NCBI RefSeq assembly: GCF_017875325.1
Contig: NZ_JAGGMN010000001.1
Location: 2,438,140 to 2,502,139 of the forward strand
Origin: Methanofollis sp. W23
GTDB lineage: Archaea; Halobacteriota; Methanomicrobia; Methanomicrobiales; Methanofollaceae
DNA: 64,000 bases
Direction of reading: 5' to 3'
This document shows positions 1 through 64,000 of the stretch, piece by piece; the first letter of the stretch is position 1, and each line of letters opens with the position of its first letter. The position numbers and the translations under genes were made by a program. The notes below the pieces were generated by a model. The model was not told the DNA's origin. It was given only the letters and a program-made list of their open reading frames with translations, and did not search any database.

Positions 1-264
1 GTCGAGGGGCTGAACCGGATCGGGCTGCAGTGTCATATGCCGCAGGGTGCCTTCTATGCCTTCCCCTCGGTGAAGGCGACCGGGCTTACAGACGAGGAGT
101 TTGCCGAAGGACTCCTGAAGGAGGAGAAAGTCGCGGTCGTGCCTGGCAGTGCCTTTGGCCCGGCCGGGAAGGGGCATATCAGGTGTTCGTATGCCACGAG
201 TCGTGAGGACCTTTCAGTCGCAGTCGATCGGATGGGCGAGTTTGTCACCAATCTCCGCGGCTAA
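1..264 (+). CDS. Class I/II aminotransferase, C-terminal fragment
   Basis: The reading frame is open from the first base, so the gene begins upstream of the window. The visible 87 residues contain GAFYAFP, a motif near the C-terminus of PLP-dependent fold-type I aminotransferases of the aspartate/aromatic group, followed by VAVVPGSAFGPAGKGHIRCS, whose arginine lies where these enzymes bind the substrate alpha-carboxylate. The substrate cannot be told from this fragment, because the PLP lysine lies outside the window. A T-tract follows the stop codon within 15 bp. Confidence 0.85.
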   Translation, partial: VEGLNRIGLQCHMPQGAFYAFPSVKATGLTDEEFAEGLLKEEKVAVVPGSAFGPAGKGHIRCSYATSREDLSVAVDRMGEFVTNLRG

Positions 265-277
265 GATCCGCGCGATC

Positions 278-284
278 TTTTTTT
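278..284 (+). terminator. Oligo-T terminator after aminotransferase
   Basis: Seven consecutive T residues start 14 bp after the stop codon. Short T-tracts are the usual intrinsic termination signal of euryarchaeal RNA polymerase. Confidence 0.4.
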
Positions 285-625
285 GCCGGTTCATCTGATC
301 CTGATCTGTTCTGTATGACCATTGTCTGACAATTCCAGCCTGCTGGACCCCCTTGTTTCCACTGGAGATATCGATATTACTCATTATATTTTATTCTTGA
401 GATGTGTTGGGGTGTGAGATGTTTGGGGCTTTTTTTAGAGTGGAAACCCTTCTTGGGGTGGAGTGAAGGTGTATGATTTTGAAGAATGTTCTCGTCGCCT
501 GGTTCTGCGAGTTCAGGAGAGATGTCGATCTGATCTGGGCCCGGTCGGGTATATTCATATAGAAGGGAAGATTCCCAGCGCCTGTAGAGATCTCCCATCG
601 ATTTTTGGTGGGAGGGTATTCAATC

Positions 626-694
626 GCCTTCCCCCATCGATCGCCCCGGGAGGTTGTGCCCCTGGACCCCCGCGACGAGGAGAGGGGGGGTGGC
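626..694 (-). repeat. Palindromic intergenic repeat, copy 1 (reverse, diverged)
   Basis: It starts GCCTTCCCCC and ends GGGGGGGTGGC, with an internal GC-rich palindrome and a CCTGGACCCCCG segment typical of the reverse orientation of this family. Confidence 0.5.
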
Positions 695-1027
695 CATCCA
701 GTGATTCCTGCAGGTCTCTCTCTCTCCCAAAGAGGACCATAGATCAGTGCACGATCCAGAGACCCACACTCATGTTCAATTGCGTATGCATGAGTCCCGG
801 GTGCATGCTGAATTCTCCATATTTGAGATATGAGGATCCTACAGATGCTCTGCACAGTCTTGATGGGTATCTTCTGGACGTGCATTCATTTCGAGTATAT
901 CCCGAACCTCCATGAGACGCGACCATCATCTTGAACTGAAGGCTTTCCTTCCTGAAATTCAGAACTCTCCCCTCCACCGGATTTATGGATGGCAATAGGG
1001 ACGTGAAGATGAGATGTGATCCTCCGC

Positions 1028-1107
1028 CAATTTTCATCGGCAGGGGCCCGGGGGGCGGCCAGCACATCCCGGGGAACGCTGCCCCTGGCGCGGTGGTGTG
1101 GAAAGGC
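1028..1107 (+). repeat. Palindromic intergenic repeat, copy 2 (left end degraded)
   Basis: The inner palindrome (GGGGAACGCTGCCCC) and the right arm GCGCGGTGGTGTGGAAAGGC match the copies at 5782-5850 and 9577-9637. The left GCCTTCC arm is not recognisable. Confidence 0.55.
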
Positions 1108-1407
1108 ATGAATACATGGGTGCGCAACGAAAAGGGGAGGATCTCCCTACCATCATCCTGGAAGGGGTGGCGCGGGATGGGGATGGGGATGGGTCCATGC
1201 CGGGACCGGCGCGACTACTCTCAGGGTGTTTCTCAGGGTAACACGGGGGAGTGGGTGGTCCTCCATACGATCATGGGCTTTGCCTTCATGATGTTGATGG
1301 CCGTTCATATCATCCTGCACATTCCCTTTTACTGCACTATCAGACGGTCTCTCTCGGGATCAGGAGAGGAGATGGGTGACCAGAAGTGAGGAGTCGGGGC
1401 CCCTGAG

Positions 1408-1420
1408 GATATACTTTTAT
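1408..1420 (+). promoter_or_regulatory. TATA-type promoter of purA
   Basis: An AT-rich box (GATATACTTTTAT) lies 35-47 bp before the ATG at 1455. Transcription starting about 25 bp downstream would fall after the alternative ATG at 1425, so the box favours 1455 as the translation start. Confidence 0.5.
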
Positions 1421-1454
1421 CATCATGTATCGCCCCAAATTACATGATATAGAC

Positions 1455-2465
1455 ATGTCGTGCACCATCATTGTCGGAGGATTTTTTGGGGATGAAGGAA
1501 AGGGCAAAATCGTCGCGCATATTGCCCACCAGGACCATCCCTCTATTATATCGAGAGGAGGCGTGGGCCCGAACGCCGGACACACCGTAACCGTTGGAGA
1601 CCAGAACTACGGCGTGCGGATGATCCCGTCGGGTTTCGTCTATCCTGACGCAAAACTCTGTATCGGGAGCGGAGTGCTCGTCGACCCCAGAGTCTTCCTC
1701 AAGGAGATCGACCTCCTCGGCGTCGACGGCCGCGTCTTTGTGGACGGGCGCTGCGGCGTCATCGAGGAAGAGCATGTAGCACGCGACCGCGGCAGCGATC
1801 ACCTGGCCAAGAAGATCGGATCGACCGGAACCGGGTGCGGGCCTGCAAACTCTGACCGGGTGTTGCGGACCTCAAGGCAGGCGAAAGACGTCCCAGAACT
1901 CTCGTCATATATCATCGACGTGGCGGAAGATGTCAATGCGGCCATCAACCGCGGCGAGAACGTCCTCCTCGAAGGAACCCAGGGGTTCGGGATCTCCCTG
2001 TATTATGGCACCTATCCGTATGTGACCAGCAAAGACACCTCGGCCTCCCAGATCGCGGCCGACAATGGGGTGGGTCCCACGAAGATCGACGATGTCGTCG
2101 TCGTCTTCAAGGCCTACCCGACCAGGGTCGGCGAGGGTCCCTTCCAGACCGAGATGACCGCAGCAGAATCGAACACGCTCGGGTTCCAGGAATTCGGCAC
2201 GGTCACCCATCGTCTCCGCAGGATCGGTGGGTGGGACGGAAAGATGGCCAGGTACTCAGCGATGATCAACGGATGCACGATCGCCGCGATCACCGGGATC
2301 GACCACGTCGACCCGGCCTGCTTTGGCGTGACCTCGTACGACGACCTCACTCCGAAGGCCCTTGAGTTCCTTGAGCAGGCGGAGAAGGATATCGGCGCTC
2401 CGATCGGGTTGATCTCGACCGGCCCCGAACTCTCCCAGATCATCGACGTGAGGGATGAACTGTGA
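1455..2465 (+). CDS. purA: Adenylosuccinate synthase (PurA)
   Basis: It joins IMP and aspartate using GTP to give adenylosuccinate, the first step from IMP to AMP, in the cytoplasm. Counting from the ATG at 1455, the GTP-binding loop GDEGKGK is at residues 12-18, with the catalytic Asp13. NAGHT follows at residues 40-44, with the catalytic His43. The 336-residue length fits the shorter archaeal form. An upstream in-frame ATG at 1425 would add ten residues lacking family similarity and lies too close to the TATA box. The stop overlaps the GTG of the next gene by four bases, so translation is probably coupled. Confidence 0.95.
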   Translation: MSCTIIVGGFFGDEGKGKIVAHIAHQDHPSIISRGGVGPNAGHTVTVGDQNYGVRMIPSGFVYPDAKLCIGSGVLVDPRVFLKEIDLLGVDGRVFVDGRCGVIEEEHVARDRGSDHLAKKIGSTGTGCGPANSDRVLRTSRQAKDVPELSSYIIDVAEDVNAAINRGENVLLEGTQGFGISLYYGTYPYVTSKDTSASQIAADNGVGPTKIDDVVVVFKAYPTRVGEGPFQTEMTAAESNTLGFQEFGTVTHRLRRIGGWDGKMARYSAMINGCTIAAITGIDHVDPACFGVTSYDDLTPKALEFLEQAEKDIGAPIGLISTGPELSQIIDVRDEL

Positions 2466-2644
2466 AACGCTCGCTCCTCCCCATCCTCTGCTGCCCAGTC
2501 TGCAAGGGTGACCTTGAACTCAGGGTGGTTGAGGAGAAAGACGACGATATCATCGAGGGGGCCCTCTTCTGCAGCGCGTGCAAGGTTGAGTACCCTATCA
2601 GGGAAGGGATCCCCAATCTCCTCCCCCCTGCTGATCAGGACTGA
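2462..2644 (+). CDS. Trm112-like zinc-binding methyltransferase activator
   Basis: This 60-residue protein has a CPVC pair (Cys11, Cys14) and a CSAC pair (Cys37, Cys40), the arrangement of Trm112/YcaR-type proteins, followed by the conserved YPIREGIPNLLP ending. In archaea and eukaryotes Trm112 stabilises and activates several tRNA, rRNA and protein methyltransferases. Its partner cannot be told from this locus. The GTG start overlaps the purA stop, placing both in one operon. Confidence 0.85.
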   Translation: MKRSLLPILCCPVCKGDLELRVVEEKDDDIIEGALFCSACKVEYPIREGIPNLLPPADQD

Positions 2645-2647
2645 AGT

Positions 2648-3166
2648 ATGGACGTCCCCTGTGAGATCCGGTTCAACAGGCATAGAATCAATTCTATAGA
2701 CCTGCCTGCCTCGGTGGAAGTTGGACCAGGGGACACGCTCGTACTGAACCTCTTCAATGAGGGTTCTCCCCTCCATCTCACCATATCAGCACCAGATGGT
2801 GGTCGTTTCACTGATTTTGTCCATGAAAATATTTTTTTGCAACATGGCGAGGACGTCCCGGTCTATCTCAGGAACGACATCTTCCCTGGTACCTTTACGC
2901 TCCAGGTGATCACCGGGTATGGGGCAAATCGCTCTGATATCCTGGTCTATGTCCGTGAACCTCCGGTTCCCAAGGGAGAAGAGCCGGTAATAATACCACC
3001 AGAACCAGAGGTTCCGCCAAGACTTCCGGTGGTCCCTTTTGCGATCGTGACTATGGCGGTCCTCCTCTTTGTTATCTATATCGGGACCGGGCTCACTGCC
3101 TTTGAGGCTTCGGCTTTCCTTCTCCTGATTGCAGGAGTGCTTTCGGCGTGGTTCCTGCGGTCCTGA
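2648..3166 (+). CDS. Membrane-anchored conserved hypothetical with beta-rich N-terminal domain
   Basis: The protein has 172 residues. The first 100 or so alternate hydrophobic and polar residues like a beta-sandwich domain (PLHLTISAPDGG, GTFTLQVITGYGAN). A proline-rich linker follows (about residues 107-125), then two hydrophobic segments at about 128-147 and 150-170. There is no signal peptide, so which side of the membrane the domain faces is uncertain. It starts 4 bp after the Trm112-like gene and overlaps the cbiB start by 19 bp, so it is part of the operon. I do not recognise its function. Confidence 0.75.
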   Translation: MDVPCEIRFNRHRINSIDLPASVEVGPGDTLVLNLFNEGSPLHLTISAPDGGRFTDFVHENIFLQHGEDVPVYLRNDIFPGTFTLQVITGYGANRSDILVYVREPPVPKGEEPVIIPPEPEVPPRLPVVPFAIVTMAVLLFVIYIGTGLTAFEASAFLLLIAGVLSAWFLRS

Positions 3167-4068
3167 CACTTCTTTCTGCCCTGATCCTTGACCGCCTGGT
3201 CGGGGATCCTCATACGCCCTTCCATCCGGTCGCCCTCTTCGGGCGGTTTGTCGGGTGGTGGGGACGCCCAGGGCGCTATCCCCTCTCTCTCCAGCGGGTG
3301 GCAGGGGTCGTGCTCTGGACCTTCTCGGTCTTTCTCTTTGCCCTCCCCTTCTGGGTAGCCGAGAATTATCTTCCTTCTCTTGTCCTCCTCCTCGTCTCGC
3401 CGTTTCTCCTCAAGGTGACCTTCGCCTGGCGCTCCCTTGAGGAGCACGCCGCCGCCGTCGAGGTGGCTCTCTCTTCTGGGGGACTCGAGGAAGGACGGCA
3501 GGCCGCCGGGATGCTGGTCTCCCGAGACACCGCCGCCCTGAGTGCCGAGGAGATCCGCTCTGCGGCCTATGAATCGGTGGCCGAGAATCTCTCAGACTCG
3601 GTGGTCGCCCCGCTCTTCTGGTTCCTCCTCTTCGCCCCTCTGGGATTCGGGCTGACCGCGGCGGCGGTGTACCGGGCGGTCAACTGCATGGACGCGATGC
3701 TCGGGTATCCTGACGAACGGGTCAGGCTCGGGTGGTGGGCGGCGCGGGCCGATGACCTTGCAAATCTCGTCCCTTCGAGGCTGACCGCGCTGGTGGGGCT
3801 CCTCTACTTCGGGGTGAAGGGACGGTTCATCCCGGCGTGGCAGACCCTCCGCGCCGATCGGAGGGAGCGCCCAGGTCCCAATGGCGGGTGGCCGATGGGG
3901 GTCATCGCCGGGGGGACCGGGGTGAAGTTTGTCAAGCCCGGGGTCTACACCATCGGCCCTGGCGATCGCCGGCTTGTTGACGGCGGCCAGGATATTATCC
4001 GGGCGGTCCGGGGCATCACGCTTGGATTTTGCTCATTTGGGATCATCGCACTATTTTTATTGGGTTGA
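3148..4068 (+). CDS. cbiB: Adenosylcobinamide-phosphate synthase (CbiB/CobD)
   Basis: This integral membrane enzyme attaches aminopropanol phosphate to adenosylcobyric acid in cobamide synthesis, which methanogens need for methyl transfer. The N-terminal ALILDRLVGDPHTPFHPVAL motif, the ESVAENLSDSVVAPLFW motif, the NCMDAMLGY motif and the ARADDLANLVPSR motif are all hallmarks of the family, and the 306-residue length is typical. Translation starts at a GTG inside the preceding gene. The downstream pdxS gene is 20 bp away. Confidence 0.93.
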   Translation: MVPAVLTLLSALILDRLVGDPHTPFHPVALFGRFVGWWGRPGRYPLSLQRVAGVVLWTFSVFLFALPFWVAENYLPSLVLLLVSPFLLKVTFAWRSLEEHAAAVEVALSSGGLEEGRQAAGMLVSRDTAALSAEEIRSAAYESVAENLSDSVVAPLFWFLLFAPLGFGLTAAAVYRAVNCMDAMLGYPDERVRLGWWAARADDLANLVPSRLTALVGLLYFGVKGRFIPAWQTLRADRRERPGPNGGWPMGVIAGGTGVKFVKPGVYTIGPGDRRLVDGGQDIIRAVRGITLGFCSFGIIALFLLG

Positions 4069-4088
4069 CTGTCCAATAGGTAGGAATA

Positions 4089-4985
4089 ATGAAACTTGAG
4101 GAACTGAGGTACGGCACCGAACTCCTGAAGCGGGGCTTTGCGTCCATGCAGAAGGGCGGGGTCATTATGGATGTGGTGAACGCCGAGCAGGCACGCATCG
4201 CTGAGGAAGCAGGCGCCGTTGCGGTCATGGCGCTTGAGCGGGTCCCGGCCGACATCAGGAAGGCTGGCGGGGTGGCGCGGATGGCCGACCCCGAGAAGGT
4301 CATCGAGATCATCGACGCTGTCTCCATCCCGGTGATGGGCAAGGTGCGGATCGGTCACTTTGTCGAGGCCCAGGTGCTTGAAGCGGTCGGCGTCGACATG
4401 ATCGATGAGAGCGAGGTGCTCACCCCGGCAGACGAGGAGTATCATATCGAGAAGTCGAAGTTCACGGTCCCATTCGTCTGCGGCGCCCGCAACCTCGGCG
4501 AGGCGATGCGCCGGATCAACGAGGGTGCGGCGATGATCAGGACAAAGGGCGAGGCCGGGACTGGCAACGTCGTCGAGGCGGTCAGGCACATGCGGGCGAT
4601 CCAGGGCGAGATCAGGGAGATTGTCGGGATGGACGAGCAGGAACTCCGTGCCCGCGCGCGCGCGATCGAGGCCCCCTACGAGATCCTTGCCGAGACGGCG
4701 AAGATGGGCCGTCTCCCGGTCGTGAACTTCTCCGCGGGCGGGATCGCCACCCCGTCCGACGCTGCTCTCATGATGCAGATGGGCGCGGACGGGGTCTTCG
4801 TCGGCTCAGGGATCTTCAAGTCGACCAACCCCCAGAAGATGGCAAAGGCCGTTGTCGAGGCCGTCCATCACTACACCGACGCGAAGGTCATCGCCGAGGT
4901 GAGCCGCGGGATCGGCGACCCGATGAAGGGCCTGGACATCCACGAACTCAAGGGAGAAGAGAGGCTGCAGGAGCGTGGCTGGTAA
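4089..4985 (+). CDS. pdxS: Pyridoxal 5'-phosphate synthase, synthase subunit PdxS
   Basis: PdxS makes pyridoxal 5'-phosphate from ribose 5-phosphate, glyceraldehyde 3-phosphate and ammonia supplied by PdxT. The TIM-barrel signatures are present: Asp28 in MDVVNAEQA, the first catalytic lysine Lys85 in [10 protein letters not shown], and the second lysine in [19 protein letters not shown]. The phosphate-binding [19 protein letters not shown] segment follows. At 298 residues it is full length. It overlaps pdxT by 11 bp. Confidence 0.97.
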
Positions 4986-5544
4986 GAGGGTCGGCGTCCT
5001 TGCCCTGCAGGGGGACGTGAGCGAACATATCCGGGCCTTTGAGGTCGCTCTTGGAGGGGACGGCGAGGTCGTGCCGGTCCGCGTGCCGGCCGACCTTGAG
5101 GGCTGCGACGCCCTCGCGATTCCAGGCGGGGAGTCGACGACTCTTGCCCGCCTGATCGCCGAGAGCGGCCTTCATGGGGCGATCCGATCTTTCGAAGGCG
5201 GGATCTTTGCGACCTGCGCCGGGATGGTGCTGGTCGCGACCGAGATCGATGACTCCAGGTTTGAACCTCTCGGCATCGTCGATATCACCGTCGAGCGCAA
5301 CGCCTTTGGGCGGCAGCGCGATTCCTTCGAGGCCGACCTCGAGGTCGAAGGACTTGATGAACTCTTCCACGCGGTCTTCATCAGGGCCCCGATGGCGACG
5401 GCTGCAGGTTCTGGTGTCGAGGTGATCGCCAGGACCGAGCAGGGGATCGTTGGGGTCAGGAGCGGGAAACATATGGTCCTCTCCTTCCATCCTGAACTCG
5501 GTGGCGATCTCCGTCTTCACCAGATGTTCCTCAATGCCCTCTGA
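4975..5544 (+). CDS. pdxT: Pyridoxal 5'-phosphate synthase, glutaminase subunit PdxT
   Basis: PdxT hydrolyses glutamine and passes ammonia to PdxS. This class I glutamine amidotransferase shows the [12 protein letters not shown] start, the IPGGEST motif at about residues 49-55, the nucleophile Cys81 in FATCAGMV, and the His-Glu pair in LSFHPEL near the end. The start codon is GTG inside the end of pdxS. Two T-tracts follow the stop. Confidence 0.96.
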
Positions 5545-5548
5545 ACAA

Positions 5549-5564
5549 TTTTTTTGAGTTTTTT
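5549..5564 (+). terminator. Oligo-T terminator after pdxT
   Basis: Two T-runs (5549-5555 and 5559-5564) directly follow the pdxT stop, consistent with archaeal intrinsic termination of the operon. Confidence 0.45.
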
Positions 5565-5781
5565 CTTCTGGAGCATATTCCAAAACTCTCTTGGGATGAA
5601 TATCTCTCTGAACTGAAGTGCATTCTTCCTGAGTTTTTACACTCTCTCCTCCACCGAGGGGCTCGCCGCTCGAAGATCAAATATCTTCTCAAGCTCGCTG
5701 GCGCTCGCACCCCCCTGACCCCACGCCGATGAAGATTGGTGGAGGATCCCATCTCGTGTTCCTGTTCCTGATCATCGCTCT

Positions 5782-5850
5782 GCCTTCCCGTCCCTATCTT
5801 CATCCCTGGGGTCTGGGGGCAGAGCCCCCAGCGCGGTGGTGTGGGAAGGC
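5782..5850 (+). repeat. Palindromic intergenic repeat, copy 3
   Basis: It runs from GCCTTCCC to GGGAAGGC, a perfect 8 bp terminal inverted repeat. Inside lie TATCTTCATCCC and the palindrome GGGGGCAGAGCCCCC. Confidence 0.75.
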
Positions 5851-6053
5851 ATGAATGCATGGATCCGCAGCGAAAATGGGAGGATTTCCTCACTATCTCT
5901 ACTGCTATCTTCTGGGGGGGGAGGCCTGGAGAGTTTGGGGATGACCTCCTGGAGTAGATCCCAGAACGCTCCGGTGTTTGAATATTTTGTTGGAGACTCC
6001 GTTGATGAAGATTGACAGGGAACGGCTCTCTCCTCTTCGTGATCATTGACGGT

Positions 6054-6122
6054 GCCTCCCCGGCCTTATCTTCATCCCGGGTGTCCGGGTGCAGCGCCCC
6101 GGGGATGGTGTTGCAGGAAGGC
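6054..6122 (+). repeat. Palindromic intergenic repeat, copy 4
   Basis: It runs from GCCTCCCC to GGAAGGC and contains TATCTTCATCCCGG and a GGGTGCAGCGCCCC palindrome. It matches copy 3 in orientation and spacing. Confidence 0.65.
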
Positions 6123-6273
6123 AGGTCGATCTGATCTGCGGTCCCGTTTTGGAGAATATTATCCACCGTCTTTTATTCCGGACAATGGTCGATCGCGTAC
6201 GCTTGGACCGGTGGTTTCTGTTCAACTCAAAATTTCAAAAAAAGGTCTTCGCGTTTTGGTGTCGACCCGACCC

Positions 6274-6861
6274 CTAGATCAGTCCTTCTATCCCCTCGGC
6301 GATGAGGGTGATCGCGAGGGCTGCAAGGACCATCCCGAAGACATTGGTCAGAACCCCACTGATCGTCTCGCCAAGCATTTGCTGGATCACCTCAGCATAC
6401 TTGAGGGTGAGCCAGGTGAGGGCAAGGGTGAGGAGAAGGGCTAGGAGGGTGATGAGCACCCCGCACTTTGTCGAGAGGAGGATCACAGTCGTGATCGCCC
6501 CTGGTCCGCAGATGAGTGGGGTGCCGATGAGCACCCCAACATTTTTCTGTCGCCCTGTGGAATCAGGTGAATATTCAATCCCGAGCGCCTGTTGCATTCC
6601 GATGATTAAGAGAAGAAGTCCGCCTGCTACTTCGAAACTCGAGAGGCTGATCCCTAGGAGATCGAAGATGGGGAGTCCGATGATGAGGAAGATGATCATG
6701 AGTCCCCCGGCGACGGCAACGGCGATCCCTGCCTGCCGCGTCTTCTCTTCACGATCGTACCCTCTTGTGAGCCCGATAAAAGTCGGGATCACGAGGACCG
6801 GGTGTAAGATGATGAAGAGAGTCGCAAAAACATACAGGAAGGTCGTAATTATTTCTTCCAT
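6274..6861 (-). CDS. MarC family integral membrane protein
   Basis: This 195-residue protein has about six hydrophobic segments and the MarC pattern of a first helix rich in F/L/I ending in HPVLVIPTFIGLT, a central GIAVAVAGG helix, and the conserved LIGTPLICGPGAIT loop. MarC proteins are often annotated as multiple-antibiotic-resistance or amino-acid transporter-like, but their physiological substrate is not settled. A second full-length relative lies 37 bp upstream on the same strand, so the two probably form one transcription unit. A broken relative lies at 40874-41475. Confidence 0.88.
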   Translation of the reverse strand: MEEIITTFLYVFATLFIILHPVLVIPTFIGLTRGYDREEKTRQAGIAVAVAGGLMIIFLIIGLPIFDLLGISLSSFEVAGGLLLLIIGMQQALGIEYSPDSTGRQKNVGVLIGTPLICGPGAITTVILLSTKCGVLITLLALLLTLALTWLTLKYAEVIQQMLGETISGVLTNVFGMVLAALAITLIAEGIEGLI

Positions 6862-6898
6862 AGTAATATTATTTGATCTGTAATCTCCTCAATCTCTT

Positions 6899-7492
6899 CT
6901 ATATGGCGAGCCCGGTCACTCCTTCGGCGATGAGTTTCACGGCGATTGCGGCGAGGAACATGCCAAGCACTCTCCCCATGATGTCGGTGACCGTCTCGCC
7001 GAGGATGCGGAGGATGTCCGCGGCATATCTGAGGATAAGCCAGGTGACAGCGAGACAGAGCACAAGGGCGGCGGCAGTGATGGGGATCCCGCACTTGGTC
7101 GAGAGAAGGGTGATGGTCGTGATCGCCCCTGGTCCGCAGAGCAGCGGAGTGCCGATGAGGACGCCGGCGATATTTTGCTTTGCTTTCAGGTCGTGAGGAA
7201 ATTCGACCCCGAGCGCCACCTGCATCCCGAGGATGAGCAGGAGGATCCCGCCCGCCACCTTGAAACTCGCGGGGGAGATGCCGAGGAGGTCGAAGATCGT
7301 GAGTCCGAAGAGGAGGAAGACCGTGAGGATAACTCCGGCGACTCTGACTGCCAACCAGGCCTGTTGTGCCTTCTCTTCAGGGCGGCACCCCTCGGTAAGC
7401 CCGACAAAGATCGGGATGGAGAGGAGGGGGTCGAGTATGATGAAGAGCGTGGCGAATGCATAGAAGAGGACAGAGAGGGGGGTGTCCATCAT
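6899..7492 (-). CDS. MarC family integral membrane protein, paralogue
   Basis: The protein has 197 residues and is clearly homologous along its length to the neighbouring gene, including DPLLSIPIFVGLTEG and LIGTPLLCGPGAIT. Tandem ATG codons at 7492 and 7489 are both possible starts. The close pairing suggests a tandem duplication followed by divergence, and perhaps a hetero-oligomer. Confidence 0.88.
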   Translation of the reverse strand: MMDTPLSVLFYAFATLFIILDPLLSIPIFVGLTEGCRPEEKAQQAWLAVRVAGVILTVFLLFGLTIFDLLGISPASFKVAGGILLLILGMQVALGVEFPHDLKAKQNIAGVLIGTPLLCGPGAITTITLLSTKCGIPITAAALVLCLAVTWLILRYAADILRILGETVTDIMGRVLGMFLAAIAVKLIAEGVTGLAI

Positions 7493-7654
7493 ATTTTGTA
7501 CTCAATGCCTGGAGAAATACTTTTCAGAGATCGATTCTGCCGCCCCTCAGGGGAGGCCGGGATCGCCGTTCGATCAGGAGCACCGGGTGGAGGAGCGCCG
7601 GGGCAGTCGCAACCAGAGCGAATTTTTTCACTTCGTCTCTCTCATAATAGAAAG

Positions 7655-8056
7655 ATGATAAGGAACGAGCGTCTCCAGGTCCTCCTTGTTGACGATGATC
7701 CTGAGGTTCTGGAGAGGACGAAAGAGTGGTTTGAGGGGAAAGAGGCGTTTTTCTGCACCACCGCCCCCTCTGCAATCGTCGCGCTTGACCTTCTGCCGGC
7801 AGGGAAGTTCGACGCCGTCGTCTCAGACTGTCAGATGCCGGGGATGGACGGGGTCACCTTCTTCAAGACGTTGCGGGCGCAAGGTTTCCAGGTTCCCGGG
7901 GTTCTGTACACGGGGATGGGGCGCGACTCGGTTCTTGAGGACGCCCTTGCCGCAGGTGCTTCATTTTATGTACGAAAAGGAGTGGGGACCAGGGCAGAAC
8001 TGGTCGAACTTGCTCATGCGGTCCGTGCGGCAGTAGCCCTCGCGTCCTTGCGTTAG
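7655..8056 (+). CDS. Single-domain response regulator (CheY-like receiver)
   Basis: The 133-residue protein is only a receiver domain. It has the acidic cluster Asp13-Asp14-Asp15, the phospho-acceptor Asp58 in VVSDCQMPGMDG, the switch Thr86 and the conserved Lys108. With no output domain, it must act through protein-protein contact, as CheY does, or as a phosphate shuttle. The open frame extends upstream, but those residues overlap the marC gene on the other strand and are not homologous, so the ATG at 7655 is preferred. No histidine kinase is adjacent. Confidence 0.9.
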   Translation: MIRNERLQVLLVDDDPEVLERTKEWFEGKEAFFCTTAPSAIVALDLLPAGKFDAVVSDCQMPGMDGVTFFKTLRAQGFQVPGVLYTGMGRDSVLEDALAAGASFYVRKGVGTRAELVELAHAVRAAVALASLR

Positions 8057-8386
8057 TGTCGTGTCACAAACACACGCTCGGCACCAGAATGCGGGTGAAC
8101 GGAAGAGTTCGTTCTCTTCGGTTCGGTAGAAACCCCCATAGATCTGTCAGGGTGGCCTTCTGATCACGTGCCTTCTCACCTCGAATCGCGCCAGGGGGTG
8201 CACCCCTGAACCCCCGCCACACGATAGAGTCGAGGAATGCAACCCCTTTGTCATCTTTGTCCATGCGTATCGCCCCGCCCCTATAGTCACCCTGGGGATC
8301 CCAGGGCAGCGTCCCAGGCGAGAATAGGGGGGAAGGCGGCTGAATCATACTTGAACCAGGAAGAGACGAAGGTTTCTATTGAGCCA
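8057..8386. other. Gene-free stretch with one diverged palindromic repeat
   Basis: No credible open frame. It carries a GGTTCGGTAGAAACC motif at 8120-8134, also seen with variations in six other gaps, and a diverged repeat copy at 8271-8337. Confidence 0.5.
8271..8337 (+). repeat. Palindromic intergenic repeat, copy 5 (diverged)
   Basis: The left arm is degraded (CGCCCCGCCCCTAT), while the inner CTGGGGATCCCAG palindrome and the right arm AGGGGGGAAGGC remain. Confidence 0.45.
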
Positions 8387-9331
8387 TTACAGCATCTTTT
8401 TCCTGACAAGCACCAGAGCCAGGAGCGCTGAGATCACCATCGAGAAGACGATGATGATCCCGAAGGCCATGGGGTTCTGGGCGAATGGGAGTCCGACATT
8501 CATCCCATAGAAACTTGCGATCATCGTCGGGATCGCGAGGACGATGGTGATGGAAGCGAGAAACTTCATCACGATATTGAGGTTGTTGGAGATGATCGAG
8601 GCGAAGGCGTCCATGGTTCCTGAAAGAATGTTGGAGTAGATGTTTGCCATCTCGATCGCCTGCTTGTTCTCGATGATGACGTCTTCCAGAAGGTCTTCGT
8701 CGTCTGCAAACATCCGTACCGGTTTGAAGCGCAGGATCTTTTCGAGGACCACCTCGTTGCTCTTCAGCGAGGTCGAGAAGTAGACCAGGGACTTCTCAAG
8801 GTTCAGGAGTTGGATCAGTTCCTCGTTGCGCATCGAGGCATGGAGACGCTCTTCCACTTCAGAGGAACGCCGGTCGATCTGGCGCAGGTAGGTGAGATAA
8901 TAGGAGGCGTTCCGGTAGAGGATCTGGAGGAGAAATCTGGTTTTTTTGAAGGTATAGAAGGTCTTGACCTTGCCGTCGATGAAGTCCTGGAGGATGGGGA
9001 CCTCCTGGAGGCAGATGGTCAGGATATACTGGTCATTGATCGCGATCCCGAGCGGGACCGTGGAGAAAGTGCCGGTAGGTTCGCCTGGAATCCGCACCGG
9101 GACATCGATGATGATGAGGGTTCTCCCCTCTTCGCTTTCCATCCGCGGCCGTTCTTCCTCGTCGAGGGCGGCCCTGATGTCTTCGGGGGCCATCTCCATG
9201 ACTCCTGCGGCGCGGGTGATCTCGCCCTCTTTGGGTTCGGTGCAGAGAAGCCATGACCCTGGTTCGATGACGTCGAGTCGTTCGATATATGTCCCGCTTG
9301 TGTCCTGACGTGTCTTAAAAATCCTGAGCAT
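8387..9331 (-). CDS. corA: CorA family divalent-cation transporter
   Basis: It forms a Mg2+/Co2+-type channel in the cytoplasmic membrane. The 314-residue protein has the usual large cytoplasmic N-terminal domain and two C-terminal helices. The first helix ends in the selectivity motif YGMNVGLP near residue 275, and the protein ends with basic residues (LVRKKML). The open frame begins 19 codons further upstream in low-complexity sequence, so the ATG giving MLRIFKTRQD was chosen. The transported ion is not decided by sequence alone. Confidence 0.9.
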   Translation of the reverse strand: MLRIFKTRQDTSGTYIERLDVIEPGSWLLCTEPKEGEITRAAGVMEMAPEDIRAALDEEERPRMESEEGRTLIIIDVPVRIPGEPTGTFSTVPLGIAINDQYILTICLQEVPILQDFIDGKVKTFYTFKKTRFLLQILYRNASYYLTYLRQIDRRSSEVEERLHASMRNEELIQLLNLEKSLVYFSTSLKSNEVVLEKILRFKPVRMFADDEDLLEDVIIENKQAIEMANIYSNILSGTMDAFASIISNNLNIVMKFLASITIVLAIPTMIASFYGMNVGLPFAQNPMAFGIIIVFSMVISALLALVLVRKKML

Positions 9332-9576
9332 GCGTCCCTGGTTCTGATCTGCCCTGATCGCAGATGAAGGTGATGGGGCGGTGGCCAATGAGGATTTTTG
9401 GGTCTGGAGAGACTCGATGGGTTTGATTCTCTGGAGGGGAATGGTGAGCGTGCCGTTCGAAACCCTCCGATTTTTTCAATGGCTTGAAGATCAGAGATCT
9501 TCTCATGGTCGCTTCGCTCGCACCCGCCACCCGATAGGGCGAGGACTGCCTCTCCCTCTTTATGGTCATCTATTGT

Positions 9577-9637
9577 GCCTTCCTGTCTCTCTCTTCATCC
9601 CCCTGGCAGCGCCCCTGGCGCGGTGGTGTGGGAAGGC
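9577..9637 (+). repeat. Palindromic intergenic repeat, copy 6
   Basis: It is bounded by GCCTTCC and GGAAGGC and contains CTCTTCATCC and GGCAGCGCCCCTGGCGCGG. It is slightly shorter than the other copies. Confidence 0.7.
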
Positions 9638-9846
9638 ATGAACGCAGGGGGGCACACCGAAAAGGGGAGGATCTCCTCACCATCTCTACTGCTATCTTCT
9701 GGGAAGGGGAGGGCAGGAGAGTTTTGGGATGACTTCCATGAAAATGATCCCAAATATCGACCCTTGAGATTTTGATGGAGATTTTTCTGCACCAGTCGCG
9801 GTCCATACGCAAAGAACAGAGATGCTTTCTGAATAATTGCCTCTCT

Positions 9847-9916
9847 GCCTTCCTCGCCCTATCTTCATCTCGGGGGTCCGGGAGCAGCGCCTCCCCGCGT
9901 AAGCATGTGGGAAGGC
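9847..9916 (+). repeat. Palindromic intergenic repeat, copy 7
   Basis: It is bounded by GCCTTCC and GGGAAGGC and contains CTATCTTCATC, GGGGGTCCGG and an AGCAGCGCCTCCCC inner arm. Confidence 0.7.
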
Positions 9917-10194
9917 GTGATGATCGATCTGGCGTGCTGCCCATATTGTAGAATCTTCATCCTTATTTTGTGCCTGGGGGTTGCGCCCCCCGGACTTGAG
10001 AACCAGAGATCTTCTCGACTCCCTTTGTTCGTTCCTCCACAACGAGGATAGTGGGGTCGGCGATGGAACAAGATCCCCTTCGGTTCTTCAGTCCTGAAAA
10101 AGAGAGATCAAACGACGAGACATCTGTACTGGTTTTCTCTCAGGCCTGCTTCATACTAATTTTTTACACGCGGATAGCAGGAATCCGGGACTCT

Positions 10195-10208
10195 AAAAAG
10201 AAAAAAAA
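10195..10208 (-). terminator. Oligo-T terminator of hppA (minus strand)
   Basis: A nearly pure A-tract on the plus strand reads as a T-run on the minus strand, starting just past the hppA stop codon. Confidence 0.5.
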
Positions 10209-10210
10209 GA

Positions 10211-12253
10211 TTAGAGGAAGATCGGGGCAAAGACGACGGCCACGATGGACATCAACTTGAGCAGAATGTTGATGGACGGGCCCGAGGTGTCCTTGAACGG
10301 GTCACCGACGGTGTCGCCGGTGACACTGGCCTTGTGGGCGTCAGAGCCCTTGCCGCCGTAGTTGCCCATCTCGATGTACTTCTTGGCATTGTCCCAGGCA
10401 CCACCGGCATTGGCCATGGTGATGGCGAGCATGAACCCTGAGACAAGTGAACCCGCGAGCAGACCGCCGAGGGCACCCTTGCCGAGCACGAGCCCGACGA
10501 GGATCGGGGCAACGATGGCAAGGAGACCGGGTGCGATCATCTCTTTGAGGGCAGAGTGCGTGGAGATGGTGATGCAGGACTCATAGTCGGGGTCTGCCTT
10601 CCCTTCCATCAACCCCTTGATCTCCTTGAACTGGCGACGGACCTCGACGACGATCTCGTAGGCCGCACGCCCCACGGCCATCATGGTCATGGAGGAGAAG
10701 AGGAATGGGAGCATCGCACCGATGATCAGCCCGATGAAGACCGGGGTGTCAAGGATGTCGATGGCGATGGTCCCGCTGGCTGGGCTGACCGCGTGGGCGT
10801 AGGCCGAGAAGAGGGCAAGTGCGGTGAGTGCCGCGGACCCGATGGCAAAGCCCTTGCCGATCGCGGCGGTGGTGTTGCCGACGGCGTCGAGGGTGTCGGT
10901 GATCTCGCGGACTTCAGGGTCCTGGTGGGACATCTCAGCGATCCCGCCAGCATTGTCGGCCACTGGTCCGTAGGCATCGACCGCAAGGGAGATACCCAGG
11001 GTGGCGAGCATACCGACGGCGGCGATGGCGATGCCGTACAGCCCGGAGAACTGGTAGGCGAAGAAGATCGCGATAGCGATGATGATCACCGGGAAGAGCG
11101 TGGACTCCATACCCTTCGCAAACCCGGTGATGATGTTGGTCGCAGACCCGGTCTGGCATGACCGTGCGATCTCGAGGGTGGGTTTGCGCTCGAAGGAGGT
11201 GTAGTACTCGGTGATCTGACCGATGAGGAACCCGGCGATGAGACCAGAGATGGTGGCAATGAAGACCCCAAACCCGTACTCGCCGAGGAGCATATTGGTG
11301 ATGAAGTAGGTGGCGACCACCACGAGGAGGAGCGCGACAAGGAGACCCTTGTTGAAGGCCATGTGGATGGCGCTCGAATCGGCCCTGTTTGTCCTGACAA
11401 ATAAGGAACCGATGATGGAAGCGATGATCCCGACCGAGGCGATGACGACCGGGAGCAGGATGACGTTCATCTGGTCGATGTTGGGGAAGAAGGTCGCCGC
11501 AGTTGCAGCGCCGAGGAGCATCGTCGCGATGATGGAGCCGACATATGATTCATAGAGGTCTGCACCCATCCCGGCGATGTCGCCGACATTGTCGCCGACA
11601 TTGTCTGCAATGACGGCCGGGTTCCTGGGGTCGTCCTCAGGGATGCCTGCCTCGACCTTGCCGACGAGGTCGGCACCGACGTCTGCAGCTTTGGTAAAGA
11701 TACCGCCGCCGACACGGGCGAAAAGAGCGATCGAAGACGCACCAAGGGAGAACCCTGCGAGGATGTTCACGATATCAGCCTGTTCCATCCCGGGCATAAA
11801 GGTGGTGAGCCCGATGAAGGCGATGGAGAGCCCGAAGAGGCCGAGACCGACGACAGACATACCCATGACGCTGCCGCTTGCAAAAGAGACCTTGAAGGCC
11901 TCGGCGATGCCTCGACGGGCGGCGTTGGTCGTCCTGCCGTTTGCGTTCGTTGCAGTGAACATGCCGATATAGCCTGCGGTTGCCGAGAGCACGGCGCCGA
12001 GCACAAAACAGCCTGCAGTAAGCATGCCGTTTGGCAGGAGCAATGCAATGACAATGGCTAACACCACGACAAACACAGCGATGGCCTTGTACTGCCGGTT
12101 CAGGTAGACCATAGCCCCGTTGTGGATCGCCGCGGTGATCTTTTTCATGACCTCAGTGCCTTCCCCTTCCTTTTTGACTCTCATGTAGGAGTAGCCTGCA
12201 AAAAGGAGGCCGAGAAGAGCGCACAGAGGTGCCAGGTACACGATTGGATCCAT
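10211..12253 (-). CDS. hppA: Membrane-bound, ion-pumping inorganic pyrophosphatase (K+-dependent type)
   Basis: It hydrolyses pyrophosphate and pumps H+ and/or Na+ across the cytoplasmic membrane. The 680-residue polytopic protein carries the pyrophosphate-binding signature [19 protein letters not shown] at about residues 180-200 and the acidic [19 protein letters not shown] motif, with a second conserved acidic/lysine set near the C-terminus ([15 protein letters not shown]). In [19 protein letters not shown] the position that is lysine in K+-independent enzymes is alanine, which indicates the K+-dependent class. Whether it moves Na+ (as in Methanosarcina mazei) or H+ cannot be told by eye. 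Confidence 0.96.
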
Positions 12254-12397
12254 GTTTTTTCTATCCTCCGGGCGATGAATTTCGTATCAAAACCCGGTTG
12301 CTGTTCCTCTATGTATCTGATGTTCCAATGATAAAAAGAGAGCGATTTTATTGGTACGGCGGTCTGGAGGTCCTGGGTGGGGTGCGGAGAATGCCTT

Positions 12398-13858
12398 TTA
12401 ATTTCTGTGGATTATCTCTGTTGAGAGGCCGGGCGAGGGATCTGAGAAGTCGATGACTTTTGGTTCCAGGGTCTGGAGGTCGACGACGACTGCCTGTGCC
12501 GGGGTGGGTTCGACGTTCATCTGTTTCTGGAAGGCGGTCTGCGATTGCCAGGTGCCTGCGTTGACCATTAAAACTCCGCGGTAGCGTTTGATCCCGGAGA
12601 TATGGACATGGCCGGTATGGAGGATTTCAGGTACTGGATCGATGACGAGACTGTCGGTCCTCCCTGGGGCGATGGGGGTCCGCATGCCATAGGTCGGGGC
12701 GAGGTGGCGGCGCTTCAGCATCTCCTCCATGATCTCTTCGGGGTGGCGGTATGACGCCCCAGGGATCATCCCGATCATGTCGTCATAGGAGCGGCCATGG
12801 TACATCAACACCCTGACTCCCTGGAGACTGACCAGTGCTGGGTTCTCGACCCAGATACAGTTCGGGGGATATCCTTCCCTGAACTCTGGGGGGATGGCCG
12901 GTTGCGGTTCGGCCCCGCGGACCACGTCGTGGTTGCCAGGGGAGAGGACGATCGTGATCCTCTCCGGCAGGACTGAGAGCATCTCGCCGAAGGCACGGTA
13001 CTGTTCGTAGATATTGGTGATCACCAGTTCTTTGTCCTGGTTGGGGTAGATCCCGATCCCGTCGACCATGTCGCCGGCGATGAGGAGGTACGCAATATCG
13101 TCCTGGGCGGAGATCCAGTCTGAGAAGCGGTGCCAGGCGTCTTCGAGAAAGGTGTCTGAACCGACGTGGACGTCTGAGATCAGCACCACCTTGCCAGGAC
13201 GCTCTGATCGGAAGGGGGCGTTGTTGATCGGGATGTCGGGCCTGATCAGGGTGTCGGCAAAGAAGATGTTCCCGTCATTGGAGAGTTTGCCCTTGACTCC
13301 GATCACTTCGTCAGGGAGGATCTTTTCTGCTTCTTCAAACCCGTCCCTGGATTTGTTGAAGAGCACCCGCATGGTGGCGGTGGGGTCTTCAAGTTCCACG
13401 ATCTTGTTGCCTTTGGCACTGTTCCTGATCTCAGAGACCATCCCGGTGAAGGAGATCTCCTCGTCCCGATACCTCCCATTTCTTCCGAGGGCTTCGATGG
13501 GCATTGGCTGGATCCGGCCCCGCATGATCCTTGAGTGTCTGGTGTAGCGGTCTTTGAAGTAGTTTACGTACTCTTCGAAGTCTCTGATCCCTTTGGCGGT
13601 ATTTTCTTTCCCCTGGAGAACCTCGATTGTGGGGTCGGTCAGGAACCTGGTCCCGTCGCGGAGTTTTTTCGGGGTGTGTGCAGATCTCACAGGGGCTATT
13701 GAAGTGCCATCGATCACGAAGGAATTTTGAGGTGCTCCAGCGATGATCTGATCGATGAGGCCGGGGTCGTCCTGTTCCTTTATGAAGTCCACCACGTCCT
13801 GGGTGACCTGAAAAGAGGCGTCCAGGAACCTGGCGACGATCTCCTCGTCGCAGAGCAT
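12398..13858 (-). CDS. polB: DNA polymerase II (D-family) small subunit DP1
   Basis: DP1 is the 3'-5' exonuclease subunit of the euryarchaeal replicative polymerase PolD. The 486-residue protein has an OB-fold region (about residues 130-210) followed by a calcineurin-like phosphoesterase domain. The metal-binding motifs are all present: LISDVHVGSD, AGDMVDGIG, SPGNHDVVR, YHGRSYDD and HTGHVHISG. The exonuclease is therefore probably active. The large subunit DP2 is not in this window. Confidence 0.96.
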   Translation of the reverse strand: MLCDEEIVARFLDASFQVTQDVVDFIKEQDDPGLIDQIIAGAPQNSFVIDGTSIAPVRSAHTPKKLRDGTRFLTDPTIEVLQGKENTAKGIRDFEEYVNYFKDRYTRHSRIMRGRIQPMPIEALGRNGRYRDEEISFTGMVSEIRNSAKGNKIVELEDPTATMRVLFNKSRDGFEEAEKILPDEVIGVKGKLSNDGNIFFADTLIRPDIPINNAPFRSERPGKVVLISDVHVGSDTFLEDAWHRFSDWISAQDDIAYLLIAGDMVDGIGIYPNQDKELVITNIYEQYRAFGEMLSVLPERITIVLSPGNHDVVRGAEPQPAIPPEFREGYPPNCIWVENPALVSLQGVRVLMYHGRSYDDMIGMIPGASYRHPEEIMEEMLKRRHLAPTYGMRTPIAPGRTDSLVIDPVPEILHTGHVHISGIKRYRGVLMVNAGTWQSQTAFQKQMNVEPTPAQAVVVDLQTLEPKVIDFSDPSPGLSTEIIHRN

Positions 13859-13910
13859 TGGTGATCTTTAGGTGATCCCTGGTGATCAATCCTTTGCATG
13901 GATCAGATCT

Positions 13911-13979
13911 CACCACCCCTCTCCACAGAGGACGGCATGCTCATGACCTGATCGTTCCTCTGCTGTGAGAGGGGTGATC
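13911..13979. repeat. Imperfect inverted repeat between DP1 and dtxR-like gene
   Basis: The left arm TCACCACCCCTCTCCACAGA and the right arm TCTGCTGTGAGAGGGGTGAT are imperfectly complementary around a loop of about 30 bp. The repeat sits in the shared upstream region of two divergent genes and could be a hairpin or a protein-binding site. Confidence 0.5.
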
Positions 13980-14097
13980 CAATGAACTGCCGGTTCTGTA
14001 GAACCACACATGGACCTGAGGGTCATCCCGGATTTTACCGCGCCGCACTCCCCAGCAACTCAGGAATATGCTCATGCTCTGAAATTTGGTATGGGGG

Positions 14098-14108
14098 AAA
14101 CTTTTATG
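14098..14108 (+). promoter_or_regulatory. TATA box of the DtxR-type regulator gene
   Basis: GAAACTTTTATG lies 25-35 bp before the ATG at 14133, which places transcription initiation at or just before the start codon and supports that start over the upstream in-frame ATG codons. Confidence 0.5.
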
Positions 14109-14132
14109 CCGGCCAGACCAGACTATGGATGT

Positions 14133-14564
14133 ATGGTGGAGATCGACGGCTCTGAACTCCCTGCAAGGAAGGCGGAATATCTTAAAACAGTCTATATGGT
14201 GGGGGGGTCGGCACGCACCACCGAACTCGCCGCCTCTCTCGGGGTATCCCCGTCCACGGCGACGAAGGCGGTGGCCGATCTGGCCGATGCCGGGTATCTT
14301 GAGCACCATCCGTACCGGGGTGTCTATCTCACACAGAATGGGGAGGAATATGCGCGTTTCCTGGTGCGGAGACATCGTATCGTCTCGCTTGCCCTGAGTC
14401 GTTTTGGTCTCTCCGCTGAGGAGGCCTGTCTTGAAGCAGGAAAGATCGAGGCCTGTGTCTCAAAAGATCTCGTCGATCGGATCTGCGCCTCCCTCGGCCA
14501 CCCGGTGATGAGCGGGTGCGGGCCTATTGAACACGATCATTCTTGCTGCCCTGACGAACCCTGA
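14133..14564 (+). CDS. DtxR/MntR family metal-dependent transcriptional regulator
   Basis: The 143-residue protein starts with a winged helix (residues about 5-65: EYLKTVYMVGG, then VSPSTATKAVADLADAGYLE) and continues with a metal-binding dimerisation region including ARFLVRRHRIVSLAL. It ends in a Cys/His-rich tail (CGPIEHDHSCC) that could bind metal. It lacks the SH3-like third domain of DtxR, so it resembles MntR-sized members. It lies 38 bp before a metal ABC importer on the same strand, which it very probably represses when metal is plentiful. Confidence 0.9.
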   Translation: MVEIDGSELPARKAEYLKTVYMVGGSARTTELAASLGVSPSTATKAVADLADAGYLEHHPYRGVYLTQNGEEYARFLVRRHRIVSLALSRFGLSAEEACLEAGKIEACVSKDLVDRICASLGHPVMSGCGPIEHDHSCCPDEP

Positions 14565-14574
14565 GCCGCGGAAG

Positions 14575-14583
14575 GCGTATATA
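14575..14583 (+). promoter_or_regulatory. TATA box of the metal importer operon
   Basis: GCGTATATAG lies about 25 bp before the GTG at 14603. This supports a separate, possibly leaderless transcript for the importer and a site at which the adjacent regulator could act. Confidence 0.5.
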
Positions 14584-14602
14584 GGGCGCCTGCAATAGTT
14601 GG

Positions 14603-15493
14603 GTGCACACCAAATTTCAGGAGGAGTCTCAGATCTCAGAGATACGATATGCAGGTCAGGTGCTCTGCGCTATAGTGCTTGCCCTGGCTTTTATATTCAT
14701 TGCAGGTTGCCTCGGTGAGGGGGAAAAAACCGCAGACGAAAAGATGCTGGTCGCCGTGACCATCCCGCCGCAGGCAGAATTTGTAGAGGCGGTCGGTGGT
14801 GACCGGGTAGATGTGATGGTCCTTGTCGGTCCAGGTGAGAGCCCGCATACCTATGAACCCACCCCAGGACAGCTTGCCAGACTCGGCGAGGCGGCGATGT
14901 ATGCGAAAGTCGGGTCGGGCGTGGAGGTCGAGAATGCCTGGATGGAAAAGATTGCCGGACTGAACTCCCAGATGCTCGTCGTCGACTGTTCTGAAGGGGT
15001 CGAAGTCGTCGACGGCGATCCGCACATCTGGCTCTCTCCCAGGAATGCCGCGACCATGGTGCGCAATATCTGTGACGGGTTGGTTGCGGTCGATCCTGAG
15101 GGAAAAATGATCTATGAGGCACACCGTGACCAGTATCTCAATGAACTCCAGGATCTTGATGCCGAGCTTACTGCCATCCTTGAAGGTCAGGAGGGGACCG
15201 TGGTCCTGGTCTATCATCCGGCATGGAGTTATTTTGGTCAGGACTATGGGCTGGATATCGTCCCGATCGAGGACGAAGGCAAGGAACCGACTCCCCAGGG
15301 GTTGCAGCATCTCATCGACCAGGCCAGAACGGAAAATATCAGCGTCGTCTTTGCTTCGCCTGAGCAGTCCACCAGGAGTGCTGATGTGGTCGCCGAAGAG
15401 ATCAATGGATCGGTCGTCCTGGTCAGTCCCCTGGAAAAGGAGTATCTTGAGAACATGCGCCATGTGGCCGGGGCATTTGCAGGGTCGGCATGA
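14603..15493 (+). CDS. Metal ABC transporter, substrate-binding lipoprotein (ZnuA/TroA family)
   Basis: This cluster A-I solute-binding protein captures a divalent metal outside the cell. It has a hydrophobic signal with a lipobox-like FIAGC, then GGDRVDVMVLVGPGESPHTY with the first His ligand, DPHIWLSP with the second and VYHPAWSYF with the third, followed by FASPEQSTRSA. Three His ligands lean toward zinc, but the usual C-terminal Asp position is not obvious, so manganese or iron remains possible. There is no ATG. GTG at 14603 fits the TATA spacing, yet a strong GGAGGAG at 14620-14626 has no in-frame start after it. Confidence 0.9.
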   Translation: MHTKFQEESQISEIRYAGQVLCAIVLALAFIFIAGCLGEGEKTADEKMLVAVTIPPQAEFVEAVGGDRVDVMVLVGPGESPHTYEPTPGQLARLGEAAMYAKVGSGVEVENAWMEKIAGLNSQMLVVDCSEGVEVVDGDPHIWLSPRNAATMVRNICDGLVAVDPEGKMIYEAHRDQYLNELQDLDAELTAILEGQEGTVVLVYHPAWSYFGQDYGLDIVPIEDEGKEPTPQGLQHLIDQARTENISVVFASPEQSTRSADVVAEEINGSVVLVSPLEKEYLENMRHVAGAFAGSA

Positions 15494-16266
15494 AGGGAAC
15501 CCCAGTCATCGAACTCTTGGGTGTCACCGTCGACCTCGGCGGAAAACGGGTTCTTGAAAACATTACGGTTTCTATTGAAGAGGGAGACTTCTACGCGATC
15601 ATCGGGCCGAATGGCGGGGGGAAGTCCACTCTCCTCAAGACCGTCCTTGGACTGGTCAGCCCGGCGGCAGGGAGCGTGAAGGTATTGGGGGGCAGTCCGC
15701 AGGAATGCCGTCATCTTGTCGGGTATGTCCCGCAGTACCGTACCTTCGACTTCTCGTATCCGGCGACGGTGGGGGAGATGGTACTCTCCGGGCGACTCGG
15801 GCATCTCACGAATTTTCCGAGACGTTATAGTTCAGAAGATCATGAGATGGCTGAAGAGGCCCTGACAATGATGGGGATCGCCGACCTTTCGGAGCGGGAG
15901 ATAAGTCGGCTCTCTGGGGGGCAGCAGCAGCGGGCGATCATTGCCAGGGCCCTTGCCGCCAGACCGAGAGTGCTGATCCTGGATGAACCGACGGTCTACA
16001 TCGACTCGCCCACTGAAGACCACTTCATGAAGACCCTGGATGCCCTCCGCGAGAAGATGACCATCGTCTTTGTCACCCATGACGTCGGTGTCCTCTCCTC
16101 CAGAGTGACCAGGGTTGCCTGTCTCAACAGGCATCTCTATACGCATGATTCTCCAGAGCTCACGCCAGACATGATCGAGGCGGCCTATGGGTGTCCGATC
16201 GACCTCATCGCCCATGGGATCCCGCACCGGGTCTTTCCAGAACACCGGCAGGAGGGACGCCGATGA
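15490..16266 (+). CDS. Metal ABC transporter, ATP-binding protein
   Basis: ATPase of the zinc/manganese-type importer. Walker A GPNGGGKST is at residues 39-47, the signature LSGGQQQRAIIARAL and Walker B VLILDEPT follow, and the H-loop histidine is in VTHDVG. The 258-residue length is normal. Its ATG overlaps the stop of the binding-protein gene, and its own stop overlaps the ATG of the permease gene, giving a tightly coupled three-gene operon. Confidence 0.95.
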   Translation: MKGTPVIELLGVTVDLGGKRVLENITVSIEEGDFYAIIGPNGGGKSTLLKTVLGLVSPAAGSVKVLGGSPQECRHLVGYVPQYRTFDFSYPATVGEMVLSGRLGHLTNFPRRYSSEDHEMAEEALTMMGIADLSEREISRLSGGQQQRAIIARALAARPRVLILDEPTVYIDSPTEDHFMKTLDALREKMTIVFVTHDVGVLSSRVTRVACLNRHLYTHDSPELTPDMIEAAYGCPIDLIAHGIPHRVFPEHRQEGRR

Positions 16267-17072
16267 TCGAGATCTTTGGTTATGAGTTCTTCAGAAACGC
16301 CTTGATGGCCGGGTTGCTCGCCAGTGTTGCCTGCGGCGTCATCGGGACCTATGTCGTCGTCAAGAGGATGGTGGCCCTTGCGGGGGGGGTCTCGCACGCC
16401 GCCTTCGGCGGGATCGGGCTCGGGTATTTCCTGGGGGTCGAACCCCTCCTTGGCGCCGGGATCTTCACGGTGGCCTCGGCCCTCGGCATGGGTGAACTCT
16501 CCCTGCGCCGCCACCAGCACCTCGACACCCTCATCGGTGCCCTCTGGTCGGGGGGGATGGCCCTCGGGATCCTCTTTGTCTATCTGGCGCCAGGCACCGC
16601 TCCCGATCTCTTCGGCTACCTCTTCGGGAACATCCTCCTTGTCCCTTCAGATGAGGTTCTGGTCATGGCCCTTCTTGATCTGCTCATCCTTGGGACGGTC
16701 TTCCTGCTGTACCATGAGTTCTTCGCCGTCACCTTCGACGAAGAATATGCACGGGTGATGAACCTCCGGGTCGAGCGGATCTATCTCCTCCTCTTGGTGC
16801 TCATCGCCCTGACTGTGGTGATGCTCATCCAGGTCGTCGGGATCATCCTGGTTATCGCCCTCCTTACCCTCCCGGCCGCGATCGCAAGAGAGGTCACCGG
16901 CAGGCTCTGGAAGATGATGGCCCTCGCTGTGCTCCTGGGTGCGGTCTTCACGAGCGGAGGGATTGTGCTCTCGTCGCTTCTTGATGTGCCTTCGGGAGCG
17001 ACGGTGATCCTCATCAGCGTCGCCGTCTATGGGGCGGTGATGGGCGGCAAGGCCCTTGCGCCCTCGTCGTGA
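16263..17072 (+). CDS. Metal ABC transporter, permease (ZnuB family)
   Basis: This 269-residue membrane protein has about eight hydrophobic segments. It shows typical ABC-3 family sequences: GTYVVVKRMVALAGGVSHAA near residues 29-48, the GYLFGNILLV segment, and QVVGIILVIALLTLPAAIA in the C-terminal half. An upstream extension of the frame has no homology, so the ATG at 16263, overlapping the ATPase stop, is chosen. Confidence 0.95.
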   Translation: MIEIFGYEFFRNALMAGLLASVACGVIGTYVVVKRMVALAGGVSHAAFGGIGLGYFLGVEPLLGAGIFTVASALGMGELSLRRHQHLDTLIGALWSGGMALGILFVYLAPGTAPDLFGYLFGNILLVPSDEVLVMALLDLLILGTVFLLYHEFFAVTFDEEYARVMNLRVERIYLLLLVLIALTVVMLIQVVGIILVIALLTLPAAIAREVTGRLWKMMALAVLLGAVFTSGGIVLSSLLDVPSGATVILISVAVYGAVMGGKALAPSS

Positions 17073-17159
17073 ATTCTGGATCTACAAGATATCGGTCCGC
17101 ACAGGGTAAAAAATTAATATTTTGTTCTATTTTCTGGGTATGATCCGATGGCGGCCATC

Positions 17160-17789
17160 TCATTCGGGGTACGTGTTTGTAATTACGACGGCGGTCCCTC
17201 CGGTCCAACGTGCCATGAACTCATCGGTCTTCAGGTGAGTCGGTCCGCCGAAGACTGCCGGGTCTTCGAAGACGATCCTCTCCTCCTCTACCCCGACGAC
17301 CACGACATATGCTTCTCCTTCAAGAGGGACGATGGCGGGGACGCCTTCCATGACCATGGCCGTCAGTTCTTCGGTCCCGATCCCTTCTCTCACCTCCGCG
17401 TTAAACCCCTCTTCTCTGGCCGTGGTTGCAAGTGATGCCGTCGTCTTCTCTGTCCCACTCACCGGACCGATCGCTTCGCGCCATTCCTGTTCCCCGCGGT
17501 CAAGACCATAATAGGCCATCACGGCCTGAAAAGAGGCAGCGGCCGATCCCTCTCCGTCGCTCTGTCGCACGTCTGGGACTCCGGTCAGTCCTTCTGCAAC
17601 TGGCGGGGTGTTCTTCAGGAAGAGTTCAGGGAAGGCATAGGCGACCGCTATCCCGATGACCACAGAGGTCAGGGCGATGAGGAAGACGATCGTCAGGAGG
17701 ATCGTCTGGGTGTCTTTCCCTCGTGCGGTCAGGGGCCTGGGTGGATCAGTGGCCTCGGATTTCATTGATTTTATATATGCCTTTTCCAT
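17160..17789 (-). CDS. Membrane-anchored C39 peptidase-like protein lacking the catalytic Cys and His
   Basis: The 209-residue protein has one transmembrane segment (about residues 29-52) and then an extracytoplasmic domain built like the C39/papain-like peptidases (VPDVRQSDGEGSAAASFQAV then AYYG, EAYVVVVGVEEERIVFEDP). In active members the first motif has Cys where this one has Ser or Ala (SDGxxC becomes SDGEGS), and a His precedes the YVVVVG strand where this one has Glu-Ala. The Asp of EDP is kept. It is therefore probably a binding domain rather than a protease. It is divergent from the glucan phosphorylase gene. Confidence 0.65.
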   Translation of the reverse strand: MEKAYIKSMKSEATDPPRPLTARGKDTQTILLTIVFLIALTSVVIGIAVAYAFPELFLKNTPPVAEGLTGVPDVRQSDGEGSAAASFQAVMAYYGLDRGEQEWREAIGPVSGTEKTTASLATTAREEGFNAEVREGIGTEELTAMVMEGVPAIVPLEGEAYVVVVGVEEERIVFEDPAVFGGPTHLKTDEFMARWTGGTAVVITNTYPE

Positions 17790-17891
17790 GGTGGTCCGAT
17801 CCTTTATCCTATTTTTATTTAAATATGGTGATCCGGGGTCCTGAACTCGTCTCTAAGTGCATATTTCAAAAGATCGCATAATTTGCCATAC

Positions 17892-17900
17892 CTATATATA
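17892..17900 (+). promoter_or_regulatory. TATA box of the glucan phosphorylase gene
   Basis: CTATATATA lies about 26-34 bp before the ATG at 17926, indicating a leaderless or near-leaderless transcript. Confidence 0.5.
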
Positions 17901-17925
17901 ACCTTGATGCATCCGGGCAGTCCTG

Positions 17926-20094
17926 ATGAATGGTGACCAGGTGGACAGTGGTCGGTTTGAAAGAGTTCCCGGGCGTATCGAGGGTCTTGTCGACCTCGCC
18001 TACAATCTCTGGTGGAGCTGGCACCCGGCGGCCCGCGGCCTCTTCAAGCAGGTGAATGGGTGCGCCTGGAAGGAAAGCCGGCACAATCCGGTCAGGATGC
18101 TCCTCGACGTCCCTGAAGGGTATCTCAAGCGAGCGGCCAGGGACCGGGAATATCTCAGGCGTTATGACATCATCATGGAACGCTACCAGGAGTATATGGG
18201 GAAGAAGAGTTCCTGGTTCATTGAGGAGTACTCGGCCTGCCGCCCGGTCACCATCGCCTATTTCTCCGCGGAGTACGGCCTCCATCATTCTCTCCCCTTC
18301 TATGCCGGGGGATTGGGATTTCTCGCCGGTGACCATCTGAAGGAATGTTCAGACCTCGGCGTCCCGCTCGTCGCCATCGGCTTCATGTACTCCTCAGGCT
18401 ACCTCCACCAGCACATCGGCCCCGACGGCCTCCAGAGAGATATCGAAGAGTCCCTTGACCGTGAAAATGCTCCGATCACGCGGGTCTTCGATCCCTCCGG
18501 AGGCCAGGTCGTCCTCAGGGTGCCGCATATCGATCCCCCCATCCATGTCGCCCTCTGGAAGGTCCAGGTCGGACGGGTGCCTCTCTATCTTCTGGATACT
18601 GATATCAAGGAGAACCGGCCAGAGCACCGGGGGATCTCTCACCGCCTCTATTATGGGGGGCGGGAGGAACGGCTTCTCCAGGAGATCGTCCTCGGGATCG
18701 GGGGGAGGAAGGCCCTCTCACATCTTGGGATCCATTATGCTGCGGTCCACCTCAATGAGGGTCATCCTGCCTTTGCCCTTGTGGAACGGGTGCGGGAGCG
18801 GGTGGGGAAAGGGATGAGTTATGAAGACGCCCTCGATCAGGTGCGCGGGACCACGGTCTTCACCACCCACACCCCGGTCCCCGCGGGGCACGACGTCTTC
18901 CCCTCAGATCTCATCGACCGCTACTTCTCAGGATATTATCGGTGCCTCGGGCTCTCGCGAGAGGAGTTCCTCGCCTTCGGGGCGCATCCAGAGGATCCGC
19001 GTGCAGGGTTCAACATGACGGTCTGCGCCCTCCGTCTCTCGGCCCACCACAATGCCGTCTCGCGCCGCCACGGCGAAGTGACACGGGAGATGTGGCACTC
19101 GCTCTGGCCACGCCTCCCGGTGGATCGGGTGCCGATCGACTCGGTCACCAATGGTGTTCACCTCCCTACCTGGCTCAACCCAAGGATGGCGGCGCTCTTC
19201 GATGAATACATCGGGGCGGTCTGTCCATACTGGCCGCTTGAACACGACAAACCAGTCGTATGGGAACTTATCGATGAGATCCCTGACGACACACTCTGGC
19301 GCCTCCACCTCTGGCTCAAGACCAAACTCTTCAATCGGGTGAGGGAGAGAAAACGCGCGAAATGGGCCGAGCGGCGGGACGTGCCTGAGAACATTGTTGC
19401 AGAAGGGGTCTTCCTCGATCCGATGGTATTTACGATCGGGTTTGCACGGAGGTTCTCCACTTACAAGCGGGCTGACCTCATCTTCACTGATCCGGCGCGT
19501 CTTGCCGGGATCGTGAACAACCCCTGGCGGCCGGTCCAGATCGTCTTTGCAGGCAAGGCACATCCGGCGGACCGTGCCGGCCAGGAGATGCTTGGCCGGG
19601 TCTACCAGAGTGCGAGGTCGCCGGAGTTCGGGGGGAGGATCGCTTTTGTTGAGGACTATGGCGAACAGGTCGCCCAGTACCTTGTCCATGGCGTCGATCT
19701 CTGGCTGAACAATCCTCTCCCGCCGATGGAGGCGAGCGGCACCTCTGGGATGAAGGCGGCTATCAACGGGGTGCCGAACCTCTCGATCCTGGACGGGTGG
19801 TGGATCGAGGGCTACAATGGCCGGAATGGATGGGGCTTTGACAGGGAGTACGTTGGTGAGGGCAGGGACGCGGCAGACGCCGCTGCGATCTACGATCTCC
19901 TTGAGAGGGAGATCGTCCCGCTCTATTATGCCCGTGACCTTCATGGGGTGCCGCATGGGTGGGTGAAGACGATGAAAGAGGCGATCAAGAGCACTGCTCC
20001 ACATTTTTCGGCGAGACGGATGGTGAAGGAGTACGTGAACCGCTACTATCCCAAGATACTTGCGTGTGCGAGCATCCCGGCGCTCAAGATCTGA
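17926..20094 (+). CDS. glgP: Alpha-glucan phosphorylase (short archaeal/bacterial type)
   Basis: It releases glucose 1-phosphate from glycogen-like alpha-1,4-glucans using phosphate and PLP. The 722-residue protein begins with a DUF3417-like segment (LVDLAYNLWWSWHPAAR). It then shows AYFSAEYGLHHSLPFYAGGL, LNEGHPAF, TTHTPVPAGHDVF, FARRFSTYKRADL and the PLP-lysine motif EASGTSGMKAAINGVPNLS at about residue 610. This is the short GT35 form. A ROK-type glucokinase candidate (57706-58629) could act in the same carbohydrate pool. Confidence 0.95.
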   Translation: MNGDQVDSGRFERVPGRIEGLVDLAYNLWWSWHPAARGLFKQVNGCAWKESRHNPVRMLLDVPEGYLKRAARDREYLRRYDIIMERYQEYMGKKSSWFIEEYSACRPVTIAYFSAEYGLHHSLPFYAGGLGFLAGDHLKECSDLGVPLVAIGFMYSSGYLHQHIGPDGLQRDIEESLDRENAPITRVFDPSGGQVVLRVPHIDPPIHVALWKVQVGRVPLYLLDTDIKENRPEHRGISHRLYYGGREERLLQEIVLGIGGRKALSHLGIHYAAVHLNEGHPAFALVERVRERVGKGMSYEDALDQVRGTTVFTTHTPVPAGHDVFPSDLIDRYFSGYYRCLGLSREEFLAFGAHPEDPRAGFNMTVCALRLSAHHNAVSRRHGEVTREMWHSLWPRLPVDRVPIDSVTNGVHLPTWLNPRMAALFDEYIGAVCPYWPLEHDKPVVWELIDEIPDDTLWRLHLWLKTKLFNRVRERKRAKWAERRDVPENIVAEGVFLDPMVFTIGFARRFSTYKRADLIFTDPARLAGIVNNPWRPVQIVFAGKAHPADRAGQEMLGRVYQSARSPEFGGRIAFVEDYGEQVAQYLVHGVDLWLNNPLPPMEASGTSGMKAAINGVPNLSILDGWWIEGYNGRNGWGFDREYVGEGRDAADAAAIYDLLEREIVPLYYARDLHGVPHGWVKTMKEAIKSTAPHFSARRMVKEYVNRYYPKILACASIPALKI

Positions 20095-20105
20095 AGGTGA
20101 GAGTC

Positions 20106-20387
20106 ATGGAAGACAAATCATATGAGAGGGCAAAGAAGAGGGTACGGGAACTCAGGGGGTTTTACGAGCATCTCGGGGTCTACCTGATCATCAATCTCAT
20201 GCTCTTTGCGATCAATGCCGTCACCTCCCCAGGGGTGTGGTGGTTCTACTGGGTGAGCCTCTTTTGGGGGGTCGGGCTCCTCTTCCATGCCCTGGGGGCG
20301 TTTCTTGGGGGGCGGTTCCTGGGGCCGGAGTGGGAGGAGCAGAAGGTGCGGGAATATGTGGAGAAAGAGAGGAAGAGAAGAGGATGA
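20106..20387 (+). CDS. 2TM domain membrane protein
   Basis: The 93-residue protein has charged N- and C-termini and two hydrophobic segments (about residues 24-44 and 48-72), with YEHLGVYLIINLMLFAIN and WWFYWVSLFWGVGLLFHAL, the pattern of the 2TM domain family found fused to sensors or alone. It starts 11 bp after the phosphorylase stop, so it is probably co-transcribed. Its function is unknown. Confidence 0.8.
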   Translation: MEDKSYERAKKRVRELRGFYEHLGVYLIINLMLFAINAVTSPGVWWFYWVSLFWGVGLLFHALGAFLGGRFLGPEWEEQKVREYVEKERKRRG

Positions 20388-20956
20388 CTTGGGGGTGTAG
20401 GGTTGGCTCTGTAGAATTAGGGCATGAGCCCCGGGCTCACGCATACGGGATGAACATTTCTCGTCGCTTCATCGCCGCCCCCACCTCTCCCCACTGTGGG
20501 GGGGTTCACGGGGGTCTCCCCCTGGCGTGAGAGAGACAAGAGTTTCTTCGTATTTCTGTGGGGCGGCACAGATGATCGACGTGCCTTCCCACACCTTCAC
20601 GCCGGGGGCGCGGCTCCCCCGGACCCCCGGGATGAAGAGAGGGACGGGAAGGCAGGGGCGAGAACATGAAGAGGGTAGTGGCGAGACCTACGTTCTCTTC
20701 ACGCAAGGAGAGAGAGATCTCGTTCTATTGCATCGTGTTGACGACTTTTCGTTCTTGACTCGACACTAGAAGAGGGAACAGGGATCCACTCATTCCAGAG
20801 AACTTCAATATTTTTCATCCTATATCTTTGAGCCCACGGTTCATGCCAGATTCTACAGATCCGATTCATCAGATATGAGAGAGGTGATATGAAGTCACGC
20901 TTCTCTCAATCTCGGTCATCTGTAGAGAAAAAGATCCAGAGAGATCTGGGATCCCC
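20388..20956. other. Gene-free stretch with repeats
   Basis: It holds a reverse-oriented palindromic repeat (20583-20653), a GC-rich palindrome with GGGGGTCTCCCCC near 20514, and two copies of the CTGTAGAA/TTCTACAG motif (20408-20419 and 20851-20859). No coding potential was recognised. Confidence 0.5.
20583..20653 (-). repeat. Palindromic intergenic repeat, copy 8 (reverse orientation)
   Basis: It is bounded by GCCTTCCC and GGGAAGGC and contains GACCCCCGGGATGAAGA, the exact complement order of the forward copies. Its orientation is thus opposite to copies 3-7. Confidence 0.72.
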
Positions 20957-21448
20957 TCAGAGATAATATCCCTGGATCTCCACCACTTCGGTAGAATTTT
21001 TCGCTGCCGCGTATTCGCGGAGGGGTTCGGCGTTCAGTTCGAGGAAGTGAAGTCCCCAGTTGAACTTGGAGAGAACCTTTCTGGCCTGCTCCTCCTCGCC
21101 GAGGATATAGAGGGCTGCTGCAAAAGCCTCGACCGAGGTGAGACGCAGGGGCCTGCCGAAGTTCACCGGGTTGGCGGCGACAAGGTACGGGAGGGCCCGG
21201 CGGGTCGGCCACCGCCTGATCGTCCAGGTCTCAAGCACCTCCCAGGAACAGTCGAGGGCGGTGATGGAAGGGATGCCCCGGTCGGCCGGTGAAAGGGCCT
21301 GTTCTGCCGTCGGGTCGAGGATGAGCGAGGAGCGCGGGATGCGGTCAAGGGAATCGACCACCCTGACCAGGTCCCATTTCTCCATCCTCTTGACCGTGCA
21401 CTTCCTGGGGTCGCAGGAGTTGTCCCTGAAGGCGTAGAGGCGTATCAT
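20957..21448 (-). CDS. tsr3: Tsr3-type rRNA aminocarboxypropyltransferase
   Basis: Tsr3 transfers the 3-amino-3-carboxypropyl group from SAM to a small-subunit rRNA pseudouridine. The 163-residue protein has the expected CDPRKCT motif near the N-terminus (residues 12-18), then [24 protein letters not shown] and [17 protein letters not shown], and [15 protein letters not shown]. It is the length of archaeal members. It is divergent from the next gene with only 30 bp between the start codons. Confidence 0.92.
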
Positions 21449-21478
21449 CTATCTCGGTATGGGACAGAGTGAAGATGA

Positions 21479-22342
21479 ATGTATGTCCTCTGCGCACCAT
21501 GCGTCCTTGATCCTACACTCCGTGCCGACGGGATCACCAGACCTGCAGACCTCGAAGCCTTCAGAAAAGTTTTGGAGCGCTGTCGGCGCTTCGGGATCGA
21601 GGTCGTCCCCCTCCCTTGTCCCGAGACCGCCTACCTGGGGCGCCCCCGCCCTCCAGGTACTTTTGTGGAACATCTCGACACTCCAGGCTTCCGCGCCGTC
21701 CTGGACCGGATGGAGGAGGAGGTGAGGGAGGGCATTGCCGCGCGTGGCCCCCCCCTCTGTATCGTCGGTGTCGATTCGTCTCCGTGCTGTGGGGTGAACC
21801 AGACCTGGTACGATACGCGGGTTCCCGGGCGCGGCGCCTTCCTCTCACGATTTCCTGAGATCGAGGCGATCGATGTCTACGACTTCGCGCGCTACCGCAT
21901 TTACTTCGCCGCCCCCCTCTTCAATGAGGCCGAACGAGCGTTCAACCGGGAGGTCCGCGCCCTCCTTGAGGAGCACCACTATGAGGTCTATCTTCCGCAG
22001 GAGGTGGGGGACGACGGGGCGAGCCGCGACCTGGGCGACCGCCGGCAGATCTTTGAGACCCATGTGGAGGCGCTCAGGGAGGTCGATGCTGTCGTCGCGG
22101 TCATCGACGGCGCAGACGCAGACTCGGGCACATCCTGGGAGATGGGATATGCGGCCGGGCTTGGCATTCCGGTCGTGGCCCTGCGGACCGATTTCAGGAG
22201 GGTCGGTCCCTGTGAGTATGTCAACCTGATGCTTGAGGAGTCGGCCGAGGTGGTGACCGACACCGCCGACCTGGTGGCGACGGTGCGGCGTGTCCTGGTC
22301 TCAGGCGTCCGCGATGAGGGTGAGAAGTCTTGCCCGCTCTGA
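21479..22342 (+). CDS. Fusion of a DUF523-like Cys domain with a nucleoside 2-deoxyribosyltransferase-like domain
   Basis: The protein has 287 residues. The first 115 or so contain CAPCVLDPTLRADG, PLPCPETAYLG, and VGVDSSPCCGVN, an arrangement of Cys motifs like DUF523/2-thiouracil-desulfurase-type proteins. The C-terminal part (about 140-280) reads IYFAAPLFNEAERAFNREV, then VDAVVAVIDGADADSGTSWE, the pattern of nucleoside 2-deoxyribosyltransferases with the acidic nucleophile in GTSWEMGYAAG. It may salvage or clear modified nucleobases, but this is inference. Its end overlaps the convergent TPR gene by 42 bp. Confidence 0.75.
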   Translation: MYVLCAPCVLDPTLRADGITRPADLEAFRKVLERCRRFGIEVVPLPCPETAYLGRPRPPGTFVEHLDTPGFRAVLDRMEEEVREGIAARGPPLCIVGVDSSPCCGVNQTWYDTRVPGRGAFLSRFPEIEAIDVYDFARYRIYFAAPLFNEAERAFNREVRALLEEHHYEVYLPQEVGDDGASRDLGDRRQIFETHVEALREVDAVVAVIDGADADSGTSWEMGYAAGLGIPVVALRTDFRRVGPCEYVNLMLEESAEVVTDTADLVATVRRVLVSGVRDEGEKSCPL

Positions 22343-24589
22343 GAGGGCGTCTGCGCCCGTGTCCGGTTCTCCCGCGTCGAGTCCGAGAGAGGTGGCGGCA
22401 GCGGCATAGGCCCTGAGTGCGGCCGGAACCCCTGCCTGGTGTTCGATGAGTCGTTCTCCTGCATTGATGAGTTCTGCAGCGGTTCTATCCTCGGGTGCAG
22501 GGGTGGGTACTTCTTCTTTTGCTGCCCTGAGCGCCTTCTCTTGCTGGTAGGTCTCGTCTGTCGGGACAAGGCGTGCGGCTTCTCGTGCGGCCTCGGCCGC
22601 CCCTTTGGTATCGTCGAGGGCCGCTCTGACCTGAGAGAGGCGGTGCCAGATGGTCGGATCCTTGGGGGCGACCTTGAGGGCCTGCTCGAGGAGAGAGGCG
22701 GCGCGCTCATGTTCGTCCCGGTCGGCGGCCAGGATCCCCATGTTCCTGAGCACCCGCCCCCGTACTGATGCGGGTGGGGTCGCCTTCAGGGCACGGCGAT
22801 AGCAGGTATTCGCCTCTTTCTGGAAGCCAAGGTCGGCGAGGACGGTGCCGACACCGAGATAGAAGAGGCTGCGCCTGCCCTCATGGGTGGGAAGATCGCT
22901 GTACTTCTCGATCTCGGTGAGGACCTCCACGTCTTGATGGGAAGCGGCATGGTGCACCGCCGGGTACAGCACCATGGCAAGGTCGGCGCCCTGCCTGACT
23001 CCCTCTTCTATCGCATCCTTGATCAGTTCGGCGCCTTTTTTCCCGCCGATGAGGAGGCTGAGGTGAACAGAGGCGTAGAGATCGTCGGGCCGCTCCGTGA
23101 GCACCTCCTCAAGGAGGGTGCGCGCCTTCTCTGGTGAACCATAGAAGCGGTGGGCGATCCCGGTATTTCTCAGGAGGTCGATGTCCCTGGAGAGAGAGAG
23201 CGCCTCTTCAAAATATGCGATCGCCTGGTCGAACTGGAAGGTCTGGAGAAGTGCCGCCCCCTTCCCAAAAGAGTCGAGGTATTTCCGTTTCGTCTCGATC
23301 TCTGAGAGTCCTTCGCGGTCAAAGGTGCCGTCTGGCCTGGCGTACTGGTCCATCGAGAAGAGCCTCTCGAGCGAGGCGTCCATGGCTTTGCCGGTATCAT
23401 CAAGGCTCAGCACCCTGGTCAGCACCGCGTACTCTTCTTCAAATTGTCCGGTCCGCCTGAGGGCTGAGGCGACTGCCCAGAGGAGTGGGGCGGCCTGTGC
23501 TGGAGGGAGGTCTTCGGCGGTCTTGATGGCGGTGGAGATGGCAATTTCAGCTTTTTCGATATTTCCGTCCAGGAAACAGGTCTCCCCGACATCTTTTTCC
23601 GCAAGGCCAAGGAGATAGGGGTCGGGATCGGGGTCTGCATCCAGGACGAGAAAGGCCTTCTCTGCACATCTGACCGCGTTCTCGGTCTCGTCCTCATCTC
23701 TGAAGATCACCGCGAGGTTGGTGTAGGCGGCGTGGAGGTGGGGCGCCTCCTTGTCATGAAGGAGGATGTAGGCATAGATAGTCCTGGCCTCCTCATGGAA
23801 ACCGTGTCTGAATATATCGGCGGCATCTTCGAGGAGGGTCTCGTAGTCGTCGAAGAGGGTGACGAAGTCGTCCAGGGTCTCTTCATCGATGGAAAATGGA
23901 TATGTGGTATTGAGAAGTGCGACCTGATCCTCTGTTTTCATCCCGATAAACCAGAAGAGGGCGATGCTTGCGGCTGCATCATTGACAAATTTTTCAAATG
24001 ATGCTGGATTGCCTGCGGCTACTGTTTCCCCAAGTTCATCCCTGAGGGCGGTAAAGGTGAACGAGGCTGTTTTAAGTTCGGCCGGGATGATCTGGGTCGC
24101 CGGAAAGTCTGTGAAAGGGGCCTCAAAGTAGAGGTCGGACCATTTGACCAGAGAAGTTATGGCCGCCTTCTCCTGCTGTTCCCAGCACCTGATTCCAGGC
24201 AATCTTCCGGAGGGGATGGGGGGAGCGAGATACCCATCGTCGGTCCAGGTACCTGCGGCAAGGATGGTCTCGGTCTTCTGGGCACCGTGGAGGTCTCCTT
24301 TTTTGAGCTCCCAGAGATATTGCTGCCAGAAATAATCGATCCTGTCTTCTCCGGTGAATTTGGGGCTGTCTTCGGTGATCACCCTGGAAAGTGCAGTTTT
24401 AAATTTGTTCTTTGCCTCTTCATCTGCATATGCTGCAGTGGCGACATGGGCGGCAAAGCCGATGTCACGTCTCCGCCTGATCAGGAAGAGGTGAAGAAGG
24501 GCGGACTCCCCGGGGTCTGCCTCTCTCTCTTCCCAGAGTGTGGTCCAGATATATTCCCAGAAGAAGTTGCGTAATATCGTGGTCTCCAT
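22301..24589 (-). CDS. Large TPR-repeat protein
   Basis: The protein has 762 residues. The first 270 or so have no domain I recognise but are rich in aromatic and charged residues (NFFWEYIWTTLWEE). From about residue 290 onwards there are repeated helical pairs of TPR type, for example EEARTIYAYILLHD, ALSLSRDIDLLRNTGIAHRF and LEQALKVAPKDPTIWHRLSQ. No signal peptide or membrane segment was seen, so it is probably a cytoplasmic scaffold. The open frame extends to 24847, but that part is repeat DNA. The ATG at 24589 has a GAGGT Shine-Dalgarno-like sequence 9 nt upstream. Confidence 0.75.
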   Translation of the reverse strand: METTILRNFFWEYIWTTLWEEREADPGESALLHLFLIRRRRDIGFAAHVATAAYADEEAKNKFKTALSRVITEDSPKFTGEDRIDYFWQQYLWELKKGDLHGAQKTETILAAGTWTDDGYLAPPIPSGRLPGIRCWEQQEKAAITSLVKWSDLYFEAPFTDFPATQIIPAELKTASFTFTALRDELGETVAAGNPASFEKFVNDAAASIALFWFIGMKTEDQVALLNTTYPFSIDEETLDDFVTLFDDYETLLEDAADIFRHGFHEEARTIYAYILLHDKEAPHLHAAYTNLAVIFRDEDETENAVRCAEKAFLVLDADPDPDPYLLGLAEKDVGETCFLDGNIEKAEIAISTAIKTAEDLPPAQAAPLLWAVASALRRTGQFEEEYAVLTRVLSLDDTGKAMDASLERLFSMDQYARPDGTFDREGLSEIETKRKYLDSFGKGAALLQTFQFDQAIAYFEEALSLSRDIDLLRNTGIAHRFYGSPEKARTLLEEVLTERPDDLYASVHLSLLIGGKKGAELIKDAIEEGVRQGADLAMVLYPAVHHAASHQDVEVLTEIEKYSDLPTHEGRRSLFYLGVGTVLADLGFQKEANTCYRRALKATPPASVRGRVLRNMGILAADRDEHERAASLLEQALKVAPKDPTIWHRLSQVRAALDDTKGAAEAAREAARLVPTDETYQQEKALRAAKEEVPTPAPEDRTAAELINAGERLIEHQAGVPAALRAYAAAATSLGLDAGEPDTGADALSERARLLTLIADA

Positions 24590-25662
24590 CTCGTCGTACC
24601 TCTTTCCTGTGTCTTTGGGGCGTAAAGAAAGATACTCGTATTGATCTGGAGATCTCATGGGGTTGTGATGGGGTGCGTTGCAGAATTTTTGTTTCAGAGC
24701 ACATCTTAAAACCCTCCTGGGGTGAACATCGCCTTGAACTGGAGTCTTTCCTTCCTGGAGTGCTACGCCATATCCTCCATCGGGGGCGTACCACTCCCTT
24801 GACCCCCCAGTGATGAGGATTGGCGAGGGATCGCAGGCTGTCTTCACGATCGTCGCTCTACCTTCCTATTCCAATCGCCATCCCGGGGGTCAGGGGGCGC
24901 TTCCCCCAGTGTACGCGTGTGGGAAGGCGTGGTGATCAAGCGTGCCGCCTCCACTCGTTGAATCGTTCCTGGAATCTTGTACTGGGGGTTGCACTCCTGG
25001 ACCCCTCACAAAGAAGAGAGGTTGGGGCGACAATGGAATTAGGTCTCCAAAAGTTCTCCTGTCTTGAAAAGAGAGGGGTCACATGACGAAAATTTTCTCC
25101 TGGATGCGTGAGGTGTGTTCTCACCTCATGAGCGATTCTACAGAGCTCTGATCTCATCAGATCACTCGGACCCCTCATTGAGTTACTCTGTTCTTGTCCA
25201 TCCCTCTGCCCATCGGTCAGGTGGTGGAGGATTTCAATACCGAAAGAACAAGAGACCTGATGTGCTCAGAATAAAGTCTGGTAGGAGTGGGAATACAGGG
25301 GATCTTTCCCCTGTTCCGATAAGGAGTGTACGTGTATGTTGCACAGGTGGGAGGTGTTTTTCCTCCCGCCAGATGAATGTTGACGTTTATTGAGAGGTGG
25401 TAGCCTGCAGGCGCCTCTGTGTGTCGTGGTGCCTTTTGAGTTAGGTGGTAGTGGTGCCTGCTACTCTGTGTTCCTGTCTGTTGCTGCCGCCCGGTCAGGA
25501 CTTCCCCGTGTCCGACTGGGCACCGGCGATCACTATGTTGATTGGAGAACTATATTAATCTGTCGTTTATTGCATGGCATTGTCGGTAGCGATGTGGCCT
25601 CCCTCAATGCCATCTCATCAGCGAAACCGATAAGTACTGGCCCGTGGCAGATTAAGTATGAT
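24590..25662. other. Gene-free stretch of mosaic repeats before the PAS regulator
   Basis: It holds modules shared with other gaps at 24676-24782 and about 24985-25100, a palindromic repeat at 24859-24928, and a TTCTACAGA motif at 25136-25144. An open frame runs through 25390-25662 in frame with the PAS protein, but its residues are not protein-like and an AT-rich promoter-like ACTATATTAATC lies at 25549-25560. Confidence 0.5.
24859..24928 (+). repeat. Palindromic intergenic repeat, copy 9
   Basis: The left arm is ACCTTCC and the right arm GGGAAGGC, with ATCGCCATCCCGGGGGT and the GGGGGCGCTTCCCCC palindrome inside. Confidence 0.68.
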
Positions 25663-27840
25663 ATGAACCCCTATCCTGAAGAGATCACCCGGATCCTGGA
25701 CCGACTGAAAGCAAATCCACGAGGAATGTCGGTCAGTGATCTCTCCAGGGACCTTGGGGTCAATAGAAACACCGTCTCCAGATACCTTGATATGCTCCTC
25801 ATCGCCGGGGAAGTGGAGATGCACGCCTATGGCAAGGCAAAAGTCTTCTATCTCTCCCAACGCATTCCCCTCCCTGCGGTGATCAATCTCTCGGCAGATG
25901 GTGTCTTTGTTCTCAACCGGGATCTTGTGGTCGTCCAGGCCAATGATCGAATTCTTGAGATCGTTCAGGCTTCACGGGATGAAGTGGTCGGAAAATCGCT
26001 GGGTGAATCCCGTCTCTCCGCCTTTGATCATCCCCTGATAAGGGAACGTATCGAGGCCGCGCTCGATGGGCAGGACATCGTCGAGGAGGTCAGATTTCTC
26101 AAGGCCGACGGTGAACTCTTCTTCAAGATGAAGATCCTTTCGACTGTCTTCAATGACGGGAGTCCTGGGATCACGATCCTTCTTGAGGATGTTACCGAGC
26201 AGAAACGCTCTGAAGAAGCGCTTCGAGAAGGTGAAGCAAAGTTCAGGGCGCTTGTCGAGGACATCAATGACATCATCTGGAATATCGATGAGACCTGGAC
26301 CTTTGTCTATGTCAGTCCCAAATGTTTTGATCTCCTTGGATATGCCCCTGAAGAAGTAGAAGGGCGCAATATTATGGACTTTGTCCCTCCTGCAGAGCGC
26401 GAGAAGGTCGAAAAACGCCTTCATGAACATATCGATTCAGAAAAATCCTTTTCCCTTGTATCGATCCCGATGATGCACAGGAACGGGAACAGGGTGGTAT
26501 TTGAAGCAAGTGGCACCCCGAATTTTGATGAGATCGGATGTTTTGCCGGCTACCGGATGGTCGCCAGGGATGTCACTGGGCGGCAGCAGGCAGAACGGCG
26601 GGTGCGTGGATGGAAGTCGTTTCTTCATTCGATCGTTCAGAATATCCCTGACATGGTCTTTGTCAAAGAAGTCGGGGGCGGCACCTATGTCTTCTTCAAC
26701 CAGGCGGCAGAGGAGTTTGCCGGAGGGCGCCTGGAAGAGTTCGCCGGGAAGAGGGACGAAGAAATCTTTCCGCCCCATCTTGTACCCTTCATGTCCTGCG
26801 GTGAAGAGGAGGTGCGCACACGGATGCTCCCGTACGACTGCCCTGAGACTGCGATCTCTCTCAGGGAAGGGGAAAAACACTTCCTTCAGGCCAAAAAGAT
26901 CCCGATCACCGGCGGAGACGGGGGGTTGAAGTACATCCTCTCCATCATCTGCGACATCACCACCCATGTCAGGGCCGACATCCTCCTGCGCGAACAGCGC
27001 GACCTTGCCCTTGCCCTGGGTTCGGCCACCGATCTCGTCGACGCCCTCTCCCTCTGCCTCAGAACCTCGCTGCGGGTCTCAGGGATGGAAGTGGGTGCGG
27101 TCTTTTCCTTTGACGAGGCGAGCGGCGACCTCGTGCTTGTCGATGCATCGGGCTTCTCAAATAAATTCTCAGAGTCGATGGCCAGGATCCCTGCTGGTCC
27201 GGCGGTGAACTGTCTTGTCGGAGGGGGGATGGTCTCGTCCAGTGCGGGAGTGGTGCTCGCGTCCGTCGACCCTGTCCTCCATCCCTTTGCTGATGAATCA
27301 CTTGCGATCGTGGCCTCCAGACCGATCATGTGGTCTGGCCGCCCGGTTGCGGTGCTTGTCGTGGCCTCGTGCCATCATACCGCAGTCCCTGACTATGCCA
27401 ACCATGCCCTCGAGACTGTCGCTGCCCAGGTGAACAATGTGATCGGCCGCATCCGTGCCCAGGAGCGGGTGCGGAAGGAACGTGACCGGGCCGAGCGCTA
27501 CCTTGAGGTGGCTGGAGTGATGATCGCGGTGATCGAGACCGACGGGACGATCGAGCGGATGAACCGGATGGGGTGCCGGATCCTCGGATACCGTGAAGAT
27601 GAACTCGTGGGAAAGAATTGGTTTGCGACCCTGGTCCCCTCCTCTCTCAGGGAGAGGTTTGAAGGAAATTTCAAGAAACTGATGGAAGGTGTGGTTGTCC
27701 CTCCCGAGGAAGAGACCACTCCGGTCGTCACCAGGGATGGAGATACGGTGGACGTCCTCTGGCACAACACCATTGTGCGGGATGAGAAAGGGCATATCAT
27801 CGGGCTTGTCTCTTCAGGGAATGTCGCCACCACCCCCTAA
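25663..27840 (+). CDS. HTH-PAS-PAS-PAS-GAF-PAS sensory regulator without a kinase domain
   Basis: The protein has 725 residues. Residues 1-65 form a winged-helix HTH (MSVSDLSRDLGVNRNTVSRY, then LDMLLIAGEVE). PAS domains follow at about 75-185, 195-315 and 330-440, each ending in a PAC-like segment (TILLEDVTEQKRSEEAL, YRMVARDVTGRQQAERRV). A GAF-like domain spans about 450-600, and a last PAS about 605-725. There is no His-kinase H-box or ATPase. It therefore probably couples ligand or redox sensing directly to DNA binding, a layout known in Methanomicrobia. The ATG at 25663 is preferred over the upstream extension. Confidence 0.8.
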   Translation: MNPYPEEITRILDRLKANPRGMSVSDLSRDLGVNRNTVSRYLDMLLIAGEVEMHAYGKAKVFYLSQRIPLPAVINLSADGVFVLNRDLVVVQANDRILEIVQASRDEVVGKSLGESRLSAFDHPLIRERIEAALDGQDIVEEVRFLKADGELFFKMKILSTVFNDGSPGITILLEDVTEQKRSEEALREGEAKFRALVEDINDIIWNIDETWTFVYVSPKCFDLLGYAPEEVEGRNIMDFVPPAEREKVEKRLHEHIDSEKSFSLVSIPMMHRNGNRVVFEASGTPNFDEIGCFAGYRMVARDVTGRQQAERRVRGWKSFLHSIVQNIPDMVFVKEVGGGTYVFFNQAAEEFAGGRLEEFAGKRDEEIFPPHLVPFMSCGEEEVRTRMLPYDCPETAISLREGEKHFLQAKKIPITGGDGGLKYILSIICDITTHVRADILLREQRDLALALGSATDLVDALSLCLRTSLRVSGMEVGAVFSFDEASGDLVLVDASGFSNKFSESMARIPAGPAVNCLVGGGMVSSSAGVVLASVDPVLHPFADESLAIVASRPIMWSGRPVAVLVVASCHHTAVPDYANHALETVAAQVNNVIGRIRAQERVRKERDRAERYLEVAGVMIAVIETDGTIERMNRMGCRILGYREDELVGKNWFATLVPSSLRERFEGNFKKLMEGVVVPPEEETTPVVTRDGDTVDVLWHNTIVRDEKGHIIGLVSSGNVATTP

Positions 27841-27870
27841 GTGTATATGGGTCAGAGGCGATATTTCTCT

Positions 27871-29184
27871 ATGACGCGACCCTCTGACCCGCTTCTTCTC
27901 TCTCCCGAAGAAATTAAAAAACAGGAGATCTTTTTTTCGTCTCCACGAGTGCCGAGGCGACTGGAACGGTTGATAGAAGAATATATCGGCAGGAAAACCG
28001 GGAAGGCATGGGACGATAGGGTCGTCCTCGATCGGATCAGGGCGGCGGTCATCGCCCAGAAGGGGCGGTACTGGGCGCGGGGGAGAGACCGGAAGATCTC
28101 ATATGAAAAAGGCTATGACGTCCTTGCGTATCTTGGCTATCACGCCCCGGTTTACCTGGTCCAGACTGAACTCCTCCTCCACCGCCTCGTGAAAAACGGG
28201 CTTCTCCCCCGCCACTTGAGGGTGCTTGACGTGGGATGTGGTCCAGGCGTCGTCTCGGCTGCGGTCGTGGACTATTTTGGAAGACTTGATGGACCGACTG
28301 CCGAGGTCGCCGCTCTTGACCTTTCAGAGGAGAACCTTGAGGCCTACACCGCGATCGTCGGGCCCTATGCTGAACACAAAGGCGTGGTCTCGGTCAATGA
28401 ACCGCTCCTGGCTGACCTGCGCCATCCACCCGAAGACGCCCTCTCCGGACAGTTTGACCTGATCGTCTTCTCCAATGTCCTCAACGAACTGCAGGGCCTC
28501 GGGCCAGAGGAGAAGGCCGATCTCGTTGCCAGATATGCCGGGCTCCTCTCTTCAGAAGGATCGGTCCTTCTCGTCGAACCCGCCGAGAAGGCGACCTCGA
28601 CCGGGCTGCGCGAAGTGCAGTGCGCCCTTGTCGAGAAGGAGTTGACTGTCTATGCCCCCTGCACTTATCTTTGGGATGCCCCATGTAAGCCTGAACGTTG
28701 CTGGACCTTTGAGGGCGGTCCAGAGGTGAGACCTCCCAGGCTCATGGAGGCCCTTGCCTCCGGCAGAGAAGGGTACCGGTTCAAGAACACCGACATCAAG
28801 GTCTCGTATGCGGTGCTACGGACCGACGGTCTGACCCGGTGGGGGACGGTGGCAAGACCGGGCAAAGTGGTCCGTCTTGGAGTTCTTTCTTCCCATGTCG
28901 GCCGACAGGTCAACCTCTGTGCCGCCAGGATGTCAGGAGAGATCGGGGACGAAAAACGGCATGTAGTGAAGGTCTGTGACGGCACGACAAAGAAACCGGT
29001 CTATGCCGTGCTTCCCGGATATGCCAGGAACAAGGGAAACGAATACCTTCTGGCCGCAGAATATGGAGATCTCCTCCTCTTTAGAAACGCAAAGGTGAAG
29101 TACAACAAGGATGAAGACACCTATTCGGTGATCGTCGGGAAGAAGACGAAGGTCACCCCTCTTGGGGGAGGAGATATGCCGTGA
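27871..29184 (+). CDS. Rsm22-type class I SAM-dependent methyltransferase
   Basis: The protein has 437 residues. The SAM-binding motif VLDVGCGPGVVSAA is at about residues 118-131, followed by LIVFSNVLNEL and SVLLVEPAEKAT. A Cys-rich segment YAPCTYLWDAPCKPERCW lies near residues 260-278. Together these match the mitochondrial Rsm22/METTL17 family, whose Cys cluster is thought to hold an Fe-S centre. Archaeal members are presumed to act on or with the small ribosomal subunit. An upstream ATG at 27847 is also possible. The stop overlaps the GTG of the next gene. Confidence 0.8.
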   Translation: MTRPSDPLLLSPEEIKKQEIFFSSPRVPRRLERLIEEYIGRKTGKAWDDRVVLDRIRAAVIAQKGRYWARGRDRKISYEKGYDVLAYLGYHAPVYLVQTELLLHRLVKNGLLPRHLRVLDVGCGPGVVSAAVVDYFGRLDGPTAEVAALDLSEENLEAYTAIVGPYAEHKGVVSVNEPLLADLRHPPEDALSGQFDLIVFSNVLNELQGLGPEEKADLVARYAGLLSSEGSVLLVEPAEKATSTGLREVQCALVEKELTVYAPCTYLWDAPCKPERCWTFEGGPEVRPPRLMEALASGREGYRFKNTDIKVSYAVLRTDGLTRWGTVARPGKVVRLGVLSSHVGRQVNLCAARMSGEIGDEKRHVVKVCDGTTKKPVYAVLPGYARNKGNEYLLAAEYGDLLLFRNAKVKYNKDEDTYSVIVGKKTKVTPLGGGDMP

Positions 29185-29993
29185 AGTCCCAGGAATGGAA
29201 ACTTGCCCTCTTTCTCGTGGTCATTGCGGTGGCCGGGGTCTTTGCCTCCTCTTCTTTTATTGAAACCTTTGGCAATCCAGGGGGAGACAGATCACTCTAT
29301 CAGGTCTCGACCATTGGTGCCCTCCTCGAAGGAGTGTATGACGGTGAGACCGAGATCGGCACCCTGCTGGAGAACGGCGACACCGGGATCGGTACTCTCA
29401 ACGCCCTTGACGGTGAATTGATCATTCTGGACGGCAGGGTCTGGCAGGTGCGCGGCGACGGGTCGGTGCATGCCGTCGACCCTTCGATGAAGACCCCCTA
29501 TGCGACGGTCACCTGCTTCACTCCGGACATCTCCCTTGACCTCGCCGGCCCCCTCGACCTCCCCGCCCTTGAGGAGGCGATCAAGGACGCCATGCCCTCA
29601 GAAAATCTCCCCTGCGCCGTGCAGATAAAGGGTACTTTTGTCAACCTCACGGCCAGGAGTGTAGACCGGCAGGAGATCCCCTATCCCCCACTTGTCGAAG
29701 CGACTGCAGACCAGCATCTGTTTTCTTTTGGTCGGACAGAGGGGACGGCAGTTGGTTTTTATTTCCCTTCCTATCTTGAAGGGGTGGGTGTACCAGGATT
29801 TCATCTTCATTTCTTGGCCGATGACCGGAGCGGTGGGGGCCACCTTCTCGGGTGCACGGCAGAGCGCGTAAGGGTCCAGATCCACAGCACGCCACAATTT
29901 GACCTTAATCTCCCTTCAAATGGTCCATTTCTTGAGATTGGCCTTTCAGGAGATCGGAGCGAAGATATTAATGCCTCAGAGAAGGGTCGATAG
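29181..29993 (+). CDS. budA: Exported alpha-acetolactate decarboxylase
   Basis: It converts acetolactate to acetoin. The 270-residue protein has a hydrophobic N-terminal segment (residues 7-25, LALFLVVIAVAGVFASSSF), indicating export or anchoring. The family pattern follows: STIGALLEGVYDGETEIGTL, GIGTLNALDGELIILDG, and the zinc-binding GFHLHFLADDRSGGGH near residues 204-219 with three His. The active-site Glu/Arg region (TEGTAVGFYFPSYLEGVGVPG) is present. The GTG start overlaps the Rsm22-type gene by four bases. Such an enzyme is unexpected in a methanogen. Confidence 0.9.
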   Translation: MKSQEWKLALFLVVIAVAGVFASSSFIETFGNPGGDRSLYQVSTIGALLEGVYDGETEIGTLLENGDTGIGTLNALDGELIILDGRVWQVRGDGSVHAVDPSMKTPYATVTCFTPDISLDLAGPLDLPALEEAIKDAMPSENLPCAVQIKGTFVNLTARSVDRQEIPYPPLVEATADQHLFSFGRTEGTAVGFYFPSYLEGVGVPGFHLHFLADDRSGGGHLLGCTAERVRVQIHSTPQFDLNLPSNGPFLEIGLSGDRSEDINASEKGR

Positions 29994-30273
29994 CCTGGCC
30001 CTTATTCAATCCTTATTTCGCGATTAGGGCAAGAGAGTATAATTTTATCGATATATCCGCTCAAAAATGTGTCGGGGGCGGCGAATGATGAGTTTGATCG
30101 GTTTTTTTGCCAAAATTTTAGGAATGTAGAGATATAATTTTGTGGCTCAATCTCGGGTTATATTCGTGAAAAATGATAATTATGCGCCAATACGGTTGAT
30201 TTATAGATTCTATGCACTTATTCTCATCGGAAGAGAATAATAGAAATATTACCAATTCCAATCTTTCAATCCG

Positions 30274-31794
30274 ATGAAAAAAACGGTAGGGAGAGTCCTT
30301 GGGGTGCTCGCATTTTTAGCACTCGTTTTTGCCCCCATAGACCAGACCGTACTCCCGACGTCGGCAAAATATGTCGCCGCCGTCACACTTCTGATGATCA
30401 TCTGGTGGATCACCGAAGCTGTACCTCTTGAGGCCACCGCTCTCCTCCCGGTCGTGCTCTTTCCTGCACTGGGTGTCCTTACCCCGACGGAGGCGACGGC
30501 ACCCTATGCCGACAAAGTCATTTTCCTCTTTATGGGCGGGTTTATCATCGCAATGTCGATGCAACGATGGGGTCTCCACCGCAGGATCGCTCTCAACATC
30601 ATCAAAGTAGTTGGAACAAGCCCGAGACGACTGATCCTCGGGTTCATGATCGCGACCGCCTTCCTCTCGATGTGGATCTCCAACACTGCCACCGCGATGA
30701 TGATGATCCCGATCGCGATCGCGATCATCACCACCATCATCCCCAATGCCAGCACCCTCCTCAAGGACATGTCCCCCCAGCAGCGGGATTTCTCCGAGGC
30801 CATCGTCATCTCCATCGCTTATGCGGCGAACATCGGGGGGATCGCCACCCTCATCGGCACTCCACCCAACGGCATCTTCGCCGCCCAGATGAAGGCTCTC
30901 TTCCCTGCCGCCCCGGCGATCGACTTCTTCTCCTGGATGAAGTTCGGGATCCCGCTGGCCATGATCCTGATCCCGATCACCTGGCTCTGGCTCACCTACG
31001 GTTCGTACCGTCACCTCCCAAAGAAGGTGGCCCATGCCGAGGACATCATCGACCACCAGATGGAGGATCTCGGCCCTATGAGCCGCGGCGAGCGGTGGAC
31101 CCTGATGGTCTTTGTCCTCACCGCCTTTGCCTGGATCTTTGCGAAGACCAAGTACCTCGGTGACTTCACCATCCCTGGCCTTGACATGATCTTCCCTGGC
31201 ATCCATGACTCGACGATCGCGATCGCCGGCGCCCTTCTCCTCTTCCTCCTCCCGGTGGACCGGAAGAAAGGGATCTACACGATGGACTGGGAGTGGGCGG
31301 TGAAGATCCCGTGGGGGATCCTGATCCTCTTTGGCGGTGGGATCTGTCTCTCTGTCGCCTTCATCAAGAGCGGGCTTGCAAATGTGATCGTCGAGCAGTT
31401 CGCGATGTTCGGCGGATTGCCCATCGTCCTCCTGGTCCTGCTCGTCGGGATCGCCGTCTCACTCCTCACTGAGGTGACCTCCAATACGGCGATGGCCTCA
31501 TTGATGATGCCGATCATGGCGGTGACCTCGGTCTCGATGGGGCTCCATCCCTATGTGCTGATGCTCACCGTGGCCGTCTGTACCTCGATGGCCTTCATGC
31601 TCCCGGTCGCCACCCCGCCGAACGCCGTCGCTTATGCCTCGGGGTACATCGACATGAAAGACCTGATGCGTTCAGGCTGGGTGCTCAACTTTATCGGGGT
31701 CGGGATCTGGACCTTCTTTATCTTCACGGTCGTGATGGGGGTCCTCGGCTTCACTCCGGCCCTCCCCGACTGGGCGACGATGCCGGTCAAATAA
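30274..31794 (+). CDS. DASS (SLC13) family sodium-coupled anion symporter
   Basis: It imports di- or tricarboxylates, sulfate or phosphate with Na+. The 506-residue protein has about twelve hydrophobic segments and the two SNT motifs of the family: SNTATAMMMIPI at about residue 134 and SNTAMASLMMPIM at about residue 402, each in a Na+-binding clamshell. The signature ending MAFMLPVATPPNAVAYASG is also present. The upstream 280 bp are AT-rich and gene-free, with a likely TATA (ATTTATAGA) at 30198-30206. The substrate cannot be predicted. Confidence 0.93.
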   Translation: MKKTVGRVLGVLAFLALVFAPIDQTVLPTSAKYVAAVTLLMIIWWITEAVPLEATALLPVVLFPALGVLTPTEATAPYADKVIFLFMGGFIIAMSMQRWGLHRRIALNIIKVVGTSPRRLILGFMIATAFLSMWISNTATAMMMIPIAIAIITTIIPNASTLLKDMSPQQRDFSEAIVISIAYAANIGGIATLIGTPPNGIFAAQMKALFPAAPAIDFFSWMKFGIPLAMILIPITWLWLTYGSYRHLPKKVAHAEDIIDHQMEDLGPMSRGERWTLMVFVLTAFAWIFAKTKYLGDFTIPGLDMIFPGIHDSTIAIAGALLLFLLPVDRKKGIYTMDWEWAVKIPWGILILFGGGICLSVAFIKSGLANVIVEQFAMFGGLPIVLLVLLVGIAVSLLTEVTSNTAMASLMMPIMAVTSVSMGLHPYVLMLTVAVCTSMAFMLPVATPPNAVAYASGYIDMKDLMRSGWVLNFIGVGIWTFFIFTVVMGVLGFTPALPDWATMPVK

Positions 31795-32146
31795 GGGTGA
31801 GGTCAGAGGCCGATTCCACCACCACTTCTTTTTGTCCCTGGTACGTCTGGGCCGTCCCGACGATCTCCACAAAGGTCCCTTCTCTCATCTCCGCCCTGGC
31901 TGCAACTCTGGCGGGCAGGAAGACTCGCGTCCCATTCACCTCCATGAGGAGGTGGTCGCCGGAGAGGGCGCGCACCTCGGTCACCTCGCCGCGGAGGAGG
32001 ACGAGGGTGCCGTCCTCCACCTCAGGATGCCAGGGGGTGGCAAAGGCCGCGCTCCCAACCTGATCAAGACCCAGGTGAACCAGGAGAAGAAGGGCTGATA
32101 TGCCGATCAAAATGATGAGAGCACGTTTTTCCGGGGGGTCAAGCAT
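31787..32146 (-). CDS. Membrane-anchored OB-fold protein
   Basis: The 119-residue protein has an N-terminal transmembrane segment (about residues 9-28) and then a beta-rich domain resembling the OB-fold of tRNA_anti-like/YdeI-type proteins (VLLRGEVTEVRALSGDHLLM then VFLPARVAA and TFVEIVGTAQTYQGQKEVVV). It may sit outside or inside the membrane. Its role is unknown. It overlaps the convergent symporter gene by 8 bp and is divergent from a small HTH gene across 70 bp. Confidence 0.75.
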   Translation of the reverse strand: MLDPPEKRALIILIGISALLLLVHLGLDQVGSAAFATPWHPEVEDGTLVLLRGEVTEVRALSGDHLLMEVNGTRVFLPARVAARAEMREGTFVEIVGTAQTYQGQKEVVVESASDLTLI

Positions 32147-32162
32147 AGATAATATATAGGGT

Positions 32163-32173
32163 CGATATATATA
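32163..32173 (+). promoter_or_regulatory. TATA box of the small HTH gene
   Basis: CGATATATATA is placed about 25-30 bp before the palindromic operator and about 50 bp before the ATG at 32217. Read on the minus strand, the same AT-rich tract could serve the divergent OB-fold gene. Confidence 0.5.
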
Positions 32174-32193
32174 AGTGCCCGATACATTCTTAT

Positions 32194-32208
32194 GTTAACG
32201 TTGTTAAC
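32194..32208. promoter_or_regulatory. Palindromic operator GTTAAC-N3-GTTAAC
   Basis: Two GTTAAC half-sites three bases apart form an inverted repeat that extends imperfectly outward (TATGTTAAC / GTTAACTATA). It lies exactly where transcription from the preceding TATA box should begin and 8 bp before the HTH gene, as expected for an autorepressor. Confidence 0.55.
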
Positions 32209-32216
32209 TATAGACT

Positions 32217-32450
32217 ATGCACCAAACCTCCCTCCCCCCTTCCTCGAGGAAGGTACTCCTGATCCTTGAGGACGGTGGTGCGATGACGCACAAGGATCTC
32301 GTCAGGAGTTCGAGCCTTGCACCCCGGACAGTCAGGTATGCCCTGAAGAGACTGAAGGAGAACAACCTCATCATTGAGAAGTTCAACTTCAAGGACGCAC
32401 GCCAGATCATCTATGAGTGCAAGCCCCAGGAATCTGTTGAGGCTGTCTGA
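32217..32450 (+). CDS. Small winged-helix transcriptional regulator
   Basis: The 77-residue protein is almost only a winged helix: SSRKVLLILEDGGAMTHKDL, then SSLAPRTVRYALKRLKENNL as the recognition helix and a beta wing (IIEKFNFKDARQIIYEC). It resembles MarR/TrmB-like single-domain regulators of archaea. The palindrome directly upstream is the likely binding site. It probably controls itself and the divergent OB-fold gene. Confidence 0.85.
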   Translation: MHQTSLPPSSRKVLLILEDGGAMTHKDLVRSSSLAPRTVRYALKRLKENNLIIEKFNFKDARQIIYECKPQESVEAV

Positions 32451-32489
32451 ACGCAAAGAATTCTCTTTTTCTCCGGGCCGGAATGCCGG

Positions 32490-34169
32490 TCAGCGTCTCT
32501 TCTCTCTCCATAGATAGAGGATAAAGAACGCAGCGACGATACCGACAGCAAGGACGAGTCTGTGGTCGTCAGTCTTGATCCAGACCGGTTCGCCTGCCGT
32601 CCAATCGGCTTCAAAAGCAGTGACAAAGTAGTGGGCGGCCCTGGGATGTTCGATGATGACACCGGCCTCGCGGTTGAAGTCGGCCGAGTTGTCATTCCAG
32701 TTGATGCTTGAGATGAGCACGCTGTGGTTGTCGACGATCACTCCCTTCGTGTGGACCTTTACGAACCCTGCGGCGTCGAGATCGATGCATTTCGCTTCAA
32801 GCGGGATCCCCTCGGCCCTCGCGACCCCGTTGATCCAGGCCGCCATCTCGTCGTTGTCCTTCTCCCCCTCGATATTGAACCAGGCGGCGTCAAGGAGCAC
32901 TCGCACCTCCACCCCCTGCCTGGCGACATCGATCGCCGTGGCCAGGAACCTGTTTGGTCCACCTGCAGTGCTGTTTCTGATAGATGCCTGCTCGATGAGG
33001 ACTCTCTCTTCGGCGCTGGCGATGAAGTCGGTGACCAGGGCGGTCGTTTCAGGTGCGAGGACCGGCGTCACTCGCGCCCCTTCGACGGTCAGCGAGGAGA
33101 GGGTGGGGGCATAGTCTCCATGCCCTTCTTCGTCCCTTCCTCTCCCCCCGGTGGGTGCAGGGGCGAGGTCACCCCCTGTGGCGTCCCACTGGTAGACGCT
33201 CGTAAAATATGCTGCGATTCCTTCGTCCTCCACCAGGGCTCCCCATCCCCGGTTCCCTCTCGTGCCAGGTGCCGGGACGCCGCTTGGTTTAAAATTCTCG
33301 GTGGTGATCAGGACGCTTTCGTTGTCGACGACGGCATATTTCGCATGATTGTAGCGGTACTTTGCATGGGCCTCAGGCGTCGTTGTCATCACCTGAACAT
33401 CGATCCCGTGTGCGGTGAGGGCCGCCGCGATCGCCTCCTCTTCAGGAGGGATCCCGCCGACCGGTCCGCCCTCAAGGAGAACCGAGACCTCTATGCCCCG
33501 GTCTGCAGCCCTGGTAAGCATCGCGGCGATCCCTGGATGAGTGAACTCATAGACATTGACTTCGACCCTCTCTTCCGCGTTCTCAAAAGTACGCTCGAAG
33601 ACCTCGTAGGCGCAGTCAGGGGAGACGAAGAGGGTGACGGTGACATTCTCGAAGGTCTGGGGAGAGAAGTCGGACTGGCCCAGGAGCCTGGGGTGCGGAT
33701 CCCAGACGCCGTCTTCCAGAAAATGGACCTGTCCTTCCCTGGCCGCCACATCCCCAGGCCACCGCACCTCCTGAGCAGAGGTCCCCTCGATGAGGAGGGC
33801 GATGCTGTCCTCCTTGTTGGCCAGTTTGAACCGTCCGCCCCCATGCATCTCAGGGACGGTCTGGTCGGTGTCCATGACCTCATAGTCAGGGAGATGCCCG
33901 TGCGTCAGGAAGAATCCTCTTGCTTCCCTGGCCACGGTCACCCGCCCGTTGACTTTTGATCCGGGGGGAAACCTGAGCGTCCCCTCTCCGTCGGTGACCG
34001 CGACCCCGTCAAGACTCCCTGCTCCCTCAAGGACAAAATATTCGTCTGGTTCGTTGGCGCGATAGGGGTCAGGACAGAACTCGACGATCTGTATGGCCAC
34101 CACCGGCACGGTAAGGAACGCCAGGATGATGAGCAGGAGGAGGGGAGTGGGGGGGCCGCGCCACAGCAT
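32490..34169 (-). CDS. Exported phospholipase D-like (HKD) protein
   Basis: The protein has 559 residues, with a signal peptide or anchor (PPTPLLLLIILAFLTVPVVA), a beta-rich N-terminal region resembling a lamin-tail-type domain (VEFCPDPYRANEPDEYFVLE), then two PLD half-domains. Each has an HKD-type motif: NHAKYAVVDNESVLITTENF near residue 273 and VHTKGVIVDNHSVLISSINW near residue 470. A C-terminal transmembrane helix and basic tail follow. It is probably a surface nuclease or phosphodiesterase. The open frame extends over mfnE upstream, but the ATG at 34169 starts the signal peptide. Confidence 0.85.
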   Translation of the reverse strand: MLWRGPPTPLLLLIILAFLTVPVVAIQIVEFCPDPYRANEPDEYFVLEGAGSLDGVAVTDGEGTLRFPPGSKVNGRVTVAREARGFFLTHGHLPDYEVMDTDQTVPEMHGGGRFKLANKEDSIALLIEGTSAQEVRWPGDVAAREGQVHFLEDGVWDPHPRLLGQSDFSPQTFENVTVTLFVSPDCAYEVFERTFENAEERVEVNVYEFTHPGIAAMLTRAADRGIEVSVLLEGGPVGGIPPEEEAIAAALTAHGIDVQVMTTTPEAHAKYRYNHAKYAVVDNESVLITTENFKPSGVPAPGTRGNRGWGALVEDEGIAAYFTSVYQWDATGGDLAPAPTGGRGRDEEGHGDYAPTLSSLTVEGARVTPVLAPETTALVTDFIASAEERVLIEQASIRNSTAGGPNRFLATAIDVARQGVEVRVLLDAAWFNIEGEKDNDEMAAWINGVARAEGIPLEAKCIDLDAAGFVKVHTKGVIVDNHSVLISSINWNDNSADFNREAGVIIEHPRAAHYFVTAFEADWTAGEPVWIKTDDHRLVLAVGIVAAFFILYLWREKRR

Positions 34170-34190
34170 GGATCCTCTGTGGTCCGTCCT

Positions 34191-34200
34191 CGTTTTTATA
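34191..34200 (+). promoter_or_regulatory. TATA box of mfnE
   Basis: GTTTTTATAC lies 24-33 bp before the ATG at 34224, indicating a near-leaderless mRNA. Confidence 0.45.
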
Positions 34201-34223
34201 CCTCCCTCACCCATCTTGATCCC

Positions 34224-34814
34224 ATGGAGACGCCGGTCGTCATCAAGATAGGTGGGAGCCTGATGGATTGTGCGGCTACGGTCGTTGACGAGATCATCGC
34301 GGCGGGCCGACCCGCCCTGCTGGTCCCAGGGGGCGGGGGGTTTGCCGACGCCGTCCGCGCCCTCGACCCGCCGGCGACGCCGGCACACTGGATGGCCATC
34401 TCAGCGATGGAGATGTACGGGTGGTACCTCTCCTCATTTGGACTCAGAGTTACAGGGGGGCTTGAGATCCCTGAGTGCCCTGAAGTCTTTCTCCCCTATA
34501 CCCTCTTTCGCGCCCTCGATCCCCTCCCCCACTCCTGGGAGGTCACCTCAGACACCATCGCCGCCTGGGTCGCCGGAGAGCTCGGGCTCCCTCTTGTGAT
34601 GGTAAAGTCGGTCGACAGGCTTATGAAAGACGGCACCTCTCTCTCTGAGGTCTCTGGACCCTATGCCTGCGAAGAGGTCGATCCCTTCCTCCTCCCGTAC
34701 CTCTTTGAGCACCAGATCAGGGCGGTGGCCGTCAACGGTCGTGCGCCCGGTCGACTTGTCGCCTTGCTCAGGGGGGAGAAGGTGATCTGCACCAGGATCC
34801 ATCCAAGCATTTAA
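34224..34814 (+). CDS. mfnE: Amino-acid-kinase fold kinase of methanofuran biosynthesis (MfnE)
   Basis: MfnE phosphorylates 5-(aminomethyl)-3-furanmethanol phosphate to the diphosphate in synthesis of methanofuran, the C1 carrier of methanogenesis. The 196-residue protein has the amino-acid-kinase start VVIKIGGSLMD, the glycine loop LLVPGGGGFADAVR, WMAISAMEMYGWYLSS and TSDTIAAWVAGELG, with LVMVKSVDRLM. These match the small MfnE-type kinases of methanogens. Other small kinases of this fold exist, so the assignment rests on size and pattern. Confidence 0.85.
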   Translation: METPVVIKIGGSLMDCAATVVDEIIAAGRPALLVPGGGGFADAVRALDPPATPAHWMAISAMEMYGWYLSSFGLRVTGGLEIPECPEVFLPYTLFRALDPLPHSWEVTSDTIAAWVAGELGLPLVMVKSVDRLMKDGTSLSEVSGPYACEEVDPFLLPYLFEHQIRAVAVNGRAPGRLVALLRGEKVICTRIHPSI

Positions 34815-34860
34815 TTGTCGCCAGGTGCAAAGATCACTAATTCTTTGTTGGGGATATTCT

Positions 34861-35022
34861 ATGGCTATGGAAAAATGCACATCATGCAATGCCCCGCTCG
34901 CAGAAGATGGAGCGACCAGGTTCCCGTGCCCAAAGTGCGGGAATGAGATCAGGCGCTGTCCACAGTGCAGGGAACAGAGCATCGGATACACCTGCGCCAA
35001 GTGCGGATTCCAGGGGCCGTGA
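34861..35022 (+). CDS. Small archaeal zinc-ribbon protein (HVO_2753-like)
   Basis: The 53-residue protein carries four CxxC knuckles: CTSC, CPKC, CPQC and CAKC, giving two zinc sites. This family has been described in archaea as small zinc-finger proteins predicted to bind RNA. ATG codons at 34861 and 34867 are both possible. It lies 6 bp before the EF-1B beta gene, a pairing consistent with a role around translation. Confidence 0.85.
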   Translation: MAMEKCTSCNAPLAEDGATRFPCPKCGNEIRRCPQCREQSIGYTCAKCGFQGP

Positions 35023-35027
35023 ACAAT

Positions 35028-35288
35028 ATGGGAAAAGTGGCAGTTATTCTGAAACTGATGCCCGAGTCGACTGAGACTCCGATGGAGACGCTGAAAGAGG
35101 CCGTCAAGGCCGCAGTGCCAAGTGTGGACGACATCCAGGAAGAGCCGATCGGTTTTGGCCTCTCGTCATTGAAGGTCGCCGTGCTCGTGGAAGACGAAGA
35201 AGGCGCGACTGACGCGCTGGAGTCCAAACTCAACGGTGTCGAAGGCATCGCGAGCGCCGAGATCATCGACGTCAACCGGATGCTCTAA
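35028..35288 (+). CDS. ef1b: Translation elongation factor 1B subunit beta
   Basis: This is the guanine-nucleotide exchange factor for archaeal EF-1A. The 86-residue length is typical for the archaeal protein. The sequence GKVAVILKLMPESTETPMET, then PIGFGLSSLKVAVLVEDEEG and a terminal ASAEIIDVNRML give the split beta-alpha-beta exchange domain. It follows the zinc-ribbon gene by 5 bp and is convergent with mdh, two bases apart. Confidence 0.95.
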   Translation: MGKVAVILKLMPESTETPMETLKEAVKAAVPSVDDIQEEPIGFGLSSLKVAVLVEDEEGATDALESKLNGVEGIASAEIIDVNRML

Positions 35289-35290
35289 AA

Positions 35291-36235
35291 TTATTCCAAT
35301 TTTTCCAGCACTTCGCTGGTGATCCCCCGGATCTTACCGACAGAACCACGGAAGGCCTCGAGTTCGCGCTCTTCGATCCGGATCGGTACCGGAAAGACCC
35401 CCTTGCGGTTGACCCGTGCCGGCACCCCGATGCAGGTGTTGCCGACATTGTGGACTTCACTCCTGATATAACTGGAGACCGTGAGGATCCGGTTCTCATT
35501 GCCCAGGATCGTCTGGACCAGGGTGGCGATCGCGTCTCCAGGGCCATATATGGTGGCGCCGCTGTTCTTGATGATATAACTCCCGCTGTTCTTGACGCGG
35601 TCCATCATCTCGTCCATCGGCAGACCTGAAAACGCCGGAAGGTTCGAGATCTTGATGCCGCCGATCGTCGTCGCCGACCAGAGCGGGACCATACTCTCTC
35701 CATGCTCGCCGATGATCCTGGTGTGGACTTCGCTCACATGGACATGAAAATATTCCGCGATAAGAACCTTGAGCCGCATTGAGTCGAGGTGGGTGCCAAG
35801 GCCGAAGACCTGTTTGGGCTCCAGTCCAGAGTAGCGAAGGGCGACTGCGGTCATCACGTCGACCGGATTGGTGACCATCATGACGATGGCGTTAGGCGCA
35901 TTGCGACTGATCGATTCTGCAATCGGCCTGATGATCCTGGCATTGTTAAGGGCGAGGTCGATCCGGTCCTGCCCGTCGTGCCGCGGCGCACCGGCGGAGA
36001 TCACGATGATGTCAGAATCGGCGCAGTCCTCCTCTCTGGTGCTTGAGGAGATTTCGGTCCAGATCCCTCTGGCGGCACACGAGTCGGTGAGGTCGTGAGC
36101 AAGTCCGGCAAGCAGATTTTCTCTGCCCGGCCTTCCCATCAGAAGGACCTCGTCCACATGCGGGATCCCGGCGATAGGATGGGATGCAAAAGAGCCCAGT
36201 CTCCCGGTGGCTCCGATGATCGTGACTTTTGCCAT
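35291..36235 (-). CDS. mdh: Malate dehydrogenase (LDH/MDH family)
   Basis: It interconverts malate and oxaloacetate with NAD(P) in the partial reductive TCA path of methanogens. The 314-residue protein starts AKVTIIGATGRLGSF with the Rossmann glycine motif. It has the MVTNPVDVMT segment, the substrate-binding arginines in this fold, and the catalytic His in RIIGEHGESMVPLWS. The start MAKV at 36235 is preferred to the ATG three codons upstream. Lactate dehydrogenase activity is not excluded by sequence alone. Confidence 0.93.
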   Translation of the reverse strand: MAKVTIIGATGRLGSFASHPIAGIPHVDEVLLMGRPGRENLLAGLAHDLTDSCAARGIWTEISSSTREEDCADSDIIVISAGAPRHDGQDRIDLALNNARIIRPIAESISRNAPNAIVMMVTNPVDVMTAVALRYSGLEPKQVFGLGTHLDSMRLKVLIAEYFHVHVSEVHTRIIGEHGESMVPLWSATTIGGIKISNLPAFSGLPMDEMMDRVKNSGSYIIKNSGATIYGPGDAIATLVQTILGNENRILTVSSYIRSEVHNVGNTCIGVPARVNRKGVFPVPIRIEERELEAFRGSVGKIRGITSEVLEKLE

Positions 36236-36253
36236 AGAAATCAATAATAGTTA

Positions 36254-36559
36254 GGGGCGTGTCCTTGGTCGACAATGCGTGCCTGCACTTGCCGTGACTC
36301 CCCTTCTCCACCCCGCGCTCCCATGGGCGCCGTACGTTCACGGTAAGTCTGCTCCCTTCCGGGCCTGGACCGGTCTCCGCGACAACAGGTCTCCGCTCCC
36401 TCCAGAGCATCGATCCCTGGCCGTCGACCTCATGGGACAAGGCTTCTCAGTCGGGAAGCGCATGGCGCCTACAGATCGCCAAGGCCTTCCTCGGACTTCG
36501 CCCACCGCGTATCGGCGATTTCGGCTTACAGGTGACGCCTAACCACCCGGGCTAGCCCC
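36254..36559 (-). ncRNA. ffs: Archaeal signal recognition particle (7S) RNA
   Basis: Read on the minus strand, the region gives a roughly 306-nt RNA. Its 5' GGGGGC can pair with the 3' GCCCC. It has the Alu-domain region GGTTAGGCGTCACCTGTAAG and the domain IV signature CCAGGCCCGGAAGGGAGCAG, the apical loop and internal loop recognised by SRP54. The long helix-5 arms flank this. Length and motif order match archaeal SRP RNA. It lies between mdh and a methyltransferase gene, all on the minus strand, with its own promoter. Confidence 0.95.
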
Positions 36560-36574
36560 CATATATACTGTGAT

Positions 36575-37594
36575 TCACGGGATAAATGCTTTCCCTCCTC
36601 CGGCCTGTATCCACCGATCAAGCGCGGCGGTACAGGCCTGGCTTTGATCTTTTCCAAAGATATCCAGTGCAGTAAGAGACCAGGAGGCCTCAGGGATGGT
36701 GGCAGGGAGGCGGTCAAAGTTTCCCTGGTAGATGGTAATATGCTGGTCTCCAAGCCCTTCGGCAACCAGGAAAGGATCATTGCGGGCGGGCGGCAGGTCG
36801 GTGTATGCGGCATGAAGCACAACCTCGTCGATGAGGAGGGCGTCCTGGTTTACCATCAGGTTGACGGTGGTCCAGAGGACTGCAGGACCGTAGGTGTCGT
36901 TGAGGATGATCTCGGGTGTTCCCGTACGCGCGGCGGCGAGGCCGAGGGTGCCGGCCCCACAGCAGGCGTCGACAAAGATCTCCGCTCTTTCGCGCCGTAT
37001 CGCGCGTTCGACTGCGCGGACCTTGGGGTTGACCGGGTGGGGGAATTCAAGGTGGAGGCGTGAGAGTTCTTTGTACACTACGAGGTCTCCGGAAGAGGTG
37101 GGGAAGATATTGGCCTGGACATCGCACCCGGCCAGCAGGGTGTGAGTGGCGAGGGCTCCGTCTGGTCCGATCCCAGGGACGGCCCTGCTCGTCTGCACGA
37201 CGCCCTGCACCTCCGGCACCTCGCGGACAATCCGTTCGGCGGTCGTCTGATCCGGGAGGGGGGAGAGGAGGAGAAGACTCCGGGTGGGGAGGAGAGGAGG
37301 GGCTTTCATGACAAATCCCGGGTTAATGACTGGGGTGGCGATGGCGCCGAGCGGTTCGGTGCCGGTGGTAATCCCTTCTTCGGTGAAGATCTGGTAACAG
37401 GTGGTGATGACGTCATCGAGAACCCGGCGCCCGCATGTGCATGGGGGTGGCGGGGCATAGTCAGCGGGAGGGGGACGGCGTTTGTCGAGGGAGACGATCA
37501 TGCACCTGTCACAGGGGGTGAAGACCTCGGGGAGGGTGGCGAGCACCGAACCTGCGTCCTGGAGACAGTCGCCCCCACAGACCGGACATTGCAT
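36575..37594 (-). CDS. SAM-dependent methyltransferase with N-terminal zinc-finger-like region
   Basis: The protein has 339 residues. The N-terminus has CPVCGGDC, CDRC and CTCG motifs (residues 3-55), suggesting a zinc site. The C-terminal half has a class I methyltransferase motif I EIFVDACCGAGTLGLAAA at about residues 208-225, and a DIFGKD segment. The middle region is hydrophobic with GITTGTEPLGAIATPVINPG. The fold suggests methylation of RNA or protein, but the substrate is unknown. It stops 15 bp before the SRP RNA start. Confidence 0.75.
   Translation of the reverse strand: MQCPVCGGDCLQDAGSVLATLPEVFTPCDRCMIVSLDKRRPPPADYAPPPPCTCGRRVLDDVITTCYQIFTEEGITTGTEPLGAIATPVINPGFVMKAPPLLPTRSLLLLSPLPDQTTAERIVREVPEVQGVVQTSRAVPGIGPDGALATHTLLAGCDVQANIFPTSSGDLVVYKELSRLHLEFPHPVNPKVRAVERAIRRERAEIFVDACCGAGTLGLAAARTGTPEIILNDTYGPAVLWTTVNLMVNQDALLIDEVVLHAAYTDLPPARNDPFLVAEGLGDQHITIYQGNFDRLPATIPEASWSLTALDIFGKDQSQACTAALDRWIQAGGGKAFIP
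36581..36589 (-). promoter_or_regulatory. TATA box of SRP RNA
   Basis: GCATTTATC on the minus strand is centred about 25 bp before the 5' end of the RNA and lies inside the last codons of the preceding methyltransferase gene. Confidence 0.55.
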
Positions 37595-37705
37595 AAAAAT
37601 GGGATTGTGAGTATTGGTATATGCTGTACGGTATTTTATCTGGAGGATATATGTGGGGGGCCGGGGGAGTCGCGGCTCCCCTCTGGAGCGATGCAGGGTT
37701 CTGAA

Positions 37706-37716
37706 AGATATATATA
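37706..37716 (+). promoter_or_regulatory. TATA box of the fasciclin lipoprotein gene
   Basis: AGATATATATA is followed about 65 bp later by the ATG at 37772, giving a leader of roughly 35-40 nt. Confidence 0.4.
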
Positions 37717-37771
37717 GGTACAGTTCTGTTCAGGGAGGTTATACTGTTAGGCAGAATTGGGGGGATTTGAT

Positions 37772-38374
37772 ATGAAAAAATTGGTCCTGTTCTTTGTGCT
37801 CCTTTCTGTAGTGGGAGGGGCGTTCACTGCAGGGTGTACCCAACAACAGGCGTCTTCACCACCTGAACCAGGCGAAGAAACGCCTCTTCCGACCGAAACG
37901 CTCCAGGATGAGGGGATCACCCTCTCCGAGAATGAGACCGGCGAGGGGCTTGAAGGCTCTGACAGTCTGATCAACGAGATGGTCAGGGCGGGAGATTATA
38001 GCACATTTCTTGACTATGTGTATTTAGCCAAGGTCAACGAGGATCTCTCTGGCTCTGGACCATATACGGTCTTTGCACCGGTGGACCGGAGCGTCTCCGA
38101 TTACATCCCGCTTGACAAGGAGAACGAGCTCAGGACATATGCAGAGATCAGTCTGGAGCCACTGGTCCGCGGCCATATCGTGGAGGGGGAGTACACCTCA
38201 GAGGACTTCATCACACCGACAAACCTGACAACACTTGCAGGGACCTCGATTGAGGTCGTGGTCGTCAATGACAATCTGACAGTGGATGGGATCCCGCTGA
38301 CGGCACCTGATCTTCTGGCTTCGAATGGTGTGGTCCATGGGATCGACGGCGTGATCTTGCCGTCTGGTTTCTGA
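37772..38374 (+). CDS. Fasciclin-domain lipoprotein
   Basis: The 200-residue exported protein has an N-terminal signal ending in a lipobox-like FTAGC (Cys22), a Pro/Glu/Thr-rich spacer, then one fasciclin (FAS1) domain. The domain has YSTFLDYVYLAKVNEDLSGS, GPYTVFAPVDRSVSDYI, a central LVRGHIVEGEY strand, and the final NGVVHGIDGVILPSGF, the H2-type box of the family. FAS1 domains mediate surface adhesion. The ATG at 37772 is preferred over 37757, because it begins the Met-Lys-Lys signal. Confidence 0.92.
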   Translation: MKKLVLFFVLLSVVGGAFTAGCTQQQASSPPEPGEETPLPTETLQDEGITLSENETGEGLEGSDSLINEMVRAGDYSTFLDYVYLAKVNEDLSGSGPYTVFAPVDRSVSDYIPLDKENELRTYAEISLEPLVRGHIVEGEYTSEDFITPTNLTTLAGTSIEVVVVNDNLTVDGIPLTAPDLLASNGVVHGIDGVILPSGF

Positions 38375-38378
38375 TCTT

Positions 38379-38387
38379 CTTTTTTTT
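38379..38387 (+). terminator. Oligo-T terminator after fasciclin gene
   Basis: A run of nine T residues begins 5 bp after the stop codon. Confidence 0.45.
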
Positions 38388-38857
38388 CTGAGATTATGAG
38401 CATTCAATGACGTGACTTTGAAAATCGTGTCCTGGAGGTCTCGTAGAAATTCTTCTGATGGGTCCTGGTGACGGGGGGTTGGCTGCTCCGTCCCATCTTC
38501 CTCTTCATCCCCGGCAAGATGGTGGACGAATGGAGGTGACGCATATTCTCCCCTATACCAGGTGAGGTTCTCTACAGGATTATTACGCCTGGACATCTGC
38601 AAGAGACCCGCCGATCTCTGGTAACTCCGGGAAAGGAGAGGTAACGGTGGACGGGCGTGATGAACCCATTTCCGTCCGTCACGACAGAAGGTATCGTGTT
38701 GAAAAAATGATCTCAGGAGAAAGGGCCGGTTCTCGAAAAAGGAGAATATCATTGAAATTTCATGCAAAGGCTGTATGCTCTGGTCCAGTCTTCAGCCGCT
38801 CCCTTCACCAGCAGGTATATATTGTCTGTTTTATATTCAGGTGTGCCTGGTGATTGT
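38388..38857. other. Gene-free stretch
   Basis: No credible gene was found. A weak CTCTTCATCCCCGG segment near 38491 resembles part of the dispersed repeat, and an AT-rich GTATATATTG box at 38815-38824 is a plausible promoter for the following membrane protein. Confidence 0.45.
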
Positions 38858-39436
38858 ATGGTCACTCGTGAAGAGATCTATAATGAATCCAAACGGGAGA
38901 TCGCGGACAGTCTCCCAAAGATCATCGTCGAGATCGTCATTGCTTTTCTGATATGGCTCTTTGCAGTCTACATCTTCATTCCACTTGCCGGAACACTGAG
39001 CGACCCGACCTTCCTCGGCCTGATCGGGCTCCAGTCGCTGATCTCAGGGATCGTCATCGTCGCCCTCATCATCATCTTCATCGCCATTCTCAAGGAGGTC
39101 ATCGATGTCACCAATGCCATTGCAGGATATGCGACGCTCGCGTTTTCCAAAGGTGAGGTTTCTGAAGAGAAACTCGATCGCTACCAGACCGGGTTCAGGC
39201 TGATCGGGTACGTGCTTCTGGCCGTCGTTGCGTACCTCTTCTTCCTGCCATTGATCGCCGGCGTCCTGGGGGTGCTTGCCGGCGTGATCCTGGTGCTCCT
39301 GGTCATCTGGGCGATCATCATTCTCTTCCAGGCGGGGAGAATCTTCTCGACAGAGATCGAAGAGAAGGCTGCCGACTTCTCAAAGCGCGTGGAAAAACTG
39401 AAAGAAGAGGGGACGCCAGAGGAGAAAAAAGAGTAA
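38858..39436 (+). CDS. Polytopic membrane protein of unknown function
   Basis: The 192-residue protein begins with a charged MVTREEIYNESKREIADSL segment. Four hydrophobic helices follow (about 24-44, 55-78, 109-130 and 132-155), and it ends in a long charged, probably coiled C-terminus (EIEEKAADFSKRVEKLKEEG). Both tails are probably cytoplasmic. Two small membrane-protein genes follow closely on the same strand, so it may belong to a membrane-protein operon. I do not recognise the family. Confidence 0.75.
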   Translation: MVTREEIYNESKREIADSLPKIIVEIVIAFLIWLFAVYIFIPLAGTLSDPTFLGLIGLQSLISGIVIVALIIIFIAILKEVIDVTNAIAGYATLAFSKGEVSEEKLDRYQTGFRLIGYVLLAVVAYLFFLPLIAGVLGVLAGVILVLLVIWAIIILFQAGRIFSTEIEEKAADFSKRVEKLKEEGTPEEKKE

Positions 39437-39454
39437 GAGGTTGAAAGGCGGGTT

Positions 39455-39691
39455 ATGAAAAAGATCCCTATTTTTTCTATTTTCCTGATGCTTGTCCTCG
39501 GACTCACCGTCCTCATTCCCCAATTCCCGTTCCTTTTCCAGCCGGTAGCGTCGGTCTTTGGAATCAGTGTCGATCAGGTGCTCGCTCTCTTCATCGTCTT
39601 CATGCTCCTGCTGGCCATCCTCTTCTGCGTGCTCTTTGTCCGGGAATCGGTCTCGATCCTCAGGGCACATCTCCACTCCGCCAGGAGATGA
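39455..39691 (+). CDS. Small two-helix membrane protein
   Basis: The 78-residue protein has two hydrophobic stretches (about residues 5-28 and 41-65) and a basic tail (RAHLHSARR). It lies 18 bp after the previous gene and its stop is one base before the ATG of the transporter gene, so it is most likely part of the same transcript. Its function is unknown. Confidence 0.65.
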   Translation: MKKIPIFSIFLMLVLGLTVLIPQFPFLFQPVASVFGISVDQVLALFIVFMLLLAILFCVLFVRESVSILRAHLHSARR

Positions 39692-39692
39692 C

Positions 39693-40706
39693 ATGCCGGC
39701 GACCGGAGACTCGGGGCTCCTCTCGTTCACCTGTCTCCTCCTCATCGTGGCGCTCCTGGCGGTGGGCATGCATCTTGCCGCCATCTTGGTCAATCCTATC
39801 CTCGTCGCGTTCGTCCTCTCGATCATCGCCGCCCCTGCTGTCCATCGTCTTGAGGTCGGGGGTGTGCCGAGGTGGGTGTCCGTGCTCCTCTGTGTCGGGG
39901 CGATCATTGCGATCAGCCTGGGCCTCATCGCCTTTTTGAGCGCCTCGGCCATCCAGCTGGACCGAGCGTTGCCCGCCTACCAGGACCTCTTGAAGGCGCA
40001 GACCACAGGTCTCCAGGCGGTGCTTGCAGGGTGGGGGATCGACCTCGACCTCTCGGTCTCGCCTTTCCCGGGGGAAGGGTCGTTTCTCCCGCCTCTCGGG
40101 ACGATCCTGATTGGTCTCTCGGTCCTGGTGATCGATTTCCTGGTGATCATCATCGTCACCGTCTTCATGCTCCTCGGGGTCTCCGGCATCAAGGACAAAA
40201 AGAAGACCACGCCCTCGGTCGCGGACCTTCTCATTGGGTTTGGCGAGAGGTTGAACGGTTATGTGGCCGCAAAGTTCAGGGCCAGTCTGGCGACCGGTCT
40301 TCTCGCGACAGGAATTTTTCTGGGCCTCGGGATCGAGACGCCGTTTCTGTGGGGATTGCTCATCTTTCTCCTGAGTTTCATCCCATTCCTTGGGCTTCCT
40401 CTTGCCTCTGTCCCCCCCATAGGGCTGGCGTGGCTGCAACATGGACTGGCCGGGGCGGCCATTGTCCTGGTCGGGATCGCGGCCGTCGATTTTGTCGCCA
40501 GGAGGGTATTTGTCTCTGAACCTACCGGGCGAAGTCTCGGACTTTCGCCGCTCGTCATCGTCCTCTCAGTCTTCTTCTGGACCTGGGTGCTGGGGGTTCC
40601 TGGACTGTTTCTCGCGGTCCCGCTCACTCTGATGGCAAAGGCCGTGCTAGAATATTCTGAGGAGACGCGGTGGCTCGCGGGACTTCTTGGGCCGGTGGAA
40701 GAGTGA
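39693..40706 (+). CDS. AI-2E family (PerM/TqsA-like) membrane transporter
   Basis: The 337-residue protein has about eight hydrophobic segments and the family pattern: a hydrophobic N-terminal pair, a middle soluble stretch, then LNGYVAAKFRASLATGLLAT, PFLWGLLIFLLSFIPFLGLP and GRSLGLSPLVIVLSVFFW near the C-terminus. Members export small molecules or ions, and quorum-signal export is shown only for some bacterial proteins. The substrate here is unknown. The true start is the ATG at 39693, just after the small membrane gene. Confidence 0.88.
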   Translation: MPATGDSGLLSFTCLLLIVALLAVGMHLAAILVNPILVAFVLSIIAAPAVHRLEVGGVPRWVSVLLCVGAIIAISLGLIAFLSASAIQLDRALPAYQDLLKAQTTGLQAVLAGWGIDLDLSVSPFPGEGSFLPPLGTILIGLSVLVIDFLVIIIVTVFMLLGVSGIKDKKKTTPSVADLLIGFGERLNGYVAAKFRASLATGLLATGIFLGLGIETPFLWGLLIFLLSFIPFLGLPLASVPPIGLAWLQHGLAGAAIVLVGIAAVDFVARRVFVSEPTGRSLGLSPLVIVLSVFFWTWVLGVPGLFLAVPLTLMAKAVLEYSEETRWLAGLLGPVEE

Positions 40707-40873
40707 GGAATGGGGGCAGACTGGAATTTCAGGCCCTTTCACGCTCTGGGTTCTCGGATCCGCACTCTTCAGCAGTATCTTGTGCTCTTTTTTCGTACTG
40801 GTGGGGAGATGAGAGGCAGATCACGTCTCCATTTACCTGATGAGATCGTTCCCTCCCCTCTTGGGGAAAGGGC

Positions 40874-41475
40874 ATGACCACCATGTTCCCCCTCCTTGAC
40901 CTCTTTCTGGTTATCTTCATCGGCATGGAACCGGTCAAGGTGCTGCTCATGTACATGGCCCTCACCATGGACGCCAGTCCTGCGGTCAGGCGGAATATCG
41001 CTGGATTAAAACGGTCGTCACCGCTACGCTCATTGCGCTCTTCCTTCTCCTGGTAGGTTCGTTCATGGTGCGAGTCCTGCATTTCTCCAGAGGTGCGCTT
41101 GCCGTGGCCAGCGGACTGATCCTGCTTGTCCTTGCCCTCAGAATGGTGCTCGCCGGTGAGCGAAGACCATCTCATGGAAATGACCATCTATCCTATGGCC
41201 ATCCCACTCCTCCTCAACTCGATCGGTATCGTGGCATTGACTGTATTCTCAGGTGAGGCGACGGACCCTGTTCAGATCTTCATTCTCTCAGAGATGGTCT
41301 CGGTGTTGCGGCTATCGAATCCATGATCTTTCTTGGTTCCCCCCGTTTCGCCCGACACCTCGCCCATGAGCGGGTGCTGGTACTTGGGACGGTGCTGGGG
41401 ATCTTTCTTGCGGCGCTCGCAGTGCAACTCATCTTTGCCGGGGTGCTCGATCTCTTTACAGGGACGTCGACGTGA
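40874..41475 (+). pseudogene. Frameshifted MarC-family gene
   Basis: Pieces of a MarC-like protein lie in order but in alternating frames: PLLDLFLVIFIGMEPVKVLL (frame of 40874), ATLIALFLLLVGSFMVRVLH (frame of 41065, from about 41008), MTIYPMAIPLLLNSIGIVAL (frame of 41126), and VLGTVLGIFLAALAVQLIFA (frame ending at 41475). At least three shifts are needed. The gene is therefore degraded, or the sequence contains several errors. It is a distant relative of the intact pair at 6.3-7.5 kb. Confidence 0.8.
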
Positions 41476-41603
41476 GATGGGCCTGGAGATCGAGGGCATT
41501 CGTCCGGATCGAAAGATATCGCTTGCACAATAATTCGTGAATTATTCATCCTCGGGGTGTCAAAAAATGTATCTGCCTAATTTCCGAAATATATAGACAT
41601 TCT

Positions 41604-42575
41604 ATGAATACGAGGTCGTGTGCGTACCTGGCCGCCGTCTTGAATGCCTTTTTTATCGGGTTGAGTTTCCTCTTCGTCAAAGAGTCCCTGGACTCTGCCG
41701 CACCGTTCACGACACTTGCCTTCAGGTTTACCCTCTCGTTTCTGGTGTTGCTGGGCCTGGCCGCAGTCGGGGTGATCAGGGTGCGCCTCCCCCAGGAGAG
41801 GTACGGCGATCTCCTGGTCCTCCTCATTGCCCAACCTATCCTTTTCTTCTCTCTGCAAGCCTTTAGTCTCCTCTATATCTCCTCGTCAGAGGCCGGGATC
41901 ATCGAGGCCATCACGCCGGTCTTCGTGGGGATCCTCGGGATCGTGGTCCTCGGGGAGTGGGTCAATGCGAAGCAGTTCATCTGTTTTTTCATCTCCCTCG
42001 CAGGGATCGCCTGTCTCTTCCTGATGGAAGGGAATGGTGGGGCCGGGATCGATACCTTTGGCCTGGTTCTGGCGGTCCTATCGGTGTGTGCGACCTCCCT
42101 GTACATCGTGATGGGCCGCCGCCTCTCGCGCACCATCGATCCTGTGAGCCTGACTTTTCTCATGATGCTCTCCGGGTGCGTGATCTTTCTCGGTGCAGCA
42201 ATGGGATGTGAAGGCCTGGGCCCCTACGGTGCGCTCGTGCTGCTGAGGGACACAGACTTTCTTATCGAGATCCTGTACCTTGCCCTCTTCACCTCGGTGG
42301 CGACCTCGTTTTTCGCGATGTACAGTCTGAGAGAACTGGAAGCGGCGCGGGTGGGGATCATCCAGAACCTCTCGGTCGTGGTCTCGGTGGGTGCTGGGGT
42401 GCTCGTGCTCCATGAACCGTTCCTCGTCTACCATGCCGTTGCAAGTCTTCTGATCGTTGCCGGTGTGGTGTTCGCAAACTATTATGCCGGTCCTGAGATG
42501 GCGGGATCTGGGGGCACCGCTGCCCCTGGCGAATCGAAGATGAAACACGCGGATGCACACCTCAAAGGCCCATGA
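41604..42575 (+). CDS. EamA/DMT-family permease
   Basis: The 323-residue protein has ten hydrophobic segments arranged as two EamA repeats. The first includes AVLNAFFIGLSFLFVKESL and ends near YISSSEAGIIEAITPVFVGI, the second includes VGIIQNLSVVVSVGAGVLVL. Members export metabolites such as amino acids or nucleotides, but the substrate is unknown. The last 25 or so residues are not membrane-like: they read through a core of the dispersed repeat (42506-42531) and end in a hairpin. Confidence 0.88.
   Translation: MNTRSCAYLAAVLNAFFIGLSFLFVKESLDSAAPFTTLAFRFTLSFLVLLGLAAVGVIRVRLPQERYGDLLVLLIAQPILFFSLQAFSLLYISSSEAGIIEAITPVFVGILGIVVLGEWVNAKQFICFFISLAGIACLFLMEGNGGAGIDTFGLVLAVLSVCATSLYIVMGRRLSRTIDPVSLTFLMMLSGCVIFLGAAMGCEGLGPYGALVLLRDTDFLIEILYLALFTSVATSFFAMYSLRELEAARVGIIQNLSVVVSVGAGVLVLHEPFLVYHAVASLLIVAGVVFANYYAGPEMAGSGGTAAPGESKMKHADAHLKGP
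42506..42531 (+). repeat. Palindromic-repeat core inside the 3' end of the EamA gene
   Basis: GGGGGCACCGCTGCCCCTGG matches the inner palindrome of the dispersed repeat (compare 1069-1089). It encodes Gly/Ala/Pro residues at the protein's C-terminus. Confidence 0.5.
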
Positions 42576-42600
42576 AGCGTTTCATCATGGGTGTTTGAGG
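42560..42600 (+). terminator. Strong hairpin at the EamA stop codon
   Basis: CCTCAAA-GG-CCCATGA pairs with TCATGGG-TG-TTTGAGG around a 9-nt loop, with 14 bp in two perfect blocks. The EamA stop codon (42573-42575) lies within the left arm. It could act in termination or mRNA stability. Confidence 0.5.
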
Positions 42601-42788
42601 GGTGTATGGGTTCTTGCTCAATCTCCGCCCCGGTCTCTCCTCCCCGCCAGGGACGAAGATCAGGGGGAGAGGATTCAAAATTTTTGGGGTGAACTCTGGG
42701 AGTATCGATGTCTTCATATGAGTGCTGGTGGCCAGGTAGATCATGGCCCCTGGCATGAAGAGCGACACCTCTGTATCTGGGGCAGACA

Positions 42789-43286
42789 GTGATTGATGAT
42801 ATGACAACAAAGGACGATTATACTCCCGAAGAATGGGGGCGGTTGTTGCAGGCACCGGTTTATGTGGGGTTCTATGTGATCATGGCCGACCCCAATCTCA
42901 GGGGGATGATCAAGGAACTGCGGGCCCTCTCGAAGGCACTTGAGAGCCAACTGGTGCCTGAAAGCGCCCGGGAACTGGTGGTTTCCCTGGTCGCTGAGAT
43001 CAGGGAGAAGTCTGAGGGCATGAAGAAACTTCCAGGGACTGAGGAATTATCTCAAGGGACGCCCGAGGAGATCAGGGCACGGGTTCTGGACACGCTCAGG
43101 GGCGTCACTCCTCTTCTTGAGAATAAGGCACCCTCAGAGGAGATCGCGGGGTTTAAGAAATGGCTCCTCTCTCTTGCCCTCGTCGTTGCCGAGGCCAGCA
43201 AGAGAGGAGGGTTTCTCGGGATTGGCGGGGTGCGTGTGAGCGAGAAGGAGAAGGCGGCGCTGGCTGAACTGGACAGAGTGCTGTGA
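42789..43286 (+). CDS. Conserved hypothetical helical protein
   Basis: The 165-residue protein is mainly alpha-helical and soluble. It has YTPEEWGRLLQAPVYVGFYV then ADPNLRGMIKELRALSKALE, and ends with FKKWLLSLALVVAEASKRGG then FLGIGGVRVSEKEKAALAEL. The last segment has the look of a conserved family signature, but I do not recognise the function. The start may be the GTG at 42789, or the ATG at 42801 that would remove four residues. It stands alone, with a tRNA gene behind it on the other strand. Confidence 0.7.
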   Translation: MIDDMTTKDDYTPEEWGRLLQAPVYVGFYVIMADPNLRGMIKELRALSKALESQLVPESARELVVSLVAEIREKSEGMKKLPGTEELSQGTPEEIRARVLDTLRGVTPLLENKAPSEEIAGFKKWLLSLALVVAEASKRGGFLGIGGVRVSEKEKAALAELDRVL

Positions 43287-43304
43287 TCACGTGTCAAGAA
43301 GAGA

Positions 43305-43376
43305 TGGGCCCGGAGGGATTCGAACCCACGGCCGTCCGGTTATGAGCCGGACGCTCCACCACTAAGCTACGGGCCC
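43305..43376 (-). tRNA. tRNA with CAU anticodon (Ile2 or elongator Met)
   Basis: The 72-nt minus-strand cloverleaf has the acceptor GGGCCCG/CGGGCCC, D-arm TAGCTTAGTGGTGGAGC, an anticodon arm TCCGGCTCATAACCGGA with anticodon CAU, T-arm with GGTTCGAATCC, and discriminator A. CCA is not encoded. The GGGCCCG acceptor is more like archaeal tRNA-Ile2, whose wobble C is agmatidinylated, than elongator tRNA-Met, but this needs a model comparison. Confidence 0.95.
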
Positions 43377-43502
43377 AGGAAGATCAGACTGATATACATC
43401 TCCCTCTCCCCTGAAATAGTTTGTGCGCTCCTCTGAGTTCATGCGTCCTTCCGTCAAGCAAGGGGTGTTCAACCCCCTCTGCACCCTGCCCGGACCGGAG
43501 GG

Positions 43503-43514
43503 TTTTTATTTATG
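43503..43514 (+). promoter_or_regulatory. TATA box of the NifX/MinD operon
   Basis: TTTTTATTTATG lies about 75-85 bp before the ATG at 43590, giving a leader of roughly 55 nt that contains the ribosome-binding site GGAGGTGG. Confidence 0.5.
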
Positions 43515-43589
43515 CGCATATGAGTACAAATTATGTCTGCGTACCGGCAGTCTGGTCTGACTGCCGCTGATCGCGGAGGTGGAATATAT

Positions 43590-43958
43590 ATGAAAATTGG
43601 GATTGCACAAGACGGAAAGTCTGTCTCTGCACATTTTGGGCACTGCGAGAGCTACGCGATCTTTGAACTGAACGATGGGGCCCTTGCAAGGCAGGACGAT
43701 CTCCTCAGTCCTGGTCATGAACCAGGGCGTCTCCCGGCATTTCTTGCCGAGCACGGCGTCGAAGTCGTCATCGCCGGGGGGATGGGTCCCCGGGCGGTTG
43801 AACTCTTCCATATGAATGGGATCGAGGTCTTCCTTGGGGTCTCCGGTGAGATCGAAGCAGTGGCCGCCGCGTACGCCGCCGGGAACCTTGCTGCAGGGGA
43901 GAGCACCTGCACCCATGGCGAGGAAGAACACGAGAACTGCGAGGAGGGATCGAATTGA
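43590..43958 (+). CDS. NifX/NifB-type iron-molybdenum cofactor-binding-like protein
   Basis: The 122-residue protein has the dinitrogenase iron-molybdenum cofactor domain: MKIGIAQDGKSVSAHFGHCE, then VEVVIAGGMGPRAVELFHMN and GIEVFLGVSGEIEA. The C-terminal tail is Cys/His-rich (STCTHGEEEHENC). Such stand-alone domains occur in anaerobes without nitrogenase and may carry Fe-S or Fe-S-metal clusters. GGAGGTGG sits 8 nt before the ATG. It opens a five-gene operon with another such domain, two Fe-S ATPases and a DUF134 protein. Confidence 0.9.
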   Translation: MKIGIAQDGKSVSAHFGHCESYAIFELNDGALARQDDLLSPGHEPGRLPAFLAEHGVEVVIAGGMGPRAVELFHMNGIEVFLGVSGEIEAVAAAYAAGNLAAGESTCTHGEEEHENCEEGSN

Positions 43959-44290
43959 TCGTCTGTATCACCGCGAAGGGTGAGGGTGCTGAAGCGGCGG
44001 TCGAACCCAGGTTCGGCCGGGCGCCATATTTTGTCTTCGCCGACACTGAAGCCGGGACCTTTGTCTCGGTCAAGAACGAACTTGTCGACGCCGCTGGCGG
44101 GGTTGGCCCGCGTTCCGCCCAGTTACTCGTCGACCACGGCGCCACGGTCCTTGTCACCGGGCAGGTCGGGGGCAATGCCGCCACCGCGCTCAAGGCGGCA
44201 GGGATCAAGGTCTACACCTTCGGGGACGCCGCGACGGTGGCCCAGGCCCTTGAGAAATATACGCAGGGCGGACTCTCAGAGATCCTCTGA
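43955..44290 (+). CDS. NifX/NifB-type cofactor-binding-like protein, second copy
   Basis: This 111-residue paralogue of the preceding protein is recognised by VEPRFGRAPYFVFADTEAG, GPRSAQLLVDHGATVLVTGQ and GGNAATALKAAGIKVY. It starts at TTG, overlapping the previous stop, with GAGGAGGG 5-12 nt upstream. It lacks the Cys-rich tail of its neighbour, so the two may form an unequal pair. Confidence 0.9.
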   Translation: MIVCITAKGEGAEAAVEPRFGRAPYFVFADTEAGTFVSVKNELVDAAGGVGPRSAQLLVDHGATVLVTGQVGGNAATALKAAGIKVYTFGDAATVAQALEKYTQGGLSEIL

Positions 44291-44299
44291 TCACCAGCT

Positions 44300-45151
44300 A
44301 TGAAGATCGTGGTAGCCAGCGGGAAAGGAGGGACCGGGAAGACGACTGTCTCGGCGAACCTTGCCTATGCCCTTGCAGGGCGCGGCGGGGTGACCCTCGT
44401 CGACTGTGACGTGGAGGAACCCAACCTCCATCTCTTCTTTCCTGGAGAATATGAGGAAGAGGGGGTACCGGTCCCGGTCCCTGCGATCGATCCAGAACGC
44501 TGCACTCTTTGCGGGGAGTGCGGACATTTCTGCCGCTACGGGGCGTTGACCGTCCTCAAGGACCGCGTGCTCTTCTTCGCCGAACTCTGCCATTCGTGTG
44601 GCGGGTGCACCCTGGTCTGTCCGGCTGACGCCATCACCGAAGTCGGGCGGGAGGTCGGCGTGGTCACCACCTCGCGCCCCCTTCCCGGACTCACCCTGGT
44701 CTCGGGCGTGATGCACGAGGGTGAAGTCCTGGCGCCGAAGGTCGTCGCCGCCGCCAAGGAGGCGGCCGGGGACACGGGACGGATCGTCTATGACGCCTCC
44801 CCGGGTGTCGCCTGTCCAGTGATCGAGACCCTTGAAGGGGCAGACTTCTGCATCCTGGTCACTGAGTCGACGCCTTTCGGTCTCCACGACCTCGACCTTG
44901 CGGTGCGGGCGGCTGCGGCCCTCGGGGTTCAGGCCGGCGTGGTGATCAACCGGAGCGACGGTGAAGACGAGGCGGCCGTCTCCTTCTGCCAGGAGCACGA
45001 TCTCCCTGTCCTGATGACCATCCCCTTCGACCGCGAGGTCGCGGCGGTCCAGAACCGCGGGGGACTCATCGCCCGCGATCTCCAGGGATGGGAAGAACGG
45101 TTTGCCGGGCTCTGGGACGAAGTCGCCAGGCACTGTGAGGTGAGGGCATGA
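44300..45151 (+). CDS. MinD/ParA-type ATPase with two inserted [4Fe-4S] motifs (1)
   Basis: The 283-residue protein has a deviant Walker [12 protein letters not shown] near residues 6-16 and [12 protein letters not shown] ferredoxin insert at about residues 67-110 carries [11 protein letters not shown] with a following Cys, and [12 protein letters not shown]. The rest is the MinD-like fold ([12 protein letters not shown]). Members of this family occur next to NifX-like proteins and are thought to load or move Fe-S clusters. The next gene overlaps by four bases. Confidence 0.92.
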
Positions 45152-46020
45152 TCAGGCTTGCCGTGATCAGCGGGAAGGGCGGGACCGGGAAGACCATGGT
45201 CACCGCCGCCCTTGCCGACCTCTTCGCGACCGATCAGGTGCTTGCGGACTGTGATGTAGAAGCGGCAAATCTCGGGCTTCTTCTCGACGGGGATCTGGTC
45301 AGTTCAGAACCCTTTATGGGGCTGGAAAAGGCCGAGATCGATCACGAGGTCTGTCTCTTCTGCGGACGGTGCGCGGACGCCTGCCGGTTTGACGCGATCC
45401 ATGAAGAGGCGAAGGAATATGTCGTCGACCCCCTGAAGTGCGAGGGGTGCGGGGTCTGTGTCCATGTCTGTCCCGCCGGGGCGGTGACGATGCATCCGTA
45501 CCAGGCCGGCGAGGTGCTTGCCTCCGAGACCGAGCGGGGCCATCTCTCTCATGCGCGGCTTTACCCGGGCTCGGGCAACTCGGGGCTGCTCGTCCATGAA
45601 GTGAGAAAGCAGGCTGAGAAGATGGCCGGCGAGAGTCGGCTTCTCCTTGCCGACGGTCCGCCAGGGATCGGGTGTCCGCTCATCTCGACGGTCAGCGGCA
45701 TGGACGCCGTGGTGGTCGTCACCGAACCGGGCCTTTCGGCCCTCCACGACCTCAAGCGGGTTGTCAATGTCTCCAGGCGTTTCAACGTGGAGATCTTTGT
45801 GGTCATCAACCGTTTTGATCTCGAACCGGATGTCTGCCAGGAGATCGAGCGTTTCTGCGAGGATGAGGGGCTTCTCCTCCTCGGCAAGGTCCCCTTCGAC
45901 CCTGCGGTGGTGGCTGCGGTGCGTCGGGGCGTGCCGATCACCTCCACCGACTCGCCCGCGTCAGAGGCACTTGTCAGGATCAAGGAGAGGCTTGTGGCGG
46001 AGCTTGGCCTTGATGGATAA
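45148..46020 (+). CDS. MinD/ParA-type ATPase with two inserted [4Fe-4S] motifs (2)
   Basis: This 290-residue protein is a paralogue of the previous one, with [10 protein letters not shown] at the Walker [14 protein letters not shown], then [16 protein letters not shown] and [16 protein letters not shown] for two 4Fe-4S clusters, and [13 protein letters not shown]. The two are always found as adjacent pairs in many anaerobes and probably act as a heterodimer. Its stop overlaps the start of the DUF134 gene. Confidence 0.92.
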
Positions 46021-46378
46021 AGATCGAGACGGGGGGTGGTGCGGGCATGGACGCGGGCGCGGGCGCCCCAGAGCCCACCGGATGATCCGCGGGGGCACAG
46101 CATTCAGGTGCTTTGGCCCGCTCTGTGGGCAACCCGAAGAGGTTGTCCCTCTCCGTCCCGAGGAAGTGGAAGTCCTCAGGCTTGTCGATCTCGAAGGCCT
46201 GGACCAGACCGCAGCAGCCGAGTCGATGGGTATATCCAGGAAGACACTCTGGCGCGATCTCCACAGGGCGCGGCGGAAAGTCGCCGATGCCCTCGTCCAC
46301 GGGAAGGCGATCAGGATCGCCGGGTGCAGGCGGCAGGAGGAGGACGGGTGTCCAGAAGTGGACGACCCGGAGGAGTAA
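46013..46378 (+). CDS. DUF134 family helix-turn-helix protein
   Basis: The 121-residue protein has the DUF134 pattern: an Arg-rich start, FRCFGPLCGQPEEVVPLRPE, EVLRLVDLEGLDQTAAAESM and GISRKTLWRDLHRARRKVAD with the terminal ALVHGKAIRI. The sigma-70-region-4-like HTH suggests DNA binding. Such genes lie next to NifX/MinD genes in many anaerobes, where they may regulate the operon. The ATG at 46013 overlaps the previous stop. Confidence 0.85.
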   Translation: MDKDRDGGWCGHGRGRGRPRAHRMIRGGTAFRCFGPLCGQPEEVVPLRPEEVEVLRLVDLEGLDQTAAAESMGISRKTLWRDLHRARRKVADALVHGKAIRIAGCRRQEEDGCPEVDDPEE

Positions 46379-46385
46379 TTTTTTT
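46379..46385 (+). terminator. Oligo-T terminator of the Fe-S operon
   Basis: Seven T residues directly follow the stop of the DUF134 gene. Confidence 0.45.
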
Positions 46386-46745
46386 CTGTTGCAGAGATCT
46401 TCTTCTTTTCCTGAAATGAGTATGATTTGACCACTTTCCCCCATCGGTCGCGTCGGGATTTCGTCCCCCGGACCTCCGGGATGGCGATAAAGCGGGAAGG
46501 CAGGATAAGATGATCATGAAGAGGGACGTGTAGTCCCCCTCCTCTTCTTATGCAGGGGTCCATGGGCTGATGTGGCTGCAATAGGAATAGGGGGGAGCTT
46601 TTGAGAATCTCCAGAGTTTTTCGAGAGCGGCCCCGGTGAGATGCTGGGGGAAGACGAGCGAGGCGTCTTCATGCCCGGAATAGGTGGAGATCTCTACATG
46701 GTCCAACTCCCAGAACGTTGATGCTTCCCTGGCGGGAATTCATGT
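46386..46745. other. Gene-free stretch with a partial repeat
   Basis: A reverse, partly degraded copy of the palindromic repeat occupies about 46431-46501. The remainder shows no recognisable gene. Confidence 0.45.
46431..46501 (-). repeat. Palindromic intergenic repeat, copy 10 (reverse, left part degraded)
   Basis: CCCCCGGACCTCCGGGATGG and the terminal CGGGAAGGC match the reverse orientation. The opposite terminal arm and inner palindrome are degraded. Confidence 0.5.
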
Positions 46746-47172
46746 ATGATGAATACCCGGACCCCCTTCCTGCCGCTCCTCTGTTGTCTCTGTGTCATCC
46801 TCCTCTTTGCCGGGTGCACCACATCGCCATCCCGGTGCCCTCCCATCCTCACGGGAGATCCGGTCTGTTGATCTCGACCCCTTTTGCGAGATGGCAGCAG
46901 TGTTTGACGACAGGGTCGTCTTCTCATTTGTCCCGACTGGCACAGATACCTCTGACTATCTGGTGACCTACGAAGTGCAGGTAGACGGCGTCATCAGGGT
47001 GAAGGTGGAGCAACAGTGGCTCGAGGGGATCAGCGCCTCCCACCCGATCGAGATCACCGAACCGCGGGGAGAAGAAGAATGCGTCGGGATCTCGATCACG
47101 ATTGCAACGCCTGAGGGCGATGAAGTCCTGGTGAGCAGTTCTTCGGTGGGAGGAGGAGTGAAAAGAGGCTGA
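46746..47172 (+). pseudogene. Frameshifted small lipoprotein gene
   Basis: A clear lipoprotein signal (MMNTRTPFLPLLCCLCVILL, then FAGC) starts at 46746 but runs into a stop near 46871. The continuing mature region (VDLDPFCEMAAVFDDRVVFS and GEEECVGISITIATPEGDEV) lies in another frame up to 47172. One single-base shift between about 46830 and 46870 would restore a protein of roughly 140 residues. It is either a recent mutation or a sequencing error. The mature part resembles small beta-rich secreted proteins and is not assigned. Confidence 0.65.
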
Positions 47173-47603
47173 GAATACCTTATGATGCCACTCTGTGGCA
47201 TGGGGCGTGCTGGTCCCTGTTCCCCTCGTCACAGGATTTGACCGCGGCTGGCAATTTCTCTCCATGAGTTTCAAGTCTGCTTTCCAGGTTCAATCTTCGA
47301 GGTCATCCCGGCCCTCTTATGTCCTCGTGTCGGGGGCAAGCGCCGCCTGGAGCCCCGGGATGACGATGGGGACAGGAAGAGATCTTTGATAATCCTGAAT
47401 GATACTATGGCGGGGAGACCGGGAGGCGGCAGACCTCGCGGCAGAGATCTGCATTCAAAATTTTTGGAAAGGAACGTTTCAGTTCGAACCTCAGAGGGGT
47501 CCGGGATAGCACTTCAGGAAGATGGGGGAAAGCATGTGCGTCAGACTTGCACTACCGAGCCTCTGTGCTATTCCAACGTTACATTCACAAAAGAAGAATG
47601 GTA
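47173..47603. other. Gene-free stretch with repeat remnants before tRNA-Asn
   Basis: It contains a partial palindromic repeat at 47311-47379 and a weak inverted match near 47455-47525 to the module at 934-980. No gene was recognised. Confidence 0.45.
47311..47379 (-). repeat. Palindromic intergenic repeat, copy 11 (reverse, diverged)
   Basis: CGGGGGCAAGCGCCGCCTGG and GAGCCCCGGGATGACGATGG keep the order of the reverse copies. The terminal arms are degraded to CCCTCTTA and GACAGGAAG. Confidence 0.42.
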
Positions 47604-47676
47604 CGCCGCCAACAGGACTCGAACCTGTGACATGCTGGTTAACAGCCAGCCACTCTACCAACTGAGTTATGGCGGC
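47604..47676 (-). tRNA. tRNA-Asn (GUU anticodon)
   Basis: The 73-nt minus-strand cloverleaf has acceptor GCCGCCA/TGGCGGC, D-arm TAACTCAGTTGGTAGAGT, an anticodon arm with GCTGGCTGTTAACCAGC carrying GTT, a T-arm with GGTTCGAGTCC and discriminator G. CCA is not encoded and no intron is seen. Confidence 0.97.
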
Positions 47677-47717
47677 AGTGCGCACCTTGCGCCCTAATAT
47701 CTATCTTTTCGTTCCTA

Positions 47718-48023
47718 TTAAAGATTTTGGGAAGAGGGGTCGCGCATCCCCTCAAGGAGCGCGATCATCTCGTCGATATCACCGTCCAGGCCATCAAGGT
47801 ACTCGAGGGCGCGCCCGGTCGCCACCGCCCCTGACGGCGAGGCCCTGATATATCCCATCCCCTCGAGGACACGCAACGAATAGCGTACCCGGTGATAGGG
47901 GAGGCCCAGGAGATCGGCAAGTTTCATGATCCCGATCGGCTGGTTGGCCGCGACCACCCTGAGCACCTCAAGGTGCCTGGCCTGCAGTTCGATCTCGGTC
48001 TTTAGTTTCTCAAGCATGCTCAA
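47718..48023 (-). CDS. Winged-helix transcriptional regulator
   Basis: The 101-residue protein has a helix rich in charged residues (EKLKTEIELQARHLEVLRVV), then IGIMKLADLLGLPYHRVRYS as the HTH and LRVLEGMGYIRASPSGAVAT as the wing. The C-terminal acidic helix (GDIDEMIALLEGM) may dimerise. The start is a TTG overlapping the previous stop, or the ATG two codons later at 48017. Paired with a small membrane protein, it may form a membrane-linked regulatory pair. Confidence 0.75.
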   Translation of the reverse strand: MSMLEKLKTEIELQARHLEVLRVVAANQPIGIMKLADLLGLPYHRVRYSLRVLEGMGYIRASPSGAVATGRALEYLDGLDGDIDEMIALLEGMRDPSSQNL

Positions 48024-48268
48024 TCATTCTTCTCCGATGGTCCGGCATGGACATCCAACCAGGCCTTGGTCAGGTAATAATGCTTCCTGAAGTACCAGAT
48101 GAGGGGGAGGTCTATGAGGATCAGGACTGCGGCGACGGGAGGCCCGAGGGATGACGGCAGTTTGAAGAAGAGACCTATTGCAAGGGCGACCAGGATGATG
48201 ATGACGTTCAGGACTATCGTGAGTTTCCAGAACTTCCATTTGAAGACCTTTTTGTCCGCTTCCTCCAT
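48020..48268 (-). CDS. Small two-helix membrane protein
   Basis: The 82-residue protein has a charged N-terminus (MEEADKKVFKWKFWK) and two hydrophobic stretches at about 16-35 and 42-60. The tail YFRKHYYLTKAWLDVHAGPS is polar. The stop overlaps the start of the winged-helix gene by four bases, so both are made from one mRNA. Its function is unknown. Confidence 0.7.
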   Translation of the reverse strand: MEEADKKVFKWKFWKLTIVLNVIIILVALAIGLFFKLPSSLGPPVAAVLILIDLPLIWYFRKHYYLTKAWLDVHAGPSEKND

Positions 48269-48360
48269 CGATCGTACTTGTGCGTCCTTCTAAAAGTACT
48301 TGTGGTCTCCCGGCCATACCTACTCAGAACGGCCGGAATACCGTCCGGCACGATGATCTC

Positions 48361-49491
48361 ATGGAAAAACTTGACGATGCGCTTGTTGCCGCCGACTGCT
48401 CGGCATATGTAGTCTATGCCTCATCAACAGACGCGGACTTCAGGTACCTGACCGGGTTTCAGGTCTCTGACCCCCTCTTATACCTGAAGAAAAAAGGGGA
48501 GACTGGAATACTTGTCGTCCCGCAGATGGAATATGAACGTGCGGCCAATGAATCTTCGGCCGTCCCGGTGACCAGGGCCGAGTCTGGATTCCTGAAGTTC
48601 CTGGAGGAGGAAAAGGATCCGTGGCAGGCCCTTGCCCGTACCGCTGCCTCCCTTGCCGGGGGCAGGGTCATGGTTCCGAGGGGCTTCCCGTACTGGCTCG
48701 GCAAACTCCTTGAAGAGCACAGTGGAGTCGTCGCCGACGGGGACGGCATAGTCCGTTCGATGCGGGCCGTCAAGACCCCCTATGAACTCGCCGCGATCAG
48801 GGCTGCCCAGAAAGAGACCGAGACGGCGATGGCCCTCGGGATCTCGATGATCAGACGTTCAGTCCCGAAGAAAGGTGTGCTTTACTTCGAAGACGCTCCG
48901 CTTACCTCTGACCGGGTCAGGACCGCGATGCATACCTACCTGATGGAGCGCGGCTATACCGCAAGGGACACCATCGTCTCCTGCGGGGAAGAGACGGCGA
49001 TGCCCCATCGCCAGGGCGAAGGCACCCTCCTTGAAGACGCCCCGATCGTCATCGACCTCTTCCCACAGCATGACAGGAGCGGCTACCATGCCGACATGAC
49101 CAGGACGGTCGTGAAGGGCGACCCCTCCCCTGAAATCGCCGAGATGCACGCCGTCACCTGCGAGGCCGTCGCCCTTGGCGAATCTCTCATTGCCGCCGGT
49201 GTCGAGGGGGCGGCGGTCCACAACGCCGTCGTCGACCTCTACAAGGAGCGGGGATATGAGAGCGGGGCCCGCGGGTTTGTCCACTCTCTTGGCCATGGGG
49301 TGGGGCTTGAGGTCCATGAGGCCCCGAACCTCTCCCCCTCAGGCGGGCCCCTTGAGGTCGGGAACGTCGTGACCGTCGAACCGGGCCTCTATTACCCGGG
49401 TATCGGCGGGGTACGGGTTGAAAATATGGGGGCAGTCACGCAGTCAGGGTTTGACCGCTTTACTCATTATACACAGGAGTTAGTCCTATGA
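48361..49491 (+). CDS. M24 family Xaa-Pro-type aminopeptidase
   Basis: The 376-residue protein has a creatinase-like N-terminal domain (about 1-150, ADFRYLTGFQVSDP) and the pita-bread catalytic domain. The two-metal ligands are visible: Asp in VIDLFPQHDRSGYHADMTRT (two Asp), His in SLGHGVGLEVHEAPNL, and two Glu in TVEPGLYYPGIGGVRVENMG. It probably cleaves N-terminal residues before proline. The ATG at 48361 is chosen because the upstream extension overlaps the promoter of the divergent membrane gene. It overlaps the map gene by four bases. Confidence 0.92.
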   Translation: MEKLDDALVAADCSAYVVYASSTDADFRYLTGFQVSDPLLYLKKKGETGILVVPQMEYERAANESSAVPVTRAESGFLKFLEEEKDPWQALARTAASLAGGRVMVPRGFPYWLGKLLEEHSGVVADGDGIVRSMRAVKTPYELAAIRAAQKETETAMALGISMIRRSVPKKGVLYFEDAPLTSDRVRTAMHTYLMERGYTARDTIVSCGEETAMPHRQGEGTLLEDAPIVIDLFPQHDRSGYHADMTRTVVKGDPSPEIAEMHAVTCEAVALGESLIAAGVEGAAVHNAVVDLYKERGYESGARGFVHSLGHGVGLEVHEAPNLSPSGGPLEVGNVVTVEPGLYYPGIGGVRVENMGAVTQSGFDRFTHYTQELVL

Positions 49492-50372
49492 GCGCTATGA
49501 ATGACGAAGAGATGGAATCATATCTGGAAGCAGGTCGTCTTGCACATACGATCCTGCAGGACGGCAAAAAGATGGTGACGGTCGGGGCGTCGGTCCTCGA
49601 GGTCGTCGAGACGATGGAAGGAAAAATTCTGGACGCCGACGCCGAGATCGCCTTCCCGCTCAACCTCTCGATCAACGAGGACGCCGCTCATGATACCGCC
49701 TCCACCGGGGACGAGCGGGTCTTTAAGGAAGGCGACCTTGTCAAACTCGACCTCGGTGTCGCGGTCGACGGTCGGATCGCCGACACCGCCCTCTCGGTCG
49801 ACCTCGGTGGGCACGCCGACCTGGTCGAAGCAACCCGCGCCGCCCTCGACCGTGCGATCGGCCAGGTCCGCCCTGGCGTCACCACCGGCGAGATCGGTGC
49901 GGCGATCCAGGACGAGATCGAGTCACGGGGATTTTTGCCGGTGGCCAACCTCACCGGCCACGGTCTGGCGCCGTATGCGATCCACACCGATCCCACCATC
50001 CCCAACATCGCCGTCAACGGTGGTGCCGTCCTTGAAGAGGGTATGGCCATCGCCATCGAACCCTTCGCCACTACCGGCAGCGGGCGGGTGAGCGACCGCT
50101 CCAGGATTGAGATCTACCAGCAGATCGAGGTAAAACCGGTACGCCTCCCGTCGGCAAAGCGCGTTCTCACGAAAGTGAGAGGTCGGCGGGGGATGCCGTT
50201 TTCCCGCCGCTGGCTCCCGCAGGAAAAGGTCGAGATCGCCCTTGCAGGACTGGTGCGTCAGGGGGTCGTCTATGGATTCCCGGTCCTCCATGATGTGGAA
50301 GGCTCCTTTGTCGCCCAGACTGAGCACACCCTCATCGTCACCGCAGACGGCGCCATTGTGACGACCCGATGA
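49488..50372 (+). CDS. map: Methionine aminopeptidase, type II
   Basis: It removes initiator methionine from nascent proteins. The 294-residue archaeal enzyme has NLSINEDAAHDTAS, the metal-binding Asp residues in VKLDLGVAVDGRIADTALSV, the catalytic NLTGHGLAPYAIHTDPTIPN (His), the Glu in AIAIEPFATTG, and the terminal QTEHTLIVT (Glu). The roughly 60-residue helical insert typical of type II enzymes is seen between about residues 195 and 265. It is translationally coupled to the upstream peptidase. Confidence 0.96.
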   Translation: MSAMNDEEMESYLEAGRLAHTILQDGKKMVTVGASVLEVVETMEGKILDADAEIAFPLNLSINEDAAHDTASTGDERVFKEGDLVKLDLGVAVDGRIADTALSVDLGGHADLVEATRAALDRAIGQVRPGVTTGEIGAAIQDEIESRGFLPVANLTGHGLAPYAIHTDPTIPNIAVNGGAVLEEGMAIAIEPFATTGSGRVSDRSRIEIYQQIEVKPVRLPSAKRVLTKVRGRRGMPFSRRWLPQEKVEIALAGLVRQGVVYGFPVLHDVEGSFVAQTEHTLIVTADGAIVTTR

Positions 50373-50405
50373 GATAGTATTATTGATACTCCCCCACCAT
50401 AGGTG

Positions 50406-51707
50406 ATGTTGGAACCCATGCCATGTGCTGACAAGAGAGACGATGTTCTCCGGTTGATTGAGCACCTCCTGACGGCTGAGGTCTACAACGCCACTCCTCA
50501 GCTCGACCTGGATGACCTTCCCCCTCAGTGCCGGACCCTCTTCCTCCCTGGTCCTGACGCCGTTGAGGTGAAGCGCCCGGTCGTGATCACGGAAGGTCTG
50601 CTCAAGCGAGCAGTCGGTTCTTCGGAGGAACCACTCAAAGATCTCGTGAAAAATCCATTCGTCGAGTTCGATACCCTCAAACTCCAGTACCATCTCACCG
50701 ACCTCCATGCGGCGGCGGTCTGGTTCGCCACCCATGGAGGGAAGGAGATGGTGGAGAAGAACCCGGCACTTGCCCTCTACATCGGGAACTATGACTCCCT
50801 AGGGGTGAGGTACGAGGAGGTAAGGGCCGAAAATCCACGTTTTTCAGATTCGAGGGCTTATATCGATCACAAGATCGCAAAACTTACTGAAAAGGACGAG
50901 AAGATGAACGAAGCCCTCGAACTCGTCATCGTCAATGCCCCGGCAGAGATCGAGCAGCAGATGGACCGTCTCGTCTGCACCGAGGACCAGCTTGAGGTGA
51001 TCAAGCGGATAAACATCGCGATCGAGAACCGTGATTTCCTCAGGGAGCATGACATCGCCGAAGTCGGCAAACTTCTCTTTGTCGGCCCGCCCGGTACCGG
51101 GAAGACCTCGCTTGCACTTGCGGTCTCTCATGAACTCCATATGCCGGTCCTGGAGGTGCGCCTCTCGATGGTCACCTCCCAGTATCTGGGCGAGACCTCC
51201 AAGAATATCGATCGGATATTTGACCTTGCAAGGCATCTCTCGCCCTGCATCCTCTTCATCGACGAGTTCGATTTCGTGGCAAAGAGCCGCGTCTCCGACG
51301 ACCACGGAGCGATGAAGCGGGCGGTGAATATGCTCCTCAAGAACATCGACAAGATCAGCCTGGTCAGAAATGGGGTTCTTCTCATCGGGGCCACGAACCA
51401 CCCACAACTCCTCGACCAGGCGGCCTGGCGGCGTTTCGACGAGGTCGTAGAGTTCGACCTCCCGAACGAGGCGATGCGGGCGGCGATCCTCAGGACGATC
51501 ACCCGGACCCTGGTATGCGAGTGCGATCTCGACGAGGTTGCCGCACGGACCGAGGGGTTCTCGGGTGCGGACCTGAAGATGACCATCAAGGAGGGGGTGC
51601 TCTCGGCCCTGATGGACGGCCGTCATACTGTCTCCGAGGAGGATATCGAGGGCGCCCTGGCCCAGGTGACAAACCGCAACGTCATCCGTGAGTGTTCGTG
51701 GGGATAG
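50406..51707 (+). CDS. AAA-family ATPase
   Basis: The 433-residue protein has an N-terminal domain of about 200 residues with no recognised fold, then one AAA module. Walker A GPPGTGKTS is followed by the pore-region MVTSQYLGETSKNIDRIFDL, Walker B CILFIDEFDFVAKS, sensor-1 GVLLIGATNHPQLLD and the arginine finger AAWRRFDEVVEFDLP, with a sensor-2-containing TEGFSGADLK. It is similar to 26S-proteasome or CDC48-like ATPases but has no coiled-coil/OB start. Its partner is unknown. The ATG at 50406 follows a TATA-like box by about 20 bp. Its stop is 4 bp before the next gene. Confidence 0.88.
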   Translation: MLEPMPCADKRDDVLRLIEHLLTAEVYNATPQLDLDDLPPQCRTLFLPGPDAVEVKRPVVITEGLLKRAVGSSEEPLKDLVKNPFVEFDTLKLQYHLTDLHAAAVWFATHGGKEMVEKNPALALYIGNYDSLGVRYEEVRAENPRFSDSRAYIDHKIAKLTEKDEKMNEALELVIVNAPAEIEQQMDRLVCTEDQLEVIKRINIAIENRDFLREHDIAEVGKLLFVGPPGTGKTSLALAVSHELHMPVLEVRLSMVTSQYLGETSKNIDRIFDLARHLSPCILFIDEFDFVAKSRVSDDHGAMKRAVNMLLKNIDKISLVRNGVLLIGATNHPQLLDQAAWRRFDEVVEFDLPNEAMRAAILRTITRTLVCECDLDEVAARTEGFSGADLKMTIKEGVLSALMDGRHTVSEEDIEGALAQVTNRNVIRECSWG

Positions 51708-51711
51708 TCAG

Positions 51712-52431
51712 ATGAGAGTTACGCTGCTTGGGACAGGCGATGCCATCGGCACCCCGAAGATCGGGTGTTCCTGTCCGGTCTGCACTTTTGCCCGTGCAAA
51801 TGGCAGGCAGCGCCTCCGTTCCGCGACGCTCGTCGAGGTCGGGGAGAAGCATATCCTCGTCGACACCGGCCCGGACCTGCGAGCTCAACTCCTGGCCGCG
51901 GGTTCTCCTCATATCGACGCTGTCGTCTGGACTCACGGACATTACGACCACTTTATGGGCTATGGCGAGTTTTATCGTGTCCAGAAAGTTCCGCCGGTCT
52001 ATGCCGCCGCTCCGACGATGGAATATGCGGGGTCGGTCTTTTCCTTCCTCCCGCTGGAGGAACATATCGTCGAACCATATCGCCCATTCCTCCTCTTCGG
52101 TGCAGAGATCACGCTCTTCCCGGTCAACCATCCGCCGATGCCGACCTACGGGGTGCGGGTCGAGCACGAAGGGAAGGTTCTCGCTCTCACCGCCGACACC
52201 AATGCCCAGATCCCTCGGGCCAGCAAGGAGTGTCTCTCTGGTGCCGACCTCCTGGTTCTGGACGCCATCGTCCCTGATGGGTTCACCATCACGAAGCATA
52301 TGAACTATGCCGACGCCCTGAGACTTGCCGAAGAACTGGCCCCGGCCGAGTTCAGGTGTACGCATGCAAGTCACCTCCTCCCCTGGGACACGCCCCATCT
52401 CGCAGTGGATATGGAGCAGTTTGACCTCTAA
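51712..52431 (+). CDS. PhnP-like metallo-beta-lactamase-fold phosphodiesterase
   Basis: The 239-residue protein starts RVTLLGTGDAIGTPKIGCSC, with the CPVC knuckle of the PhnP subgroup. The metal ligands follow in THGHYDHFMGYGEFY, NHPPMPTYGVRV and LTADTN, and the final His in CTHASHL. PhnP-type members hydrolyse 2',3'-cyclic nucleotides or cyclic phosphates. The start immediately follows the AAA ATPase, so the two genes form an operon and could be functionally linked. Confidence 0.85.
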   Translation: MRVTLLGTGDAIGTPKIGCSCPVCTFARANGRQRLRSATLVEVGEKHILVDTGPDLRAQLLAAGSPHIDAVVWTHGHYDHFMGYGEFYRVQKVPPVYAAAPTMEYAGSVFSFLPLEEHIVEPYRPFLLFGAEITLFPVNHPPMPTYGVRVEHEGKVLALTADTNAQIPRASKECLSGADLLVLDAIVPDGFTITKHMNYADALRLAEELAPAEFRCTHASHLLPWDTPHLAVDMEQFDL

Positions 52432-52548
52432 ACTTTCAGTTTTGTAAAAATTTCCCCGAAAAATCTCTTTGTCGAAGATTTACTCTTCAGTCCCCCCGCC
52501 ACACGATTGGTCGAGGAAGGCCCCCTCTTCGTTGTGATCATCCATTCT

Positions 52549-52619
52549 GCCTTCCCGTTTCAATCTTCATCCCTGGGGGCCCGGGGCAACGCCCCCGGCG
52601 CGCAGGTGAGGGGGAGGCG
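52549..52619 (+). repeat. Palindromic intergenic repeat, copy 12
   Basis: It runs from GCCTTCCCG to GGGGGAGGCG and contains CAATCTTCATCCCTGGGGGC and the GGGGCAACGCCCC palindrome. Confidence 0.65.
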
Positions 52620-52722
52620 TTCTGTCGCGCTTGCGTCGAGAAGATGGAAAGGGTCTTTATGGAACCGGTATTTTGGCCCTGTAGAACCCCTCACCTGTTC
52701 TTCATATGAGTGTGCCGCACTC

Positions 52723-52790
52723 GCCTTCCCCATCTCTTCGGCTGGGGGCTCTGCCCCCGAACCCCGGGACCCCGATGAAGCCGGGAAGGC
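52723..52790 (-). repeat. Palindromic intergenic repeat, copy 13 (reverse orientation)
   Basis: It is bounded by GCCTTCCC and GGGAAGGC, contains GGGGGCTCTGCCCCC and ends ACCCCGATGAAG, the reverse of TCTTCATC-CCGGGGTC. Confidence 0.72.
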
Positions 52791-53126
52791 AGAATAGACG
52801 AACATGAAGAGGGAGGTGCAGTCTTCGACCTATCGTGTGGCTGGGGGGACCGGGGGGCGGCACGCCCCCCCCGCCAGAAAGTTCCATCCAGAGGGTTTCT
52901 CCAGAGTCGGAATTTAAGATTTACAGAGAATCTATCATCCTCAGATTGTTTCATGCTTGATACACAGAGGACAAAAAAAACCCTTCAGAATGATTGACTC
53001 TCCGCCTTCCCGTTACTCTCTTAATCTCAGGGAGAGTCAACTCCTGAATAATTCTGCGATCGCATCAAGTACCAGAGATATTCCCGGGAAAATCCGGGCG
53101 GTTTCATCTCTATTCAGGGGGGTCAA

Positions 53127-53306
53127 TCACTCTTTTGCCATAATCGCGCCGACCACCAGAAGCCCGAGGCCGACGATGACGATGGCGAGTTCGATGAGCC
53201 CGATCAGGAATGTTACTACTTCAGGGGTGAGGAGCGTGATCCCGTAAATGCCGGCGGCGATCAGGACCAGCCCTATGACAATCATTGCAACACCAGTCTT
53301 GTCCAT
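53127..53306 (-). CDS. Small two-helix membrane protein
   Basis: The 59-residue protein is almost entirely two hydrophobic segments (about 6-24 and 31-53), ending in MAKE. The ATG at 53306 is preferred, with a GGTGA sequence 11 nt upstream, over a TTG at 53336. It lies alone between a repeat-filled gap and a divergent methyltransferase gene. Function unknown. Confidence 0.6.
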   Translation of the reverse strand: MDKTGVAMIVIGLVLIAAGIYGITLLTPEVVTFLIGLIELAIVIVGLGLLVVGAIMAKE

Positions 53307-53418
53307 GGACAGCGTCACCGAAGAGTGATAGTCCAATCCTGCATATCAGTCTTGTCCTTCTCCATGGATCGCGAGAGGCCCTGAACCATTTTTTGCCTCT
53401 CTGCACCCACTCTAATTC

Positions 53419-54270
53419 ATGGGAATGGGAAATCTGGACTGGAACCAGATCTGGAAGGACCAGGTCAGGGAGAACAGGTCGGTCCCTGGGTTCAAGAGCG
53501 GCACCGATCTCTGGAAGAAGAAAAAAGTGGCAGAGGAATACAGAGCACCGGCAGAGCGGGTGAAGACGACCCTTGCGCTCCTCCCTCTCGGCCCCACGCT
53601 CTCGGTCCTTGATATCGGTGCAGGGCCCGGCACCCTGGCGATCCCGCTTGCCGGGCAGGTGAGATCGATCACTGCCGTAGAACCTGCTGCTGGCATGGCC
53701 TCGGTCATCAGGGAAAAGACTGATGTCGGGGCCTGCAGGAATCTCAGGGTGGTGCAGGAACGCTGGGAAGATGTGGTCCCCGCCTGTGACCTCGACGGCC
53801 CCTATGACCTTGTCCTCGCCTCGTTTTCACTCGGGATGGAGGACCTTGCCGGCGCCCTGGAAAAGATGGACGCAGTCTCTTCGGGTTCAGTGCATCTCTT
53901 CTGGTTTGCCGACGTGCCTGGATGGGAACGTCACTATCTGGAGATCTGGCCGTCCCTTCATGCCGCCCAGTACCGCCCGGTCCCAAAGGCCGACGTGGTC
54001 TTCAATCTGCTCTGGCAGAGAGGGAAACATCCGGACCTGGTGCAGATGCCCCTCGTGCAGGAGGAATGGTTCAGGGATCTCGACGAGGCCTTCTTCCACT
54101 ATGCCCCAAAGTTTGGGGTGGCAGATGTGAGACAGGAGGGGGTGCTGCGCACGGCCCTGGAGAGGTGGCTTGTCAGGGAAGGGGAGATGCTGGTAATGCG
54201 CGAGCGCTCGCATGCCGCGCATATCTGGTGGGAAAAAGAAGAGGATGCCGTTCCCTGGTGTGAGGGATAA
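53419..54270 (+). CDS. Class I SAM-dependent methyltransferase
   Basis: The 283-residue protein has an N-terminal DWNQIWKDQVRENRSVPGFK region typical of a methanogen subgroup of methyltransferases, SAM motif I VLDIGAGPGTLAIPLA at about residues 63-78, an acidic residue in ITAVEPAAGMA, and VLASFSLGMEDLAGALEKMD for the later motifs. The C-terminal half is rich in aromatics (LFWFADVPGWERHYLEIWPS). The substrate is unknown. Confidence 0.8.
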   Translation: MGMGNLDWNQIWKDQVRENRSVPGFKSGTDLWKKKKVAEEYRAPAERVKTTLALLPLGPTLSVLDIGAGPGTLAIPLAGQVRSITAVEPAAGMASVIREKTDVGACRNLRVVQERWEDVVPACDLDGPYDLVLASFSLGMEDLAGALEKMDAVSSGSVHLFWFADVPGWERHYLEIWPSLHAAQYRPVPKADVVFNLLWQRGKHPDLVQMPLVQEEWFRDLDEAFFHYAPKFGVADVRQEGVLRTALERWLVREGEMLVMRERSHAAHIWWEKEEDAVPWCEG

Positions 54271-54699
54271 GGCGGAGCGAGAGATCAGAAATTCGCTCTG
54301 AATTTATCCCAGGAGTCTACAGGACATGACTCCTCGCCGAGATCAAGTCTCTCTCTAAGAACTCAACCCTTCTCTCCAGGGGCTGCACGATCGATCAAAG
54401 ACGGCACAACACTCTTTGAGATCTTCATTTGTGCCTCCCCGGCCTTATCTTCATCCCTGGGGTCCGGGGGAGCCGAGCCCCTGGCGCGGGCATGGAAGAA
54501 GGCATGACGATTATAATGGCCATCCCCGACGTAGATCTTCCTGTCATCTCTTGCCGGGGCGGCCATGCGATGATGCTCTGATGTGATGTCGTGCTCAGAT
54601 GGAGGCACATCGATTCAGTGCACGAGGAGGAGATTCATGATCATTTCATTCCCTATGCATGAGCAAGGGGTTCATGCCAGGTTCTGCACGGCCTATATT
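54271..54699. other. Gene-free stretch with one palindromic repeat
   Basis: It contains a repeat copy at 54433-54503 and no recognisable gene. Short open frames on both strands have no protein-like composition. Confidence 0.45.
54433..54503 (+). repeat. Palindromic intergenic repeat, copy 14
   Basis: GCCTCCCCGGCCTTATCTTC and TCCCTGGGGTCCGGGGG match copy 4. The inner palindrome reads GGGGGAGCCGAGCCCC, and the right arm is degraded to GGAAGAAGGC. Confidence 0.68.
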
Positions 54700-54939
54700 T
54701 TATCCTTCTTTCAGTACGGCAGAGACCCGCCCTGTTGCATCGTGAATTATTTCGTCAGAGAGATGAACCTCGGCTTCGAGAGAGAAGAGGAGCGTGCTCT
54801 CCTCCCAAGTGACGATGAGCGCGACCGGTCGTGCTGCATAAAACGCCCCTCTCGTGCCTGAAAGTGTGGTCTCCTTGATCAGGGGGATGATCACGCGCTC
54901 GCCGACGCGGAGAGGTTCTCCGACAATGATCTCCGTCAT
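54700..54939 (-). CDS. Short GerW/YtfJ-like protein lacking the glycine loop
   Basis: The 79-residue protein has VGEPLRVGERVIIPLIKETT near the N-terminus and AARPVALIVTWEESTLLFSL later. These parallel IGEPLDLGDKVVFSIARFGF and VDPIALLVVYKEIKGPGGVQ in the neighbouring full GerW-like protein. The Gly-rich central loop of that protein is missing. It overlaps the DUF2953 gene by four bases. It is probably a trimmed paralogue, its role unknown. Confidence 0.6.
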   Translation of the reverse strand: MTEIIVGEPLRVGERVIIPLIKETTLSGTRGAFYAARPVALIVTWEESTLLFSLEAEVHLSDEIIHDATGRVSAVLKEG

Positions 54940-55589
54940 CCTTCTCCTCGTGTCATCGTCTGGATCGCGGCGCGCGACTCTGGTTGAAGTGCCATCCTCC
55001 CTGCAGAGACAAAAAGGGCCACCGGTCGCCTGATGCAGAGGGAAAGTTCTGCTTCACCTGCCGCGTCCTCATCGGTAAAGAGGGGTTCCATCTCAAGACG
55101 GACCGGTGTAGGCCACAGCATCCCGTTCAATGCCTGCACAACGCCGAAGACCTCACCGGTTATGATCGGATCTCCAAATCCTCCCCTGAACCAGAGGCGG
55201 ATCTTCTCCACTCCGGTGTGTGCGAACAGATCCCTGAGAAAACGGACCAGGTGGGGGAGGGCCGCTCCTGCTTCCCTGATCGTCTGCAGGTCCGGAATCC
55301 CTGGTTCCTCTTCACCCCCCGCGTCCTCGCTCCTGGTATCATCTTCATCAGAGGGCAGGGGGATTCTCATCACCGGGGTATTTCCGACGAGGAAGTTCAC
55401 CTCCCATTCTGCCCTGTTGTCCACTCTGATCCCAAGACCCGCCCAGCTCATGACAAGGGCGACCACCCATTCCTCGCCCCCGAATGATCCTTTCATCCTG
55501 ATATGCAATGGGACAAGGAAGATCAGGAGCATGAAGAAGCCGACAGATCCGAGTAGGATGCAGAGGAGAATTACTTCGCTGCCTCCCAT
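54936..55589 (-). CDS. DUF2953-type membrane-associated protein
   Basis: The 217-residue protein has one strong hydrophobic segment (about residues 6-26, LLCILLGSVGFFMLLIFLVP) and then a soluble domain containing VALVMSWAGLGIRVDNRAEW, an acidic linker, and KIRLWFRGGFGDPIITGEVF followed by VRLEMEPLFTDEDAAGEAEL. This is the pattern of DUF2953 proteins, whose Bacillus member YtfI lies next to YtfJ/GerW. The gene is 12 bp from the GerW-like gene and overlaps the short paralogue by four bases. Confidence 0.72.
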   Translation of the reverse strand: MGGSEVILLCILLGSVGFFMLLIFLVPLHIRMKGSFGGEEWVVALVMSWAGLGIRVDNRAEWEVNFLVGNTPVMRIPLPSDEDDTRSEDAGGEEEPGIPDLQTIREAGAALPHLVRFLRDLFAHTGVEKIRLWFRGGFGDPIITGEVFGVVQALNGMLWPTPVRLEMEPLFTDEDAAGEAELSLCIRRPVALFVSAGRMALQPESRAAIQTMTRGEG

Positions 55590-55601
55590 GATGGTTTGAG
55601 G

Positions 55602-55979
55602 TTACTTCTCTTCAGGCTTCTCCGTTTCCTGCTTTCTCTCTCCGACCACTGAGGCCACCTTCTCGATCACCGGCGGAATGGTCTCCCCGATCGTCTCGAT
55701 AACTTCTGCAACTGCCCCTTTCTTACTCACCGAGAATATCTGGACTCCTCCAGGGCCTTTGATCTCTTTATAGACGACAAGCAGGGCGATCGGATCGACC
55801 CCTCCCCCTGCGCCTCCTCCTTCTCCTTCTTCACCGGATCCTTTTCCTACCCCCGCACCGAACGCGAAACCAAACCTGGCAATTGAAAAGACAACCTTGT
55901 CCCCGAGGTCAAGGGGTTCCCCGATGATCGCCTTGGCTGTGATAAAGTTCCTGAGCTCCTCAGCGGTAACTTTGACCAT
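55602..55979 (-). CDS. GerW/YtfJ-like protein
   Basis: The 125-residue protein has AIIGEPLDLGDKVVFSIARF, a Gly-rich loop (about 42-70) and VDPIALLVVYKEIKG, the features of the spore germination protein GerW (YtfJ) family. The family is widespread in non-spore formers and archaea, so the name does not imply sporulation. The ATG at 55979 has AGGAGAG about 5 nt upstream and is preferred to 55994. It begins a three-gene minus-strand operon. Confidence 0.8.
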   Translation of the reverse strand: MVKVTAEELRNFITAKAIIGEPLDLGDKVVFSIARFGFAFGAGVGKGSGEEGEGGGAGGGVDPIALLVVYKEIKGPGGVQIFSVSKKGAVAEVIETIGETIPPVIEKVASVVGERKQETEKPEEK

Positions 55980-56159
55980 CTGCTCTCCTGGCATCGAAAC
56001 CACAGTCGAGCATTGTCTGAATAATATAAGAAGATATGGGATGCCGGTGAGTGGTGCAGAAAAGGGCAGGTATTTCCTCATTCCCAGGCTGGATAAAAGA
56101 GATCGACTGCGGTCCAGAAGAGGATTTTCAAGAACATTGGCTGAGCATCATGGTGCCCC

Positions 56160-56490
56160 AGAGGGCCTCTCCCCCATCCCTGGTCGGCCCTGCATCATGC
56201 CCCTTCGCCCATGGTCTTCAGCCGTTTTGACCATCAGGCCAGGCAAATGCAGCATCGCGCCCATTGAAGATAAGCCGGCGCCATGGCCGGTCGTCTTCAC
56301 TGCCCACAACCCCTCTGCTGGAGAAGACTTGTAGGCCCGACCAGTCACAGCCTTATCTTCGACCAGGCGTCTGTTCGGCCCAGTTACGGGGTTTTTTCAG
56401 CGTAATGGTGGCTTTCAAGCCGTTTCAGCCACCTGCCTCGCCCCGTCACCGCAGGGCAATCTCTGGATCGCGTCCCCTGAGGCAGGTCCA
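56160..56490 (-). ncRNA. Candidate structured non-coding RNA (unassigned)
   Basis: Minus-strand RNA with many perfect stems. From the 5' end: ACCTGCCTC (56479-56487) pairs with GAGGCAGGT (56431-56439). GGTGGCT (56427-56433) pairs with AGCCACC (56407-56413). TTACG/CGTAA pair at 56401-56405 and 56384-56388. GAAGATAAG (56352-56360) pairs with CTTATCTTC (56266-56274), enclosing GTCTTC/GAAGAC and CCGGC/GCCGG hairpins. CTGCAT/ATGCAG (56247-56252, 56190-56195) enclose ATGGTC/GACCAT (56229-56234, 56211-56216). ACGGGG/CCCCGT (56441-56446, 56386-56391) could form a pseudoknot. No coding frame fits. The RNase P core GGAAAGTCC is absent. The 3' end is uncertain. Confidence 0.55.
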
Positions 56491-56503
56491 GATAGGAAAA
56501 TTT

Positions 56504-56513
56504 CTATTTATAG
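56504..56513 (-). promoter_or_regulatory. TATA box of the candidate ncRNA
   Basis: CTATAAATAG on the minus strand is centred about 25 bp before the first stem of the structured RNA. Read on the plus strand (CTATTTATAG) it could also serve the RNase III-like gene, but its ATG at 56520 would then precede the expected start site. Confidence 0.5.
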
Positions 56514-56519
56514 TTTTTC

Positions 56520-57239
56520 ATGACAGAAGAGATAAACCAGATCAGGACCCCTCCTCCCCTGATGCACCAGACACTCAGGTGGCATGAGGTAGGAATCGAG
56601 CAGAACCTGCATATTCTTCTGGACGACCTTGTCGAGACGCGGGCCTCTCTTCCGTCAGGGAAACGACACACCATCGGGAAGATGGGACACTGGAGCTCTT
56701 CTCTTGAGACGATGATCGAGCGGATCGCAGCAGTCAAGGCTGAAGTGCAGCCCCATGTCGAGAGAGATCTTGGCTATGAGATCCAGACCCCTGAGATGTT
56801 TACCATGATTTTTTTCCAGCCAAGTACGCGAAATCTCTTCTCAGAGATTGCCGTTCATTTTAAGGATGGGAGTTGTTCTCTTTCACAGGAAAAATTAACT
56901 GAAATGGCTTCTCTCCACGACGTTGCCGAAGCGCTTGCATGGATCGGGGATGCCGCGTTGAAAATCGGAGTGCTTCGTGAGATCTGGACCCCGAGAACTG
57001 CAGATGCCGGCAAACTCTCAGAGAGAAGGAAGACATACGAGAGCAACGCGAATATGGCCAGACTTGCGGACCGGTGGGGGCTGTATGAATACCGGATCCA
57101 GTTTGATCCCCCGATACAGAAGAAGAAAAAAGAGATCGAACATATCAAGGGTACGCTTGTGGAAGGGGTGTTTGGGACTGTGTTTCTCCAGGCAGGACTG
57201 GAGGGTGTTGCCGGTGCAGCCAGGTTTTTGAGGCCATGA
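56520..57239 (+). CDS. RNase III-domain-like protein with altered active site
   Basis: The 239-residue protein has an unassigned N-terminal part (1-95) and then a region (about 125-237) resembling an RNase III endonuclease domain: EALAWIGDAALKIGVLREIW, LSERRKTYESNANMARLADR, WGLYEYRIQF and KGTLVEGVFGTVFLQAGLEG. Compared with ELEFLGDAVL and DALEALIGA of active enzymes, the Asp of GDA and the Glu of VEG are kept. The second Glu of the first motif is Ala, and the Asp of the second is Thr. There is no dsRNA-binding domain. It may be a mini-III-like or inactive RNA-binding enzyme. The start may be a later Met (56562). Confidence 0.65.
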   Translation: MTEEINQIRTPPPLMHQTLRWHEVGIEQNLHILLDDLVETRASLPSGKRHTIGKMGHWSSSLETMIERIAAVKAEVQPHVERDLGYEIQTPEMFTMIFFQPSTRNLFSEIAVHFKDGSCSLSQEKLTEMASLHDVAEALAWIGDAALKIGVLREIWTPRTADAGKLSERRKTYESNANMARLADRWGLYEYRIQFDPPIQKKKKEIEHIKGTLVEGVFGTVFLQAGLEGVAGAARFLRP

Positions 57240-57363
57240 CTTTTTTAGCGCATTTCCCGGAATCGTCAGAACATGAATGTCCTCTCAAAATGAAGTATTT
57301 TCTTCCAGGGATCTGGCTTTGTAGATCCCCTCACCTATTGTGTGGGGAGAACGTGTGTCACCC

Positions 57364-57431
57364 GCCTTCCCATTTCTTTGACCAGGGGCTCTGCCCCTGG
57401 ACTCCCAGGAACAAGATAGAGACAGGAAAGC
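57364..57431 (-). repeat. Palindromic intergenic repeat, copy 15 (reverse orientation)
   Basis: It starts GCCTTCCC and ends GGAAAGC, with the perfect inner palindrome CAGGGGCTCTGCCCCTG. Confidence 0.6.
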
Positions 57432-57519
57432 GGCGAGAAGCCACAAAGAGAGGGTACGATCTTCCTTCAATCTTCATTGTTGGGGGGTCCGGGGCAGAGC
57501 TCCCCTGGGGAGGAAAGAT

Positions 57520-57600
57520 GGAGAACTCCAGGAAGGATGCACTTCAGTTCGAGGAGATATTCACTCTTCGAGAGTTTTGGGATATGTTCTCTCAGTATTG
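57520..57600 (-). repeat. Inverted copy of the module at 5560-5665
   Basis: Read on the minus strand, it gives CCCAAAACTCTCGAAGAGTG, then AATATCTCCTCGAACTGAAG and TGCATCCTTCCTGGAGTT, close to the plus-strand sequence at 5579-5633. Confidence 0.6.
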
Positions 57601-57705
57601 ATGAGCGGGTGAGTCTCTCTACAAAGTTGTTCTGCGTATCATCCTGGAAGGACGATGGTCAGATAGGAGTCCATATCCTGGAGAAGCCTCTCCGCCCTCT
57701 TGAAG

Positions 57706-58629
57706 TCACCCGCGCCCAAGGACATATGCCGCTGCTCCCAGGAGAGGGGCGCGGCCCCCAAGGGCACTGACCACGATCTCAGGAATGGGGAGATAGCGGT
57801 CGAGGTGCGGGTGCAGATGCCTGAGCAGAAGTTCGCCATGGGCCCGGGCAATCGGCCCGTCCAGGACGATCACCTCTGGCGAATAGGCGACGATGATGTC
57901 GGAGAGGGCCCGCGCGTTGATCTCCCCGAGGATGTCCATGAACCCCCCGGCCAGGGGATCCCCTCGCGCCGCCGCGTCCAGGATCCCCTGACTGGACGAA
58001 CAATCAAAGGAAGGGAGATCAATGTGTTGTCTTGCCAGCCATGCCCTGAAAAATCGGGGCATCCCGGTCCCTGACGCATAGGCTTCCCAGTGACCCTGAT
58101 GGCCGCACCCGCAGGGGAGGGCATATTCAGCATCCACAAAGAGGTGCCCTACCTCCCCGGCGTTTCCGTCCCTGCCCAGGAGAAGGCGACCCCCGACCAC
58201 TGCCCCCCCGCCGATCCCGGTCGAGAGAGTCAGATAGATCAGGTCGTCCACGTCTGCTCTCCCTCCACGCCACCGTTCACCCAGAACCCCGGCCCGGCAG
58301 TCATTGAGGAGTCTCACCGGCAGACCAAACCGTTTGGTGAGCGGCGAGACAAGAGGCACCTCTTCAAAGACTATGTTCGGTGAAGAGACGATTCGGCCGG
58401 TGATCAGGTCGAGGGGTCCGGCCGAGGCTACCCCGATCCCGACGGGATGACCGTCGCTCATGATTGACGCGATCGCATCCCCGACCGCCCTGGTCACCAC
58501 CTCTCCAGAACGTCCCTCCCTGGGGGTATCCCCGCACACACACTCTCGCACCCTCCCCTCCGGCGTCACAAGGGCCGCACGATAATGGGTCGCGCCGAGG
58601 TCCACCGCGATGACAGAACCGTCTTCCAT
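57706..58629 (-). CDS. ROK-family sugar kinase (glucokinase-like)
   Basis: It phosphorylates a hexose (glucose most often) with ATP. The 307-residue protein starts VIAVDLGATHYRAALVTPEG, has GVASAGPLD, VRLLNDCRAGVLGERWRGGR, the sugar-binding STGIGGGAVVGGRLLLGRDG, NAGEVGHLFV and the zinc-binding CGCGHQGHWE motif (His, three Cys pattern) of ROK proteins. It ends a minus-strand group with the THEP1 gene 28 bp upstream. It could feed sugars to or from the glucan phosphorylase. Confidence 0.92.
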   Translation of the reverse strand: MEDGSVIAVDLGATHYRAALVTPEGRVRECVCGDTPREGRSGEVVTRAVGDAIASIMSDGHPVGIGVASAGPLDLITGRIVSSPNIVFEEVPLVSPLTKRFGLPVRLLNDCRAGVLGERWRGGRADVDDLIYLTLSTGIGGGAVVGGRLLLGRDGNAGEVGHLFVDAEYALPCGCGHQGHWEAYASGTGMPRFFRAWLARQHIDLPSFDCSSSQGILDAAARGDPLAGGFMDILGEINARALSDIIVAYSPEVIVLDGPIARAHGELLLRHLHPHLDRYLPIPEIVVSALGGRAPLLGAAAYVLGRG

Positions 58630-58656
58630 CCACCAGACCTTGCGCCCCAGAACATA

Positions 58657-59184
58657 TCAGGGCTTTTGCCCCTCGATGAGATGGGCGAGCGACCGCCTCA
58701 CCTGGGGGAGCAGGGCATCGCGGTTCTCCCTGGTCACCACCACCATCTCCACATCGTGCCTGACCTTCACCTCCTCGATGAAACGGTCGCCGCGCAATGC
58801 CACCGTCGCTACCACCGGGATCGGACCGTCGAGGAGTTTGGTCACCAATGACCGAAAACGCGTCGAAAGACATTCCATTCTTCCGATCTCGTCGATCACC
58901 ACCAGTCCGGTCTCAGCCTGGTCGAGAGATGTCGTTTCCAGGTAAGCGTCGAAGGCCTGGAGGTCGACCCCATACTGCCCGACGCGATGATGACTGACTG
59001 AATGGACATGGGCAAAGAGTACTCTGCGACCGTCAAATCCTATCAATTCAAATCCTGTTCGTTCGCCCTCTTCCCTGATCTCCTGGGTGTAAAACCCTGT
59101 AATTCCAGGGAGTCCTTTGACCGCCCGCCGCACCAGAGTCGTCTTCCCTGAGCCGGGTGCGCCGGTGATCAGCAGATTTTTCAT
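58657..59184 (-). CDS. THEP1-type NTPase
   Basis: The 175-residue protein is of the nucleoside-triphosphatase THEP1 family: Walker A GAPGSGKTT at residues 8-16, GFYTQEIREEGERTGFELIG, Walker B LVVIDEIGRMEC and the C-terminal VVVTRENRDALLP. THEP1 proteins hydrolyse NTPs, and their physiological partner is not established. It sits between two Cys-rich paralogues and a ROK kinase in one minus-strand series. Confidence 0.9.
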   Translation of the reverse strand: MKNLLITGAPGSGKTTLVRRAVKGLPGITGFYTQEIREEGERTGFELIGFDGRRVLFAHVHSVSHHRVGQYGVDLQAFDAYLETTSLDQAETGLVVIDEIGRMECLSTRFRSLVTKLLDGPIPVVATVALRGDRFIEEVKVRHDVEMVVVTRENRDALLPQVRRSLAHLIEGQKP

Positions 59185-59232
59185 ACTTATTTCACCTCCT
59201 TTGATCCTGCCGAAATTCCAGGATACACTCGA

Positions 59233-59745
59233 TCATTCCTCCTTTTTTTTCTGGATTGTCATCTCGCAACGCTCGTCTCCCATACATCTGGCACGGACCG
59301 CGCGCAGGGTATACGAGGGATTGAGCCTCTCTACAGATGCAAGAGAGAAGGGCAGACACCAGGAGAACCCGGTCTCCTCCCCTGCCCCGACCTCACGCAA
59401 TGTCTTCAGGTGAGGGCACCCGGTCATCACAAGGGTCGCCGTCTCTTCAGAGGTGTCCATAACCGAGATCCTGAACTCGGGCCCGAAGATCACGGTCGTC
59501 CCGACCTGAAGGGCCTCTCCGATCTCCCCGGCGGTCTGTGTCGGGAACCTGAAGGTTTCGGCGATTGTCTTCATCTCTCGCCCAAGGGCGTACCAGACCA
59601 TCTGTTCCCGTTCCTCAGGGCTCTCCTTCTCGTTCCTGAGTGCACGGGCGTACAGAGCAGGCAGGAGTGAGGCGACCCGCGTTGCCACCTTCCACCGCGC
59701 CAGGGGCGGGACCTCCTCGACCAGGGCGCGCCTCACAGATATCAT
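59233..59745 (-). CDS. Cys-rich conserved protein, paralogue 1
   Basis: The 170-residue protein has an N-terminal helical half (VPPLARWKVATRVASLLPAL, MKTIAETFRFPTQTAGEIGE) and a C-terminal half with TLVMTGCPHLKTLREVGAGE, FSWCLPF, and RARCMGDERCEMTI. The four Cys could bind a metal or Fe-S cluster. The same layout occurs in the next gene upstream, which ends 18 bp away. The pattern recalls the L-2-amino-thiazoline-4-carboxylic acid hydrolase/V4R-like proteins of anaerobes, but this is tentative. Confidence 0.7.
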   Translation of the reverse strand: MISVRRALVEEVPPLARWKVATRVASLLPALYARALRNEKESPEEREQMVWYALGREMKTIAETFRFPTQTAGEIGEALQVGTTVIFGPEFRISVMDTSEETATLVMTGCPHLKTLREVGAGEETGFSWCLPFSLASVERLNPSYTLRAVRARCMGDERCEMTIQKKKEE

Positions 59746-59763
59746 CCCCTCGGTCAGGCCGGC

Positions 59764-60261
59764 TCAGCGCACCGGCTCGATCCTGATCTCGCACTGGTGG
59801 TCACCGACACAGATCCCGCTCTGGTAGGTGACGTCGTAGTCCGGGTTGAGCGAGGCCACTGCCGTTTCAGTATATGCCCGGCAGGCCTGACAGAGGGACG
59901 GCGTCTCTTCCCCGACCTCCCGTGCCCTGGAGACCAGCGGGCATGCCGTCGTACAGAGGGTTGCCGCGTCCTGGCTCCTCGCGATCTTCACTTCTCCCTG
60001 AAGTTCTGGGCCGAGCAGGAGCACAGAAAGGGTTCCAAATGCTCGTGCGACATCTCCCGCGTTTCTGAGTGGAAAGTTGAAGGCCCGCGCCAGTCCCGCC
60101 TGGCTCTTCCCGACTTCTTTCCATATCTCCTCGTCCAGGTCTTCAAAACCGTCCCCAAACCGTCTCCGTACTCCCCGGCTATATGCGATGGGAATCGCCG
60201 TCATCGCCCGCGTGGCAAGATTCCATCTGACCTCTACCGGGATCGTATTGATCTCAACCAT
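59764..60261 (-). CDS. Cys-rich conserved protein, paralogue 2
   Basis: The 165-residue protein is homologous to its neighbour: VEVRWNLATRAMTAIPIAYS, LARAFNFPLRNAGDVARAFG, TLCTTACPLVSRAREVGEET, LCQACRAY and ICVGDHQCEIRI. It has one extra Cys (CxxC) in the middle motif. The open frame extends upstream with a hydrophobic segment, but GGAGGTG lies 6 nt before the ATG at 60261, and the paralogue lacks that segment, so the shorter start was chosen. The two are likely to have arisen by tandem duplication. Confidence 0.7.
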   Translation of the reverse strand: MVEINTIPVEVRWNLATRAMTAIPIAYSRGVRRRFGDGFEDLDEEIWKEVGKSQAGLARAFNFPLRNAGDVARAFGTLSVLLLGPELQGEVKIARSQDAATLCTTACPLVSRAREVGEETPSLCQACRAYTETAVASLNPDYDVTYQSGICVGDHQCEIRIEPVR

Positions 60262-60436
60262 CACTCGCACCTCCACGTCGCGCTGTTTCGCGACGCAATA
60301 GAAACATATCGCACACAATATAAACATTGCCGGAAAAAAAATCGGGTATGTCATGCCGTCCCCAGGGTCGGCGTGGAGGGTCAGTCACCATTCTCCGGTC
60401 CATCTGGTCCTGTTCAGCGGTCGGTCGGGGCCATGA

Positions 60437-60448
60437 GATACATATATA
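60437..60448 (+). promoter_or_regulatory. TATA box of the transglutaminase-like gene
   Basis: ATACATATATAT lies 50-65 bp before the ATG at 60500, with GGGAGGG 10-16 nt before the start as the ribosome-binding site. Confidence 0.45.
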
Positions 60449-60499
60449 TAGAGTGTCATGAATTCCCGAGCCATATATTCACCGGGAGGGACGTGAAGC

Positions 60500-61630
60500 A
60501 TGCGTACCATACCACAATGGGCAGGCATCATCGTGATCGCCATGCTCTGTTCAAGTGTCCTTATCGTCTCGGGCGTGGTGCCCTTTCTCAGGCCCGCCGC
60601 CGTCTATCCTTCTATCACGCCGGTGGCGGGGGTCGACGAGATCGACCCTGCTGAATTCATTTTTTCATTTGAAAGAGATCACTATCGCCTGCAAATGCCG
60701 GTAGATGCCGCGGTCTATAGCGGGGCCAGGGAGGGGCAGAAAAATGCCGTGCTCTATGAAGAGATTGCAGATGAGGTGTGGATGGCAGAATATTATCGGG
60801 CCTTTCTCGACGATCCTCACCAGGAAGACCTGTACGCCGGACTTCTCACCGCGTTCCGTGAAGTGGGAGACGAGAATCGCCTCGACTCAGACCGATACCT
60901 CGAGATGATCGTCGCATTTGTACAGGCGATCCCGTACCAGGTCCATCCTCCTGACACTCCGCCGAAGTTCCCGGTTGAGACCGTCGCAGAAAGGAAAGGA
61001 GACTGCGACGATAAAAGTCTCCTGCTTGCCGCTCTCCTTTCCAGGGATGAGTATGATGTCGCCCTCTTCAATTTTGCAGATGATGGGCACATGGCGGTTG
61101 GCATTGCAAGCGACGATGTCACCTATGGTGAGACGGGATATGCCTATATCGAAACGACTGATTCAGGGTTTGTCGGTGCTGTGCCAGGCACTCTTGCGGG
61201 GGGGGTGACTCTCTCCGGGGAACCCCAGGTGATCAGGATCGGGAACGGGACCACCAGATATACCGGCGGTGCCGAGACCGCCTACATCATCGCCAGGGAA
61301 CAGGAGGCCAAAGAGGCTGCAGGGACACTCAACGAGGAGATCGCCCGGCGATCAGAGGCGCTTAAACGATCTGAAGAGGGACTCAGAGAAGAGAAGTCAT
61401 CGATCACGTCTCTCCTTGATGGGGGAGACCATTCTGGCTACAATCGTGCGATCATCCCGTTCAACAGGGACGTGCGTACTCACAACCAGGACCTCACCGA
61501 CTACATGAGTGATGTGGAACGCTACGACCTGACCGCAGAGGTCTACAACTATATTGTTGAACACCGCCATGACCGGGCAGGCACCTACCGGTGGCTCCTT
61601 GACCACCCGCTCCCCACAGGAACCTCCTGA
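60500..61630 (+). CDS. Exported transglutaminase-like protein
   Basis: The 376-residue protein has a signal-anchor (GIIVIAMLCSSVLIVSGVVP) and a transglutaminase/papain-like core. The catalytic Cys is in ERKGDCDDKSLLLAALLSRD near residue 169, the His in NFADDGHMAVGI near residue 196, and an acidic residue in YAYIETTD. A basic/acidic coiled region (NEEIARRSEALKRSEEGLRE, about 275-310) follows. It is probably extracellular, anchored or processed, and its substrate is unknown. It is divergent from the Cys-rich paralogues. Confidence 0.82.
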   Translation: MRTIPQWAGIIVIAMLCSSVLIVSGVVPFLRPAAVYPSITPVAGVDEIDPAEFIFSFERDHYRLQMPVDAAVYSGAREGQKNAVLYEEIADEVWMAEYYRAFLDDPHQEDLYAGLLTAFREVGDENRLDSDRYLEMIVAFVQAIPYQVHPPDTPPKFPVETVAERKGDCDDKSLLLAALLSRDEYDVALFNFADDGHMAVGIASDDVTYGETGYAYIETTDSGFVGAVPGTLAGGVTLSGEPQVIRIGNGTTRYTGGAETAYIIAREQEAKEAAGTLNEEIARRSEALKRSEEGLREEKSSITSLLDGGDHSGYNRAIIPFNRDVRTHNQDLTDYMSDVERYDLTAEVYNYIVEHRHDRAGTYRWLLDHPLPTGTS

Positions 61631-61851
61631 CTCTGCCCCCTGGCTCTCCATGCGGCCTTGGAGATCTGGTTTCTGCGCTGAACTGTCTGATATGCCTCTG
61701 CCCGCCTGGCGAGTGCAGAGAAGGTCGAATCTTGCATAACCATTCTGGATACGTGAGGGTATATGTCCCTTGACCGGGGGCGGGGTGAAAGTGAACATGG
61801 CACGACAAGGGTATTTATCCCGGCCGCCTGATATACTCTTGAGAGATACCC
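61631..61851. promoter_or_regulatory. sufCB upstream region with TATA box
   Basis: GGTATTTATCC at 61807-61817 lies about 35-45 bp before the sufC ATG. The rest of this gap shows no gene. Confidence 0.45.
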
Positions 61852-62583
61852 ATGCTCAAAATCGAGAACCTGAAGGTCAATGTCGGGGGTCGCGAGGTCC
61901 TCCACGGGATCGATCTTCAGATCAATGACGGGGAGACTCACGTCCTCATGGGACCGAATGGCTCTGGAAAGAGCACCCTTCTGATGACTATCATGGGGTC
62001 AGGGAACTATGAGATCACCGGAGGACGGATCCTCTATAATGACAAGGACATCACCCATATGCCCATTCATGAACGGGCAAAACTGGGTATTGGCATGCTG
62101 TTCCAGCGTCCTCCCACGATATCAGGTTTGAAACTCGGCAAGCTCCTCACGGCGATATCAGGGGGGAAGACCGGCGACATCCCGGCCTACGCCAGGGGAG
62201 TGAACATGGAGGGTTTTCTTGAGCGCGATATCAACAAAGGATTCTCCGGTGGGGAGATCAAGCGGAGTGAAGTCTTGCAGTTGATGGTGCAGCGGCCAGA
62301 CTTCGTGATGATCGACGAACCAGAGAGCGGGGTTGACCTGGAGAACATCTCTCTGATGGGCAACTCCATCGCTCAACTCCTCCAGAAAGATCTGCATATC
62401 GTAAACCGCCAGAAGAGCGGGCTGATCATCACCCACACCGGCCATATCCTCAACTATATCGAGGCCGACTTCGGGCATGTGATGATCGACGGGCAGATCC
62501 GGTGCCATGGCAACCCGCGCGAAATCCTCAATGTCATCAAAGAAAAAGGCTACAAGGAGTGCCTCGCATGCCAGCAGATATGA
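61852..62583 (+). CDS. sufC: Fe-S cluster assembly ATPase SufC
   Basis: It powers the SufBC(D) scaffold for de novo Fe-S cluster assembly. The 243-residue ABC-type ATPase has Walker A GPNGSGKST at residues 34-42, TFQRPP-like LFQRPPTISG, the SufC-style signature FSGGEIKRSEVLQLM and Walker B MIDEPESGVD. The glycine/H-loop ends with IITHTGHIL. It overlaps sufB by 16 bp. Confidence 0.94.
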   Translation: MLKIENLKVNVGGREVLHGIDLQINDGETHVLMGPNGSGKSTLLMTIMGSGNYEITGGRILYNDKDITHMPIHERAKLGIGMLFQRPPTISGLKLGKLLTAISGGKTGDIPAYARGVNMEGFLERDINKGFSGGEIKRSEVLQLMVQRPDFVMIDEPESGVDLENISLMGNSIAQLLQKDLHIVNRQKSGLIITHTGHILNYIEADFGHVMIDGQIRCHGNPREILNVIKEKGYKECLACQQI

Positions 62584-63677
62584 ACGAATTTTTTAGACTT
62601 CCTGAATCAGAGCGAGAACGCCTCACCGAGACCGGTCTTGAAGTCGGGCTTGAGAATAGGTGCGGGAGTTACTTCCAGGTCGACCAGGACACTGTCCAGA
62701 CCACCTGTTCAGGGGAAGGAGTCGAGGTTATCCCCCTCCAGGAGGCCCTTGAGCGGTATGACTGGATGAAAGACCGCTACTGGAATGCCGTCAAGAAGGA
62801 CAAAGACAAATTCACCAAATTTGTCGCGAAGCAGGAGAAACCCAGGGGGGTCGTCGTCATCGCTCACAAGGGGACACGGACCGTCTTCCCTGTCCAGGCC
62901 TGCCTGTACCTCTCTGGCGAACCAGTCCAGACCGTGCACAACATCATGATCGCCGAGGAGGGCGCCGAACTTCACGTCATCTCTGGGTGTGCAAGCGCCG
63001 CCGGGGCAAGGAGCGGATCGCATATCGGCATCACCGAGTTCTATGTTGGGAAGAATGCCCAGATCACCTCGACGATGATCCACAACTGGAACCCCCATAT
63101 CTCGGTCTACCCGAGGAGCGCCGCCATCGTTGAGGAAAACGGGGTCTTCCTCTCCAACTATGTCTGCATGCACCCGGTGTCACGGGTCCAGATGTACCCT
63201 GAGGCACGGCTGGCAGAGAATGCCACCGCAAGGTTCTCTTCCATTGTCGTCGCTCATCCGGGTTCGCACCTTGACCTTGGTTCCCGTGCGGTCCTCCAGG
63301 GCAAAGGGAGCAGTGCAGAACTCCTCACCAGGGCGATCACCAAGGGAGGGACGGTCATCTCCCGCGGCCATGTGCAGGGCGCAACCGAAGGGACAAAGGG
63401 CCATATCGAGTGTCGGGGACTGATCCTGGAAGACGGTACCGTTCACGCCATCCCTGAGATCGAAGGGCAGGTCACCGGCACCGAACTTACACACGAGGCG
63501 GCGGTCGGCAAGATCGCCAAGGACGAGATCGAATACCTGATGGCCCGCGGCCTCTCTGAAGAAGAGGCGACGGCGACGATCATCCGCGGTTTCCTGGACG
63601 TCAAGATCGACGGCCTGCCGCCGGTGCTCCAGCAGCAGATCGACGCCGCCATCGACGCTGCAGAATCGGGGTTCTAA
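62568..63677 (+). CDS. sufB: Fe-S cluster assembly scaffold SufB/SufD family
   Basis: The 369-residue protein forms the scaffold partner of SufC. It has the SufBD core with [40 protein letters not shown] and GRARFSSIV-like [20 protein letters not shown], and ends [16 protein letters not shown] with a terminal helical tail. Archaea often have this single short SufB/D paralogue. AAGGAG lies 8 nt before the ATG at 62568, so it is preferred over 62580. Confidence 0.93.
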
Positions 63678-63681
63678 GGAG

Positions 63682-64000
63682 ATGAGCGAGGAGTTCGCGC
63701 GTGAGCGCCACCAGATGGTGGAACGCCAGATCCGGGCACGGGGCGTATCTGACCCCCGCCTCCTCACAGCCATGCGCGACCTCCCGCGTCATCTCTTCGT
63801 CCCTGAAAGTTTGAGGCCGGCGGCCTACGGCGACCACCCCCTCCCGATCGGGAGCGGGCAGACGATCTCCCAGCCTTACATCGTCGCCGTCATGACCGAA
63901 CTCCTCGATCTCGAACCAGGAGACCGGGTGCTTGAGATCGGGACTGGAAGCGGATATCAGGCGGCGATCCTTGGGAGGATGGCACATGAAGTCTGGAGTA
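63682..64000 (+). CDS. pcm: Protein-L-isoaspartate O-methyltransferase, 5' part
   Basis: It repairs isoaspartyl residues using SAM. The 106 visible residues include [60 protein letters not shown] and SAM motif [14 protein letters not shown], the standard order. AAGGAG precedes the ATG, and the gene continues past the end of the window. It starts 4 bp after sufB. Confidence 0.95.

Follow-up and report, generated by a model that had tools for sequence, protein, structure and literature searches.

What does the GC-rich interval beside an RNase III-like gene encode, at positions 56160-56490 of the window (the whole stretch of 64,000 nucleotides analysed here, from Methanofollis sp. W23)? A sequence-only reading had proposed an unassigned, highly structured minus-strand RNA with its own promoter, and our analysis supports this interpretation as far as genome sequences can tell. 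The minus strand of the interval folds at −142.9 kcal/mol, compared with −128.0 ± 5.6 kcal/mol for shuffled sequences (z = −2.7; matched by 1 of 100 shuffles). Since the plus strand is nearly as stable relative to its own shuffles, folding alone is little proof of an RNA; the proposed high degree of structure is borne out by conservation and covariation in homologues.

A conserved non-coding RNA closed by a terminal helix

BLAST of the region returned a match in 9 of the 11 other genomes of the genus, and 10 of the 12 Methanofollis genomes carry the conserved structured RNA. Most of its insertions and deletions are not multiples of three (1, 2, 5, 7 and 8), which marks the region as non-coding. 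Every homologue has a 5′ strand, GCCUC, that pairs with a 3′-terminal GGGGC, and the resulting terminal helix encloses the complete RNA. In the window this helix, P1, joins UGCCUCAGGG (56475-56484, minus strand) to CUCUGGGGCA (56154-56163, minus strand), and its pairs change from A-U to G-C among homologues and from C-G to G-C between families. Judged from this conserved helix, the RNA would span 56150-56487 on the minus strand; the locus had been placed correctly, whereas one end lies near 56150 rather than at 56160. The stems listed by the sequence-only reading fared unevenly. Its 9-bp long-range helix GAAGAUAAG/CUUAUCUUC lies exactly where proposed (56352-56360 with 56266-56274) and covaries, whereas the 9-bp stem thought to close the 5′ domain (ACCUGCCUC/GAGGCAGGU) is specific to the window sequence and absent from homologues, and two pseudoknots had been overlooked.

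Architecture of the pseudoknot modules

The conserved unit is a fold-back pseudoknot of ~90 nt with two helices of ~10 bp, an asymmetric purine-rich internal loop and a loop of 12-13 nt. Its elements follow in the order outer helix, internal loop, inner helix and apical loop AAACGGCNGA, with the strand GGGCCGAAC right after the outer helix, and the CGGC of the loop pairs with a GCCG shortly downstream. Constrained folds of the modules commonly gave ~9-11 bp for both helices, nearly always 12 or 13 nt for the apical loop, and usually a lopsided internal loop in which 1-4 nt face 8-10. With such dimensions the hairpin could double back so that its loop docks at its own base.

Each RNA comprises one to three modules enclosed by the terminal helix; the window copy has two, modules 1 and 3, and a long middle arm, all on the minus strand. 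Pseudoknot domain 1 (56369-56460) is matched by models R1 and R2 (E = 7e-11), and its loop CGGC (56419-56422) pairs with the partner strand GCCG at 56376-56379, within GGGCCGAACAG. Domain 3, the 3′-most (56178-56261), matches R1, a covariance model of the 3′ module, with 91.6 bits (E = 8e-17); here the loop CGGC (56221-56224) pairs with GCCG at 56185-56188, within GGGCCGACCAG. The central arm (56266-56360), closed by the covarying long-range helix, occupies the place of the third pseudoknot domain in Methanolinea-type RNAs, and the middle arm of a relative (G006) gives a degenerate domain match at the same place (L070:7179-7271). Two other structural readings were set aside: the GGCC:GGCC pairing of the two docking strands given by RNAalifold is disrupted in G011, whose pseudoknot is preserved by compensation, and a kink-turn or K-loop does not fit the loop and internal loop of the module.

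Covariation of helices and pseudoknot

Compensatory changes in the stems, named beforehand as a check on the proposal, occur in 36 of the 71 consensus pairs of 11 full-length sequences (members of the genus and one of another family, G027). An alignment of 55 modules from families f1, f2 and f5 has 90.6% of its cells paired and double changes in 18 of 21 pairs, with 275 double-change cells against 81 ± 9 in shuffles and a covariation score of 0.615 (shuffles, 0.208 ± 0.011; slid structures, at most 0.09), nested-helix counts that are biased in favour of those helices, to which the alignment had been fitted. The pseudoknot was left out of the alignment model; it pairs in all 55 modules, nearly always as CGGC/GCCG, the variants being one CAGC/GCUG and one CGGU/ACCG, both compensations, and one CGGC/GUCG. 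In family f4 the loop is mostly CGGU and its partner ACCG, a second and family-wide compensation, and the f4 alignment has 96.9% of cells paired and 29 double-change cells versus 8.8 ± 3.2. We regard the structured RNA at this locus as almost certainly real.

Distribution across methanogen families

A BLAST search with the DNA found no match beyond the genus; such a search would miss the RNA family, so covariance models were needed. The widest of them, R3, matches in 73 of 232 genomes of the class, to which BLAST adds four in f4, giving ~77 or about a third; conservation in related genomes, likewise named in advance as a check, is thus found within the genus (10 of 12) and well beyond it. Among the 393 sampled genomes of the phylum, model R2 found nothing convincing outside the class, its match in G259 (E = 0.004) being near chance, and phage and plasmid records yielded no match to the RNA. 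Pattern matches in viral and bacterial contigs were discarded as chance-level, as the model confirms the methanogen ones only and gives at most 29 bits elsewhere.

Module number varies between families: three tandem modules lie ~100 nt apart within the same terminal helix in f5, which includes Methanolinea, and the ~145-nt RNA of f4 has a single one. Genomes usually hold one locus; two are present in G044 (L142:5221 and 9055) and in G229 (L143 and L144). Diverged single-module copies also occur, two or three per genome, in G113 (C3:258124-258691 and C2:851063) and G112 (C1:249352-249851); two of them are ~400-500 nt apart, and their pseudoknot looks shortened to CGG/CCG.

Promoter and proposed role

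The sequence-only reading had also placed a TATA box ahead of the first stem, and CTATAAATAG is indeed found there at ~56506-56512 (minus strand), with A-rich BRE-like bases upstream. Of 27 RNAs in families f1, f2 and f5, nearly all have a TATA-like box 27-34 nt 5′ of the GCCUC of the 5′ helix, and this spacing is fixed whatever the neighbouring genes. We rank it as the best available evidence that the RNA would be its own transcription unit.

Taken as a whole, the data are best explained by a stand-alone, trans-acting RNA of pseudoknot modules that would serve as the core of a ribonucleoprotein (RNP) or as a protein-titrating decoy. This explanation holds about half of our confidence, and its mechanistic part that much or slightly less. 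The RNA would be made from its own archaeal TATA promoter and, as comparison of its homologues shows, consists of one to three compact fold-back modules within the closing terminal helix. In each of them the helix would bend back at the internal loop, bringing the apical CGGC onto the basal GCCG with which it pairs in the alignments. Because loop and docking strand are nearly invariant, the stems are free to change and the number of modules ranges from one to three, we propose that each module is a putative protein-binding site, recognized through the invariant loop and docking strand, and that the RNA may thereby act as an RNP core or a titrating decoy. The ligand may also be a metabolite or an RNA target. 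In Methanofollis and some relatives, a divergent Mini-III-like nuclease, as an optional and later partner, probably processes or turns over the RNA, a role suggested by adjacency and one-way co-occurrence.

The adjacent RNase III-like nuclease

The nuclease gene (56562-57239, plus strand) is divergent from the RNA and encodes an RNase III domain (PF00636, E = 8e-12) that carries the catalytic D and E of RNase III and Mini-III. Across the orthologue alignment, D130 and E201 are invariant, and A126 and T198 stand at the canonical E41 and D114 positions. The active site is therefore presumably of the Mini-III type, sharing with Mini-III the conserved D and E as well as the A and T, and the protein differs by ~70-110 extra N-terminal residues; it scores 20 against an NCBIfam RNase III cut-off of 166 bits. 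The domain had been recognized correctly from the letters, but the gene does not begin 30 bp away: the ATG further upstream, at 56520, lacks conservation, and the conserved start, ATG 56562, lies about 75 bp from the RNA. The protein matches no defence family in PADLOC, a search for related loci with the nuclease as query returned none, and AlphaFold run from two sequences gave a pLDDT of 43. The f4 genomes contain another RNase III-like family, distantly related (25-30% identity) and unlinked to the RNA (G039:C1:426149-426799 and similar places).

The link between gene and RNA, earlier called only positional, goes slightly further, though not as far as a required partnership. The divergent nuclease adjoins the RNA in 14 genomes (10 of the genus plus G027, G117, G119 and G120), and 26 of the 27 genomes with clear nuclease orthologues have the RNA, the exception (G048) being 77% complete. 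The link is not required, because ~50 RNA-bearing genomes, nearly all of f5 and about half of f4, are without such a nuclease. Within single genera, and with phylogeny ignored, the RNA is present in 11/11 nuclease genomes versus 15/24 others in the f4 genus (p = 0.019) and in 10/10 versus 0/2 in Methanofollis (p = 0.015). G004 has the flanking genes in position and neither RNA nor nuclease, a joint pattern for which one deletion or insertion could account. The nuclease gene is broken beside an intact RNA at L072 (G009), L071 (G010) and L078 (G027), the lesions across these genomes being an internal deletion, a stop/frameshift and frameshifts. Together with the one-way co-occurrence, this suggests a one-sided dependence, of the nuclease on the RNA. 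The pattern would suit a processing enzyme, a regulated enzyme or a decaying toxin; we favour processing or regulation.

The enzyme could nonetheless be central, with the RNA primarily its substrate or regulator in a dedicated pair, the enzyme cutting the long arm and the RNA controlling the enzyme in turn. Consistent with such a pair, the divergent adjacency persists in the 14 genomes while the outer neighbours change, the RNA accompanies 26 of the 27 nucleases and all 11 in the f4 genus (against 15/24, p = 0.019), and a long duplex arm forms the middle module in Methanofollis and in G027 and G117. However, the enzyme is absent from most RNA-bearing genomes, the RNA stays intact where the gene is broken, the p-values ignore phylogeny, and G119 retains a pseudoknot-like middle module beside its nuclease; a strict tie between long middle arm and nuclease adjacency, which we had considered, fails in that genome. 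We judge the dedicated pair unlikely. A two-component system, with the pseudoknot modules controlling or directing the Mini-III-like nuclease, is distinctly doubtful too; in it the RNA would have an older, nuclease-free role, and the enzyme would have been recruited to it in the Methanofollis, f2 and f4 lineages at least.

Tandem pseudoknots adjoining a nuclease that almost never occurs without the RNA, and that decays while the RNA is kept, also recall a type III-like toxin-antitoxin system, with the nuclease as toxin and the pseudoknots as RNA antitoxin. We consider this very improbable: the genes are divergent in all adjacent pairs instead of forming one transcript with the RNA first, the protein has an RNase III fold (PF00636) and is not a ToxN, AbiQ or TenpN (with no PADLOC match), the RNA sits at one syntenic place without a toxin in most f5 genomes, and no phage or plasmid match was found.

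Variable gene neighbourhoods

The RNA lies beside sodium symporter, DUF5591, DUF6908, Mntp and acetyl-CoA synthetase genes in f5, and beside what appear from their open reading frames (ORFs) to be an M42-like peptidase and an HD-like gene in f4. In Methanofollis and in g13 and g29, two genera of f2, it is divergently oriented to the RNase III-like gene. No neighbouring gene is common to all loci, and the strand of the downstream gene varies. Because neighbours and orientation differ between families, a cis-regulatory role is unlikely. A leader or riboswitch of the downstream gene would agree with the YtfJ gene that follows on the same strand in the window and in close relatives, but the next gene is convergent or unrelated in other members, the RNA is closed by a helix of its own and often carries a T-rich tail, and a constant position 5′ of related same-strand genes, as a riboswitch would have, was not found among the loci; we rate this even lower than the toxin-antitoxin reading. 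Chance structure in GC-rich intergenic DNA, which would suit the only moderately unusual fold of the single sequence (z = −2.7) and the similar plus strand, is refuted by the covariation counts and the order-wide conservation, and is extremely improbable.

The surroundings show further features. A GC-rich short dispersed repeat (GGGGAGTCCGGGGGGTCTCCCCCCGG-like) has several copies in this and sister genomes (window 52535-52618, 52723-52813 and 54432-54506; L064:4730-4930 and 5557-5669; L080:7949-8042), and in G001 copies lie between RNA and nuclease and past the RNA. Two tandem related ORFs at 59233-59745 and 59764-60354 of the window (minus strand) share a similar cysteine-containing C-terminal part, the former having no Pfam match.

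Comparison with known RNAs

The search of Rfam, another check named beforehand, gave no match: with Rfam 15 at gathering score there was none for the window copy or for 18 homologous loci, and relaxed searches (E up to 10) returned no related kind of RNA at the locus. Elsewhere in the window, Rfam identifies SRP RNA and two tRNAs. The archaeal SRP RNA (RF01857) matches at 36251-36562 (minus strand) only, and the sole match of archaeal RNase P RNA (RF00373) in the genome is at C1:1114136-1114471, in agreement with the earlier statement that this is no known housekeeping RNA. An H/ACA guide RNA, with two guide strands in an internal-loop pocket and an ANA box, was not found here either by Rfam or by structure, the 5′ side of the internal loop (mostly 1-4 nt) being too short for a guide.

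As no description of the RNA was found in the literature, and it is absent from Rfam, it appears to be a previously undescribed RNA class, the novelty being limited to the level of the class because no function has been shown. The RNA is present in most families of an important order of methanogens and has an unusual design of repeated fold-back pseudoknots; large structured RNAs conserved across an order usually do something basic. Its modules, loop and promoter, with natural variants of one to three modules and natural losses, offer a defined object for finding the protein that it would bind, and the RNA is also a test case for the targets of rare archaeal RNase III-like enzymes.

The nearest idea among known RNAs is the STAXI motif (RF01728), a tandem pseudoknot of unknown function, usually repeated three times, which occurs in Enterobacteria near DNA-handling genes and has UUCG loops (Weinberg et al. 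2010, PMC2864571). The tandem repetition of a pseudoknot is shared, but there is no sequence match (none to RF01728 at E up to 10), and the modules described here are enclosed by a terminal helix, behind a promoter at a fixed position. Type III antitoxin RNAs (ToxI, AbiQ/TenpIN) likewise combine tandem pseudoknots with a nearby nuclease gene, a likeness that holds for part of our RNA family; here, however, no Rfam match was obtained, the ~90-nt fold-back modules belong to one closed molecule, and the neighbour is a divergent gene of RNase III fold or, mostly, there is no nuclease at all. Decoy RNAs of the CsrB/RsmY type vary in their number of modules and expose one loop that is nearly invariant. 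The RNA described here is archaeal and has no sequence or structure relation to them; it shares both the variable module number and the nearly invariant exposed loop, which suggests repeated protein binding.
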